Below are positions 1 to 40,665 of a stretch of 40,665 nt of DNA, one piece after another. The notes beneath the pieces were generated by a model, which made no database searches, was not told the DNA's origin, and was given only the letters and a program-made list of their open reading frames with translations. Numbering within the stretch: position 1 is the stretch's first letter; the number at the start of each line of letters is the position of its first letter. The position numbers and the translations under genes were made by a program. The stretch covers positions 1-40,665 of the IMG/VR virus record IMGVR_UViG_3300046514_000643. One strand, given 5' to 3'. This DNA comes from a virus.

Positions 1-359
1 GTGGTGCGCTGCTCGGGGTCGTCAGAGCGCGGAACGACCTCGGTCGCGGTGCGCTTGACGTACCGGTGGTTGTCGTCCGGCCAGATGCCCGCGGCGGTGA
101 GCCCGTCGAGCACCGGCTTCAGGGTGTCGGAGGGGTTGTCCGAGTCGGCCCGGCGGTCGCTGCCCGGGTACCAGAGCAGCGTCACGTTCACGCGGCCGAC
201 GGGGAAGAAGTCACGGGTCTGCTGCCAGTACTTGCCGAGGTAGAAGAGGTCTTGGGCGACCTCGCGGTACTCCTTGTGCGCCGGCGCCCAGTGCTTGCGC
301 CGGTTCGCGGACAGCGGCGGGCGCTGATACGGAAGCTCGAACACCCACCGCCGTCCCAC
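1..359 (-). CDS. RusA-like Holliday junction resolvase (3' end cut by window)
   Basis: Probable RusA-family endonuclease that cuts Holliday junctions and branched DNA during phage recombination or packaging. The visible 119 residues hold the family core: an early NRRKHW segment, then SDNPSDTLKPVLDGL followed by AGIWPDDNHRYV, whose aspartates match the metal-binding acidic residues of RusA. The GTG start at 359 follows the holin stop by one base (TGACGTG). The C-terminus lies beyond the left edge. It is the last gene seen of the lysis run, although its role fits the SSB and ERF genes upstream. Family assignment is from motifs; activity is inferred. Confidence 0.85.
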   Translation of the reverse strand, partial: MGRRWVFELPYQRPPLSANRRKHWAPAHKEYREVAQDLFYLGKYWQQTRDFFPVGRVNVTLLWYPGSDRRADSDNPSDTLKPVLDGLTAAGIWPDDNHRYVKRTATEVVPRSDDPEQRT

Positions 360-360
360 G

Positions 361-729
361 TCAGACCGTCACAGCGGGCTTGGCGACCGTGCCACCGGAG
401 CTGTTCACCGGCGCCGTGACCTGGGTCCGCACGAGCAGGCTCAGCACCGCCTGGACCATAAGCATGATTTCGACCTGCTGTTCGGGAGCGAGCTTCAGTC
501 CGAACGCCAGGCTCAGCGCGATGCCGGCCTTGAACAGGCCGGTGATCGCCGGGACCGCGGTGCCGTCGCGCACCACCACCGCCTGGATCACGCCGACGAT
601 CGCCACGGCGAACGCGGAGATCACGCCCTGGGTGTCGATGCTGATCGGGAAGAAGAACGCGCTCACGAACTGAACGATGGCCGCGACGAGCGCGAGCCAC
701 AGCACGGGGTCTCTGCCGAAGATCTTCAA
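361..729 (-). CDS. Holin
   Basis: Small membrane protein of 122 aa that probably forms the lesion letting endolysin reach the cell wall. It begins with a charged MKIFGRDP segment and has about four hydrophobic stretches, near residues 10-28, 36-50, 62-78 and 86-102, and a polar tail. I chose the TTG start at 729 because the AGGAAGG ribosome site sits just upstream and overlaps the endolysin stop; the open frame continues further upstream only as out-of-frame overlap with the endolysin gene. The position 13 nt after an endolysin gene supports the call. The segment pattern resembles holins of other actinophages. A second holin-like membrane protein is not seen next to it. Confidence 0.8.
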   Translation of the reverse strand: MKIFGRDPVLWLALVAAIVQFVSAFFFPISIDTQGVISAFAVAIVGVIQAVVVRDGTAVPAITGLFKAGIALSLAFGLKLAPEQQVEIMLMVQAVLSLLVRTQVTAPVNSSGGTVAKPAVTV

Positions 730-742
730 CTTCGTTGCCTTC

Positions 743-1642
743 CTACTTCGTCGTGTAGACCAAGTTCGAGGCCGTCGGCCCCGCACAGACGTAGTCCCAG
801 CTGATCGACTCACAGCCATCAGGGACCTGCCACCAGGCGCGTGTGTTCGCGGCCAGCGCGTCGAGGTGGATGGGCGCGTGGACGCCGTTGAGGTAGACGT
901 TCAGGTCGGTGATGTCGTTGTAACCGCTCGACAGCGAGAACCACACCTCGTCGACGACCTGGCTCTTCTTGGCCGTCTCGATGGTGCGGTGCCGGTACTG
1001 CCGCGCCGCGCCGCCGGGGGCGTAGCTCTCCGGGGCCATTCCGGACATGTCGTTACCTCCGATGATCGGTGCGGCGTGCACCGCGACGAGCGGCGCCTCC
1101 CCGCTGTTCAGGTCCACGCCGGAGGCCGTGATGCCCGCGACGGCGCCCGTGGAGCTGTGCTGCCACGTGCGGTAGGGGTTCTTCGGCTGGGCGCCGTAGC
1201 GGGCGATCCAGGGCCACGTGTCCGGCACCGCGGCGCGCACGGCCGCGAGGATGTAGCCCATCATCGAGTCGTTCGCGTAGAAGACGGGCACCTGACCGTT
1301 CGCCACGGCCTCGGTGAGCCACTCGATCGCGAAGGCCGTAGCCGCCGCGCCCGGCACGAACGGACTCTCCAGGTCCAGCGCCGGCGAGAGGTCGATGGCG
1401 CCGCGCCCGACCGCCGTACGGAGTAGGAGCTGGTACTGGTCCCGCGCGGAGCCGGGCTGGGCGTAGCCGTAGCCGCCGATGGCGAGCCCGGCCGCGTGCG
1501 CCCGCATCGGCCAGTCCAGGGTGTCGCGCAGGGTGAGCCCGTCGGTCATCTTGAAGTAGGCAAAGGAGTACCCAGCGCGCACGACGGCGCCGAAGTCGTT
1601 GATCGTCTGGTACTTCGGGTACGCGTCGAAACCCTGGGCCAC
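743..1642 (-). CDS. Endolysin, GH25 lysozyme family
   Basis: Glycoside hydrolase of 299 aa expected to cut the N-acetylmuramyl glycan backbone of host peptidoglycan at lysis. Residues 1-185 look like a GH25 barrel: GFDAYPKY at the N-terminus with Asp6, a FAYFKMTDG strand near 28-35, the acidic ALDLE motif at 88-92, FYAND at 121-125, WIARYG at 145-150 and the TWQHSS strand near 159-164. Residues 190-299 form an additional domain, aromatic-rich, that may bind the cell wall; I do not recognise its family. No signal peptide is seen, which fits holin-dependent release. The GTG start at 1642 follows the upstream stop at one-base spacing (TGACGTG). Confidence 0.88.
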   Translation of the reverse strand: MAQGFDAYPKYQTINDFGAVVRAGYSFAYFKMTDGLTLRDTLDWPMRAHAAGLAIGGYGYAQPGSARDQYQLLLRTAVGRGAIDLSPALDLESPFVPGAAATAFAIEWLTEAVANGQVPVFYANDSMMGYILAAVRAAVPDTWPWIARYGAQPKNPYRTWQHSSTGAVAGITASGVDLNSGEAPLVAVHAAPIIGGNDMSGMAPESYAPGGAARQYRHRTIETAKKSQVVDEVWFSLSSGYNDITDLNVYLNGVHAPIHLDALAANTRAWWQVPDGCESISWDYVCAGPTASNLVYTTK

Positions 1643-1643
1643 G

Positions 1644-2438
1644 TCAGCTCACCACCGGAACCGAGCAGTCGCCGTGGTTCGCCAGGAGCATCTGCATGTC
1701 GGCGAAGGAAATCCGGCAGCGACCACTCAGGCCCCACGACGGGCCCCACGAGTTCGTCAGCTCGATCTCTTGGTTTGTGAAGTCGATGCCGGTCCCGTCG
1801 AGCTGGTGGCCGCCGGCGAGACCCGAGGACTGGTCGACGTGGATGCGCCCGTACTTGTCCGGGGTGAACATCGAGTTGTACCAGGGAACGCCGAATGAAA
1901 CCGGGTCGACCTGGAGCAGCTTCTTCACCGTGGTGAAGGAGAACGCGTGCTTGTAGCCGGAGATCAACCCCATCTTGCGGAGCAGCTTCATCGACCACAG
2001 GCCGGTGCTGCCCGTGTCGTCCGGCGGGTAGGCCCCGGGAATCTGGGAGTTGTCGAGCGCGGTCTCCTGCTCGTAGAACTTGATCGCGTCGGCACCGCTG
2101 TACTTGAAGCTGGTCCGGTAGAACGGCTCCGTCATCATCACGCCCAGCGCGGCGAACGCCGTGCACGCGCCCAGCTGGCCCTGGTCCCAGACCGGCGCGA
2201 CCCGCTTGTGGAAGGTCGTCACCTCCTTGGTGACGTGCTCGACGAGGTCGGCAGCGTTGTAGTTCAGCGAGCGCGCATCGTGCAGGACGTGCCGGCCCAA
2301 GCCGGGCTTCTGCTCCAGCAGATGGAAGTACGTGCCGCGGACGTGCGGCACGCCCAGGTCGTCATCCCCATCGGCCGGCCGGACCTGGTCGGCGTAGTCG
2401 GCCACGCCGTCGCCGTCCGTGTCGGTGTGCTTTGCCAT
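1644..2438 (-). CDS. Papain-like (C1) cysteine peptidase
   Basis: Papain-fold peptidase of 264 aa. The catalytic set is visible: the oxyanion Gln86 and Cys92 in DQGQLGACTAFA, His211 in GGHQLDGTG and Asn229 in LTNSWGPSWG. There is no long inhibitory propeptide. The N-terminus instead has DTDTDGDGVADYADQ, a calcium-binding thrombospondin type 3-like motif. Gene order (helicase, this gene, endolysin, holin) puts it in the lysis run, so it may cut cell-wall peptides or surface proteins, but a virion role is possible. The ATG at 2438 has a strong GGAGG site. Family is clear from motifs; substrate is unknown. Confidence 0.82.
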   Translation of the reverse strand: MAKHTDTDGDGVADYADQVRPADGDDDLGVPHVRGTYFHLLEQKPGLGRHVLHDARSLNYNAADLVEHVTKEVTTFHKRVAPVWDQGQLGACTAFAALGVMMTEPFYRTSFKYSGADAIKFYEQETALDNSQIPGAYPPDDTGSTGLWSMKLLRKMGLISGYKHAFSFTTVKKLLQVDPVSFGVPWYNSMFTPDKYGRIHVDQSSGLAGGHQLDGTGIDFTNQEIELTNSWGPSWGLSGRCRISFADMQMLLANHGDCSVPVVS

Positions 2439-2464
2439 GGTGGTTACCTCCGAGGGAAGCGTAC

Positions 2465-2496
2465 GTGCTCTCCCCCTCGTTCTGGGGGGAGAGCAC
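2465..2496 (-). terminator. Hairpin between helicase and peptidase genes
   Basis: A 12-bp perfect stem (GTGCTCTCCCCC pairing with its complement) with an 8-nt loop lies in the 63-nt gap after the helicase stop. There is no clear U-run on the minus strand, so termination may be partial, or the hairpin may process mRNA. It superficially resembles the C6/G6 operators elsewhere but lacks their -35 and -10 boxes. Confidence 0.55.
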
Positions 2497-2501
2497 GGTG
2501 G

Positions 2502-3785
2502 TCAGCGCGGGGTTTCGGGACGGTCCCAGTACTCGCCGTTCGGGCGCCACGGCAGCATGCCCGGGTGACCGCGCACGAGCCCCGTCGGCCAGTCCCGCTC
2601 CTCGCGCTGGCCGCGCCAGGAGATGAACTCCGCGGCGGTCGGGTCGTGCTCACCGCGGCGAAGGCCGAACCCGAACTCCGGCCAGCCGAGGTACAGCGAC
2701 GAGCCGCGGGGGCGCATGACCCGACGGCCGGAGCCGTCCTTGCCGTTGCCGGCGTGCGCCTCGGTGATGATCGCGCACCCGTGACGGGCCCGGATGTTGT
2801 CGAGCACCTGGACGATCGCCCGCGCGGCCTGTGAGCTGTTCTCGTCCTCGTGGTGCAGCTTGTAGAGCGGGCCGACGGCGAGGATGTCCGGCGAGGTCTT
2901 GGCCACGAAGCGTTCCAGGCGGGCCACGTCGCCGCCCTTGAGCAGGTCGATGCCCTCGGTGGCGAAGTCCATGTAGAGCTGCTTCTCCCAGCTCAGCGAC
3001 GGAAGGCCGATGGCCCCGCGGCACGAGTCGACGAGCTGGATCATCCGGCGGTACCGGCGCTTGCTCTGGCTCTTGGTGTTCTCGCAGTCGATCACCGTCA
3101 CGCGGAGCGCGCTCTCGCCGTCGTAGATCGGCTCACCGCGGAACGGATGCAATCCGGCCGCGAGGCAGCACAAGATCTGGGCGACCAGCTCGGTTTTGCC
3201 GAAGCCCTCTTCGCCGGTGATGACCATCCGGTCCATGCGCTCGATCAGGCCCGGCACCAGCCAGTCATATTCGATCTTCTCCGAGAGCAGGTCGGCCAGC
3301 GTGAACGGCTCGTCTTGATCGGCAGGGACGGCCAGCTCCTCGATCTCGTCGACCGCGAGCCGGAGCTGCGCCGCCGCCGCCGTGACCGGCAGCGAATCTC
3401 CTGCCTCCCACTCGGCATCGAGCCGCTGCATCAGCCGGTCGCACTCTTCCGCGAGCCGACGGCGGCCGTACAGCTCGCACACCCGGGAGGCGTAGCTGGC
3501 GGCGTTCCCGGGGTAGCTGTCGTGCTGGATGATCGTGGCCAGGTCGCCCGCGGGAATGCGGGAGACGAGGCCCTGATCGAGGATGATCGTGAGGACGGTG
3601 TTCGCGTCCACCTCGTCGCCGCGGATGATCATGTCGCGGATGATGCCGGCCAACACCTGGTGCTGGATTCCATAGAAGGCCTCCGGCGGCACGGACAGGA
3701 AGTGCGGCTGCACGACCAGCGGGTTCCGGAACAGCGCGCTGAGCAGGGCCCGCTCGTTCATCACGTCGTGTGCGTTTCGTGCCAC
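2502..3785 (-). CDS. DnaB-like replicative helicase/ATPase
   Basis: Protein of 427 aa with a DnaB N-terminal-like helical domain (about residues 5-130) joined to a RecA/RepA-like ATPase. Walker A is GEEGFGKT at 191-198 and the Walker B strand is DILAVGP near 300-306, followed by an IITEAHAG segment near 338-345 that fits the sensor region. It probably unwinds the phage origin after loading by the initiator encoded just upstream. The ATPase half looks closer to RepA/AAA_25 hexamers than to canonical DnaB. The GTG start at 3785 has GAGGGAG 7 nt upstream and follows the initiator stop by one base (TGACGTG). An internal ATG at 3761 is an alternative start. Confidence 0.82.
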   Translation of the reverse strand: MARNAHDVMNERALLSALFRNPLVVQPHFLSVPPEAFYGIQHQVLAGIIRDMIIRGDEVDANTVLTIILDQGLVSRIPAGDLATIIQHDSYPGNAASYASRVCELYGRRRLAEECDRLMQRLDAEWEAGDSLPVTAAAAQLRLAVDEIEELAVPADQDEPFTLADLLSEKIEYDWLVPGLIERMDRMVITGEEGFGKTELVAQILCCLAAGLHPFRGEPIYDGESALRVTVIDCENTKSQSKRRYRRMIQLVDSCRGAIGLPSLSWEKQLYMDFATEGIDLLKGGDVARLERFVAKTSPDILAVGPLYKLHHEDENSSQAARAIVQVLDNIRARHGCAIITEAHAGNGKDGSGRRVMRPRGSSLYLGWPEFGFGLRRGEHDPTAAEFISWRGQREERDWPTGLVRGHPGMLPWRPNGEYWDRPETPR

Positions 3786-3786
3786 G

Positions 3787-4767
3787 TCAGACTCCCTCGA
3801 CTTCGGTGCCGTTGCGGAACGGCTGACCCATCAGCACGCACATCAGGCCACGCCGGTAGTACTTGATCCACTGCTTGCGGTCGGCCAGCTGGAACGCCTC
3901 CGGGTTCATGCCCGGCGGCGCGCTCTTCGGGTGCGGCGCCTCGTACGTGCGGCCGGTGCGCGCGGCCACCTCTTCGGCGGCACCAGCGTGGTACTGCTCC
4001 AGGAGCCACGCCTCAGCCTCGTCGGCGGTCATCACCGGTGCGCCGTCGAACCCTGCCGTCCGGCACTCCGCGGACTCCCACACGTCACCCTTGAGCCAGC
4101 GCTCGAAGTCCTTCCGGAACTTCGCGTCCGGGTGAGCGGCGAGGTACGGCGGGATAGCGGCCTGGATCATCTCGACGGTGGTGCGCTGGATCGCGCGAGC
4201 CCACTCAGCCCACGCCGTCCTCTTCGCGCCCTTCAGTCCGTAGGCCTTCCAAGCCGCTTCGAAGTCGTCGGAATAGGCCACTTGAATGCGAGTCTTCTTC
4301 TCAGTCTTCTCAAGATCAGTCTTCTTATTTATCGACTGGTTATCCGTGGACGGATTTTCAGTCGACGGTCCGACCTGGGGGTCTGTGGTGTTTTCGCTGG
4401 TCGCGTCCACCGACTGAAAACCCGTAGACGGTGAACCCGTCAGCGGTCGCGTCTCGGGGTTATCGGTGACCTGCCACGTCCACGTCCACAGTCCGCCGTC
4501 ACCGGCGCGCTTGGTGCGGAGCAGGTAGCCCGTGTCCTCCAGCTGCTTCAAGGCGTTGGTCACGGCGTCGCGGCCCTCGACGCATGAGCGGTCCAGCTGG
4601 CCACGATCGAGCTGCCAGCCGTCCGGCAGGGAGATCATGTACCCGAGCAGGCAGCGCGCGAGCGCCTTCAGCGGAACGGGGAGCTGGCCGCGCTGGAAGG
4701 CGTTGGCCACGATGGTGTACTGGTCCGCGGGCAACGGCGCACGGCGGAGGGTGAACTCGCCGTTCAT
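3787..4767 (-). CDS. Replication initiator with winged-helix N-terminus
   Basis: Protein of 326 aa resembling phage replisome organizers. Residues 1-110 look like a winged helix: helices at 28-46 and 55-75, then the strand pair GYLLRTKRAGDGGLWTWTW. Residues 115-165 are a low-complexity Ser/Thr/Asn/Lys linker coded by unusually AT-rich DNA. The C-terminal half, from about 170, is DnaD-like in layout (FEAAWKAYG ... FERWLKGDVW). Placement directly before the helicase gene supports origin binding and helicase loading. The linker DNA carries repeats that may be the origin (see the separate entry). The ATG at 4767 is the first in-frame start; its ribosome site (GGTGGCGAG) is weak. Confidence 0.75.
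   Translation of the reverse strand: MNGEFTLRRAPLPADQYTIVANAFQRGQLPVPLKALARCLLGYMISLPDGWQLDRGQLDRSCVEGRDAVTNALKQLEDTGYLLRTKRAGDGGLWTWTWQVTDNPETRPLTGSPSTGFQSVDATSENTTDPQVGPSTENPSTDNQSINKKTDLEKTEKKTRIQVAYSDDFEAAWKAYGLKGAKRTAWAEWARAIQRTTVEMIQAAIPPYLAAHPDAKFRKDFERWLKGDVWESAECRTAGFDGAPVMTADEAEAWLLEQYHAGAAEEVAARTGRTYEAPHPKSAPPGMNPEAFQLADRKQWIKYYRRGLMCVLMGQPFRNGTEVEGV
4260..4430. other. Candidate replication origin inside initiator gene
   Basis: This stretch is AT-rich against a GC-rich background and carries two inverted 19-bp copies: ACGGATTTTCAGTCGACGG at 4350-4368 on the plus strand and ACGGGTTTTCAGTCGGTGG on the minus strand (4407-4425 in plus coordinates), with three differences. A DnaA-box-like TTATCCGTG lies at 4340-4348. 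Phages such as lambda carry origin iterons inside the linker region of their initiator gene, which is the arrangement here. Origin function is inferred. Confidence 0.45.
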
Positions 4768-4889
4768 GCCGACTCGCCACCCTGAGGTGCGAAAATGTCG
4801 GCGGGGATGGTTACAATCAAGGCACGTGCCCTTCGCTTAGCTAATTGTCGGTGGTACGGGTCCTTGGCCGGACGAAGTTCGAAGCGTGA

Positions 4890-4924
4890 AAGAGCCGGGT
4901 CCTTGTCGGAGGGACCCGGCTCTT
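4890..4924 (-). terminator. Strong hairpin terminator upstream of initiator
   Basis: A 13-bp perfect stem (AAGAGCCGGGTCC and its complement) with a 9-nt loop, followed on the minus strand by a short U-run (UUUC). It would stop transcription coming from the small-gene operon at 5065-8337 and isolate the initiator/helicase/lysis unit. Confidence 0.8.
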
Positions 4925-4954
4925 CGCGTTGCTAGGGGGGTAACGTCTTCACGG

Positions 4955-4985
4955 CTTGGCCTTCCGTACGAGTCGGAGGGCCAAG
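4955..4985. terminator. Secondary hairpin after gene at 5065-5625
   Basis: A 12-bp stem (CTTGGCCTTCCG with CGGAGGGCCAAG, one imperfect pair) with a 7-nt loop lies 80 nt after the stop of the upstream gene. There is no U-run. It may act with the stronger hairpin at 4890-4924 as a tandem terminator. Confidence 0.5.
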
Positions 4986-5064
4986 CCCTCCACGGGGGTT
5001 CTCCGAGCATAGGCCGGGAACGGCCGTTCTCCGCCGGACTCCACGGCGCGTCGGCGATCACCCA

Positions 5065-5625
5065 TCAGAACAGGCTCTGCACTGGCTGCACGCCGCCGTC
5101 GGGCTTCCTCTCCTCGCCGGCCAGGTCCCGCGCCGCGCTCGCTCCGGCCGCGGTCAGCGTCCACAGCTGCCAGTCCGATCCCTTGTGCCGTCGAGTGATT
5201 CCGAGACCGTCGGCGGTCAGCACCGGCGCCACGAGCCAGCCGTCCACCAGCTCGCCTCGCCGCGGGCGCTCCGAGTTCTGGTCCATCTCCAGCCGCTCCT
5301 GGATCTCGAAGTCGGTCAGGTCTCCCCAGCGGTACAGCGCGAGCAGCACCGCGGCGCGCTGGGTCCCGCTCCGCGGCCGGATCGCGGCGGCCGTGGCCCG
5401 GCTCGTCGGCAGCGCATCGGCGCGCACCTTGCCCTCGCGGTTGCCCGCGGCGGTGGTGCGAATCTGGTCCTGGCCGTCGGCGAGCCGCTGGATGATGCAG
5501 TCGACCTCCAGGCGGAGACCGGCGGCCACCTGGCGAAGGTCGCCCGGCGTCCGAACCTGGTCAAGGTCGCGGGCGAGGTCGCGGGCTCGCTCGGCGCACT
5601 TCATCGCCTCGTCGAAGTGGGTCAC
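5065..5625 (-). CDS. Hypothetical protein with winged-helix-like C-terminus
   Basis: Protein of 186 aa with no family I recognise. Residues 5-75 are mostly helical and charged (ERARDLARDLDQVRTPGDL). From about residue 100 the sequence TQRAAVLLALYRWGDLTDFEIQERL reads like the first helices of a winged-helix domain, with a later LTADGLGITRRHKGSDWQLW segment as a possible wing. This suggests DNA binding. The GTG start at 5625 overlaps the upstream stop by 4 nt (GTGA), so it is translationally coupled. It is the last gene of the small-gene run and is followed by terminators. Confidence 0.7.
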   Translation of the reverse strand: MTHFDEAMKCAERARDLARDLDQVRTPGDLRQVAAGLRLEVDCIIQRLADGQDQIRTTAAGNREGKVRADALPTSRATAAAIRPRSGTQRAAVLLALYRWGDLTDFEIQERLEMDQNSERPRRGELVDGWLVAPVLTADGLGITRRHKGSDWQLWTLTAAGASAARDLAGEERKPDGGVQPVQSLF

Positions 5626-5816
5626 GATGTCAGCTCCACGCGGATATTGACGCGGTTGCCGTCCGGCGTGATCGCGTCGAAGTCCGACCAGTCCGGCGCG
5701 TTGAACAGGCTGCCGGTCTGGATAGCCGGCTCCTCGCCGGAGCTGAGCTGGTTCCACACCCACTTCGCGGCGTCTTCCTGGAGTTCGGCCTTCGTGGCGT
5801 GGGAGTTTGCGGCCAT
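5622..5816 (-). CDS. Hypothetical small protein (64 aa)
   Basis: No family recognised. The N-terminal half is helical and acidic (KAELQEDAAKWVWNQL) and the C-terminal half looks like short strands ending in GNRVNIRVELTS. The ATG at 5816 has a GAGGAG ribosome site that overlaps the last codons of the upstream gene. It overlaps the next gene by 4 nt. It is coded within a tightly packed run of small genes with the same orientation. Confidence 0.7.
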   Translation of the reverse strand: MAANSHATKAELQEDAAKWVWNQLSSGEEPAIQTGSLFNAPDWSDFDAITPDGNRVNIRVELTS

Positions 5817-5819
5817 GAT

Positions 5820-6107
5820 CTATTTCTCCTCGGGGTCGTGACGAATGATCCTGACGTGCTCCTGGGGGCGAAGGCCCCACTCTTCTGCCAGCGCGAAGCC
5901 GTGCTGGGTGACGTTCTCGCCGACGACGTAGCCGGCGGCGACCAGCTCGAAGTACGCGAGCAGGAGCGGCACCTCGAAAAGCTCGTCGGCGGGCGGCGCA
6001 TATTTCCGGATGGGGTGCCCGGCCCAGGCGTAGATCCGGCCGTTGACGATCTCCTTGAGCATGGCCAAGCGCGTCTTGGTCTGCTCGAACGGCGGCGCTT
6101 CGGTCAC
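5820..6107 (-). CDS. Hypothetical protein (95 aa), related to the gene upstream
   Basis: No function assigned. The core pattern of a helix, a central FELVAAGYVVGENVTQHGFALAEEWGLR segment and a final strand resembles the upstream gene product (RELVEAGLIIAHYYTPKGFAAAREWRLV), so the two are likely tandem duplicates. The segment reads like a small winged-helix unit. I chose GTG at 6107 because it overlaps the upstream stop by 4 nt and has GGAGG 8 nt upstream; an ATG at 6122 is an alternative giving 100 aa. Confidence 0.7.
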   Translation of the reverse strand: MTEAPPFEQTKTRLAMLKEIVNGRIYAWAGHPIRKYAPPADELFEVPLLLAYFELVAAGYVVGENVTQHGFALAEEWGLRPQEHVRIIRHDPEEK

Positions 6108-6337
6108 TTCACCAGCCTCCATTCCCGCGCGGCGGCGAAGCCCTTCGGCGTGTAGTAGTGGGCGATGATCAGACCGGCCTCGACCAGCTCGCGGTACGTC
6201 TCCTGGCCGCGGAGATCGAGCTTCCCGAAGTCGACGTGCGCGGGCTGGTCATCGGTGATGAGGAGGTCGCCACGGATGGCGAGCATGAGCACGGCGGCGC
6301 GCTGGGGCGTCCGCTCGAAAGGCCTCGGCTTAGCCAT
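6104..6337 (-). CDS. Hypothetical protein (77 aa), winged-helix-like
   Basis: Small protein with RTPQRAAVLMLAIRGDLLI at the start and YRELVEAGLIIAHYYTPKGFAAAREW at the end. The layout suggests a short helical bundle with a terminal wing, as in phage DNA-binding proteins, but no family is recognised. It shares its C-terminal pattern with the downstream neighbour. The ATG at 6337 overlaps the upstream stop by 8 nt (ATGGCTAA). Confidence 0.7.
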   Translation of the reverse strand: MAKPRPFERTPQRAAVLMLAIRGDLLITDDQPAHVDFGKLDLRGQETYRELVEAGLIIAHYYTPKGFAAAREWRLVK

Positions 6338-6725
6338 GGAATGTCCACCACCCGTCGAATCCCTCGGGGACGGCGGGGAAGGCGTCGAGCATCGGCCGGA
6401 GGAGGTCCAGGTCATCCTGCATCGCCGAGGGCGCCTGCTCGCCCCAGTACCCCTCGCCGTCCCAGCGGCCCGTGGTGGTGCCGCCGTAGCGGCCATCGTC
6501 GTGAGCCTGGAGGAACTGCTCAGCGGTGGTCGGCTCCACGTCCTGGTAGTCCCACAGGTATCCGATGCAGGCCATGGTGATGCCCTTGCGGCGACGGAAC
6601 CAGACCGCAGTGACCCCGCAATCCCAGTACCCGCCATTCTGGGTGGACTTGAACTGCTTGATCAGGCTGCTCAGGTCGACCGCGTACGGCCGGTGGCTCA
6701 TGAGGAACTTCGCCTCGCGCTTCAC
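6330..6725 (-). CDS. Hypothetical protein (131 aa)
   Basis: No family recognised. The sequence is rich in aromatic residues and glycine (GGYWDCGVTAVWFRRRKG, then GRWDGEGYWGEQAPS) with an acidic helical segment MQDDLDLLRPMLDAF near the C-terminus. It is predicted soluble. The GTG at 6725 overlaps the upstream stop by 4 nt; an internal ATG (MSHRPYAV) eight codons later is an alternative start. Confidence 0.65.
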   Translation of the reverse strand: MKREAKFLMSHRPYAVDLSSLIKQFKSTQNGGYWDCGVTAVWFRRRKGITMACIGYLWDYQDVEPTTAEQFLQAHDDGRYGGTTTGRWDGEGYWGEQAPSAMQDDLDLLRPMLDAFPAVPEGFDGWWTFHG

Positions 6726-6895
6726 TGGTCGCCCCCAGCCGGTGCTCCGGTGACGATCTCTTCGGCGAAGACGAGCAGCGACGGAAGATCCTCGTCGTCG
6801 AGCACGGTCCACGGGTCGCTGCCGTGCTGGCGAGCCTGGACGGTCCACCGGTTCGCGTTGTCGCAAAAGACCTGGATCAGCGGCTCCTCGATCAT
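6722..6895 (-). CDS. Hypothetical small protein (57 aa)
   Basis: Short acidic protein starting MIEEPLIQVFCDNANRWTV and ending in LLVFAEEIVTGAPAGGDQ. It has no recognised domain. Support is positional: its ATG overlaps the upstream stop by 4 nt (ATGA), its stop overlaps the next GTG start by 4 nt, and codon third positions are G/C-rich like the neighbours. Confidence 0.65.
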   Translation of the reverse strand: MIEEPLIQVFCDNANRWTVQARQHGSDPWTVLDDEDLPSLLVFAEEIVTGAPAGGDQ

Positions 6896-7209
6896 GATTC
6901 ACCGTCCACTGTGTCCGGAGTGAACCATCCGACCAGAACCTTACGAATGCGCTCTTCGAGGTTTTCGGCACTGACGAAACGCCGGGAGTTGACCTCGTCG
7001 AACGTCACCAAGGTGTTTCCCTGCTTCACGCACGCAGGACAGATGTCGACCTTCGAGTAGTCGCCCCCCTTGAGGTATCGACCGATCCACCCGGAAGTGC
7101 GGATGGCGGCGCGAGCCATCGCGAGCGTGCGATCCGTGGAGACCTCCCGATCTCCGCAGACATCGCACGTGATGGTCGCCTCGTAGGTGACCTTCAGGAG
7201 GCCGGTCAT
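6892..7209 (-). CDS. Zinc-ribbon hypothetical protein (105 aa)
   Basis: Protein with two CxxC pairs, TCDVCGD near residues 14-20 and CPACVK near 55-60, which together can bind one zinc ion in a ribbon fold. Between them is a helical segment TLAMARAAIRTSGW. Such small ribbons are common among actinophage genes and may bind nucleic acid or a host protein; no function can be assigned. Both ends overlap neighbours by 4 nt. Confidence 0.75.
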   Translation of the reverse strand: MTGLLKVTYEATITCDVCGDREVSTDRTLAMARAAIRTSGWIGRYLKGGDYSKVDICPACVKQGNTLVTFDEVNSRRFVSAENLEERIRKVLVGWFTPDTVDGES

Positions 7210-7370
7210 TCCCCCTCCAGGATTGCCCGGAGACGGTCGAAGCCCTGGAGCTTGTCCTGGATCACGCCGCGCTCGTAGTCCTCGAACACGGTGCGGGCCT
7301 CGGCGATCGTCTTCTCGTCTGCCTCGAACTTCTCGACGATCTCGACGATGTCCATGATGTATTCGCCCAT
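7206..7370 (-). CDS. Hypothetical small acidic helical protein (54 aa)
   Basis: Short, highly charged helical protein (DIVEIVEKFEADEKTIAEAR ...). No family recognised; it may form a coiled coil. The ATG at 7370 overlaps the upstream stop by one base (TAATG), and its stop overlaps the next start by 4 nt. An internal ATG five codons later (MDIVEIV) is also possible. Confidence 0.6.
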   Translation of the reverse strand: MGEYIMDIVEIVEKFEADEKTIAEARTVFEDYERGVIQDKLQGFDRLRAILEGE

Positions 7371-8065
7371 TACTCCCCCTTCGGGAACGTGCGCGTGACG
7401 GAGGTCCCGCGCTCTTTGATGATCTTCGTGTGGGCATCGGTGACGGTGGCGCTGACCTGGTCCAGCTCCGCCTGAGCCAGCTCCGCCTGGAGCTTCTTGA
7501 CCTTGGTCACCTGGGGCTCGAACTTGCCCAGGCCGACGAACGTCTTCATCACGTCGGCGAGCAGCCCGGCGAGCAGTTCGCGCGAGCGATCGCCCTGGCC
7601 GGAGAACTCCGCCTGGAACAGCTCGAACAGCCGGGCCTTCGCGTCCGGCGTCTCGATGTGCGCCGCCGCGACCGCGGAGACCAGCGCGTCCAGGTCGAAC
7701 CGGTGCTCGTTGATCAGGTCGGGCCGGACGGTGATGGTGCTGCCGTCGGTGTCGACGATCGCCAGCGAGCCGTTCGGCACGCCGTCGGAGTCCCCGTTCA
7801 CTGTGAGGAGCGCGTGCTCGCGGAGCACGTCCTTCACGGTGCGGGCGGTATCAGTGAAGGCGCGGCCGTAGTCGGTGAGCGTCTCGTTCATAGCGCCGAA
7901 GCGGCGCACCAGTGCGGCGGCGTCCTCCGGCGTCTTGATCTGCCCGGCCTTGGCCAGCTCGTCGGCGAGCACCGAATCCACGCCGTCGCGGAGAGCGCGG
8001 CGGAGGTCAGGCGTTGCGGGCAGCTGACGGCCGTCGTGCAGGACCAGTTCGTTCTCGTCGGTCAC
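7370..8065 (-). CDS. Hypothetical protein (231 aa) with C-terminal coiled coil
   Basis: Unrecognised protein. Residues 1-90 are helical and acidic; the middle contains GSLAIVDTDGSTITVRPD, a likely beta segment; residues 165-215 (FEPQVTKVKKLQAELAQAEL ...) have heptad spacing of a coiled coil. The gene sits downstream of the SSB gene and of an operator-type promoter, so a DNA metabolism role is possible but unproven. The GTG start at 8065 overlaps the upstream stop by 4 nt. Confidence 0.7.
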   Translation of the reverse strand: MTDENELVLHDGRQLPATPDLRRALRDGVDSVLADELAKAGQIKTPEDAAALVRRFGAMNETLTDYGRAFTDTARTVKDVLREHALLTVNGDSDGVPNGSLAIVDTDGSTITVRPDLINEHRFDLDALVSAVAAAHIETPDAKARLFELFQAEFSGQGDRSRELLAGLLADVMKTFVGLGKFEPQVTKVKKLQAELAQAELDQVSATVTDAHTKIIKERGTSVTRTFPKGE

Positions 8066-8337
8066 TTGCGGTTCAGTCCCTTCGAGTACTCCACGAGCAC
8101 GTCGCGCGTGGGGTCGTAGTCGGTGGTGTCGAGGACTACGGCGACGACACAGCACGCGCACGAGCCGGAGATGGTGCGGCCGTCGCGTGTCGGGATGTAG
8201 ATGGTGGCCTCGATGACGTTCCCGATCACCGAGCAGACGGGGCAGGCGGCGCCGTAGTCGTCGACCTGGTCGGCCCAGACTTCGCGGTATTCCACGGTGA
8301 CGGACGGGCTGCCGGTGAGGCTGATCGTGGTGGACAT
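8062..8337 (-). CDS. Zinc-binding hypothetical protein (91 aa), leaderless
   Basis: Small protein with CPVCSV near residues 33-38 and CACC near 61-64, two cysteine pairs that probably hold zinc. The flanking sequence is mainly strands. It is the first gene of the operon that runs to 5065. Its ATG lies only 6 nt after the -10 box of a palindrome promoter, with no ribosome site, so the mRNA is probably leaderless. Its stop overlaps the next GTG start by 4 nt. Confidence 0.75.
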   Translation of the reverse strand: MSTTISLTGSPSVTVEYREVWADQVDDYGAACPVCSVIGNVIEATIYIPTRDGRTISGSCACCVVAVVLDTTDYDPTRDVLVEYSKGLNRK

Positions 8338-8343
8338 GGGTTG

Positions 8344-8372
8344 ATCGTACCCCCCATTTTGGGGGGACACAA
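8344..8372 (-). promoter_or_regulatory. Palindrome promoter 1 (upstream of 8062-8337)
   Basis: Minus-strand -35 TTGTGT (8372-8367), then the palindrome CCCCCCAAAATGGGGGG filling the 17-nt spacer (8350-8366), then -10 TACGAT (8349-8344). The ATG of the gene starts 6 nt after the -10 box. A protein bound to the palindrome would block RNA polymerase. Confidence 0.75.
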
Positions 8373-8407
8373 GTAACCCCCCGGTATCCGCGGCCGGGGG
8401 GTTACTT
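8371..8407 (-). terminator. Hairpin terminator after ssb
   Basis: A 14-bp perfect stem (AAGTAACCCCCCGG and its complement) with a 9-nt loop lies 50 nt after the SSB stop. It would end the recombination/SSB transcript. Its last bases touch the -35 box of palindrome promoter 1, so the end of one unit and the start of the next are back to back. Confidence 0.75.
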
Positions 8408-8455
8408 CTCAAGCTGGAGCGCGAGGCCTGCACACCTCGTGGCCGCTCCGTCGGA

Positions 8456-8989
8456 TCAGAAAGGCGGCTCGTCGGGGAAGCCGGCGCCGCCGCTACCACC
8501 GCCGCGGGAGAAGCCGCCGCCCTGAGGCGCACTGCCCCACGGGTCGTCGGCGGGCGGGCGACCGCCGTACTGCCCGCCGCCCTGGTTCCCGCGGTTCTGC
8601 TGGCGCTCGTAGCCATCCCCGCCGCCGCGCTGCACGCGCTTCACGGCGACCTGAGCCCAGCGAAGCTCGGGGCCGATGCCGTCCACCTGAACCTCCAGGG
8701 TGAACCGCTTGCCGCCCTCCTTGTCCTCCCAGGGGCGGTTCTCCAGGCGCCCGGTCACGATGACGCGGTCGCCCTTGCTGAGGCTCTCCGCGACGTTCTC
8801 AGCCTCTTCGCGCCAGATGTTGCAGCGGTACCAGGTCGTGTCGCCGTCGAGCCATTCGCCGGCCTGGTTCTTCTTCCGCGCGCCGACGGCGACGCTGATC
8901 GTGCAGACGGCCAGGCCGCCCGACGTGAACCGCAGCTCCGGGTCGCCGCCAAGGCTCCCGATGAAGGTGATGGTGGCCTCTCCAGCCAT
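8456..8989 (-). CDS. ssb: Single-stranded DNA-binding protein
   Basis: SSB of 177 aa that coats single-stranded DNA during replication and recombination. Residues 1-112 form the OB fold, starting ATITFIGSLGGDPELRFTSGG and including TWYRCNIWREEAENVAESL and the GDRVIVTGRLENRPW strand. Residues 115-170 are a flexible Gly/Gln/Arg-rich tail. The acidic tip DEPPF matches the bacterial SSB tip that recruits partner proteins. Its AGGAAG ribosome site precedes the ATG at 8989. It follows the ERF gene in the same unit, a common pairing in phages. Confidence 0.95.
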   Translation of the reverse strand: MAGEATITFIGSLGGDPELRFTSGGLAVCTISVAVGARKKNQAGEWLDGDTTWYRCNIWREEAENVAESLSKGDRVIVTGRLENRPWEDKEGGKRFTLEVQVDGIGPELRWAQVAVKRVQRGGGDGYERQQNRGNQGGGQYGGRPPADDPWGSAPQGGGFSRGGGSGGAGFPDEPPF

Positions 8990-9028
8990 GACGTTCTTCC
9001 TCTCGATGGTGCTGCTTGGGCAGGACGG

Positions 9029-10132
9029 TCAGTGCTCCCAGGGCCGCGCTGGGGGTGGCTCCTGGTTCCGGGGCGACGTGCCCAGGGTGTTCCCCATGCT
9101 GACGCCCAGCGAGCGGGCGACGGACTGGAAGCCGGACAGCTGGGAGCGGAGGTTGTGCTGGTTCCCCTGGAGCGCCTTGACCAGCATTTTCGCCTCGCCG
9201 GCCTCGTACTGCTCGTCCGCCGACGCGAGCCAGGCCTCTGCCTCTTGCTGCTTCTGGTTCTTCGCGTCCGACTTGGCCAGCGCGAGGTTGTACTTCAGGT
9301 TGAGATCGTGCTCCGCGGCGTGCAGGCGGCCCATCTGCTGACGGAGGAACACCTCGCTGTTCTCCAGCTGCTCCAGGATGGAGACGATCTTCAGCTCCAC
9401 GTCCTGGGGCGTGTAGAGCACGGTCGGGTCCAGCGCGGGCAATTTCTTCGTCAGCGGGTCCAGGGTGTGCTCGCCCTCGCGTGGGACGATGGGCACGCCG
9501 GTACCGGGCCTCGGTGCCTCGCGCCGGGCGAGATCCGTGCTTACGGTGTCCGGCTCGCCCGGCTTCGGCCCGTCGTACAGCCCGGCGCGGAATTCCTGGC
9601 CGTAATCCAGCGGCACCGCCTGAGCCTCGTCGGGCTCGTCCGGGTACCGATCGGCATCAGCTTCGTGGACGGTGATCGGCGGCGTCTCCTCGTCGACCAG
9701 CTCGCCGCCCTTGATCTCGGCAGGCACCGCAGCGATGACCTCCTCGACGACCTCGGCATCCACCGGCTCGTGCTCAACGGCGTCCTGAGTGGACTGTCCG
9801 TATACTCCGAAGGCGCCCTGCACCACGGCCTCCTTGCTCGCGTAGTCGTCCTGCACGGGCTCGCCCGCGACGCTCCGGGCCTCAGCCTCAGCCTCGACCT
9901 TGCGCCGGGCAGCGTCCACCTTCTCCTGGGCGTCACGCTTCATCCGGACCGACAGCGGCTCTTCCTCGAACTCCGGCAGCTCGTACTCGACAGCGTCGGG
10001 CGGCTCGTCTTCCATCGGGAAGCCCAGCGTCTCGCCGCACGCGCAGACGAAGCCGTCGGTGGCACTGAAGCTCGTGGAGCCCTCGTGGTCGGCGTGCTCC
10101 GGCCAGTACTCGGCGATCTTGTTGCTCGTCAC
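9029..10132 (-). CDS. Hypothetical acidic protein with zinc motif and coiled coil
   Basis: Protein of 367 aa with no family I recognise. The N-terminus has a short CACGE motif near residue 30, followed by a long acidic, proline-rich, probably disordered region to about residue 230. The C-terminal third is helical with coiled-coil character (VELKIVSILEQLENSEVFLR ... AAEHDLNLKYNLALAKSDAK). It lies between the ERF and SSB genes and overlaps ERF by 4 nt, so it may work with them, for instance as a recombinase partner. No exonuclease motif is visible. Confidence 0.72.
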   Translation of the reverse strand: MTSNKIAEYWPEHADHEGSTSFSATDGFVCACGETLGFPMEDEPPDAVEYELPEFEEEPLSVRMKRDAQEKVDAARRKVEAEAEARSVAGEPVQDDYASKEAVVQGAFGVYGQSTQDAVEHEPVDAEVVEEVIAAVPAEIKGGELVDEETPPITVHEADADRYPDEPDEAQAVPLDYGQEFRAGLYDGPKPGEPDTVSTDLARREAPRPGTGVPIVPREGEHTLDPLTKKLPALDPTVLYTPQDVELKIVSILEQLENSEVFLRQQMGRLHAAEHDLNLKYNLALAKSDAKNQKQQEAEAWLASADEQYEAGEAKMLVKALQGNQHNLRSQLSGFQSVARSLGVSMGNTLGTSPRNQEPPPARPWEH

Positions 10133-10947
10133 TGGGCACCACCGGCGGGCATCGCGGTGTTCGGGTCGATGCCGAAGTTCCCCAGGCGCGCGCGGATGTG
10201 CTTCTCCAGCGGCAGGCCGCCAACCTCGAACCCGAGCATGCCGCGCTGGGCGGAGTAGGCGTGCACCTGGTTGATCCGCTCCACGGTCAGCTCCGGGTCG
10301 TTCAGCTGACGGCCGACCCAGTCGGAGAACTCGATGCGCTTCTCCGGCGTCAGGCTGCCCTCGGGCGCGCCGGTGGTGTCGCCGCGCTGCCCCGCCTGGC
10401 GCCGCTCGCGGGCCTCGGACTGGGCGCGCTGGTAACCCTGGCCGCCGCCGGTCGGCTGGGCGAAGTCACCGGGGCGCTCGCTGTCCGGGTCCGGGTCGTC
10501 GGTGGCGATCATGAACGCCTGGGTCAGCGCGCTCTTCATGGCCATGGTCATCGCCTTGGCCGAAGACTTGTCGCTGGAGTCCTTGCCCTCGCCGATCGAG
10601 CCGACCGTCAGCGTGGTGCCGTCGACCAGGCTCGTGAAGGTGTACTCCATCGTCAGCCACACCGAGGTCCACATGGTGTAGCCGGAGCCCTCCTTGTACG
10701 GCTTCTTGTCCTCGGACCGCTCGCGCGAGACCACGCGGGACTGGACGAACACACCGTGGTCACGGAAGGCCTGCCCCAGCGCGGCGGCGGTGTCCTCGAA
10801 CCGGCGGAAGGCGTACTTCGTGCCACCACTCCGCTTGCCGTCGTCGTACTGCCCGGCCTTGGGAACGTAGGTGACTTGCTGCATGACGGCCGCGACGGCG
10901 GCGAGGATCTTGGGCGCGCTGTCGGGCGCGCTGTCCTGGGCAGGCAC
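10129..10947 (-). CDS. ERF-family single-strand annealing protein
   Basis: ERF-type recombinase of 272 aa that anneals complementary single strands in phage recombination. The family core is present: KYAFRRFEDTAAALGQAFRD near residues 44-63, a strand region to 118, then GEGKDSSDKSSAKAMTMAMK at 119-138 and ALTQAFMIATDDPDPD near 140-155. The C-terminal 100 residues are a Gln/Gly/Arg linker and a helical tail. The start is GTG at 10947 with a weak ribosome site. No RecE or lambda-type exonuclease partner is seen nearby. Confidence 0.9.
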   Translation of the reverse strand: MPAQDSAPDSAPKILAAVAAVMQQVTYVPKAGQYDDGKRSGGTKYAFRRFEDTAAALGQAFRDHGVFVQSRVVSRERSEDKKPYKEGSGYTMWTSVWLTMEYTFTSLVDGTTLTVGSIGEGKDSSDKSSAKAMTMAMKSALTQAFMIATDDPDPDSERPGDFAQPTGGGQGYQRAQSEARERRQAGQRGDTTGAPEGSLTPEKRIEFSDWVGRQLNDPELTVERINQVHAYSAQRGMLGFEVGGLPLEKHIRARLGNFGIDPNTAMPAGGAQ

Positions 10948-10953
10948 GGTGTG

Positions 10954-11469
10954 TTACTCGCTCTCGTTCGGGTTGATGATGACGCCCTTGTCGACGTAGA
11001 TCTTGAGCAAGTCCTCGACGGTCGCGGGGACGGACTTCCCCGCGGCCTCGATGCTCTTGAACGCGGCCGTCTTCTGGTCGCGGGGCACGCGAAAGCGGAT
11101 GCGCTCCCGGTCCTCGCCGTACTCGCGCGGCTTGATCTTGCCCACGCCCAGTTCGCGCGCCTCGTCGCTGTCGGTGCTGAGAACCTCGGTCGGGTACTCG
11201 ATACCGGCGGCGGCGTCGCGCGCGGCCTGCTCGGTGGGGAAGACGGTGCCTTCCCACCGCGGCTTCTTGTGCTGGGTCACGGCGATGACCCAACCCACGA
11301 TGGGCACCGCTTCGGCGGCAGCCTGGAACAGGGCGGCGCGTGCCACGCTGGCCAAGGTCTGACCCTGAAGAAGTGCCCGCTTCATGGCGGCCTCGTACAC
11401 GTCCAGCTGAATCCACAGCTCGACGGACACGCGGCCGGCCTCCTCCGGGGCTGTCGTTGCGTTGTCCAT
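10954..11469 (-). CDS. Tandem ribbon-helix-helix protein, candidate regulator
   Basis: Protein of 171 aa with two segments that look like ribbon-helix-helix (Arc/MetJ-type) units: residues 13-50 (RVSVELWIQLDVYEAAMKR ... ASVARAALFQAA) and 121-163 (RERIRFRVPRDQKTAAFKS ... VEDLLKIYVDKG). Each has a short strand followed by two helices; two in one chain could bind a palindrome without dimerising. It has one of the C6/G6 palindromes at its own promoter, which suggests autoregulation. It heads the ERF/SSB unit. The ATG is 6 nt after the -10 box and has no ribosome site, so translation is probably leaderless. Function as a repressor is inferred. Confidence 0.65.
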   Translation of the reverse strand: MDNATTAPEEAGRVSVELWIQLDVYEAAMKRALLQGQTLASVARAALFQAAAEAVPIVGWVIAVTQHKKPRWEGTVFPTEQAARDAAAGIEYPTEVLSTDSDEARELGVGKIKPREYGEDRERIRFRVPRDQKTAAFKSIEAAGKSVPATVEDLLKIYVDKGVIINPNESE

Positions 11470-11475
11470 ACGAGC

Positions 11476-11506
11476 ATCTTACCCCCTATGATGGGGGGTA
11501 ACACAA
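11476..11506 (-). promoter_or_regulatory. Palindrome promoter 2 (upstream of RHH gene)
   Basis: On the minus strand: TTGTGT (11506-11501), a 19-nt spacer carrying CCCCCCATCATAGGGGG (11498-11482), then TAAGAT (11481-11476). The palindrome extends to TTAC...GTAA. The ATG is 6 nt after the -10 box. The divergent HNH gene starts 28 nt away on the other side, so the site could affect both. Confidence 0.7.
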
Positions 11507-11526
11507 GCCCGACACCTGGAGTGATC

Positions 11527-11970
11527 ATGGCCAAACGGCCTGCCCCGAACTGGCGTGAACTGCGCGAACGGCTCTGGATGCGCAGCAACGGGTATTGCGA
11601 GGTCAGCGGTGTGCCGCTCGACTTCGACACCTTCGACGCGCACCACCGGCGGAACAAGCAGATGGGCGGCACGTACCGCCTGGACACCGACACCCTGGCC
11701 AACCTGATCGCGGTGGACCCGATCGTGCACAACGGCCACCGGAACTCCGTGCACCAGGCGGCCGGGTGGTCCAGGCCGCGCGGTTACCTGCTTCACGGCA
11801 ACTCGGTACCCAGCGAAGAGCCGATCCTCTACAAGGGCCGTACGTGGCTGGTGCTGCATGCCGACGGCACCCACGAGGTGCTTGATATCCACGACCCTCG
11901 ACTCCCATCCCCGCTCTACCCCTTCGAGAAGCGCGGACCCGGCGGCCAGTACGTCGGTTTCTGCGGGTAG
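11527..11970 (+). CDS. HNH endonuclease
   Basis: Plus-strand protein of 147 aa with an HNH nuclease core: CEVSG near residues 24-28, FDAHHRRNKQMGG near 36-48 carrying the first histidines, and TLANLIAVDPIVHNG near 60-74 with the Asn and last His. A single zinc Cys is seen, so zinc binding may be incomplete. It could be a homing endonuclease or a packaging-associated nuclease; it is far from the terminase genes. It is divergent from the RHH gene and convergent with the tail gene. The ATG at 11527 has a GGAG site; GTG at 11521 is an in-frame alternative. Confidence 0.85.
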   Translation: MAKRPAPNWRELRERLWMRSNGYCEVSGVPLDFDTFDAHHRRNKQMGGTYRLDTDTLANLIAVDPIVHNGHRNSVHQAAGWSRPRGYLLHGNSVPSEEPILYKGRTWLVLHADGTHEVLDIHDPRLPSPLYPFEKRGPGGQYVGFCG

Positions 11971-11980
11971 GCAACGAGAA

Positions 11981-12010
11981 GCCCCCACTCCTCGCCGTAG
12001 GAGTGGGGGC
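11981..12010. terminator. Bidirectional hairpin between HNH and tail genes
   Basis: A 12-bp perfect stem (GCCCCCACTCCT and its complement) with a 6-nt loop lies between the convergent HNH and tail-tip genes. It probably ends both transcripts. A smaller stem, TGCCTG with CAGGCA, follows near 12024-12037. Confidence 0.82.
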
Positions 12011-12082
12011 CTCATCGTCACCATGCCTGCCCAGGCACGAGCCACCTTGTCCAGGGGGGCCGGACCCAAGTGTAAGGCTCGA

Positions 12083-14536
12083 TCAGCTGAAAGTGCGCAG
12101 GGTAAGCGTCTGTTTCAGGCCCGACTTTGCGTCGCCTACCTCGTTGATTCCGACCATCGACGCGTAGATCGGGCCACCCATCCCGCCCGCGTCGTCGATC
12201 GTCACCACGTCCTGGAGCTGGAGCCGCGGGTCGCCGACGATGCTCGCGCTCTGGAAGTAGGGCTGAGCCTGCTTCACGTCGGCGAGCAGCGACGGCGCGA
12301 GCAGGCCGCCGATGGTCAGCGCGTCCTGGTGCCAATCATCCTGGGGCAGCGAGAGGTTCCGATCGCCGAACTGGGCCTGGCTGGCGGAGTCCATGATCGA
12401 AGCAGAGCCCGAGGAATCGGCCACCAAGATGATCCCCTTCACGTGCAGGAACGGCGTCGTGTCCTCCACCGATTCCTGCATGGTAGTCGCGGCGTCGTTG
12501 GTGATGAACACGCGCATGTGCCGCTGGTTCTGGTCGCCGGTGGACCAGCCGGCCCAGGCGTAGACGTTCACGCCGGTGCCGACCGGCGGGCAGCCGCTCG
12601 GGTCGCCGTTGTTGCCGGGCTGGTGGCCGGCGTAGCCGTCGAGCCAGAAGTCCGGCTTGTAGAAGTTCATCACGTCCTTGCAGGCGAAGGCGCCGCCGGA
12701 GATGCTGCCCTGGGTCTGGGGGTGCCAGCTCACCTGACCCACGCGGATGGACTGCACTCCGGACAGCGTGATCACGCCGGTGCGCGTGGAGTGCGCGCCG
12801 GTGAGCCACTGGCCGGGGTCGGTGGTGGCGTAGGCAACGCCGTCCTGGGCCACCTTCGTCTGGACGAAGTACGTGATCCGGTTGATGATCGAATCGAAGG
12901 TGGTCTGCGGGTTGATCTCGTCCATGTCGTCGATGCTCAGCGTCCGCACCGAAAGGCCGCCGGAGTGCTTGGCCTGGATGTTCAGCCGGTTGGCGAAGTG
13001 CATCACCCCGAACTCGTCGACGAACAGGGCGCCCATGTCCGCTGAGCTGGACGCCTTGAGCACCTCCCAGGACTCCACGCTCTGGAGGTCCGGCATCCAG
13101 TTCAGCCGCATGACCGAGGTGTCGATCTGGGCTCGCGGGTTCGCCTGGTCCTTCGGCCAGGTGACGCTGCCGGATGCGGTGTCCGGCATCCACCAGAGCT
13201 GCCAGTACTGGCACGGGCCGTTGATGGCCAGCGTGACGTAGTTGGTGTTCGTCGTGTCGAACCCGCGGGTGACCGAGGTGATGCCGCCCGACGTTCCGCC
13301 GGTGCCGCGGTTGGTGATCGTGCCGTCCACGTTCGAGAAGAGCGTGATCGAGGTCGACACGAACGAGTAGTCGACGGCGATGTAGTGCCAGCCGGTGGTG
13401 AGCCCCGACGGCGTGAAGGACCAGTTCCACATCTTGACCTGGCCGGAGTTCTGCACGTAGCCGGTGACGAGCCCGGTCTGGTGCGAAACGGACAGCGACA
13501 TCAGCGCCGGCTGAGCCTCGGTAGGCGACCGCCGCTGCTCCAGGAGCACCGTCATCGAGCTGGTCTGGGCGATGGCTGAATCGATGTACACCCAGCCGCC
13601 CAGCGCGAGCTGGTTCGCGCCGTTGGTCGGCGCCGGGGCGGCCACGAGCACTGCGGCGGACGTGTGGGCGGCGCACGTATTGAACAGCCTGAGTCCGGTC
13701 GGATCGAGCCCGCGCGGCTTCAAGGCCTGCCCGTACCGACCGGGGACGTAGTTGTCGGTCGGGTAGCCCGTCGACGAGTCGGGCGCCGGCGGGGTGATGT
13801 AGGACGAGACGTTGAAGCTCGACCCGTTGTTGATCAGGTCGGCATCCTCGATTCCGATGGTCCCGATCTCCGGCAGGAAGCCGTGGCACAGCGGCCAGCT
13901 CAGCACCGCGTTCGCGTGCGGCGCCGGGCCCTCGTAGACGCCGGAGCTACGGAGCGTGTACTCCAGCACCCACGACAGCGGCAGCGTGCCGCGGTCGACG
14001 CTGATGCCGTACTTCGGCCCGGCGCCCTGGGCCCACACGGGCAGCGTGACCGGGTTGGTCAGGATGCCGGACAGGTCGGTGCACGTCACGACCACGTTGC
14101 CGTCCTTGCGGCTGGGCAGCGCGCCCTGGATGAAGCCGGTGAAGCGCCGGATCGCCGTGGTTCCGGTGGACGTTTTGACGAGCAGGTTCAGGTACATCGG
14201 GGTGCCGACGGCGCCGATGGTGCCCGGCCAGAATCCGGAGTAGGGCGAGAACATCCGCCACACCGGCGTGCCGTCGGCCACGACGCCCTCCAGGGTGATC
14301 TGGAGCTGGGCTCCGGAGTACCCCTCGGTCACTTCGAGCTTGTCGGGGAACGCGCCGGTCAGCTGCCGGTCGATCGTGTACGACGAGTAGTTGTCGGACA
14401 GGTCGTTGTTGGCGTAGCTGTAGCTGCCGTCGCGCTGCCAGTCGAACCTCAGCTCCACGCCGAAGTACCGCTTCTGGCCGGGCGCGAGCGCGTCGGCCAG
14501 CGCGAGCGAGGTGGGCGACCCGTCGTTGAATTGCAT
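12083..14536 (-). CDS. Large minor tail protein with LamG-like domain
   Basis: Tail protein of 817 aa, the last gene of the virion operon and so probably at the tail tip or baseplate. Residues 1-200 resemble the N-terminal part of tail-associated proteins (FGVELRFDWQRDG ... VVTCTDLSGILTNPV). Residues about 305-460 look like a concanavalin/LamG jelly roll (LALGGWVYIDS, GWHYIAVDY, TITLFSNVDG), a fold often used to bind surface sugars. The C-terminal region again looks structural. It could be the receptor-binding protein. The ATG at 14536 has a GGAGG site. Confidence 0.78.
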   Translation of the reverse strand: MQFNDGSPTSLALADALAPGQKRYFGVELRFDWQRDGSYSYANNDLSDNYSSYTIDRQLTGAFPDKLEVTEGYSGAQLQITLEGVVADGTPVWRMFSPYSGFWPGTIGAVGTPMYLNLLVKTSTGTTAIRRFTGFIQGALPSRKDGNVVVTCTDLSGILTNPVTLPVWAQGAGPKYGISVDRGTLPLSWVLEYTLRSSGVYEGPAPHANAVLSWPLCHGFLPEIGTIGIEDADLINNGSSFNVSSYITPPAPDSSTGYPTDNYVPGRYGQALKPRGLDPTGLRLFNTCAAHTSAAVLVAAPAPTNGANQLALGGWVYIDSAIAQTSSMTVLLEQRRSPTEAQPALMSLSVSHQTGLVTGYVQNSGQVKMWNWSFTPSGLTTGWHYIAVDYSFVSTSITLFSNVDGTITNRGTGGTSGGITSVTRGFDTTNTNYVTLAINGPCQYWQLWWMPDTASGSVTWPKDQANPRAQIDTSVMRLNWMPDLQSVESWEVLKASSSADMGALFVDEFGVMHFANRLNIQAKHSGGLSVRTLSIDDMDEINPQTTFDSIINRITYFVQTKVAQDGVAYATTDPGQWLTGAHSTRTGVITLSGVQSIRVGQVSWHPQTQGSISGGAFACKDVMNFYKPDFWLDGYAGHQPGNNGDPSGCPPVGTGVNVYAWAGWSTGDQNQRHMRVFITNDAATTMQESVEDTTPFLHVKGIILVADSSGSASIMDSASQAQFGDRNLSLPQDDWHQDALTIGGLLAPSLLADVKQAQPYFQSASIVGDPRLQLQDVVTIDDAGGMGGPIYASMVGINEVGDAKSGLKQTLTLRTFS

Positions 14537-14549
14537 GGTGCCTCCGGCG

Positions 14550-15428
14550 TCAGGCTTCGAGCAGGGCCAGCGAGCCGGACGTGCGGGTGCCCAGGTACTC
14601 GCTGTGCTGGGGGAAGTCGTTCACGATGACCTTCGGCACGCCGGTCCCGAGGACCCAGGCCCGCGGCGTATCCGTGGTGGCGCGCTGCCCCTCCAGCTGG
14701 CAGGCCAGCACCACCGTGGTTCCGGCGGCCGTCAGGTTGAAGGTCGGCATGACGGCCTGGACGGTGCCGTTGGTGGGCACGGTGTAGCGGATGTACTTCC
14801 GGGTGGCGTCCGTCGGGTCGGTGAGCACGGTGACCGTGACCGTGACGGGGCTGCTCGCCGGCGTGGCGTAGGTCAGGATGCCGGGCGTGGCGGAGCCGGA
14901 GATCAAGTAGAAGCTGAATATCACCGTCTCGCCGGGGATCACCGGGATCACCGTCTTGCCGCACGCCGTCGCGCCCGCCGCCGTCGCCACCCACTTCGCG
15001 GCGAAGGACGGCCCCGGCGTCGTCTCGGTAGTGGTGGTCACGTCGACTCGCTGGCTCGTGAGCATCAGCTTCGTATTCGCCTGGGCGGAGACGACGCCGT
15101 TCGGCGCCACGAACGGCACGGTGCGCGCGTAGCTCGACATCGTGTCGGCGACCGCCGCGTGCAGCATGTTCATCCGCCGCGGGTCGCGCAGGAAGTACGG
15201 CCCCGCGATCGAGCCGCGGTACAGCATCTCGAACCAGCTCAGCGCCCGTCGGTCCATGCCGTCCAGCGGGATGTTGAACGAGCGCTTCCAGCCGAACACG
15301 TCCTTCGTGTGCATCCCGGACAGCGGCTCCTGGAGCGCGCCGAACTCCACCATGCCGGAGTCGAAACCGTCCGCGCCCACGTCCATCGCCATCAGCCGTC
15401 CGTACGGTCCGACGTAGATCAGGCCCAT
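14550..15428 (-). CDS. Minor tail protein (distal-tail-like)
   Basis: Protein of 292 aa between the tape measure and the large tail-tip gene, the usual place of the distal tail protein. Residues 1-110 have the layout of a distal tail protein (GLIYVGPYGRLMAMDVG ... WFEMLYRGSIAGPYFLRDP). The rest, rich in Thr/Val strands (TPGILTYATPASSPVTVTVT), looks like a carbohydrate-binding or Ig-like sandwich, as in evolved distal tail proteins that help adsorption. The ATG at 15428 lies 4 nt after the tape measure stop region on the minus strand with a GAAG-like site. Confidence 0.72.
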   Translation of the reverse strand: MGLIYVGPYGRLMAMDVGADGFDSGMVEFGALQEPLSGMHTKDVFGWKRSFNIPLDGMDRRALSWFEMLYRGSIAGPYFLRDPRRMNMLHAAVADTMSSYARTVPFVAPNGVVSAQANTKLMLTSQRVDVTTTTETTPGPSFAAKWVATAAGATACGKTVIPVIPGETVIFSFYLISGSATPGILTYATPASSPVTVTVTVLTDPTDATRKYIRYTVPTNGTVQAVMPTFNLTAAGTTVVLACQLEGQRATTDTPRAWVLGTGVPKVIVNDFPQHSEYLGTRTSGSLALLEA

Positions 15429-15432
15429 GGCT

Positions 15433-18400
15433 TCACCTCCTGGAGTTGCTCTTGTTGACCCTATTCACCGCGCTGGCGGTTTCCTGGGCCGACACGACCA
15501 CCTGGACGCCGGTGAGCGCGTCGGCGAGCGCGGCGCCCAGGTCGCCCTGCCCGGCCATCACGCCGGCAAGCCGGTTCGTGGCGTCGGCCTGAGCCTGCCC
15601 GGCGACCGCGGCCTTCTGGGTGAAGTCGGGCACCGACGGGATGATCGGCGCGCCCACGCCGGGTGTGGTGATGTTCATGGCGTCGCTGACGGCGGCGGCC
15701 ATCCGCGCGGCCTCGCCGACCGCCGCGCCCGTCTTCAGCTTGATGCCGTCGGCGAGCGCCTGGACGATCGACATACCGGAGTAGAGCGTCCAGCCGCGCC
15801 CGGAGAACGGACCCTCCTTCGCCGGCGAGAAGGGGAGCAGTGATCGGACCTTCCCGAGGATGTCCTTCACGACGCCGCCCAGCGCTCCGGCGGCGGCCTT
15901 GATGCCGTCGATGAGCCCCTGAATGATCGCCTTGCCCGCGCGGAAGAGCACGCCACCCAGGTCGCCCAGGGCCCCCAGGATTTTGCCGGGGATGCCCTTC
16001 ACCCAGTTGATCAGGTTGACGGCGCCCTCCGCGGTCGCCTGCACGGCGGAGTTCCAGGTCCGGTTGAAGAAGTCGCGGATGTTGGAGATCAAGTTTCCGA
16101 TGGCGGTGATGGCGCGGCCGGGGAGGTTGCGGAAGAAGTCGACGACGGCCACGACGCCTTCGGCCACGGCAGTCTTGGCGCTGTTCCAGGTGTTGACGAA
16201 GAAGTCGCGCAGGCCCGTCGCGAGCGACTGGATGCCGGCCCAGATCTTGCCGGGGAGCGAGGCGAAGAAGCTGCCGACCGCGTCGACACCGTTGATCACC
16301 GCCGTCTTCGCGGCTTCCCAGGCGTTCACGAAGAAGTCGCGGAGCCCGGTCGCGAGAGTCTGAAGGGCATCCCAGATTCGTCCCGGCAGGGCGTGGAAGA
16401 AGTTCACCACGGCTTCGATGCCCTGGGTGGTGACCTGCACACCCCACTTGAACGCGGCCACGAGCGCGTCGCCGATGATCTGGACCAGCTTGCCCAGCGC
16501 GAAGAAGATCTGGATGGGCAGCGCGATCATCTCGGCGATGACCCACTCGACGCCCTGGACGGTGGCCTGGAGCATGAACTTCGCGGCCTTCAGGAAAGCG
16601 TCCCACACGATCCCCGGCAACTTGGCCAGGAAGTTTCCGATCTTGCCCGGTAGGGACTCGACGAAGCTCAAGGCGGCGTTGAACCCGTCCTTGATCTTGC
16701 TGCCCAGGTTGACGAAGAAGTCGCCGACGGAGCCCGCCGCGGACGCGATGCCCGATCCGATGCCCTTGAAGAAGTCGACGATCTTCGTGATGACGCCCTG
16801 GAAGAAGGACGCGATGTTGTTCCAGATCGCCGTCACGTTCGTCTTGAAGTCGGTGAAGAAGTTCACCACGCCGGTGACGACCTTCTGGACGATGCCCAGG
16901 AAACCGACCAGGGCCGGCACGACCTTCCCGAGGATCACCGCGGCCGTCTGGATCATCGGCGTTTCGGTGGCGGCCCACAGCTTGATCAACGGCGGCAGGA
17001 TCGTAGTGATCAGCTGCACGAGCGGCGGTACGAGCGGCAAGATCGCGGGCAGCAAGCTGAGGAAGGCACTCGCCACCTGGACGACGCTGTCGACCAGGGT
17101 CGGAATCTGCGGGATGATCAACCCCAGGGCCTGGACCAGCGTGCCCGACAGCGAGTCGAGCACCGGCGTCAGCGCGGTGAACAGCTTGCCGAAGGCGTCG
17201 GCCAGCTTCGGCAGCACCGGCGCGAGCTGGGCGCCCAGGCCCTCGACGAGCTTCGTCACCGGCGGCGCCAGCGTCTCGATCGCCTTGCCCAGCACCCCGC
17301 CGATCAGGCCGGCCAGCTTGCCGACGATCGGCAGGAGCGCCGTGATTACCGGTGCCAGCGCGGTCAGGGCGCGGCCGAAGCCGTCGGCGAAGGCCTTGAT
17401 CCCCGGCATGGCCGCGGTGAGCCCGTCCCCGACCGCCTTGACGATCGTGGCCAGCGGGCCCTGGAGGCTGGCGCCGAGCTGGGCGAGGATGCCGATGATC
17501 GGCTGGATCACGGACCCGAGGGCCTTGATCACCTGGGACAGGCCGGTGATGATCGCCTGCACCTGGCCGGACGCTGCGATCTGGGCGAAAGCGTCGCCGA
17601 CCGACTTGAGCAGCGAGCCGAACGCGTCCCCGAGCTGCCTCAGCTGGGGCGCGACCGCGGCGCCCAGGTTGAGGAAGCCCTGGACGAAGGCGTTGATTCC
17701 GGGCTGCATGCCCTGGATGAAGCTGGCCGTCTGATTGAACAAGTCGCGGATCTTCGCGAGGTTCCCGCTCTGGGTGACCAGGTTCGTGATCTGGGTGACG
17801 GTGCCGCCCAGCGCGGTCGCCATCCCCTGGAGCCCGGTCGTGGCCGCGCCGAACAACGCCGGCAGCTTCGCCACCGCGGGCGCGAGGGCGTGTTCGAAGC
17901 TCGCGGAGACCTTCGTCTTCAGGCTGTCCACTGCGGGACCCAGCGGCTGGAACGCCTTCTTGATGCCGTCGAGCCCGAGCAGGATAGCGCCGAGGGCGAC
18001 GCCGCCGACCGCGGCCAGCGCGGGCAGCGCGGTGATGAGGCCGCCGATGGGCGCGGCGATCGCGGCGATGCCGCCGCCCATCAACGTCGCCTTGCTTGTG
18101 AGCACGTCCATCACACCGGAGCCGGCTGACCCCATCGCGGAGAATTGCTTCTGGATCAACGACATCGGCGACTTGGCCACGTTGTCGATCAGCTTGCCGA
18201 AGAAGGACGTGTCCGTGCCCAGCTTCCGGAGCTTCGTGGACAGCGTCGTGCCCTCGTCGCCGGAGTCCTTCGTCCTCTTGCGGAAGATGTCCAGGGAGCC
18301 GCTGACCGAAGAGAGGACTTTCGAGCTGTCCACAAGCGACTTGAACCAGCTCTTTTGCTGGACCTCGCCGTCCTTTTGAACCTTGGTCAGCTGGCCGTGC

Positions 18401-18756
18401 GCCGTCGCGAGCTTCTGAGTTGCGATGGTCACCTTGTCGGCGACCACCGACTCCTCCGCGCGGGCCTTGGTCAGGTTCCGCTCTGCCGCGCTGATCTCGT
18501 TGGTGCTGGCCGTGCCACTCCGACGGAGGTTTTCGAGCTTGGCCTCCGTCTCGATGGTGCCGCGGTGGGCCGCGTTCAGAGCATCCTCGGAGTTGATCAG
18601 GTCAAGCTCTGCCTTGCGGAGGTTCTGAGTCATCTTGACCAGGGGATCAGTGTCGATCTTCACGCCCTTGAGCGCGTCGTTCAGGTCCCGGTTGATCGAC
18701 TTCTTCAGGTCGTCGGCCAGCGCGTCGATCCGAACGGACGCTTCACCAATCAGCAC
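15433..18756 (-). CDS. Tape measure protein
   Basis: Protein of 1107 aa that sets tail length and probably helps DNA entry. Residues 1-170 form a coiled coil (ADDLKKSINRDLNDALKG ... AERNLTKARAEESVV). The middle is a long run of hydrophobic helices. Residues near 780-940 contain four repeats of about 42 aa with a shared FF..LPG.IW motif (listed separately). By the common rule of about 1.5 angstroms per residue the tail would be around 165 nm long. The GTG at 18756 has an AGGAGG site. It follows the chaperone genes as expected. Confidence 0.95.
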   Translation of the reverse strand: MLIGEASVRIDALADDLKKSINRDLNDALKGVKIDTDPLVKMTQNLRKAELDLINSEDALNAAHRGTIETEAKLENLRRSGTASTNEISAAERNLTKARAEESVVADKVTIATQKLATAHGQLTKVQKDGEVQQKSWFKSLVDSSKVLSSVSGSLDIFRKRTKDSGDEGTTLSTKLRKLGTDTSFFGKLIDNVAKSPMSLIQKQFSAMGSAGSGVMDVLTSKATLMGGGIAAIAAPIGGLITALPALAAVGGVALGAILLGLDGIKKAFQPLGPAVDSLKTKVSASFEHALAPAVAKLPALFGAATTGLQGMATALGGTVTQITNLVTQSGNLAKIRDLFNQTASFIQGMQPGINAFVQGFLNLGAAVAPQLRQLGDAFGSLLKSVGDAFAQIAASGQVQAIITGLSQVIKALGSVIQPIIGILAQLGASLQGPLATIVKAVGDGLTAAMPGIKAFADGFGRALTALAPVITALLPIVGKLAGLIGGVLGKAIETLAPPVTKLVEGLGAQLAPVLPKLADAFGKLFTALTPVLDSLSGTLVQALGLIIPQIPTLVDSVVQVASAFLSLLPAILPLVPPLVQLITTILPPLIKLWAATETPMIQTAAVILGKVVPALVGFLGIVQKVVTGVVNFFTDFKTNVTAIWNNIASFFQGVITKIVDFFKGIGSGIASAAGSVGDFFVNLGSKIKDGFNAALSFVESLPGKIGNFLAKLPGIVWDAFLKAAKFMLQATVQGVEWVIAEMIALPIQIFFALGKLVQIIGDALVAAFKWGVQVTTQGIEAVVNFFHALPGRIWDALQTLATGLRDFFVNAWEAAKTAVINGVDAVGSFFASLPGKIWAGIQSLATGLRDFFVNTWNSAKTAVAEGVVAVVDFFRNLPGRAITAIGNLISNIRDFFNRTWNSAVQATAEGAVNLINWVKGIPGKILGALGDLGGVLFRAGKAIIQGLIDGIKAAAGALGGVVKDILGKVRSLLPFSPAKEGPFSGRGWTLYSGMSIVQALADGIKLKTGAAVGEAARMAAAVSDAMNITTPGVGAPIIPSVPDFTQKAAVAGQAQADATNRLAGVMAGQGDLGAALADALTGVQVVVSAQETASAVNRVNKSNSRR
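15940..16415 (-). repeat. Four tandem repeats within the tape measure gene
   Basis: Units begin near 16410, 16284, 16160 and 16024. The first two share LATGLRDFFVN and AKTAV with only conservative changes between; the third and fourth are more diverged (LPGRAITAIG, IPGKILGAL). This indicates internal duplication that would lengthen the tail. Confidence 0.7.
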
Positions 18757-18767
18757 CGGCCGGCCTC

Positions 18768-19070
18768 CTACCCGTTCAGCAACCCGCCCCCCAGCGCTTG
18801 CTGCTCAGGCGTGATGCCCCAGGTCTCCCTGGCCGCCGTCGGATCGATCTGGGCATCAACGGCCGTGAGCGCATCCTCGACCTTTTTGATGTCCTCGACC
18901 GGAGTCTCCAGCATGATGACGAACAGCGCGTCCAACCAGCCGGAAAGCGGTGTCCGTGGACCGCGGCCGTCGAGCCCCGCCAAGCCGGCCATGGCCAGGC
19001 GCCCGTTGGTGTACCGGTCGTGGAAGGTGGACTGGGCGATGGTCAGCAGACCTACCGCCCGGTGGTAGGG
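18768..19070 (-). CDS. Tail assembly chaperone C-terminal extension (-1 frame)
   Basis: Second chaperone ORF, placed directly before the tape measure gene. It has no ribosome site at its first ATG (18992), and the open -1 frame runs back into the end of the previous gene, encoding YHRAVGLLTIAQSTFHDRY before that ATG. The content and position match the T part of the G/GT pair of siphophages, made by -1 frameshifting. A possible slip is at codon CCT (19069-19067), which can re-pair as CCC in the -1 frame; no canonical X XXY YYZ heptamer is seen there. The product would end at 18768, with about 98 residues added. Confidence 0.7.
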   Translation of the reverse strand, partial: PYHRAVGLLTIAQSTFHDRYTNGRLAMAGLAGLDGRGPRTPLSGWLDALFVIMLETPVEDIKKVEDALTAVDAQIDPTAARETWGITPEQQALGGGLLNG

Positions 19071-19711
19071 CGCCCGCCGCTCACCTTGAACAGGTCCTGC
19101 ATGACCTGGACGACGGTGTTGATCTGGATCTTCGCCGTCTCGTCCTCGAACATCAGCTTGTGCAGCCGTCGGCGCGACGACCCGGCTTCGAAGGCCTCGA
19201 ACTTCCCTCGCTCGCCGATCGGACGGATCGAGCCGTCCGGCGCCCGGAAGTTCGCCGGTTCGAGCAGCTGCTCCTCGTCCTCATCCTCGGTGCCGATCAC
19301 CAGCGTGGTCCCGGGCTCGATGCGCTTCGGCACCCGCGGCAGCTCATGGAACTCCCACGACAGCGGAACGCCATCGTTGTTCTTGATCATGCGCGGGAGG
19401 ATGTCCCGGAGCACGAGAAGGAGCTTCGAGCCGTCGTCGGAGTTCGCGGCCACCGCGAACCGCGTGAAGTCGGACGAGGACGGGTCGGGATGGCCGACGA
19501 AGTCGTGCTCCCGAATCTCGCGCTCACCGGCGTCGTCCTCGTGCACCACGCGCAGGGAGAAGGGGACTTCGGGGATCTCGGGAACCGTGTCGGGTCCGTA
19601 CGTCTTGGGCATGAGGACGCTCCAGGTCATTCGTAGGAAACTGATCAGCAGAAACAGCGAGAGTGCGCCCGCCAGGCCCGCGGCGACGGACACGAGAAGG
19701 CGATCCATCAT
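19052..19711 (-). CDS. Tail assembly chaperone
   Basis: Protein of 219 aa from the ATG at 19711, which overlaps the upstream stop by 4 nt. The soluble part from residue 34 (MPKTYGPDTVPEIPEVPF) to the C-terminal EDETAKIQINTVVQVMQDLF fits a gpG-type tail assembly chaperone, which keeps the tape measure soluble during tail assembly. Residues 5-27 are strongly hydrophobic (LLVSVAAGLAGALSLFLLIS), unusual for this family. An internal ATG at 19612 with GGAG 7 nt upstream would give the 186-aa soluble form. I give the longer form but consider the shorter one more likely to be the chaperone. Confidence 0.7.
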   Translation of the reverse strand: MMDRLLVSVAAGLAGALSLFLLISFLRMTWSVLMPKTYGPDTVPEIPEVPFSLRVVHEDDAGEREIREHDFVGHPDPSSSDFTRFAVAANSDDGSKLLLVLRDILPRMIKNNDGVPLSWEFHELPRVPKRIEPGTTLVIGTEDEDEEQLLEPANFRAPDGSIRPIGERGKFEAFEAGSSRRRLHKLMFEDETAKIQINTVVQVMQDLFKVSGGRPTTGR

Positions 19712-20136
19712 CTGGCCGCCTGGGTGATGGAGTCGCGGACGAAGTTGTTCGCGCGCGTGCCCGGGTGGCGGACCTCGCGGGCGAACCGGACAGCGCCGCC
19801 GGACATGAAGCGCAGGGCGGCATTCGGACGGTCCGCCCGCGCGCGGATGACGTGCGCCGGCGTGCCGTACAGGATGTACCCGAGGTAGTCGGTTTGGCCC
19901 TGCCTGCCCATGATCACGTCCACGTACGGGCGCCATCCGTTGTTGCCCTCGTTCTTGCGCGAGGTGGCCGCGAGACGGCCGGTCCGCCGCGGAACCCGGC
20001 GGAGCTGGTACTGCTGCACGTTGTTCGCCCGTCGACGAAGGTCGCGCTTGATCGGCCCGTTCGGGTCGTTGACGAATCGGGCGAACTCGCCGTCGTTGAC
20101 GCCGCCGTGCACCGACTTGATCACCAGCTGGGCCAC
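19708..20136 (-). CDS. HK97 gp10-like tail completion protein
   Basis: Protein of 142 aa that fits the HK97 gp10 family of head-tail joining proteins. It is basic at its centre (LRRRANNVQQYQLRRVPRRTGRLAATSR), which matches the conserved P.RTG.L motif, followed by a strand region (WRPYVDVIMGRQ) and a helical C-terminus. It probably binds at the neck or tail end. Its GTG start at 20136 overlaps the previous stop by one base, and its stop overlaps the next ATG by 4 nt. Confidence 0.75.
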   Translation of the reverse strand: MAQLVIKSVHGGVNDGEFARFVNDPNGPIKRDLRRRANNVQQYQLRRVPRRTGRLAATSRKNEGNNGWRPYVDVIMGRQGQTDYLGYILYGTPAHVIRARADRPNAALRFMSGGAVRFAREVRHPGTRANNFVRDSITQAAR

Positions 20137-20699
20137 TACAGCACCACCGGATCAGGCAGCGCGAGCAACGCCTCCACCGAGTAGGCGATGGACGCCTCGA
20201 TGGCGTAGAAGGCGCCCGTCGGACCCAGCGGGGCGACCGGTCCCACGTCGACGGGGACGTTCTTCGGCGCCCAGTCCGGCGGGTTGCTGCCGACGTTCAC
20301 CAGCGCCTGGGAGAGCAGCGCCATGTCCACGAGCATCTGGCGCCCGGCGGCGTCGGTCTCTTCGTTGCTCGGGTAGCCCGCGGCGGTGCACGAGCCTGCG
20401 CACCGCACGATCTGGATCATGTAGCTGACCGCGCGGTAGGTCATCACCGACGCCGGAGTACCGACCCGCGGCCGGAGTGCCGTCGTTCCGGTGCCGCCCG
20501 CGGCGTCGATGATGCCGCCGGTGCCGACGCTGAACTGTTCGCAGTCCCAGGCATCCAGGGACAGCTGGCCGGGCGCGATGCGGCGGGCTGCCGGAAGCGC
20601 GACGTTGTTCGCCGTGAAGTGGTCGGTAACGTAGGCCGCGATGTTCTCCGCGTACGAAACGAGATCCGGCCCCGTCTTCGGCAGCACATCGGGGTTCAC
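20136..20699 (-). CDS. Probable tail terminator protein
   Basis: Protein of 187 aa located two genes before the tail chaperones. It starts with a helix (DLVSYAENIAAYVTDHFTAN), has mixed alpha/beta content in the centre (MTYRAVSYMIQIVRCAG) and ends with a strand that includes FYAIEASIAYSVEALLAL. Size and place match tail terminators, which cap the tail tube and join it to the head. The GTG at 20699 overlaps the upstream stop by 4 nt. The assignment rests mainly on gene order. Confidence 0.6.
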   Translation of the reverse strand: MNPDVLPKTGPDLVSYAENIAAYVTDHFTANNVALPAARRIAPGQLSLDAWDCEQFSVGTGGIIDAAGGTGTTALRPRVGTPASVMTYRAVSYMIQIVRCAGSCTAAGYPSNEETDAAGRQMLVDMALLSQALVNVGSNPPDWAPKNVPVDVGPVAPLGPTGAFYAIEASIAYSVEALLALPDPVVL

Positions 20700-20920
20700 C
20701 GCCGCGCCACCTTCGCCCGCGCGGCCTCCATCTCCGCCGCGGTGGGCGTGCGGCGCGGCCGACGACCCTTGCGCGCCGGGCGCTTCTCCTCCACGGCGGC
20801 GGGCTTAGGCGGAGTGGGCTCCACGACGGGCGCGGGCGGCGGGGTGGTGTCTTCGTCCGGCGGCGGCTCCGCGTGACCGGAGAAGGGATCGTGCGGCCTG
20901 ATCAGCGTCATGCCGGACAT
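20696..20920 (-). CDS. Hypothetical Pro-rich small protein (74 aa)
   Basis: Short protein with an acidic, proline-rich middle (PPPDEDTTPPPAPVVEP) and a basic tail (KRPARKGRRPRRTPTAAEM). Function is unknown; head-tail joint regions of actinophages often have a small gene here. Two in-frame ATG codons, 20920 and 20911, are possible starts. Neither has a good ribosome site. The first lies 9 nt after a -10-like CAAGAT next to the variant palindrome, so leaderless translation is possible. Confidence 0.6.
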   Translation of the reverse strand: MSGMTLIRPHDPFSGHAEPPPDEDTTPPPAPVVEPTPPKPAAVEEKRPARKGRRPRRTPTAAEMEAARAKVARR

Positions 20921-20929
20921 CGTAGCCGG

Positions 20930-20952
20930 ATCTTGCCCCCTTAAGCAGGGGG
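20930..20952 (-). promoter_or_regulatory. Variant palindrome site in structural operon
   Basis: CCCCCTTAAGCAGGGGG (20936-20952) has the arm spacing of the other sites, followed on the minus strand by CAAGAT. The CTTG-type -35 box is missing. The TAA stop of the connector gene sits inside the palindrome. It could be a weaker operator or an internal promoter. Confidence 0.45.
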
Positions 20953-21783
20953 ACCGATCCGTGTACCGGTCGGCATGTCCGGCGTCCACACGGCCGCGCG
21001 CATGGTCCGCCGGCCGCCGCCCTTGAGCGTGGGATTCACCGACTCGATCCAGGTGTCCACCGCAGGGACGCCAGTACGGCGTTCCTTCAGATACACCGAC
21101 GGGTCCAGGGTGATCGAGATTCCCTGGCGCACCACCTGGGTGGCGTTCTGCGGGATCGCGCACTGCTCACCGCACCAGGACTTCACCAGCTCGATTGCCA
21201 GCGTCACGCACGCGACAATCCCGCCCATCGGCGGGTTGTCGCCCTTGGTGTAGGTGATGGTGGTCGGGCCGGTCACGCCGCACACCGACCAGGCCTTGCC
21301 GTCGACCCGCTCCAGCCAGCCGGACTTGCTCAGCCGGTATGCCGACGGATCGATCACCGTGGCGTCGCCCAGCACCACGGACGTGATGGCCGTGGTGTCC
21401 ACCTCCAGCTGGACGGCGGTCGGGGATGGGTGGCCGCCGCGCCACGCCGAGCTGTAGCCCCACGAGTCGTAGATCGAGCCGCCCCACGAGCCCCCGAGCC
21501 GGTACCAGCACCCGCACGTCCACGCGGCCGGCCACAGCGCGGAGCCGATGTTCGACGGCCTGGAGCGAAGGATCATCCGGTCGGTGCAGCCCTCGCCGCG
21601 CCACTGCCGCCCGGTCAGCTCGTAGAGCTGCTCCGCGGCCATGCGCAGGATCGTCACCCACTGGTCATCGCTGGCCTTCGCCCGGAACGTCTCCGGGATG
21701 TTGCTCGGAGACGCCCACGGCCCGCACAGGATGGTGCTGGCCTGTGCGGGCGGGACATCGGGGATCGGGAGCGGCTGGCTCAC
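20941..21783 (-). CDS. Head-to-tail connector (adaptor-like)
   Basis: Protein of 280 aa after the major tail protein gene. The start is PSNIPETFRAKASDDQWVTI and a helix LRMAAEQLYELTGRQWRGEG typical of adaptor proteins (gp6/gp15-like), which carry N-terminal helices that dock on the portal. A central strand region (TAVQLEVDTTAITSVVLGD) and VDTWIESVNPTL near the C-terminus support the family, in which the C-terminal segment reaches into the joint. It has several Cys residues. The GTG at 21783 overlaps the upstream stop by 4 nt; this order after the tail protein is unusual. Confidence 0.7.
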   Translation of the reverse strand: MSQPLPIPDVPPAQASTILCGPWASPSNIPETFRAKASDDQWVTILRMAAEQLYELTGRQWRGEGCTDRMILRSRPSNIGSALWPAAWTCGCWYRLGGSWGGSIYDSWGYSSAWRGGHPSPTAVQLEVDTTAITSVVLGDATVIDPSAYRLSKSGWLERVDGKAWSVCGVTGPTTITYTKGDNPPMGGIVACVTLAIELVKSWCGEQCAIPQNATQVVRQGISITLDPSVYLKERRTGVPAVDTWIESVNPTLKGGGRRTMRAAVWTPDMPTGTRIGPPA

Positions 21784-22445
21784 GTCTGGGCGATCACCGG
21801 GACGAAGCCGGCGTCCATGTTCGGCAGCGTCGCCTCGCGGACGTACTGCCAGACGCGATCCGACGGGTAGGTGAAGTCGTCGTTCGGGCCACTGCCCCAG
21901 CCCGAGTTCTGGACCGAGTAGCCGTCGAACTCGGGCAGCATCGCGGAGTCGCCGCCCAGGACCCACGAGCCCGACGGGATCAGGAACGTCTTCGGCAGCA
22001 CCCAGTGGAAGTACGGCAGCGTGCCGGCCATCGAGCTGCCGATGATGGCGCGCGTCCAGAACTCCAGGCTGACGCCGTTCGGGGTCTCCTCCACGCCGGT
22101 CTGCGGAGCCCGGTACCCAATCTGGTTCGGGATGGTGGCGGAGTCCGAGATGGTGTCACCGCCGATCAGGAACTGGAGCAGGTTCGGGTCCGGCGTGCAG
22201 ACCTGGAGCCCGGCGATGGAACCGCGCTTCAGGGTGTAGGGCGCCTGGTAGTTGACGCACGCCACGCCGGTGCCGTTGAGCTGGGTGACCTGCTTGGCGT
22301 CCTCGTACTCCAGGCCGACCTCAACCTTCACCAGGGCGTCGCTGACGTAGCTGTTCTGGGCGCCCACGATGGGCAGCCCAGCCGCGTCGAGCTTCGTAGC
22401 GCGAAGGCCAAGCGCGAACAGCGTGCCCGCACCGTCATAAGCCAT
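21780..22445 (-). CDS. Major tail protein
   Basis: Protein of 221 aa that probably forms the tail tube. It has a beta-rich pattern: GAGTLFALGLRATKLDAAG at the start, a central segment TLKRGSIAGLQVCTPDPNL, NGVSLEFWTRAIIGSS near residue 122 and YFHWVLPKTFLIPSGSWVLG, closing with SDRVWQYVREATLPN. It resembles tail tube proteins of actinophages in these strands. A strong GAGGAG site precedes the ATG at 22445. It lies upstream of the connectors, which differs from the usual order. Confidence 0.72.
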   Translation of the reverse strand: MAYDGAGTLFALGLRATKLDAAGLPIVGAQNSYVSDALVKVEVGLEYEDAKQVTQLNGTGVACVNYQAPYTLKRGSIAGLQVCTPDPNLLQFLIGGDTISDSATIPNQIGYRAPQTGVEETPNGVSLEFWTRAIIGSSMAGTLPYFHWVLPKTFLIPSGSWVLGGDSAMLPEFDGYSVQNSGWGSGPNDDFTYPSDRVWQYVREATLPNMDAGFVPVIAQT

Positions 22446-22457
22446 GATCGTTTCTCC

Positions 22458-23603
22458 TCACGGTTCCGGGAACTGGATCGCGTAGTGGCAGCAGGGATCG
22501 AACGCCACGCCGAACATGCGGTCCGCCCACAAGGTCCGGAGATTGGTACGGCGGTCGACCGTGACCGCGTCGTCATCCGGGGTGGGTACCACCGGGGACA
22601 GCCGCGCGAGCACGGGCCCGGTCGCATACGCCCAGTTCCCCGCTCGGGGTGCGGGCGCGACGCCGGGAGTAGTGGTGGCCACCGTGACGCCAGGCGTGAC
22701 GCCGCCCGTCAGTGAGCTGGTGGCCGTCATCTGGGGCACGTTGCCCAGCGTGGACGGGAAGGTCACCGTGTACGGGCCGGTTCCGGTGACGGTGACGCCG
22801 CCCAGGCCGGACAGCGCGCGCAGGGCCGCCTGGACCACCGAAGCGGCCGCGTTGAAGGCGATAGCGGCCGTGGTTCCCGCTCCCGCAATCGGCACGGTCA
22901 GGGTGAAGGTTCCGCCCGTCGGAGCGCCGCCGATGGTGACCGTCTGGACTTCGGCGGTGCCGCCGTCGAGCGGGCCCAGCCCGGAGTAGCCGGCGTCGGC
23001 CACCACGATCGCATCGGTGAAGGTGCGGATCTCGTTGCCCGCGCGGAGCAGCTGGGCGGCCACCTGGGTTGCGTACCGGATCGGCACGTGCAGGATGACC
23101 TGCTGCCCCTTGGTCTGCTCGCGTGCCGACTGCTCCAGGTAGCCCAGGGCGTCGAGCGCGGACGTGGCACCGGTGAGTACCGTGGCGTTGCCGTCGGAGA
23201 GGTACGGGTTCATGGTGCTGCCGTCGAGCGCCGGGGTCGGGAACGGATCGGCCACCGTACCGGCGCCGGTCCACAGCTCGCGGGCCACGGCGTACGAGGC
23301 GACCGCCTGGGCCTGCCGGAGCAGCCGCGCCAGGTGCTGATCCCGTCCGAGCTGGCCGGTGGAGCACACGTCCTTCAGCCGGTACGCCGACGGCTGCACG
23401 TAGACCGGAGCGCTCAGCGTGCCGTCTGTGTCGCCCGGGTCCGCGCAGGCCGCGAACACCTGGAGCTGAGGGCACGTCTCGCCGGCGAAGGCGAACCCGT
23501 TGGCCCACCGGTCGTCGGGGCTCGCGGGCGGGACCGCGGTCGCGAGCAGGTTCGCGGAGGTTTGCGCCGCAGCGTGAGGCGCGTCTACCGGCTGGTAGTA
23601 CAC
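22458..23603 (-). CDS. Virion structural protein with Ig-like insert
   Basis: Protein of 381 aa directly after the major capsid gene. Its outer parts (VDAPHAAAQTSANLLATAV ... WADRMFGVAFDPCCHYAIQF) resemble structural proteins of other actinophages whose exact role I cannot name. Residues about 215-310 form an Ig-like beta sandwich (VQTVTIGGAPTGGTFTLTV ... PYTVTFPSTLGNVPQMTA) seen as an insert in many phage surface proteins. It is rich in Gly and Thr. Possible roles are head decoration or a head/neck component. A GGAG site precedes the GTG at 23603. Confidence 0.72.
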   Translation of the reverse strand: MYYQPVDAPHAAAQTSANLLATAVPPASPDDRWANGFAFAGETCPQLQVFAACADPGDTDGTLSAPVYVQPSAYRLKDVCSTGQLGRDQHLARLLRQAQAVASYAVARELWTGAGTVADPFPTPALDGSTMNPYLSDGNATVLTGATSALDALGYLEQSAREQTKGQQVILHVPIRYATQVAAQLLRAGNEIRTFTDAIVVADAGYSGLGPLDGGTAEVQTVTIGGAPTGGTFTLTVPIAGAGTTAAIAFNAAASVVQAALRALSGLGGVTVTGTGPYTVTFPSTLGNVPQMTATSSLTGGVTPGVTVATTTPGVAPAPRAGNWAYATGPVLARLSPVVPTPDDDAVTVDRRTNLRTLWADRMFGVAFDPCCHYAIQFPEP

Positions 23604-23641
23604 GTGGCGCTCCTTTCAGCGGATGGCCGGGCCAGGATGAA

Positions 23642-23676
23642 CCGGAGGGCCCCCGTCGGGGTGGGGAGCCCTCCGG
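23642..23676 (-). terminator. Hairpin after major capsid gene
   Basis: A 9-bp stem (CCGGAGGGC with GCCCTCCGG) that encloses a second stem CCCCGTCGGGG lies just after the capsid stop. There is no U-run. It may partly end transcription or protect the capsid mRNA, so that capsid protein is made in excess over tail proteins. Confidence 0.55.
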
Positions 23677-23682
23677 CGGTCA

Positions 23683-25419
23683 TCAGCTGGCAGCGTCCGT
23701 CCAGCCGCCGGCGGGAACGGCCTTGGTGCCGGCCGCGGACCCGTCCGGTCGGAGCGGCAGCACGATTCGCAGCGACTCCTTGCCCTCGAAGGCCACGCCC
23801 TCGAAGGTCTCGATGAACGTCTGATAGCGGTTCCGCTTGTTCAGCTCGGAATCCCGGACCAGACCCAGGTCCAGCGTGCCGCCGTCGAGGAACAGCCAGT
23901 CGCCCTCGACGAACAGCAAGCTGTCGACGTTGGCGGGGTAGGCCGGGACCACGGCGCCCGCAGTGCTGTCGGCGTACCACTGCTGGGCGATCGAGACGCC
24001 GTTCACGGTGGCGGCGTTCAGGCCGTCCAGGTGCCAGGTGACGTTCACGTTCCGGGTGGAGAACCAGGCCTCGATCTGGGCCTGAGCGATGGCGAACAGC
24101 TCCGCCGGCGAGCCCATCGTCATGCGGCGCGCGAGGTCGGTGCGGAGCAGGTTAACGACCCACTGGGGCATGATCGTCCGCAGGGCCACCGAGTCGTTGA
24201 GACGGTGCCGCGAGCGGTAGTAGGCGATCACCCGGTCGTAGGTGGTGAGCAGGTCGGCCACCGCGGAGATGACACCGCCGAGGCCCTTGAGCACCTTCGA
24301 GCCCGCGTTCAGCTGGGTGAGCAGCTGGTTCTCCGCGAAGCGGGACCACGCGATCTGTGCAGCCTGGGTGGTCGCGCTGACCCACTCGGTGTCGAACCGC
24401 GCGGTCATGTTCGGGAACTCCAGGCACATGTACGTGGAGTAGATCGACGCTTCGAGCACGCCGGGGCAGTCCACCACATAGCACGACTTGTACACGTTGG
24501 TGTCCGGGTCGGCCGGCGGAATCACGATCGCCTGGTCGTTCGCCTGGGTCCAGATGCCCAGCCCGGTCGACATGCTCAGCGCGTCGAAAGGCGCTCGATA
24601 CTGGATGACGCCGCGATCGGTGCGGAACGCGTTCAGCGCGCCCTTCACCGGGCGGTCGGTGACACCCAACACGCGGATGTCGTACTTGACCTCCGGCGGC
24701 AGGCAGAGCCCACCGGCGGCCACGATGGCTTCCGGGTCGGTGGCCGCCGCGATGCGCTTGGTGTTCAGCGACGGGTCGGACCCGAGGACGCGCTCCGCCG
24801 GGTAGGCGAACTCGACGCGGGCAACTTCCTGGCGTCCGCTGCCGCCAGCCGCGTTGATCTTGGTGGCGAAGGCCTCCAGGAAGGTCTCGTCCGTCAGCGG
24901 GGTGCCCGCTTCCATGCCCGGCACGCCGCCGCGAACCACCGTCTTGGTGTTCACGAACTGGGCCGCCGCCGCGGTCGCCTCGGGGGACTTGTCGCCGTTC
25001 AGCTTGCCCAGACCGGCCGACGCGGTGCGCGACTTCGCCGGGGCCTTCTTGGTGGCGGGCTTCGCGTCGTCGTCGGCGGGCTCGCCTTCCTTGGCCAGGT
25101 CGTCGGCGGTCGGCACGGCGCCCTCGTTCTCCGGGGCGTCCGGGCCCGGCACGTTGTCGCGGGACGGGTCGTGCACACCGTCCAGCTCCGCGAGCGCGGC
25201 CTGCTGATCCGCGGCCAGCTGGCGATTCGCCACGATCTGGGCGGACAGCGCCTTGGCGTTGTCGCGAGCCGCGGTCAGTGCGGCCACGTTCTCCGCGCTG
25301 GGAGCGTTGGTGGCCAGCTCCACGCCGTTCGAACGGACAGCCTCCAGGGCGGCCGAAAGGTCCGTTTCGCTGGCGTTCGCAAGATCCGCGAGGATCTCCG
25401 CAATGCGCTTCGGGTCCAC
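23683..25419 (-). CDS. Major capsid protein with fused N-terminal delta domain
   Basis: Major capsid protein of 578 aa, HK97-fold type. Residues 1-150 are helical and charged (LANASETDLSAALEAVRSNG ... VAALTAARDNAKALSAQIV), then an acidic/Lys linker. This is a delta-like assembly domain that acts as internal scaffold and is cut off by the protease during maturation. The core from about 190 includes FAYPAERVLGSDPSL, TGLGIWTQANDQAIVIPP, MTARFDTEWVSATTQAAQ and the C-terminal strand DSLLFVEGDWLFLDGGTLDLG. No separate scaffold gene is seen. The GTG at 25419 has a GGAAGGGG site. Confidence 0.88.
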   Translation of the reverse strand: MDPKRIAEILADLANASETDLSAALEAVRSNGVELATNAPSAENVAALTAARDNAKALSAQIVANRQLAADQQAALAELDGVHDPSRDNVPGPDAPENEGAVPTADDLAKEGEPADDDAKPATKKAPAKSRTASAGLGKLNGDKSPEATAAAAQFVNTKTVVRGGVPGMEAGTPLTDETFLEAFATKINAAGGSGRQEVARVEFAYPAERVLGSDPSLNTKRIAAATDPEAIVAAGGLCLPPEVKYDIRVLGVTDRPVKGALNAFRTDRGVIQYRAPFDALSMSTGLGIWTQANDQAIVIPPADPDTNVYKSCYVVDCPGVLEASIYSTYMCLEFPNMTARFDTEWVSATTQAAQIAWSRFAENQLLTQLNAGSKVLKGLGGVISAVADLLTTYDRVIAYYRSRHRLNDSVALRTIMPQWVVNLLRTDLARRMTMGSPAELFAIAQAQIEAWFSTRNVNVTWHLDGLNAATVNGVSIAQQWYADSTAGAVVPAYPANVDSLLFVEGDWLFLDGGTLDLGLVRDSELNKRNRYQTFIETFEGVAFEGKESLRIVLPLRPDGSAAGTKAVPAGGWTDAAS

Positions 25420-25504
25420 GTTCGGCCCCTTCCATCTCGTCTCGGTGACGGGGGCCGTCCGGTGCTTAGAGCGCCAGCGCGAGGGGCTTGGAGCCGAAAC
25501 GCGC

Positions 25505-25542
25505 AAGTGCCCCGTCTTCGCCGGAGCGTAGACGGGGCACTT
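25505..25542 (-). terminator. Hairpin upstream of major capsid gene
   Basis: A 13-bp perfect stem (AAGTGCCCCGTCT and its complement) with a 12-nt loop lies in the 136-nt gap before the capsid gene. It probably ends the accessory-block transcript, so the capsid gene needs its own promoter in 25420-25504 or read-through; I see no clear promoter box there. Confidence 0.75.
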
Positions 25543-25555
25543 GATCGAACGCGCG

Positions 25556-25804
25556 CTATCTGCGGACGGTGATCCGTGGATTGCGGATGTACTCCGGCGG
25601 CCGGAGCGCGTGCACGGCCGCGCGGATCGTTTCGCGACGCTGAGGCAGCGCGAGGGCGATGAACGCCCAGGGGAGCACGAAGGCCAAAGCGCCAAAGGCG
25701 AGGCAGCCCCAGATCATCACGGCCATCAGCCAGAACGAGGCCTTCAGGATCACGGCCATCAGGCGGTAGAAGGCGTACCCGAAGGCGAGGGCTATGAAGA
25801 TCAT
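25556..25804 (-). CDS. Small membrane protein (82 aa)
   Basis: Hydrophobic protein with two to three membrane segments (IFIALAFGYAFYRLMAVIL, FWLMAVMIWGCLAFGALAF, VLPWAFIALAL) and a basic C-terminal tail (RRETIRAAVHALRPPEY). Function unknown; it could modify the host membrane or act in superinfection exclusion. The ATG at 25804 overlaps the upstream stop by 4 nt. Confidence 0.7.
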   Translation of the reverse strand: MIFIALAFGYAFYRLMAVILKASFWLMAVMIWGCLAFGALAFVLPWAFIALALPQRRETIRAAVHALRPPEYIRNPRITVRR

Positions 25805-26220
25805 CGGGGGTACTCCGAGTTGATCCACTCGAAGGCCGCGCCGCCGGGAAAGACGGAGTTGAAGTCCTCGCGGAACAGCTCCATGAGCGACCCCGGGAGG
25901 TCGTACCGGTTCACCTCGATGGTGGCACCCAGGGAGCCGTCCTTCTTGATGTTGTTCGCGGTGACGAACGCGGGACGGCCCTCGCTCCAGGGCGAGCCGT
26001 TCAAGGAGTGGTACTCCACGGTCAGCGTGCAGGCCTGAACCTCGTTGGGTGACCTGCGCGTCTTCCTGAACGTTTCAGCATCCGCGATCTCGAACAGCGC
26101 GATGACGGTCTCCCGGGTGCTCTCCTTGTGGTCCTTCACCTCGAAGGTCTCCGCGCCGTACGCGGTCTCCGCGGTGTTGACCGTGGTGTAGCGGTGTCCG
26201 GCGATCTTGATGGTGGCCAC
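25801..26220 (-). CDS. Hypothetical protein (139 aa)
   Basis: Beta-rich protein starting VATIKIAGHRYTTVNTAETA with a GHRYTT segment, a central ETFEVKDHKESTRETVI and a C-terminal RYDLPGSLMELFREDF. No family recognised. The GTG at 26220 has a GGAAGG ribosome site at good distance, and the frame upstream of it has no good site. The next gene overlaps its stop by 4 nt. Confidence 0.65.
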   Translation of the reverse strand: MATIKIAGHRYTTVNTAETAYGAETFEVKDHKESTRETVIALFEIADAETFRKTRRSPNEVQACTLTVEYHSLNGSPWSEGRPAFVTANNIKKDGSLGATIEVNRYDLPGSLMELFREDFNSVFPGGAAFEWINSEYPR

Positions 26221-26303
26221 GGCGAGCCGCCTTCCTTGTTTGGTGCGGGCCCCGCCGTCCGGCCTGACGGCATCCTGGCGGCGGGGCGCCCGCGGTGCGA
26301 TAA

Positions 26304-26326
26304 GGGGCCAACCGGTTGGCCGCCCC
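26304..26326 (-). terminator. Conserved hairpin after 26333-26506
   Basis: On the minus strand the sequence CGGGGGCGGCCAACCGGT begins a hairpin centred on the perfect palindrome GGCCAACCGGTTGGCC (26306-26321). The same bases begin the hairpin at 34080. It probably ends the single-gene transcript started at 26545-26574. Confidence 0.65.
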
Positions 26327-26332
26327 CGAAGA

Positions 26333-26506
26333 TCAGTGGGTTCGGGAGGCCAGCTCGACCTTGAGGTCCCGGAGCGCGGCGCGCCCCCGGCCCGCAACGC
26401 GGGAGAACCCGTCCCAGCGCGCCCGCTCCGCGTAGAGGTCAACCCAGTAGATCGCGGTCTCCAGGTGGGAGACAGTGAGGCTGGCGTACTTGGTGGCGGT
26501 CTGCAT
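26333..26506 (-). CDS. Hypothetical small protein (57 aa), cassette gene
   Basis: Short protein (MQTATKYASLTVSHLETA ... YAERARWDGFSRVAGRG) with a helical pattern and basic residues; no family recognised. It sits alone between a palindrome promoter and a conserved hairpin. The CGGAGG ribosome site lies 6 nt before the ATG, so unlike some other palindrome-controlled genes it is not leaderless. Its promoter is nearly the same as that of the gene at 33877. Confidence 0.68.
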   Translation of the reverse strand: MQTATKYASLTVSHLETAIYWVDLYAERARWDGFSRVAGRGRAALRDLKVELASRTH

Positions 26507-26544
26507 GGTGGCCTCCGTGGCGTCCTCGACTTGGTGTTAAAACC

Positions 26545-26574
26545 AATGTATCCCCCCATAATGGGGGGATACAA
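26545..26574 (-). promoter_or_regulatory. Palindrome promoter 3 (cassette at 26333-26506)
   Basis: Minus-strand -35 TTGTAT (26574-26569), palindrome CCCCCCATTATGGGGGG (26568-26552), -10 TACATT (26550-26545). With flanks GTAT/ATAC the palindrome is perfect over 25 bp. From palindrome to TTGG beyond the -10 it is identical to the site at 33808. Confidence 0.8.
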
Positions 26575-26580
26575 GGAGTC

Positions 26581-26820
26581 TCACCCGGTTGGGGGAGTCG
26601 GCGGGTCGGATCGACCCTGGCCGGCCAGCGGGATGACCTCCCACTGGCCGTGCCCCTTCCAGCCGCGCGACCGCCGGAGCGCCTGCATCTCCGCCGTCTC
26701 CTGGTTCTTGTAGACGTTCCACCAGTGCCACGGGCCCGGCGTGACTGCGCGAAACTCGTCGGGACACCAGGCGTGCGCCAGGGAGACGGTGCCGTGGCCG
26801 TTGCCCTCGGAGCCCGCCAT
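26581..26820 (-). CDS. Hypothetical protein (79 aa)
   Basis: Small protein with tryptophan-rich TPGPWHWWNVYKNQETAEM near the centre and a Pro-rich tail. No family recognised. The ATG at 26820 overlaps the upstream stop by one base (TGATG). It is the last gene of the accessory operon read from 33353 and ends just before palindrome promoter 3. Confidence 0.62.
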   Translation of the reverse strand: MAGSEGNGHGTVSLAHAWCPDEFRAVTPGPWHWWNVYKNQETAEMQALRRSRGWKGHGQWEVIPLAGQGRSDPPTPPTG

Positions 26821-27101
26821 CAGCTCGTCTTCGCGGCGTGGCTGAAGGCCTCTTCGATCGGGCCCCAGTCCGTGATGACCAGATAGCCGGACTGGTCGAC
26901 GTGGCCGATGCCGAGACGCTTCAGGGAAAGAACCAACCCGCGGTAAGCCGACCTCATCGTGCGACCCGAGCTAAACCGGTCGCGCATCGCGCTACGGATC
27001 ATGGTCACCGGGATGCCCGTGTGGTCCACCGACTCGTCGTCGCGAAGCTGCATCAGGATCCGAACGGACGGCCACCACAGCTTTACGTTCTCGCTGGCCA
27101 T
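26820..27101 (-). CDS. Hypothetical protein (93 aa), possible DNA binding
   Basis: Protein with GIPVTMIRSAMRDRFSSG and RGLVLSLKRLGIGHVDQSGY, a spacing that resembles helix-turn-helix plus wing. It may bind DNA, but I do not recognise a family. Start ATG at 27101 overlaps the MazG-like gene stop by one base (TGATG); the stop overlaps the next start the same way. Confidence 0.65.
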   Translation of the reverse strand: MASENVKLWWPSVRILMQLRDDESVDHTGIPVTMIRSAMRDRFSSGRTMRSAYRGLVLSLKRLGIGHVDQSGYLVITDWGPIEEAFSHAAKTS

Positions 27102-27529
27102 CAGAACTTCTTCCCACCGTCGGCGAGCCGGGCCTCGTCGGTGTGGTCGCGCCGATAGGCGTTGTAGACCATCTTCTCTTCGAAGGCACCCTGAAGATCA
27201 AGGCCGAATCCGCCGGCGTAGTCGAACACGCGGATCAGGAGGTCCACCAGCTCAACCTCCTCCGCCGACCGATGCGGAAGGTGGGCGTCCGGCAGGCCCT
27301 TTCGGATGCCCTCCAGTGCCTCCGACAGCTCGGAGTGCATGAGCGCGATCAGCTCCGCCTTGTTGCGCTCGATCGGCTCGCCGGTCGCAGGGTCCCGCCA
27401 CCAGCGCAGGTTCACGCCGTGTGCCGTCGTGGCGAAGGCGTTGAGCCCGAAGCTGGTCCGCTCCGCGACGACCTCGACGCCGTCCAGCCCGGACCCGTCG
27501 GCGGGGTTGACCCGCGGGTAGTGCGTCAC
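27101..27529 (-). CDS. MazG-like nucleotide pyrophosphohydrolase
   Basis: Protein of 142 aa with MazG-type helices: ELIALMHSELSEALEGIRKG, with Glu67 and Glu70, and EEVELVDLLIRVFDYAGGFG, with Glu93 and Asp96. These ExxE and ExxD pairs bind magnesium and cut nucleoside triphosphates or alarmones to monophosphates. In phage infection MazG-like enzymes may lower ppGpp or remove unusual nucleotides. The closing segment KMVYNAYRRDHT is typical of phage MazG-like proteins. The GTG at 27529 overlaps the previous stop by 4 nt. Confidence 0.8.
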   Translation of the reverse strand: MTHYPRVNPADGSGLDGVEVVAERTSFGLNAFATTAHGVNLRWWRDPATGEPIERNKAELIALMHSELSEALEGIRKGLPDAHLPHRSAEEVELVDLLIRVFDYAGGFGLDLQGAFEEKMVYNAYRRDHTDEARLADGGKKF

Positions 27530-27738
27530 TTGACCACCTCCGCCTTGCGCTCCTCGATCCGCTTGGCGGCGATCTCTTCGAGCCGGCGCGCCCAGGTGAT
27601 GATCTGCTCCAGCTCGCCGATGTCCAGGCTCACCACGGCGGCCTGCTCCATGACCGCGTCGCCTTCGCTGACGGCCTGGAGCCCCCCAAGCGCGTTGGCC
27701 GTCAGCCAGTCGAATCCCAGGTACGGGTATCCCGCCAT
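27526..27738 (-). CDS. Small helical protein, paralog A (70 aa)
   Basis: Protein ending in a long charged helix (LEQIITWARRLEEIAAKRI). The pattern of an Ala/Gly-rich N-terminal part, an EGDAVMEQAAVVSLDIGELE stretch and a final helix is shared with the next two genes upstream, which suggests tandem duplication and divergence. No function known. Both ends overlap neighbours. Confidence 0.6.
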   Translation of the reverse strand: MAGYPYLGFDWLTANALGGLQAVSEGDAVMEQAAVVSLDIGELEQIITWARRLEEIAAKRIEERKAEVVK

Positions 27739-27962
27739 CAGCTCCCACCACCCATCGGGACCCAGTCGCTGGGCCGGGTCCGCACGCCGATGTCGCAGGT
27801 TTCGGCCAGGAACTGAGCGGCCTCCGAAAGCTCTTCCAGCTCGGGAACGCTCAGCTTGTGCAGCACGTCCGAAAAGGCCAAGCCGTTGCCCTCGACAACC
27901 GCGGTCAGGGCTTCGCCCGCGTGCTCGATCACGGGCCCGGAAGCCGGGTTCGGGTATCCCAC
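27738..27962 (-). CDS. Small helical protein, paralog B (74 aa)
   Basis: Protein with GEALTAVVEGNGLAFSDVL, a central VPELEELSEAAQFLAETCD and the tail DWVPMGGGS. The middle resembles paralogs A and C; the tail closely matches the tail WIPLGGGR of the gene at 28143. GTG at 27962 follows the upstream stop by one base (TGACGTG). Confidence 0.6.
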   Translation of the reverse strand: MGYPNPASGPVIEHAGEALTAVVEGNGLAFSDVLHKLSVPELEELSEAAQFLAETCDIGVRTRPSDWVPMGGGS

Positions 27963-27963
27963 G

Positions 27964-28143
27964 TCAACGCTCCTTTGCCAGCTCGCGGAGCCGGTCCGCG
28001 AGGTCTTCCAGGGTCAATGCGACGCCGGACAGCTCGCTTGCCGTCCATCCGTCGAAAAGCTCCGCGGCGCGGCCCAGGCTTCCATCGTGTGCGGCCGTGA
28101 CCGCGAGCCCGAACGTCGTCGCGAGCTGTCCGAGTTCGGCCAT
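27964..28143 (-). CDS. Small helical protein, paralog C (59 aa)
   Basis: Protein with LATTFGLAVTAAHDGSLG and a helix ASELSGVALTLEDLADRL. Third member of the small tandem family described for its neighbours. The ATG at 28143 overlaps the upstream stop by one base (TGATG); an upstream ATG at 28170 is less likely because it lies inside the preceding gene. Confidence 0.58.
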   Translation of the reverse strand: MAELGQLATTFGLAVTAAHDGSLGRAAELFDGWTASELSGVALTLEDLADRLRELAKER

Positions 28144-28313
28144 CAGCGGCCACCGCCCAGCGGAATCCACGAGCTGTCGATCTCGGTCAGCTCCGTCTCG
28201 GCACCGTCGAGCGGGCGCCAGACGTACAGGCCCGGGTCGCCGCCGCCGTCGTGGTCCATCGTGTAGGCCAGCTCGGTCCGGTCGGGACTGATGAACACCC
28301 CGGTGATCTCCAC
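28143..28313 (-). CDS. Hypothetical small protein (56 aa)
   Basis: Beta-rich short protein (VEITGVFISPDRTELAYTM ... YVWRPLDGAETELTEID), ending in WIPLGGGR. It reads like part of a beta propeller or a small sandwich, with no family recognised. GTG start at 28313 follows the upstream stop by one base (TGACGTG). Confidence 0.58.
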   Translation of the reverse strand: MEITGVFISPDRTELAYTMDHDGGGDPGLYVWRPLDGAETELTEIDSSWIPLGGGR

Positions 28314-28314
28314 G

Positions 28315-28557
28315 TCAGCCCTCCTTCACGATCATGACGGCCTCGTCGGGGGTGAGCGTCCAGGCGAAGCTCGGTTCCGACGCGCCGACGATGTAGACCA
28401 GGCCGCCTTCGGATGCCACCTCCAGAACGTGCTCTCCGATGTGCGCGTTGGCCATCGCGAACGGCTGGAAGGCGCCCGCCGCAAGCTGGTCACCCTGGCG
28501 AACTTCGTCAGCGCGGACTTCCTCTACCCGCGGGTTGATCTTTCCGAGCAACTTCAC
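28315..28557 (-). CDS. Hypothetical protein (80 aa)
   Basis: Protein starting MKLLGKINPRVEEVRADEVR, then beta-rich (AHIGEHVLEVASEGGLVYIV, FAWTLTPDEAVMIV). No family recognised. GTG start overlaps the upstream stop by 4 nt. Confidence 0.6.
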   Translation of the reverse strand: MKLLGKINPRVEEVRADEVRQGDQLAAGAFQPFAMANAHIGEHVLEVASEGGLVYIVGASEPSFAWTLTPDEAVMIVKEG

Positions 28558-28724
28558 GATCGGCTCTCCTTTGCGAGCGCGCGGACATTCAGGCGGTCGG
28601 CCATCTCCTGGGCCATGTCGCGGTGCTCCGGGCGGAACATCGCAGCGATGAACGTCATCGGCTGGTTGACGACCATGAACCAGCCGTCCCCGCCCTGCAC
28701 GGGGATCACCTCGAATCGATCCAT
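28554..28724 (-). CDS. Hypothetical small protein (56 aa)
   Basis: Short protein (MDRFEVIPVQGGDGWFMVV ... RPEHRDMAQEMADRLNVRA), a strand part followed by a helix. No family recognised. ATG at 28724 follows the methyltransferase stop by 21 nt with a GAGAGGAG ribosome site; the stop overlaps the next start by 4 nt. Confidence 0.62.
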   Translation of the reverse strand: MDRFEVIPVQGGDGWFMVVNQPMTFIAAMFRPEHRDMAQEMADRLNVRALAKESRS

Positions 28725-28745
28725 GTCACTCCTCTCGGTTGTGGC

Positions 28746-29504
28746 TCACGCGACCGCGCGGGCCAAGTTCAGGTGGGCGATCAGCTGCTCGCCGACGTAC
28801 CGGGCGTACCGCGGCGGAATGGACTCGTTCATGCCCTTCTGGGTCATCCAGTCGATCCCGAGCAGCGCCTTGGCCTCTTCGTTGCTGGCCTTGTTCCCGT
28901 GGCCGTCACGCGAGCCGTCCGAACGACGCTTCTCGCGGTAGGCGCCCCCCCCGTGGACGTTGATCGTGGCGCGCCACTCGACGCCGGTGCGCTTGCGGCA
29001 CGAGTCGTCGACGAGCGGCTCCAGCTCGAAGCCGCCGCCGGACTCGAACAGCCGGTGTCGCTTGAGCAGGAGCCCGTCCACGATCGGCGCCGGGTCGAAC
29101 ATCGAACCGCACAGCATGATCGGGTCGATCAGCTCAGCCTCGGGGTTGTCCGGGCGCGCCTCGACGTTTTCGATCACGTACGGCAGGCCGGACGCGAGCA
29201 GCTTCCGGCGGAACGGCGGCACCAGCTCGGGGTAGTCGCGGCGGGTGCGCTTCTGGAGCGGGGAGCGGGATTGGCACGGCGGCGAGCCGACGACGGCCCA
29301 GGGTTTGTAGGCCTCGATCAGCGCCTCGAAGTCGTCGAGCGCGTCGGCCTGGACGAACTCGAACGGGAAGAGCGGCTGAGGGTCCTTGTCCACGCCGACG
29401 ACACAGAACCCGGCCTGGTCGTAGCCGTAGCTGGAGCCGCCCTGGCAGCTGAAGAAGTCGATCAGCACGGGGCGTCCGCATCGGACACAGAATGATCCGG
29501 GCAC
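28746..29504 (-). CDS. C5-cytosine DNA methyltransferase
   Basis: Protein of 252 aa that probably methylates cytosine in phage DNA using SAM. Motifs in order: FFSCQGGSSYGYDQAGF (17-33, SAM loop), VVGVDKDP (35-42), SPPCQS with catalytic Cys77, VIENVE (110-115), KRHRLF (148-153) and a C-terminal PPRYARYVGEQL that fits motif X. It is shorter than classic enzymes, with a small target-recognition part. No cognate restriction enzyme is seen, so protection from host restriction is likely. The N-terminus has a CVRCG pair that may bind zinc. GTG at 29504 has a GAAGG site. Confidence 0.85.
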   Translation of the reverse strand: MPGSFCVRCGRPVLIDFFSCQGGSSYGYDQAGFCVVGVDKDPQPLFPFEFVQADALDDFEALIEAYKPWAVVGSPPCQSRSPLQKRTRRDYPELVPPFRRKLLASGLPYVIENVEARPDNPEAELIDPIMLCGSMFDPAPIVDGLLLKRHRLFESGGGFELEPLVDDSCRKRTGVEWRATINVHGGGAYREKRRSDGSRDGHGNKASNEEAKALLGIDWMTQKGMNESIPPRYARYVGEQLIAHLNLARAVA

Positions 29505-29530
29505 GCGATCACCTTCGGGTAGGAGTGCGG

Positions 29531-29560
29531 CGGGGCGCGGCCGGTGATGGCCGCGCCCCG
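29531..29560 (-). terminator. Hairpin between methyltransferase and next gene
   Basis: A 12-bp perfect stem (CGGGGCGCGGCC and its complement) with a 6-nt loop lies right after the stop of the gene at 29566. It would end that single-gene transcript. No U-run is seen. Confidence 0.7.
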
Positions 29561-29565
29561 GTGGG

Positions 29566-29970
29566 TCAGAGGATCACGGAGGCGATCAGGGAGCTGGTCG
29601 CGGCCTCGACCCGGCGGAGCGACATCTCCGCGCGCAGGGCCCACACGGCGGCGGAAACCTTGTCGCTCGCGCTGCCGGACTTCGGCCAGCTGTCTTCCAT
29701 CCGCTGGAGGCGCTCGAAGGGCTCGTCCGCGAACAGCTTGGCGGCCTCGATACCCGGCGTCGGCAGGCCGTAGGCCAGCGCGTGCTGCCACTCGCCCCGG
29801 CGGCCCAGCTCGCACGTCACCTGAGCGGCGCTGGCCAGGTCCATGTCCTCGTGGGCGACGTACTGGGCAGCGGCCTTGCGAAGCTCGATCAGCGTCGAGT
29901 TCTGGAGGTTCTCCGCCATGTCGGTCCGGTGCTGGACCTCTTCGCGGGTGAGGGGCTGGATCATCTGCAT
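29566..29970 (-). CDS. Hypothetical protein (134 aa), own promoter
   Basis: Alpha-helical acidic protein (PLTREEVQHRTDMAENLQNS, then ELRKAAAQYVAHEDMDLAS). No family recognised. It is a single-gene unit: palindrome promoter 30000-30029 upstream and a hairpin downstream. The ATG at 29970 has a GAGG site. Confidence 0.65.
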   Translation of the reverse strand: MQMIQPLTREEVQHRTDMAENLQNSTLIELRKAAAQYVAHEDMDLASAAQVTCELGRRGEWQHALAYGLPTPGIEAAKLFADEPFERLQRMEDSWPKSGSASDKVSAAVWALRAEMSLRRVEAATSSLIASVIL

Positions 29971-29999
29971 GGTGAGCCTCTTTCGATCGGTGTCATGCC

Positions 30000-30029
30000 A
30001 ATCTATCCCCCCAAGATGGGGGGAGTCAA
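30000..30029 (-). promoter_or_regulatory. Palindrome promoter 4
   Basis: Minus-strand -35 TTGACT (30029-30024), palindrome CCCCCCATCTTGGGGGG (30023-30007), -10 TAGATT (30005-30000). It drives 29566-29970. The gene has a normal leader with a ribosome site. Confidence 0.8.
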
Positions 30030-30031
30030 GC

Positions 30032-30391
30032 TCACACTCCGGCGGACTCGTTCAGGGCGTCGCGGGCGATGACCGACACGCCGCGGTGCAGCCGCTTCAG
30101 AGCGAAGGTCAGCGCGGTGATCAACCCGGAGACGTAGTCCTCGGAGATCTCGCTGCCGCCGACGGCGCCGTGGTCGTTGATCCGGTACTCCATGCCGCTC
30201 CGGCGGACCCCCGCGTACCAGAGCGCCACGCCGTCCGTGCGGCTCGCGGAGAGGCTGAACCCCCAGCCGGTGCGCTGGACCTCCAGGAAGGTGTTGCCCT
30301 CCCAGCCGTAGTGATGCCAGGTGCCGACCGCCATCCGGCTGATGATGATGGGCAGGTCGCGCTCTGCCGGCCGGTCGAATTCGAAGTTCAT
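30032..30391 (-). CDS. Hypothetical protein (119 aa), leaderless
   Basis: Mixed alpha/beta protein (LPIIISRMAVGTWHHYGWEG ... MEYRINDHGAVGGSEI). No family recognised. It is controlled by palindrome promoter 5; the ATG at 30391 lies 7 nt after the -10 box with no ribosome site, so the mRNA should be leaderless. It is probably transcribed alone or with read-through into the next unit. Confidence 0.66.
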   Translation of the reverse strand: MNFEFDRPAERDLPIIISRMAVGTWHHYGWEGNTFLEVQRTGWGFSLSASRTDGVALWYAGVRRSGMEYRINDHGAVGGSEISEDYVSGLITALTFALKRLHRGVSVIARDALNESAGV

Positions 30392-30398
30392 AGGGCCG

Positions 30399-30427
30399 AT
30401 CTTACCCCCCATCTTGGGGGGAGACAA
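30399..30427 (-). promoter_or_regulatory. Palindrome promoter 5
   Basis: Minus-strand -35 TTGTCT (30427-30422), palindrome CCCCCCAAGATGGGGGG (30421-30405), -10 TAAGAT (30404-30399). The start codon of 30032-30391 begins 7 nt after the -10. Confidence 0.8.
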
Positions 30428-30430
30428 GAG

Positions 30431-30463
30431 AAAACCCGCCGTGTGCTCGCACGACGGGCTTTT
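30431..30463. terminator. Bidirectional hairpin with U-runs
   Basis: A 9-bp stem (CCCGCCGTG with CACGACGGG, one wobble pair) flanked by A4 and T4 runs works as a terminator on both strands. It ends the operon 33353-30483 and directly precedes palindrome promoter 5. Confidence 0.85.
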
Positions 30464-30482
30464 CTTTGCGCTTCTGCGGAAG

Positions 30483-30611
30483 CTACCGCTGATGCGGTCC
30501 ACTCAGGATAGCCGCGCCACCCTCGTTCTCCCACGCCGACACGGCGTCGAGGTGCTGCTCCATCGCGAGGAACACGCGGTCCGCGAGGTCGACCGGCGGA
30601 TCGTCGATCAC
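30483..30611 (-). CDS. Hypothetical small protein (42 aa)
   Basis: Short acidic helical protein (VIDDPPVDLADRVFLAMEQH). No family recognised. Support is the 4-nt GTGA overlap with the peptidase stop and the terminator placed 20 nt after its own stop. Confidence 0.5.
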   Translation of the reverse strand: MIDDPPVDLADRVFLAMEQHLDAVSAWENEGGAAILSGPHQR

Positions 30612-31093
30612 AGCGCCGATCCGCTCATGCGTCCCTGCATCGCCAGCTCCGTCGCCAGTTCCTTCAGCTCTCGCCAGGCGACCTCGTTGGAGAGGATGGC
30701 GATGGCAGCCGACCGGGCCTCGCCGTCGTCGTAGACGAATTCGTGCTCGTCGCAGAAGTTCTTGTAGGCCTCCCGGTCGTAGGCGTCGCTGCCGACCACC
30801 GCGGGCAGGCCCACCTCCGCCGTCCACAGGTTCTCTGCCTCGATGCCGGCCACGTAGACCTGGAGCAGGCCGCGAGCCTGGTCGTCGCCCTGGGCGCCGC
30901 CCTCCTTGATCTCGCAGTAGCCGTCCGGGCTCCAGAACTGTCGGATGACGAGCTTCACCGGCGTGAGCCCGGCCTCGCGCGCGACGATCGCGTGCCCCAG
31001 CTCGTGCACGGCCATCGACATCGTGTCGGTGGAGATGCCGTTGTTCTCCAGCTTCCTCAGCTCGTCGAAGCCCTCAAGCGTCGAATCGATCAT
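30608..31093 (-). CDS. FtsH-like (M41) metallopeptidase domain protein
   Basis: Stand-alone zinc peptidase of 161 aa. HELGHAIVARE (His30, Glu31 and His34) is the zinc and catalytic motif. SPDGYCEIKEGG and the later GIEAENLWTAEVG follow the pattern of the FtsH M41 domain (GRAAEE). FtsH has an AAA ATPase and membrane parts; neither is present, so it may use a host ATPase or act on unfolded proteins. Target unknown; degrading a host regulator or a repressor is possible. ATG at 31093 overlaps the previous stop by 4 nt. Confidence 0.75.
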   Translation of the reverse strand: MIDSTLEGFDELRKLENNGISTDTMSMAVHELGHAIVAREAGLTPVKLVIRQFWSPDGYCEIKEGGAQGDDQARGLLQVYVAGIEAENLWTAEVGLPAVVGSDAYDREAYKNFCDEHEFVYDDGEARSAAIAILSNEVAWRELKELATELAMQGRMSGSAL

Positions 31094-31575
31094 GACTTCC
31101 CCTTCTCTCGCAGAGCTACCAGGTATTCACCCTTCGGCCACTTCGAGACCTGGGGGCACGTCTTCACGTGGCGCTGGAACGTCGGCCGACCGGCGGCGCG
31201 CCAGCCCGCGGCCATGCCGTAAGCCATCTCTCCGCACGTCGGCCGGTCGCCCGCCGCGGACGGCGTCAGCGCCCACTTGCCGTGGCTGTCCGGCTCCGAG
31301 TCGAACGGCACGAGCTTGACCTCCGCGCGCTTCGCCGCCGTGCGAGCCCGCGGGTTCGGCTGGGTCTGAGCCCAGATGATCGGCTCGTGGCAGAAGCTGC
31401 ACGGCGCGACCTTCATCCCGTCGGCCCGCGGCGGGGACGTGGCCACGGTGGGCCCGCACACGCCGCACAACCTCGGACCGCCGCACCGCGCCCGCGGCGG
31501 CCGACCCTGGGTGGGCTCGTCCTCAGCCGGCCCGACCCAGTACCCGTGCTGGTTCCATCCAACGGCGGCCGTCAG
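31090..31575 (-). CDS. Zinc-binding hypothetical protein, non-standard start
   Basis: Protein with two or more cysteine pairs: RCGGPRLCGVCG and later APCSFCHEPIIWAQTQ, then DSEPDSHGKWAL. This layout recurs in actinophage proteins but function is unknown. The first ATG is at 31416 (108 aa), yet the frame is open to the upstream stop and already has the first cysteine motifs. A CTG at 31575 overlaps the exonuclease stop (CTGA) as ATG/GTG do elsewhere in this operon and has GGAAGGGG 7 nt before it. I therefore give the longer form (161 aa) and mark the start as uncertain. Confidence 0.55.
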   Translation of the reverse strand: MTAAVGWNQHGYWVGPAEDEPTQGRPPRARCGGPRLCGVCGPTVATSPPRADGMKVAPCSFCHEPIIWAQTQPNPRARTAAKRAEVKLVPFDSEPDSHGKWALTPSAAGDRPTCGEMAYGMAAGWRAAGRPTFQRHVKTCPQVSKWPKGEYLVALREKGKS

Positions 31576-32312
31576 AACAGCACCCCTTCCGAACCCTCGT
31601 CGGACGGCACGTACGCGGGGGTGAGCGGCCACATGCGGCGGCGGCAATCCGCGGCAGCGTCAGCATTGCCCTGACGCTCGAAGTAGGTGGCGAGCCCCGA
31701 GGCCTGCGACTTGGCCCAGGCGATCTGGAGCGTGTGCAGCTCCTGCAAGCTCAAGTCGCCGACGACCGGGTAGGCCCGGGAGAGCTTCCAGGCCAGGCGC
31801 GCGGCGGCCATCGCGTCGGCGGCGGCGCCGTGCGCGTCCTCTTCGGACAGCGCGATCCCGTAATGGGCGCACGTGTCGATCAGCTTGCGCGAGCCCTTGC
31901 GGTACCGGTCGTGCTTCTTGTCGATCACGAACGGGTCGACGACGGGGCCGACGGCCAGCGGCAAACCGCCGATCCGCGCGATCTCGCGATCCAGCACCGT
32001 CAGGTCGTACACGGCGTTGTAGGCGATCAGCGGGTGGCCCTCACGCCAGGAGATCCTGATCGTGGACGCGATCTCCTCGACGACCTCGTAGAGCGGCTTT
32101 CCCTTGGCGCGCGCCTGCTCCGTCGAGATCCCGTGCACGGCGGTCGCATCCGCCGGGATCTCCACGCCGGGGTCGGCCAGGAGCACGCGCTCGATGACCT
32201 TCTTGCCCGGGACGATGTAGCAGAGCGCGGCCTGCACGATGCGCGCCGACTCGGGGTCGGCCCCCGTGGTCTCCAGGTCGAATGCGAGAAGCGGTCCGTC
32301 TGCCCAGGTCAT
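31572..32312 (-). CDS. DEDDh 3'-5' exonuclease (DnaQ-like)
   Basis: Protein of 246 aa with the RNase T/DnaQ fold. ExoI motif AFDLETTG (Asp12, Glu14), ExoII around IAYNAVYDLTVLD with Asp, and ExoIII DAHGAAADAMAAARL with His and Asp. It could proofread, process RNA or DNA ends, or act in repair. The tail after residue 175 is not recognised. It lies in the accessory block without a polymerase gene nearby. ATG at 32312 overlaps the upstream stop by 4 nt. Confidence 0.87.
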   Translation of the reverse strand: MTWADGPLLAFDLETTGADPESARIVQAALCYIVPGKKVIERVLLADPGVEIPADATAVHGISTEQARAKGKPLYEVVEEIASTIRISWREGHPLIAYNAVYDLTVLDREIARIGGLPLAVGPVVDPFVIDKKHDRYRKGSRKLIDTCAHYGIALSEEDAHGAAADAMAAARLAWKLSRAYPVVGDLSLQELHTLQIAWAKSQASGLATYFERQGNADAAADCRRRMWPLTPAYVPSDEGSEGVLF

Positions 32313-32527
32313 GCCTTCTCCCGTGCCATCGTGCGCATCTTGCGCGCCAGGTCGTCGAACTCGACGGCGAGATGAGCCAGCTGAACCTCGGTCAGGTCGG
32401 AGAGATCACTCGTGACCAGGTCGCCGCCACCCTCGACTACGCCCGGGAACGCCACGTGGCCGATCCGGAGCTGAACGCCAGTCCGGTAGTCGTACTCGCC
32501 GACGAGGTGGACCTCCAGCTTCCTCAC
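32309..32527 (-). CDS. Hypothetical protein (72 aa)
   Basis: Short protein (VRKLEVHLVGEYDYRTGVQL ... EVQLAHLAVEFDDLARKM), beta-rich then helical. No family recognised. GTG at 32527 overlaps the previous stop by 4 nt; the stop overlaps the exonuclease start by 4 nt. Confidence 0.62.
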   Translation of the reverse strand: MRKLEVHLVGEYDYRTGVQLRIGHVAFPGVVEGGGDLVTSDLSDLTEVQLAHLAVEFDDLARKMRTMAREKA

Positions 32528-32724
32528 GCCTCCACCCCGTACTGCTCCCGGAACAGGGCGACGATCTCGCGCGCGGCGTTCTCCTCGTCGAGCACCACGC
32601 TGTTGCCGTCGCCGAGATCCTCGCTCGCCTCGTAGTTGCCCTGGAGGATGCGCACGATCTCCGCTTCTGGGCCGACCAGCGGGATGAAAGAGCCGCCGTG
32701 CGTCGAGGCCCTGACGCCGCTCAC
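32524..32724 (-). CDS. Hypothetical protein (66 aa)
   Basis: Acidic small protein (SGVRASTHGGSFIPLVGPEA ... EENAAREIVALFREQYG). No family recognised. GTG at 32724 overlaps the upstream stop by 4 nt. Confidence 0.62.
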   Translation of the reverse strand: MSGVRASTHGGSFIPLVGPEAEIVRILQGNYEASEDLGDGNSVVLDEENAAREIVALFREQYGVEA

Positions 32725-33353
32725 CGGCCGCCACGCCGCGCGCGGTCCTGGTCCTCGAAGAAGCCGGGGCGCGCCTCCCCGCGGTCCACCAGGGTGCCGA
32801 GACGGGCCATCTCGCGGGCGGCGTCAGCACCGGCGGCCGGGTCGATCGGCGGCAGCTCGGTGAACACGCGCTCCTCCGCGCTCTCCAGCATGCGCACGGC
32901 GGCAGCCTCCCAGCCACGCGAGGTGGGGAGCTGGTCGACGACGAGCAGCATCTGGGGATGCAGGAGGGACATCGCCTGGGCGGCCAAGGTCTGGACCTGA
33001 CGGCTCTCGGGGGTGCCGCCGACGACGCGCCGCGATCCGTAGAGGTTGTCGCCCATCGAGTCGGTGATCAGGGAGACCATGCCGGAGACGGGAATGTGGG
33101 TGACGGCGGTGCTGCCGATGGTTGCGGTCACAACGGGGCCGTAGCTGTCGTCGCCGTAGACGATGTGCGCGCGGTAGTCGGTGCCGTTTGGCTCCAGCGG
33201 GATGACCGCGCCGGGATCGCCGGTCTGGTCGGTGAGCAGGTACTGAGCGGCGTCATCCGCGGACTCGTAGTGCGTCACCTCGCGGCCACCGGCGATACGC
33301 TCAACCACGTCGCGGCCGGCCGGTGACAAGCCGATGGTGATGATCGGGAGCAT
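32721..33353 (-). CDS. Hypothetical protein (210 aa), head of accessory operon
   Basis: Mixed protein (LPIITIGLSPAGRDVVERIA ... MVSLITDSMGDNLYGSRRVV). No family recognised; the tail is acidic and then basic. It is the first gene of the operon that continues to 30483, driven by palindrome promoter 6. The ATG at 33353 has a GGAAGGGG site 7 nt upstream. Confidence 0.68.
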   Translation of the reverse strand: MLPIITIGLSPAGRDVVERIAGGREVTHYESADDAAQYLLTDQTGDPGAVIPLEPNGTDYRAHIVYGDDSYGPVVTATIGSTAVTHIPVSGMVSLITDSMGDNLYGSRRVVGGTPESRQVQTLAAQAMSLLHPQMLLVVDQLPTSRGWEAAAVRMLESAEERVFTELPPIDPAAGADAAREMARLGTLVDRGEARPGFFEDQDRARRGGR

Positions 33354-33389
33354 GAGGCCCCTTCCAGGGGGTGCGGTACAGGTTGGTCA

Positions 33390-33419
33390 ATCGTACCCCC
33401 AGATTAGGGGGAGAGACAA
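33390..33419 (-). promoter_or_regulatory. Palindrome promoter 6
   Basis: Minus-strand -35 TTGTCT (33419-33414), palindrome CCCCCTAATCTGGGGG (33411-33396), -10 TACGAT (33395-33390). It drives the operon from 33353. The diverging gene at 33430 begins just beyond it, so a bound protein may affect both directions. Confidence 0.75.
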
Positions 33420-33429
33420 GGAGTATGCC

Positions 33430-33732
33430 ATGGCTGACACGGCCAAGCGATTCGCCGCCACGCGCGGCCAGAACGGCACTGCCATGGGGAAGCTGTCCAA
33501 CGCGATGATCGGCGTAGCCGCGGTCATCGACAAGTGGTGGGACTCGTCGGAGCCTGGCGTCCAGGGTGCCATTCAGCACTTCGAGCAGGGCCTCGCGCGG
33601 CTGAAGATGACGGCGCCGGAGGGCTTCGTCTCCGACGACGAGGACGACGAGCCGAAGAAGGCAGCGCGTAAGCCGGCTTCGAAGAAGGACGACAGCGAGT
33701 CGACCGAGGAAACTCCGGCAGCGACGAGCTAA
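33430..33732 (+). CDS. Hypothetical protein (100 aa), basic-acidic tail
   Basis: Plus-strand protein with a helical first part (MGKLSNAMIGVAAVIDKWWD) and a disordered charged tail (DDEDDEPKKAARKPASKKDD). No family recognised. An AAGGAG site lies 6 nt before the ATG. It ends 28 nt before a strong terminator. Its promoter is unclear; it could be read from the palindrome 33396-33411 region in the plus direction, where no good -10 is visible. Confidence 0.68.
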   Translation: MADTAKRFAATRGQNGTAMGKLSNAMIGVAAVIDKWWDSSEPGVQGAIQHFEQGLARLKMTAPEGFVSDDEDDEPKKAARKPASKKDDSESTEETPAATS

Positions 33733-33760
33733 TCTGCCCGCGGTGGGAGTCACCAGCGAG

Positions 33761-33796
33761 GGCCCGGGGTTCAGGAGTGCACCCCGGGCCTTCTTC
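33761..33796 (+). terminator. Terminator after 33430-33732
   Basis: A 10-bp perfect stem (GGCCCGGGGT with ACCCCGGGCC) with a 10-nt loop followed by TTCTTC on the plus strand. It separates the gene at 33430 from palindrome promoter 7. Confidence 0.85.
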
Positions 33797-33807
33797 ATGC
33801 CATTCGC

Positions 33808-33837
33808 TTGACACCCCCCATTATGGGGGGATACATT
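33808..33837 (+). promoter_or_regulatory. Palindrome promoter 7 (plus strand)
   Basis: The clearest of the set: -35 TTGACA (33808-33813, consensus), palindrome CCCCCCATTATGGGGGG (33814-33830), -10 TACATT (33832-33837). The palindrome fills the spacer. It drives the single-gene cassette at 33877. Confidence 0.85.
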
Positions 33838-33876
33838 GGCGTGGTCACCAAGTCGACCAGCCGCGGAGGGCATCCC

Positions 33877-34074
33877 ATGTACGCAAACGAGCAGGGAATC
33901 CGGATCTTCGAGATCGATGACGTGGTCACCGTGGACGACGAGACGGTTCAGTGGTCCGTCGACCAGGTCGGCCAGGTTTGGGTCCGGCTCGTGAGCGGTC
34001 TGGCAGCCCGGAACGTGCTCCCCGCTGCCCTGACTCTCGTCGACGCCAACATGGTTGGCCACTCGAACGCCTGA
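33877..34074 (+). CDS. Hypothetical small protein (65 aa), cassette gene
   Basis: Short beta-rich protein (GIRIFEIDDVVTVDDETVQW ... VWVRLVSGLAARNVLPAAL). No family recognised. GGAGGG lies 7 nt before the ATG. Its promoter and downstream hairpin match those of the gene at 26333, but the proteins are unrelated. Confidence 0.68.
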   Translation: MYANEQGIRIFEIDDVVTVDDETVQWSVDQVGQVWVRLVSGLAARNVLPAALTLVDANMVGHSNA

Positions 34075-34079
34075 TCCTC

Positions 34080-34103
34080 GGGGGCGGCCAACCGGTCGCC
34101 CCC
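34080..34103 (+). terminator. Conserved hairpin after 33877-34074
   Basis: GGGGGCG (34080-34086) pairs with CGCCCCC (34097-34103) around a GCCAACCGGT loop. The 5' half equals the hairpin at 26304 (minus strand). It probably ends or reduces transcription before the next gene. Confidence 0.65.
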
Positions 34104-34127
34104 GCGCTCTATCGAAAGGGGCCCGCC

Positions 34128-34361
34128 GTGGCTCTCACCGTTGGACAGCTGACCAAGAAGCTCGACGAGGTCCGGGCGCTGGTCGGCAGCGATTACCCCG
34201 TCGTCTTCCTGTCCGGTCCGCTTGACCCGAACATGGACATCAACGACCCGAAGCCGGACGCCAAGGACATCGAAGCCGTGGTCCTGATGCACCCGCTCAA
34301 CGCCGGGACCAAGGACGACGAGAACCACACCCGGGCCGTCTACCTGATCGCTCTGCCGTAG
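34128..34361 (+). CDS. Hypothetical protein (77 aa)
   Basis: Plus-strand protein (VALTVGQLTKKLDEVRALVG ... DAKDIEAVVLMHPLNAGTK). The layout of a helix followed by strands ending in YLIALP is common in small phage proteins, but no function is known. The GTG at 34128 has a GAAAGGGG site. It may be read through from the gene upstream. A terminator follows. Confidence 0.66.
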   Translation: MALTVGQLTKKLDEVRALVGSDYPVVFLSGPLDPNMDINDPKPDAKDIEAVVLMHPLNAGTKDDENHTRAVYLIALP

Positions 34362-34387
34362 ATCTGTCGCGTTTGTGTCGCATCAAG

Positions 34388-34420
34388 CAGAAGGCCCCCG
34401 GGGAGACCGGGGGCCTTCTG
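34388..34420. terminator. Bidirectional hairpin between convergent genes
   Basis: A 14-bp perfect stem (CAGAAGGCCCCCGG and its complement) with a 5-nt loop. It lies between the plus-strand genes and the convergent collagen-like gene, and separates the accessory block from the head genes. Confidence 0.85.
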
Positions 34421-34456
34421 TCGTACCGGTTACTTCAACCTCTCGCGCGAGCCATC

Positions 34457-35299
34457 CTAGCTCGTCGGCGGCGCCACGGTCGGTCGCGACGCCGGGTCGC
34501 ACGCCGCATCCCCGGCGGCGCTCAACGAGTCCGGCCCCGTCGAGTAGTGGACGACGGACTGGCACGCGCTGCCGTCCGCGGTCCACACGAACTCCTGGCC
34601 GGTCACGCTTCGCCCATCGGCGCCCGGTACGCCCTGGTCGCCCTTCGCTCCCGTGGCGCCCTTGCACGTGCCGTCCGCCTGGTCTCCGCAGTACGAGGCG
34701 ACCTGGGCGCGCACCTGCTCGTCGGTGGCGTTTGCGCCCGGCTCCCCCTGGTCACCTTTTGGGCCCTGGCACCGCGCGCTCCCGCACACCGCGGTGACGG
34801 CAGCGAGCACCTGCTCCGCGGTCGGGGCCGGGGCATCCTTCCCGGCGGCCGGGGGATGGGCGGCGTACACCTGGGCCACCAGGTCCATCACCTCGTTCAC
34901 GGTGACCGCCTTGCCCGCGATCTGCGAATTCACCAGGGCCACCACCTGGTCCCGGTCCAGGCCGGAGCTGCCGCCCACCACCGGTGCGGGCTCGCCCTGC
35001 ACGGCCTGCTTCGCCTTGTCGACGGTCGTCGAACAGGCGTTCGGGATGGCGCGCAGGTCCGCCCCGAGCTGATCCTGGCGCTTGCACAGCTGGTCCAGGG
35101 TCAGCACCGCGGGCGCCGTGTCCTGCTTCACCGCGGCGGTCTCGTTCTGCGCAGACTGGCCGGTCAGGATCACCGCGATGAACACGCCGGCCATGGCCAG
35201 CATGCCCACGATCGCGATGACCGCGAGCACCACCGTCGACGGCGGCCGCTTCTTGGCCGGCTGGTGGTCGGTCCGGGGAAGATCGTCGAGCACGGTCAT
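34457..35299 (-). CDS. Membrane-anchored collagen-like protein
   Basis: Protein of 280 aa with a short cytoplasmic N-terminus, one membrane helix (STVVLAVIAIVGMLAMAGVF near 21-40) and a large outer part. It contains Gly-X-Y segments GPKGDQGEPGANA and GATGAKGDQGVPGADG, which form a collagen triple helix, and several Cys. Such proteins may form trimers on the cell surface or envelope. It could block a second phage or act in lysis; it could also be a structural fibre, but the membrane helix argues against that. ATG overlaps the previous stop by 4 nt. Confidence 0.7.
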   Translation of the reverse strand: MTVLDDLPRTDHQPAKKRPPSTVVLAVIAIVGMLAMAGVFIAVILTGQSAQNETAAVKQDTAPAVLTLDQLCKRQDQLGADLRAIPNACSTTVDKAKQAVQGEPAPVVGGSSGLDRDQVVALVNSQIAGKAVTVNEVMDLVAQVYAAHPPAAGKDAPAPTAEQVLAAVTAVCGSARCQGPKGDQGEPGANATDEQVRAQVASYCGDQADGTCKGATGAKGDQGVPGADGRSVTGQEFVWTADGSACQSVVHYSTGPDSLSAAGDAACDPASRPTVAPPTS

Positions 35300-35628
35300 T
35301 TCGCGTCACCCTGCTTCAGCTTCTGGGCGATCTCCAGCAGATGCTCCAGCTCGCGGTTGTCCGATGTCGAGACCTGCCCGCGGAGGTAGTCCACGGTGGC
35401 CTGGGCAGGCAGTGCCGGCCAAGCGGGGTCCTGGTCCCAGCCGTTCGTGGCAGCCAGCCGCCGGACCTTGTGGCTCCACTGGAGCATGACAATACCCAGC
35501 TCAGAGGCCTCACGGGCGTCGATGGCCTCCTTGTCCTTGCGCCGGGAGCGCAGGGCCAGGGCGCCGACCACGTAGGTCACCACGGTCAGGGTGATCGATC
35601 CCAGGCCACCCAGGAGCGCTAGGTTCAC
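35296..35628 (-). CDS. Single-span membrane protein (110 aa)
   Basis: Protein with an N-terminal membrane helix (LALLGGLGSITLTVVTYVVG) followed by a charged cytoplasmic part with a coiled-coil tail (NRELEHLLEIAQKLKQGD). It could be a holin-like or spanin-like accessory. It lies between two other membrane protein genes and overlaps both by 4 nt, so the three may act together. Confidence 0.68.
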   Translation of the reverse strand: MNLALLGGLGSITLTVVTYVVGALALRSRRKDKEAIDAREASELGIVMLQWSHKVRRLAATNGWDQDPAWPALPAQATVDYLRGQVSTSDNRELEHLLEIAQKLKQGDAK

Positions 35629-36035
35629 CGGTCCCCCTTCGGTTTCACGTCGCGCGAGTAGCTCGCGGCGAGGATCCAATGGACGGCGGCCAGCGAGCAG
35701 CACACCACGGGGAGAATGTGCGTTCCCCCATTGGCCCAGGCCCCGACCTCCAGCACGAACGCGAAACCGAACCAGGCCGATCCGGTCGCGAGGTGGGCGA
35801 GGTGCAGGAGCTTGCGCGTCCACAGCGCGGCGACAAGGAACAGGCCGGTGAGCCCGAACCAGATGATCCATATCGGCCCGACGGCCGCGAGCTGGAGCAC
35901 CACCTTCGTGGTGAGCGGGTTACGCGGGTAGGCCACGCCGGGGAAGACGTTCATGACGGCCACGAGCAGCTGGACGACCGTCAGCGCGAAGGACTGCTGC
36001 CACCGGCCGGCGATGTACGGGTGCGTGCCGACCAT
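35625..36035 (-). CDS. Four-helix membrane protein (136 aa)
   Basis: Protein with four hydrophobic helices (SFALTVVQLLVAVMNVF, VVLQLAAVGPIWIIWFGLTG, HLAHLATGSAWFGFAFVLEV, ILPVVCCSLAAVHWILAA). Function unknown; it could change host membrane properties or act in superinfection exclusion. AAGGAGG lies 6 nt before the ATG at 36035. It is the first gene of a three-gene membrane set. Confidence 0.72.
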   Translation of the reverse strand: MVGTHPYIAGRWQQSFALTVVQLLVAVMNVFPGVAYPRNPLTTKVVLQLAAVGPIWIIWFGLTGLFLVAALWTRKLLHLAHLATGSAWFGFAFVLEVGAWANGGTHILPVVCCSLAAVHWILAASYSRDVKPKGDR

Positions 36036-36054
36036 GGCAGCCTCCTTCCCAGCA

Positions 36055-36315
36055 TCAGTGAGCAGCGCCCTTGTGGTGGGCCTTGAACAGGGCGCGGCCC
36101 GCGGGGGTGGCCATCATGATGTTCGTCGCGAGCCCGTCGGCCATCCGCGGCGGCACGCTCTCCTTGATCAGCGCGTCCCGGAGCGTCGTCCACGGGTGCG
36201 GGCTGCCCATGTACCGCGCGGAGCCCTTCGGCCCGACCCAGTACAGCCAGAGCTTCGAGCCCCGGCCGTACGGGAGCGTGCTGGCTAGCTCGTCGCCTTC
36301 GTCGGGCTCGCCGGG
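36055..36315 (-). CDS. Protease C-terminal extension made by -1 frameshift
   Basis: An open frame of 86 codons (PGEPDEGDELAST ... LYWVGPKGSARYM ... SPHPWTTLRDALIK ... KAHHKGAAH) with no ATG, GTG or TTG before an internal ATG at 36210. Its start lies inside the protease gene, in the -1 frame. CCCTTTC (36321-36315) has the X XXY YYZ form with codons CCT TTC in the protease frame (residues 719-720). A -1 slip there would join the protease to this extension, giving about 806 residues in total. Alternatively the internal ATG at 36210 yields a 51-residue protein, but the conserved-looking part upstream would be lost. Confidence 0.55.
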   Translation of the reverse strand, partial: PGEPDEGDELASTLPYGRGSKLWLYWVGPKGSARYMGSPHPWTTLRDALIKESVPPRMADGLATNIMMATPAGRALFKAHHKGAAH

Positions 36316-38474
36316 AAAGGGCGCACCACCTCGTCGAGCAGGCCCCCCTGGATGATCTCCAGGCTCAGCTGCTCCTGCTCCGCGGCGAGCTTGTCCGGCG
36401 CGGCCTCGGGGGTGCGGGCCCAGTCGCCCAGGAGGTTGCTCAGCTCCGCGGCGACCATCTTCGCGAACGCCTTCAGGTCCATGCCGTCGGGTCCGAACTC
36501 CGCGGCGGGACGGGTGGCACCGGCCGCGACGAGCGCCACCTGGCCGACGCCGGATGCGACGCGAGCCCGCGGGACCGGGTAGCCGGGCACGTTGACCGCG
36601 AGCACGCCCACCATCTCCAGGCGACCGCCCACGCCGCGCCAGTCGCCGGACGGCGGCGCGGCCATCAGCTTCGTCAGGTCGACCTCGGACAGCTCGGGGC
36701 GAACCCGGCCGGCCACCCAGATGCCATGCCGGTCCTCGCCGGCGGCCAGGTCGGCGGCCACGGTGCCCGTGTTGTCGTAGTGGCTGGTCGTCTCGTCGAC
36801 GCTGGCGGAGAGGCTCGCGTGGCCGGTGTTCATGGTCAGGTGCCCCACGCCGACGGTGCGCACCTCGTCGCCGTCGGCCACGCGCATCGCACCCGTGTTG
36901 AAGTAGGCGTAGTCGGATGCCGACTTCGGCGGCGGGGTGCAGCGCTTGGACACGCCGATGTGGCACGTGTTCCAGGTGGCGATGTGGCCGAACACGCGGC
37001 CGTCGTCGGTGAAGGTCAGCGGAGTGGGCTCGCTCAGCCCGGGATCGGTGAACCAGTCGAGCGGCGGCAGGTCGGCCAAGCCCTTCTTCTTCAGGAACGC
37101 GGGCTTCGCCTTCTTCTTCGTGCCGTCGGCGTTCTCGTCTGCCTCGTCGGCACCGCCGTCCGCGGCGTCCTCGGGATCAGCCTTCTTCTTCTTGGCGTTC
37201 TTCAGGAACGCGGGCGGCAGCGCCATCTCGCCGGCCAGGCACGGAGAGCAGGTGTCGCCGTACTCGGGGATGGCGATGGACGCGGTGACCGGCTGGATGC
37301 CGCGCTGGAGCAAGTACGCCGACAGCCCTTCCGGCGTGCGCATGTCCTCGGGGACCTCTTCGTTCTCGTCGATCAGCGGGCGCTCGCCGTCGATCTCCAC
37401 GTAGCCGTCGGGGAAGGCCGGGATGGCGCACAGCGTGGTGGCCGCGATCTTCGCGTTCGAGACGGTGACGCGGTGGGACTCGGTGCCGTCCTCGGCGTAG
37501 GTCACGTCGTCGGTGAAGTCGCCCTCCGACAAGTCCACCGAGTTGCCGGTGAGGTAGCCGCGCCGGGCGTAGTCGCCGCCCTTGCTGTCGCCGTCGACCT
37601 CACCGCGGCCCTGCCACACGAAGGTGCCCTTCGGCAGCGGCTCGCCGGTCTGCTTGGAGACGAACTCCTCACCAGGAATCTTCCACAGTTCGTTGATCTT
37701 GCCGACGACTTCGGCGCCGCTGTGGCCGCCGTTGCCCGTGTTGACCGTCTGGGCGAACACGCTCAGCGGCGGCTTGCGGAACTCGATGGTGCCCGGCTCC
37801 AGGTAGCGCCCGTCGGCGGTCTCCATGCCCTCGACGGCGAGACACGGCCAGAACGCCGGCAGTCCCTGGGTAGCGGCCTCGTGGTCCTTCGTGGCTTCGG
37901 CCATCTCGGTCACTCCTTCGGTGGCGTAGGTGTCCTGGTCGCTGTTCGCGATCAGCGGGAAGTCGAAGTGCTGGGCGGCCAGCGCGAGCCGGATCGTGGA
38001 GAACGATGCTTCTCCGTCGGCCGTCGGCAGCACGCCCGGGTCCAGGTCGAACCCGGCGGTGATGTGCGGGAGGTACGGCTCGTGCTGCTCGGGGTAGAGC
38101 GCGCCCAGCACGTCGGCAGCGAGCCCGGCGGCGCGGCTGGCCAGCATGTCGAGCTGGTCGTCCTCGTCGCCATCGTGGTCACCGGGCTGGAGCGCGGTCA
38201 CCGTGGCGGGCTTGAAGGCGCCGGTGGGTCCGCCGTCGCGGTTCCAGATGGCCGTACCGAGGATGCGTACCGACAGCGGCCCGCGGTTGAGTGCGAGCGC
38301 GGCCACCTGGCTCTTCAGCGTGTCGACCATGACCGGCGGCAGGTTGGCCACGTCGTCGCCGAGGAAGCACAGCGTGCAGTGGATCTCGCTGGCCGGGTCG
38401 CCGCCGGGCACCGTGTAGCGACCGGGGTTGTCCGGGATCAGGGCGATCATGCCGCCGGTCTGGTCGTCAGCCAC
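36285..38474 (-). CDS. Capsid maturation protease fused to 2H phosphoesterase
   Basis: Protein of 729 aa. The N-terminus is a 2H phosphoesterase domain with HCT (His32-Thr34) and HIT (His136-Thr138) motifs, as in LigT-like enzymes that act on cyclic phosphates. The middle and C-terminal parts resemble prohead proteases of actinophages: GYLTGNSVDL with Ser311 as a likely catalytic Ser, an acidic/Lys-rich linker (KNAKKKKADPEDAADGG), and the pattern TGHASLSASVDETTSHYDN with EDRHGIWVAGRVRPELS. It trims the capsid delta domain during maturation. The GTG at 38474 has GGAGG upstream. A slippery CCCTTTC occurs near the 3' end (see the entry at 36055). Confidence 0.75.
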   Translation of the reverse strand: MADDQTGGMIALIPDNPGRYTVPGGDPASEIHCTLCFLGDDVANLPPVMVDTLKSQVAALALNRGPLSVRILGTAIWNRDGGPTGAFKPATVTALQPGDHDGDEDDQLDMLASRAAGLAADVLGALYPEQHEPYLPHITAGFDLDPGVLPTADGEASFSTIRLALAAQHFDFPLIANSDQDTYATEGVTEMAEATKDHEAATQGLPAFWPCLAVEGMETADGRYLEPGTIEFRKPPLSVFAQTVNTGNGGHSGAEVVGKINELWKIPGEEFVSKQTGEPLPKGTFVWQGRGEVDGDSKGGDYARRGYLTGNSVDLSEGDFTDDVTYAEDGTESHRVTVSNAKIAATTLCAIPAFPDGYVEIDGERPLIDENEEVPEDMRTPEGLSAYLLQRGIQPVTASIAIPEYGDTCSPCLAGEMALPPAFLKNAKKKKADPEDAADGGADEADENADGTKKKAKPAFLKKKGLADLPPLDWFTDPGLSEPTPLTFTDDGRVFGHIATWNTCHIGVSKRCTPPPKSASDYAYFNTGAMRVADGDEVRTVGVGHLTMNTGHASLSASVDETTSHYDNTGTVAADLAAGEDRHGIWVAGRVRPELSEVDLTKLMAAPPSGDWRGVGGRLEMVGVLAVNVPGYPVPRARVASGVGQVALVAAGATRPAAEFGPDGMDLKAFAKMVAAELSNLLGDWARTPEAAPDKLAAEQEQLSLEIIQGGLLDEVVRPFPASPTKATS

Positions 38475-38712
38475 GGCATGCCTCCATCAGGTGCCAGGTG
38501 CCGCCGGTCTGGTCGTCCTCGCCGCGGTTGCACCGGTTGAAGAACATCCCAGTGGGGTTCAGGACAACCAGGTCCAGCGGGTTGTCCGTGTTCCGGCTGT
38601 CCGGGTCGCCCGGCCCGGGGATGCCCACGACGACGGCCGCGCGGCACTGGCTGGTGTACTCGCCACCCGGCGTGCCATAGCTGACGTAGTGGACCATGTC
38701 GCCGATCTTCAC
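38467..38712 (-). CDS. Hypothetical protein (81 aa)
   Basis: Beta-rich small protein (VKIGDMVHYVSYGTPGGEY ... CRAAVVVGIPGPGDPDS) with a layout like phage structural or cargo proteins (SH3-like barrel). No family named. GTG at 38712 overlaps the upstream stop by 4 nt, and the 3' end overlaps the protease start by 8 nt. Confidence 0.66.
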   Translation of the reverse strand: MKIGDMVHYVSYGTPGGEYTSQCRAAVVVGIPGPGDPDSRNTDNPLDLVVLNPTGMFFNRCNRGEDDQTGGTWHLMEACRG

Positions 38713-39056
38713 GCTGCCTCCCATCGGCCGTTTCGGATAAACCCGTGGTCCCCGCATGCACGGCACAGGATCGAAGGCTCGATGTGGAGCGGCTCGCTGC
38801 TCACAAGAGTCCAGGTCGCGCGGCCGTCCTCACGCATCCAGGCCGGAAGCTGGGGAATGTCGAAGTACACGCCACCGGCCGCCCACCTGCCTTCCTGGCA
38901 GTGATGCCACACCGCGTAGCCGATCACCGTCTCTTCGTCTTGCTGGACGAACGGGCTCAGCATGTGCTCGTTGCCGATGTAGATCGCTTCCTGGGCATCA
39001 GGGTCCCGGCTCCACGGGTGCGGAACCTTGGCGCCGATCTCTGGCTCCGTGCTCAC
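38709..39056 (-). CDS. DUF6527-like protein (115 aa)
   Basis: Protein whose C-terminus reads LHIEPSILCRACGDHGFIRNGRW, which fits the DUF6527 pattern (a conserved PS...C..HFxIxxG motif) seen in many phages; function unknown. The N-terminal part is mixed, with HHCQEGRWAAGGVYFDIP. It carries several Cys/His that may bind zinc. GTG at 39056 overlaps the portal-MuF stop by 4 nt. Confidence 0.66.
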   Translation of the reverse strand: MSTEPEIGAKVPHPWSRDPDAQEAIYIGNEHMLSPFVQQDEETVIGYAVWHHCQEGRWAAGGVYFDIPQLPAWMREDGRATWTLVSSEPLHIEPSILCRACGDHGFIRNGRWEAA

Positions 39057-40665
39057 CGGGGTGCCCTTCGCTCGATCCAAGCTCGCTGGACCTCGACGAT
39101 ACGGTCCCGCTCCGCGGTGGTGCGCTGGCTCCACGTGCCCGTGCGCCCGGCCGCTTCGTCGAGCCCGGCCAGCACGCGCTCGTGGTGCGCCGCCGGCGAA
39201 TCCGGCAGGTCGGCCATCAGCGCGATGTCATCGGCATCGTCCAGCGCCCAGGCGTAGACGGTGTCGCACATGCAGCCGGAGTGGTCGCCGGGCTTGAGGT
39301 GCGTCCCTACCCATTCGGCCGCCGGCGGGGAGATCAGGGCCGGGTCCTCGAACCCCTCGAACTTGCGGCCAGCCAGGTTCAGGTGAGGCTCGAAGGCGTT
39401 GGACCTCGGTGTGATGCCGTAGCGCCAGGTGAACCCGATCCGCTCCGCGTGGGTGTCGACGGCGCGGAGCAGGTCACCGCCCAGTGCGATCCCGCCCGGT
39501 CCGGCGTGCGGCCCGCCGATTTCGGCCAGCGCCTCGCGGATGTCGCCCGGCAGGATCACCGAGTCCGGCACCTCGCCGCGGAGCTGGTCGCCGTGGCGGC
39601 CGTACATCGCGTCCGTGGCGCGCGAGCGGAGCGTACCTTCGAGCTTCTTCCAGGCCGCGGGGATGCGGTCGGTCATGGCTTGGGTGAGCGCGGCCACCGC
39701 GGTGAGCGGCAGGCCGACCATGCCGGCGACCGTCTTCACCGAGGCCTTGATCGTGGCCGCCGACCACTGGGCGAACTTGCTGGCCAGGTAGGAGAAGGCC
39801 AGCGTGAGCAGCACGTCCTCGGTGAGCCCCAGCTCGGTGACGCGCACCTGACCCAGGGTCCGGCCGGCCAGCGCGGGCGGCACGTCCTTCAGCTCCGCAG
39901 CCAGGGCGGTGAACTTCCGGCCCTGGACCTGGGCCTTGATCTTGGCCCCCGCCTTCTCCAGGGCCCGCTGAAGGTCAGCTTCAGCGGTCGCCCGGATGCG
40001 CTCGATGAGGTCGTGATCGAGGTCGGCCAGGCGGTCGCCCGTGATGATCTTTACTGAATCGAGTACTCCCTGCGGACCTGCCGCACTCGCGACCCTGGCG
40101 CCGGGCGGTGCCGCCTGGGGCGTTCCCTGGGGCGGGGCGGCCTGGCCTGGGCCGACCTGCTTGACCGGCGCGGAGGTGATGACCGGCGGCGTGCCGGGCG
40201 CGGCGGGTGGCTGAATCGGGTTGCCGTTGGAGTCCAGGATGCGATCGTTGTTCGGGATGATCGCTTTCACCCCGAGCAGCTCCGCGGCGATCTGGGTCAG
40301 CGTGTTCGGGTCCGGCCTCGTCGCCTTGATCATCATGATCTGCTGGAGGTCTTCTTCCTGCGGGGCGTCGTCCTCGCCGAAGCCCTTCGCCGTGCGGTAG
40401 GCCTTGAAGCTGATGGCGCCCCGGTCCATCGCCTGGTCAGCGTCCTGCGAGCGGTTCGCGTTCTCCGTCAGGTTGCCCGCGGCGTACCACAGCCGGACGC
40501 TCTTGGCCTCCTCCTTGGTCAGCCCGTAGCCACCGTCGTCCACCGACAGCATCAGCATGCGGCGGTACCAGGAGTTCGTCAGCGAGTCGACGATCAGCCG
40601 GCACGTGGGCTCAAGGTGGTTCTTGAAGGCCTGGGCGTCGATGAGCCACGCCGTCCAGTGGTTGG
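39053..40665 (-). CDS. Portal-MuF fusion protein (5' end outside window)
   Basis: 536 residues are visible; the gene continues past the right edge, since the open frame runs to the end. The first part (NHWTAWLIDAQAFKNHLEPT ... DADQAMDRGAISFKAYRTAK) is portal C-terminus, the dodecameric DNA channel. After a Pro/Gln-rich linker, the C-terminal part is helical and then shows a MuF-like pattern (TWRYGITPRSNAFEPHLNL ... GDHSGCMCDTVYAW) whose Cys/His set may bind zinc. Joined portal and MuF genes are known but not common. It is the first virion gene seen in reading order. Confidence 0.8.
   Translation of the reverse strand, partial: NHWTAWLIDAQAFKNHLEPTCRLIVDSLTNSWYRRMLMLSVDDGGYGLTKEEAKSVRLWYAAGNLTENANRSQDADQAMDRGAISFKAYRTAKGFGEDDAPQEEDLQQIMMIKATRPDPNTLTQIAAELLGVKAIIPNNDRILDSNGNPIQPPAAPGTPPVITSAPVKQVGPGQAAPPQGTPQAAPPGARVASAAGPQGVLDSVKIITGDRLADLDHDLIERIRATAEADLQRALEKAGAKIKAQVQGRKFTALAAELKDVPPALAGRTLGQVRVTELGLTEDVLLTLAFSYLASKFAQWSAATIKASVKTVAGMVGLPLTAVAALTQAMTDRIPAAWKKLEGTLRSRATDAMYGRHGDQLRGEVPDSVILPGDIREALAEIGGPHAGPGGIALGGDLLRAVDTHAERIGFTWRYGITPRSNAFEPHLNLAGRKFEGFEDPALISPPAAEWVGTHLKPGDHSGCMCDTVYAWALDDADDIALMADLPDSPAAHHERVLAGLDEAAGRTGTWSQRTTAERDRIVEVQRAWIERRAPR

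Follow-up and report, generated by a model that had tools for sequence, protein, structure and literature searches.

The replication origin of this soil phage most probably lies within its own initiator gene, in the part coding for the linker of the protein, and would be of the kind found in lambda, SPP1 and TP901-1 (we place the probability at roughly 85%). The window, the whole stretch of DNA analysed, is the complete IMG/VR record of 40,665 bp, with a mean GC content of 68.4%. Iterons, an AT-rich tract, the neighbouring genes and an exchange of the cassette among relatives are directly visible in the sequence (Table 1). An earlier note had proposed 4260-4430 as a candidate origin, and as a candidate it is supported by iterons located next to the lowest-GC tract, by a matching layout in relatives, by a lambda O control and by the exchange of this block together with the winged-helix (wHTH) domain.

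Table 1. Features of the candidate origin and the flanking genes, in window coordinates
Feature	Position	Strand	Basis and remarks
DnaB-like helicase gene, directly downstream	2502-3785	-	PF13481 AAA_25 (7e-28), PF00772 DnaB N-domain (1e-6), phrog_19
Replication initiator gene, 326 aa	3787-4767	-	N-terminal winged helix, disordered linker (residues 106-163), helical C-terminal domain
Exchangeable cassette: wHTH and linker/putative origin	4277-4763 (replaced in L004)	-	blastn junctions, segment identities
AT-rich tract, purine-rich on coding strand	4285-4344	.	Lowest-GC 60 bp of record; proposed unwinding/helicase entry region
AAGAAGACT element, copy 3	4291-4299	-	Pattern match
GAGAAGACT element, copy 2	4303-4311	-	15-bp step; rank 5 of own matrix
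AAGAAGACT element, copy 1	4318-4326	-	Rank 2 of own matrix
Iteron 2, CCGTCCACGGATAAC	4339-4353	-	Proximal pair; rank 2 of foreign iteron matrix, whole window
Iteron 1, CCGTCGACTGAAAAT	4354-4368	-	Proximal pair, 15-bp step; rank 1 of foreign iteron matrix
Iteron 3, CCACCGACTGAAAAC	4407-4421	+	Distal pair, inverted; matrix rank 4; inverted-repeat partner
Iteron 4, CCGTAGACGGTGAAC	4422-4436	+	Distal pair, weakest of the four; rank 75; second half of 31-nt arm
Possible degenerate fifth iteron, CAGGTCACCGATAAC	4459-4473	-	Rank 32; direct repeat GGTTATCsGTG

The initiator protein and the genomic neighbourhood

The host gene of the repeats codes for a replication initiator. Its translated product matches the replication initiation protein family phrog_270 (e-value: 5.5e-19) as well as DnaD-like helicase loader and O-like families, with a weak profile match to phrog_345 'O-like' (e-value: 4e-7), while no Pfam family was matched. 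A scan of genome contigs yielded one weak relative (35% identity over 98 residues), a sequence search of solved structures gave one marginal match (2p4w; e-value: 0.033), and the best Foldseek matches, to a Geobacillus DnaB (5wtn; best e-value: 5e-3) and the N-domain of B. subtilis DnaD (2v79), are weak. In the AlphaFold model (19 sequences; mean pLDDT: 60.5), a confident winged helix is predicted at residues ~35-100, residues 106-163 are mostly of pLDDT below 50 and lack secondary structure, and a helical domain begins at residue 165. By this model the protein is an initiator of the wHTH, DnaD-like type, with an N-terminal winged helix, a disordered linker and a helical C-domain, and the low-complexity linker that had been pointed out earlier is borne out. 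The helicase that had been said to follow is likewise encoded by the next gene downstream, as identified by Pfam and PHROG matches, and the initiator/helicase pair also occurs in Gordonia phages.

The gap upstream of the initiator gene contains a perfect 13-bp GC-rich inverted repeat (AAGAGCCGGGTCC/GGACCCGGCTCTT; 4890-4924), which is also found in the relative L004 and resembles a terminator stem or a hairpin with a regulatory role; it lacks a T run. Scans for sigma70 promoters and terminators returned nothing informative.

An AT-rich tract beside inverted iterons

The AT-richness attributed to 4260-4430 was confirmed (GC content: 52.0%), and the minima of the whole record fall here for segments of 60 bp (4285-4344; 38.3%, vs 48.3% for the next lowest), 100 bp (4259-4358; 44%) and 170 bp (4259-4428; 51.2%). 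The AT-rich part proper spans ~4276-4344, next to the repeats at 4332-4441, so that a putative unwinding tract adjoins the iterons. The 19-bp inverted repeat with three differences that had been described is indeed present, as the best-matching inner part of a longer pair (4334-4364/4411-4441) with 31-nt arms complementary at 25/31 positions. Among inverted pairs with partners up to 300 bp apart this is the best of the record (31.0 bits vs 24.3 for the next), and it ranks third among all local repeat pairs, behind two direct repeats in coding sequence. Its proximal part (4332-4365) is a near-palindrome by itself (z -4.7).

Each arm comprises two 15-bp units in tandem. The proximal arm, CCGTCGACTGAAAAT followed by CCGTCCACGGATAAC on the minus strand from 4368 to 4339, abuts the AT-rich tract (4276-4338), while the distal arm consists of CCACCGACTGAAAAC and CCGTAGACGGTGAAC on the plus strand, from 4407 to 4436. 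The initiator gene therefore harbors an array of four ~15-bp iterons, two adjoining the tract and two inverted and more distant, and the coding strand of the tract carries three (A/G)AGAAGACT elements. The exact iteron pair occurs once in the window and is present in the record of L002, which is 99.6% identical and carries the same cassette; it was found neither elsewhere in the window nor in the records of L003, L004 and L012. A matrix built from 33 units of 13 other phages with visible tandem 15-mers at the same place was applied to both strands of the window (~81,300 positions) and placed three of its iterons at ranks 1, 2 and 4, while column-permuted matrices equalled its number of top-10 hits in the region in 3/200 trials. 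Because the seeds (33 for the iterons, 17 for AAGAAGACY) were chosen by eye with the window repeats already seen, this check is strong but not blind, and its register could lean towards the window repeats.

Low-complexity linkers rich in K, N, T, S and P could by composition give AT-rich, repetitive DNA, leaving a feature of the protein only, and the bias of TnnT to one strand of the window tract is fully accounted for by the amino acids. Synonymous-codon shuffles of the initiator gene, which keep the protein, nevertheless matched the inverted pair in 0/100 trials (0/40 in a second run), the repeat copies are spread over the two strands or over different reading frames, and third-position GC in the linker is below that of the rest of the gene in 26/27 GC-rich genes, which makes a purely protein-level cause very unlikely. 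The initiator ORF has the highest z (9.2) of the 32 window ORFs tested by synonymous shuffling, two others also giving 0/40, namely 8062-8616 (z 5.2) and 35296-35871 (z 3.5). This separation was obtained with matches weighted by base rarity; with unweighted matches, the first statistic employed, the window was not separable from the shuffles (27/60, 18/60). The second-strongest inverted repeat by synonymous shuffling, at 8369-8409 in ORF 8062-8616, has near-perfect arms around AAGTAACCCCCCGG.

The DnaA-box-like TTATCCGTG at 4340-4348 differs from TTATCCACA at 3/9 bases and is the complement of iteron 2, while the whole window contains zero sites with 0-1 mismatch to TTATCCACA and 27 with two mismatches, against 27.9 by chance. 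An origin dependent on DnaA through TTWTNCACA-type boxes was as such rejected. Cumulative GC skew, suggested by the earlier note as a check, shows no extremum at 4260-4430 (minimum ~12 kb, maximum ~26 kb), an outcome that is not decisive, since the record is only a fragment and skew carries little weight as evidence in phages. In G004, the record of L012, the window ends (1 and 40665) lie ~20 kb apart, and the complete genome is thus probably ~60 kb in size, near that of the 61.4-kb relative G003. Window positions 39000-40665 are absent from the record of L002, and megablast of window 1-25000 against phages gave no match.

Exchange of the winged helix and linker iterons among relatives

In three relatives the region in question has been replaced. 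Near the initiator gene the window matches L003 and L004 in blastn blocks of 93-95% identity, and L012 at 91% downstream and 83-84% upstream, while the replaced block extends from the start codon to the linker end in L004 and comprises 4277-4876 in L003 and 4036-4769 in L012. The C-domains of the window, L003 and L004 are 96-97% identical, vs 21-34% for their winged helices. The winged helix of L004 is of another class, and its linker contains four copies of GGGGTCTCAAATTGAGACC-type sites which are translated in two reading frames, indicating that the DNA rather than the peptide is conserved. A further initiator, L037, shares with L004 the wHTH (78% identity) and the iteron GGTCTCAAATyGAGACC, but a C-domain of only 20% identity, while its C-domain is 64% identical to that of L012, from which its wHTH differs (21%). 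Since L037 combines the wHTH and iteron of L004 with the C-domain of L012, the iterons travel with the wHTH, the presumed reader, and not with the C-domain in the set compared. We consider this exchange the strongest evidence for a predicted initiator-embedded origin.

A swapped block with its junction at the linker end could also represent a recombination scar, with the AT-rich stretch being recently acquired foreign DNA and the repeats marking a mosaic junction or serving as a recombination signal. The wHTH part of the exchanged cassette is, however, not AT-rich, and low GC is limited to the linker, as it is in unexchanged relatives and in lambda; we regard this origin of the repeats as highly improbable.

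In L012 the central C-domain (residues ~130-235) has been swapped too, with the last ~85 residues kept (80% identity to the window), so that at least three exchangeable pieces make up the mosaic initiator. Nor is the initiator cassette the sole mosaic site, as 6897-7374 and 6736-7374 have no blastn match to L003 and L004 while their flanks match well.

For an origin embedded in the initiator gene, we infer binding, melting, helicase loading and use in infection from the sequence as follows. Dimers of the N-terminal winged helix would bind the four ~15-bp iterons (4339-4368, and inverted at 4407-4436), the nucleoprotein complex would melt the adjoining AT-rich, strand-asymmetric tract (4276-4338), and the C-terminal domain would recruit the DnaB-like helicase encoded by the next gene, from which point the fork starts. 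Recombination would swap the reader along with its site, without touching the helicase-facing C-terminal part, a joint exchange that is possible because protein and site lie within one gene.

Iterons across the wHTH initiator family

The comparison was extended to 46 wHTH initiator genes, or 43 after removal of three near-duplicates. From 37 viral-locus entries, eight repeats or identical copies were dropped (L028, L036, L053, L032, L051, L059, L060 and L061), and L062 (short ORF), L063 (ORF at the contig end) and L064 were also excluded. Ten fetched initiators of Ruthgordonvirinae and other phages, namely Schmidt, Vendetta, Catfish, TinaLin, Dardanus, Gsput1, Banquo, TZGordon, Hum25 and LitninMcQueen, featured in two early repeat tests only and were left out of the 46-gene analyses because they have N-terminal domains of a different type.

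The strongest short-range repeat cluster is located 10-80 codons after the winged helix in 42/46 genes (39/43 non-duplicate genes, vs 11.7 expected by length), and the lowest-GC 60 nt fall in the same linker in 37/46 (34/43 without near-duplicates). Cultured phages that share the arrangement seen in the window include the Microbacterium phages MO526/Nicole72 and the Gordonia phage Cafasso. Repeat clusters were reached by at most 1/40 synonymous shuffles in 26/46 genes, while the genes above this limit include L003 (7/40), L012 (30/40), BeatusComedenti (9/40) and fHoEfm07 (10/40), and in L003 and L012 the cluster alone does not rise above the shuffles. In an earlier test on 17 genes, at most 1/100 shuffles reached the best inverted pair in 5/17, and at most 1/50 reached the 16-mer cluster in 11/17. 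The recurrence of the linker position in 39/43 genes bears on the reading of the repeats as an autoregulatory operator, at which the initiator wHTH would control its own transcription with the origin elsewhere. Iteron-binding initiators often autoregulate, and the window repeats are near-palindromic, but they lie ~330-430 bp inside the gene rather than at its start and beside the lowest-GC tract, and a search of 4200-5100 for sigma70-type promoters, a weak test in GC-rich phages, gave no match, making an operator an improbable explanation.

Besides the iterons, 28 copies of the pattern [AC]AGAAGA[ACT][ACT] were counted in the 46 linkers, 16 of them in one frame and 12 in a second, against two in the remainder of these genes, a density of 2.9 vs 0.08 per kb. 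The AAGAAGACY pattern, the definition of which was made after looking at the sequences, is found in the linkers of 17/46 genes and absent from the other 29, a distribution that hints at a DNA element beyond plain AT-richness.

A second class of wHTH initiators (MSIxxMTxVW...ALADSANDEG; L037-L052) contains ~20-bp palindromic iterons in the same linker, many of the form ACCCCCGnAnnnnnTnC. In Mantel tests on the full set of 43 genes, the similarity of iterons correlates with that of the winged helices (r 0.33; 0/2000) and less so with that of the C-terminus (r 0.09; 33/2000). Within class II the correlation with the winged helix amounts to r 0.47 (0/2000), while within class I iteron similarity does not track wHTH similarity (r 0.01), which may reflect noise of the automatic iteron extraction or may be real.

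As a tentative and rather doubtful extension, the wHTH initiators of Actinobacteria and Firmicutes phages might share a two-part origin code. In the first part, the wHTH class would set the iteron class, either 15-bp CCGnCnnnGGAwAAy or ~20-bp palindromes, with reader and site moving as one cassette. In the second, the adjoining conserved purine-rich AAGAAGACY block, with copies 13-16 bp apart in two reading frames, would position strand opening or helicase loading on one strand, like TnnT pairs for DnaD. If so, near-identical phages could come to differ in replication specificity through fast exchange of cassettes and thereby evade origin decoys, superinfection or satellites. To our knowledge, origins are unmapped in most actinobacteriophages, and the layout described here, with 15- or ~20-bp iterons in the linker after the wHTH and an AT-rich tract on the C-terminal side, provides a testable search place in many phages. 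Cassette exchange in near-identical genomes furthermore offers natural pairs for matching protein residues to the iterons read.

Comparison with known origins

At oriC of B. subtilis, DnaD binds TnnT pairs on one single strand (PMC10201434). The initiator fold weakly resembles the N-domains of DnaD and DnaB, and the most TnnT-dense 60 nt of the whole record are found on the plus strand at 4293-4352, a polarity shared by the AT-rich tract of lambda. Unlike the DnaD recognition element, however, the density in the window is an effect of amino-acid composition (14 TnnT observed vs 14.4 in synonymous shuffles; 100/100 shuffles reach it). Across the family, TnnT was reached by at most 5/100 shuffles in 18/46 genes, and a DnaD-like reading of the AT-rich tract is offered as a hypothesis.

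RepA of the actinobacteriophages Miko and Rachaly is described as necessary and sufficient for extrachromosomal replication in a 2020 study of RepA mycobacteriophages, which suggests, as in lambda, an ori within repA or adjacent to it (PMC7157519). That suggestion parallels the origin placement proposed here for a RepA-like initiator, but the study reports no repeated motifs, whereas repeats are present in the window. It was the only study on the topic to come up in a search of largely open-access literature for iterons in actinobacteriophage RepA-like genes. Similarly, SPP1, with oriL in gene 38, and the staphylococcal phage 80alpha, with ORF20, are described as having a DnaD-type replisome organiser gene with its own origin, the latter from the loss of ORF20 not being complemented in trans, from which an embedded ori is inferred in PMC5499656. 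Their modules differ from the one in the window in using helicase loaders.

The rep gene of lactococcal phage TP901-1, in which we take its ori to lie, encodes a homologous wHTH initiator (30.6% identity over residues 14-144), and the linker contains both its best 15/16-mer repeat cluster and its lowest-GC tract, although the genome, unlike that of the window, is AT-rich. Its repeats exceed synonymous shuffles at a length of 16 (0/50) but not of 15 (5/40).

A close parallel in layout is with lambda, where four near-palindromic iterons and, after them, an AT-rich tract, both needed for ori function, lie in the linker-coding part of gene O, upstream of a helicase-recruiting gene (PMC7466680). 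The lambda iterons are 18 bp long, vs ~15 bp and a 2+2 inverted arrangement in the window, and the next gene here encodes a DnaB-like helicase in place of a loader such as P. O-iteron specificity varies among lambdoid phages. Membership of the lambda O family by sequence homology was rejected, as no significant BLASTP match was obtained. When applied to lambda O, the same script recovered precisely the four iterons of the NC_001416 annotation and placed the lowest-GC tract next to them, a positive control that upholds the lambda-like embedded origin cited as precedent by the earlier note.

Follow-up and report, generated by a model that had tools for sequence, protein, structure and literature searches.

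A Predicted Single-Chain Ribbon-Helix-Helix Protein and Candidate Operators in the Early-Type Promoters of a Phage Lineage

The minus-strand gene at 10954–11469 of the window analysed here (the whole 40,665-nt stretch of an IMG/VR record, with a G+C content of ~68%) encodes a protein predicted to have two ribbon-helix-helix (RHH) units in one chain, and the gene lies directly behind a C6/G6 palindrome of a type that recurs in the spacers of other predicted promoters in the window. We consider it likely, with some reservation, that the product is a single-chain RHH transcription factor which acts through these palindromes as an autoregulated repressor of early-gene promoters.

The gene and the fold of its product

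The open reading frame (171 aa, ATG start) has coding statistics that match those of the window's other genes and is conserved; it is a genuine gene. Downstream and in the same direction lie a gene for an ERF single-strand annealing protein (10129–10947, minus strand; PF04404, E = 7e-12; phrog_155), which likely shares an operon with the double RHH gene, then genes for a 367-aa protein and SSB. A gene for an HNH endonuclease (11527–11970, plus strand; phrog_740, E = 2e-18) is transcribed divergently. No near relative of the window (first 25 kb searched) was found among INPHARED phages. Elsewhere in the window, the 729-aa product of 36285–38474 (minus strand) is unusual in that a head protein carries a fused segment: the N-terminal ~174 residues match an RNA ligase PHROG (phrog_2659), and portal / head maturation protease families match the remainder.

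The first-pass annotation had proposed two RHH-like units in the chain, within residues 10–55 and 120–165, and structure prediction places them at 13–53 and 121–161. In an AlphaFold2 model built with 12 homologues, the first unit comprises a strand (13–21) and two helices (22–34 and 39–53), and the second a strand (121–129) and two helices (130–142 and 147–161); the layout is identical in both (strand of 9, helix of 13, turn, helix of 15 residues), and the block mean pLDDT is 85–94 across the units. The AlphaFold model of a short homologue (140 aa) contains the same two units and no further strand, the β-α-α arrangement of the RHH fold being confidently predicted for both units in both models. 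DSSP marks both strands of the 140-aa model as paired (E) and, since these are its only two strands, they pair with each other. As judged from DSSP pairing, the RHH strands of one modelled chain form a single, presumably antiparallel ribbon, which would make the chain a pseudo-dimer, with one molecule per RHH ribbon. The window version and some relatives carry an α/β insert at residues ~60–106 (strands 60–65, 70–77, and 94–98, helix 80–87) that separates the RHH units, possibly serving to sense a signal or bind a partner; other double RHH relatives, including the 140-aa homologue, are without it.

Structural comparison also points to a single-chain RHH protein of the TraY/AvtR type. The best solved matches in Foldseek searches against the PDB were F-relaxosome chains E–G (PDB 9f0x and related), identified as TraY by sequence search. 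For the 140-aa short form, F-relaxosome chains accounted for nine of the ten top PDB matches, followed by AvtR of Acidianus filamentous virus 6 (PDB 4hv0). Archaeal-virus RHH proteins were also near the top of the viral matches. Target-normalised TM values were ~0.5–0.7 with weak E-values (>0.001 throughout, best 0.066 against the PDB), as would be expected of folds this small. Nothing significant was found for an RHH profile or family in Pfam, PHROGs, or PDB sequence searches, a PHROG match to an Arc-like family being weak (E = 0.13), and the RHH fold is therefore assigned from structure. When the two halves were compared as profiles, they aligned in the right register but not significantly (E = 0.27), leaving descent by internal duplication unsupported. 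That duplicated RHH units in one chain are uncommon, as the annotation had remarked, is fair, although there are precedents: F TraY has the whole RHH dimer fold within one polypeptide (PMC12117103), and AvtR carries a pair of RHH motifs on a single chain, functions as a monomer, and controls its own gene (PMC5569661).

Palindromes in the spacers of predicted promoters

The palindrome of the regulator's own promoter (CCCCCCATCATAGGGGG, 11482–11498, minus strand) lies exactly between a -35 element, TTGTGT (11501–11506, minus strand), and a -10 element, TAAGAT (11476–11481, minus strand), which are separated by a 19-bp spacer; the ATG follows six nucleotides after the -10, and relatives share this layout. 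The gene thus stands behind its own palindrome, as first noted, and the accompanying suggestion of a leaderless start is plausible from the sequence.

The other predicted operator-promoters of the window are similarly built. On the minus strand, TTGTGT-CCCCCCAAAATGGGGGG-TACGAT (8344–8372) precedes the predicted leaderless ATG of a 91-aa gene (8062–8337), TTGTAT-CCCCCCATTATGGGGGGA-TACATT (26545–26574) lies upstream of a 57-aa ORF (26333–26506), TTGACT-CCCCCCATCTTGGGGGGA-TAGATT (30000–30029) upstream of 29566–29970, TTGTCT-CCCCCCAAGATGGGGGG-TAAGAT (30399–30427) before a predicted leaderless 119-aa gene (30032–30391), and TTGTCT-CTCCCCCTAATCTGGGGG-TACGAT (33390–33419) upstream of 32721–33353; on the plus strand, TTGACA-CCCCCCATTATGGGGGGA-TACATT (33808–33837) lies upstream of a small gene ending at 34074. 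Leaderless starts are likely at 8350, 11482, and 30405, because the ATG falls 6–7 bases past the -10.

Seven of the eight C6/G6-type palindromes in the window form a promoter spacer (palindrome matches in the window, 5 versus 0.08 expected). These seven operator-promoters combine a TTGACA- or TTGTGT-like -35, a spacer of 17–19 bp with the pattern C5-6 N G5-6, and a -10 of the form TAnnAT or TAnATT. A degenerate palindrome in the tail gene block (20936–20952) has no -35 and is unlikely to mark a regulated promoter. Early-type and small unknown genes, rather than structural operons, follow the operator-promoters; 29566–29970 is followed by a DNA methyltransferase gene, and another of the genes precedes an exonuclease operon. 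Judged by gene type, the set would be early, and the presence of multiple operator copies in such promoters is consistent with a repressor.

Across seven genomes, perfect C6-N5-G6 sites number 47 against 0.15 expected, with adjacent spacings nearly absent (two sites with N4, four with N6). The -35 and -10 motifs (TTG, TA...T) are in place and in the same orientation at 40 of the 47 sites, compared with 0.05% of random positions. These counts suggest that the C6-N5-G6 palindrome is an operator occupying the -35/-10 spacer. Because the motifs stand at a fixed distance around these 40 sites, the reading of the palindromes as terminators was ruled out for the promoter set.

Long G/C-rich, terminator-like inverted repeats, distinct from the operators, occur at 2464–2497, 11978–12013, 25504–25543, and 34388–34420. 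A perfect 14-nt inverted repeat (AAGTAACCCCCCGG / CCGGGGGGTTACTT, 8371–8407), directly upstream of the promoter at 8344–8372, may be a terminator or an additional site. Read toward the HNH gene, the regulator's own operator is CCCCCTATRATGGGGGG in most relatives, and its centre (11487–11492, plus strand) is TATGAT in the window and TATAAT in several relatives; the centre could serve as the -10 of the divergent HNH gene, and a single site might then control promoters in both directions. In distant L061 (G015) and L063 (G020), the sites mostly have CCCCCCACnGTGGGGGG or similar centres with TTGACA, ~20 sites of a wider C5-N7-G5 pattern are present per genome, and the regulator apparently starts with a Shine-Dalgarno sequence rather than a leaderless ATG.

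Co-inheritance and other candidate readers

An exact promoter-operator scan of 2.9 million viral contigs yielded 25 contigs (counted from listings), which constitute one phage group. The double RHH protein is encoded in 14 of them, including every one of the 11 that reach 33 kb or more. The remaining 11 are all shorter than 32 kb. All but one of 5.3 kb were tested for ERF, and these ten lack it; since the adjoining ERF gene is absent along with that for the protein, the region is missing from them. Three records (G015, G020, and G026) that protein scans had missed were reached via the operator, and all three encode the protein, with 28–30% identity to the window protein in G015 and G020. The gene stands directly behind its own palindrome in 14 of 14 loci examined and in these three records, even at 28% identity, such that every relative examined has the operator in the regulator's own promoter, the arrangement of an autoregulated gene. 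No relatives of the protein were detected among cultured phages or in GTDB genomes, and the promoter-operator pattern gave five scattered matches in unrelated taxa, a chance level, among 84,980 bacterial and archaeal genomes. The annotation's candidate master regulator of the palindromes thus has strong, though indirect, support from co-occurrence, own-promoter placement, and the lack of a bacterial counterpart.

Within a single lineage other shared genes also co-occur with the palindromes, including those for the 263-aa protein (7370–8161), the winged-helix-like ORF (5068–5814), and the HNH endonuclease. The double RHH protein had been called the window's sole clear DNA-binding regulator, which goes too far: 5068–5814 (minus strand; no Pfam match, and a PHROG match to phrog_1123, whose function is unknown) looks by eye like a possible winged-helix DNA-binding protein, and 3787–4767 encodes a replication initiator. 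It is conceivable, although we regard it as improbable, that the product of 5068–5814 or 7370–8161 reads the palindromes and that the double RHH protein works on DNA in some other way, such as arranging it for ERF/SSB recombination. Both genes are also present in distant G015 (34% and 30%), the double RHH gene adjoins the ERF and SSB genes, and the TraY protein is architectural at oriT (PMC12117103). However, no palindrome lies at the start of either candidate in the window, but one is invariably found at that of the double RHH gene, and 5068–5814 is lowered further as a candidate because two phage records (both fragments) that contain relatives of it lack both the palindromes and the double RHH protein.

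Streptomyces CsoR operators are likewise G-tract pseudopalindromes (consensus ATATACCCCTNAGGGGTATAT; PMC3902906), which raises the question of a host regulator, such as a CsoR-type repressor favouring sites of this kind. We consider such a reader very improbable. CsoR sites require TAC-X9-GTA, a rule that the longer C6-N5-G6 sites do not fit (PMC3902906), the five scattered loci among bacterial and archaeal genomes are unrelated, and CsoR proteins are all-helical metal-sensing tetramers with no homologue in these phages. A CsoR-family gene was found in 0 of 13 related records, and a phage-encoded CsoR-type regulator was accordingly dismissed.

A role as a lysogeny or prophage immunity repressor was also ruled against, by the position of the gene at the head of a recombination operon and by the absence of any tyrosine or serine integrase from 12 related records, some near 61 kb. 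The missing integrase makes lysogenic immunity unlikely, unless lysogeny were plasmid-like.

Proposed mode of action and wider meaning

In the preferred reading, the double RHH protein probably sits on the C6/G6 palindromes of early promoters, its own included, and lowers them together. The two RHH units would pair within one polypeptide to give one DNA-reading ribbon, and the palindrome would fill the spacer of host σ70-type promoters. Repression is expected because RNA polymerase should be kept from a near-consensus promoter whose spacer is occupied by protein. The product would thereby silence the early promoters, possibly including the divergent HNH promoter, giving an early burst and then negative feedback, the simplest circuit for a regulator that comes first in its own recombination/replication operon. 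The 19-bp spacer of its own promoter would also suit a MerR-like activator that re-phases the promoter elements, and AvtR both activates and represses (PMC5569661). An activating role of the protein at the palindromes, or a dual one set by its concentration as in AvtR, is nevertheless unlikely: most other sites have spacers of 17–18 bp and near-consensus TTGACA/TAnnAT elements, and such promoters should fire unaided and be blocked by a spacer-bound protein.

The first-pass suggestion that the tandem RHH reads both arms of a palindrome is probably wrong in detail, since the strands pair within the chain and one molecule corresponds to one RHH dimer. An ordinary RHH dimer normally reads one half-site, and the arm centres of the palindrome are 11 bp (6 + 5), one helical turn, apart. 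Two molecules per palindrome are likelier because a TraY-like molecule equals one RHH dimer; based on the models, each would probably be one pseudo-dimer on one arm, the two lying on the same face. In the homologue alignments (A3 and A4), Glu17 is invariant on the N-strand, and the C-strand carries Arg123 (Arg or Lys), invariant Arg125, and Arg127; such residues could match a C6/G6 arm, with the arginines against guanines and the glutamate against cytosines.

P22 Arc, a phage RHH repressor with half-sites ~11 bp apart, places two RHH units on each operator, as proposed for the present protein, but does so as a homodimer of single-RHH chains. AvtR is, like the phage protein, virus-encoded with two RHH motifs per chain; it binds DNA as monomer units at several inverted repeats in its genome and regulates its own gene (PMC5569661), to which the phage case is a predicted parallel. 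In contrast, AvtR belongs to an archaeal virus, has AT-rich sites, oligomerises along DNA, and is a dual activator/repressor, and no sequence relationship was detected. TraY, although the best solved-structure match, is a relaxosome protein at oriT that is not known as a regulator of G-tract operators, and it has no significant sequence similarity to the phage protein. In our analysis the working mode would resemble that of AvtR or Arc, yet the protein is not a detectable sequence member of either family. A literature search found no publications on an actinophage RHH early regulator.

A bolder proposal, which we advance tentatively, is that a new single-chain RHH family reads asymmetric C6 half-sites, with the operator in most early-promoter spacers and one protein tuning the early programme. 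The differing strands of the fused pseudo-dimer would recognise a G-tract arm that a symmetric RHH dimer reads poorly.

Single-chain RHH proteins as such have been described before; the novelty lies in this family, in the G-tract operator, and in how consistently that operator occupies promoter spacers across one phage lineage. An orphan protein family is here paired with a recognisable operator, in a lineage for which the INPHARED collection searched offers no closely related cultured phage. The sequence itself is enough to list the regulon, and a single purified protein and a 30-bp duplex would suffice to test the pair. If correct, the proposal would extend the short list of single-chain RHH proteins to bacteriophages and would illustrate a fused dimer that reads G-tracts.
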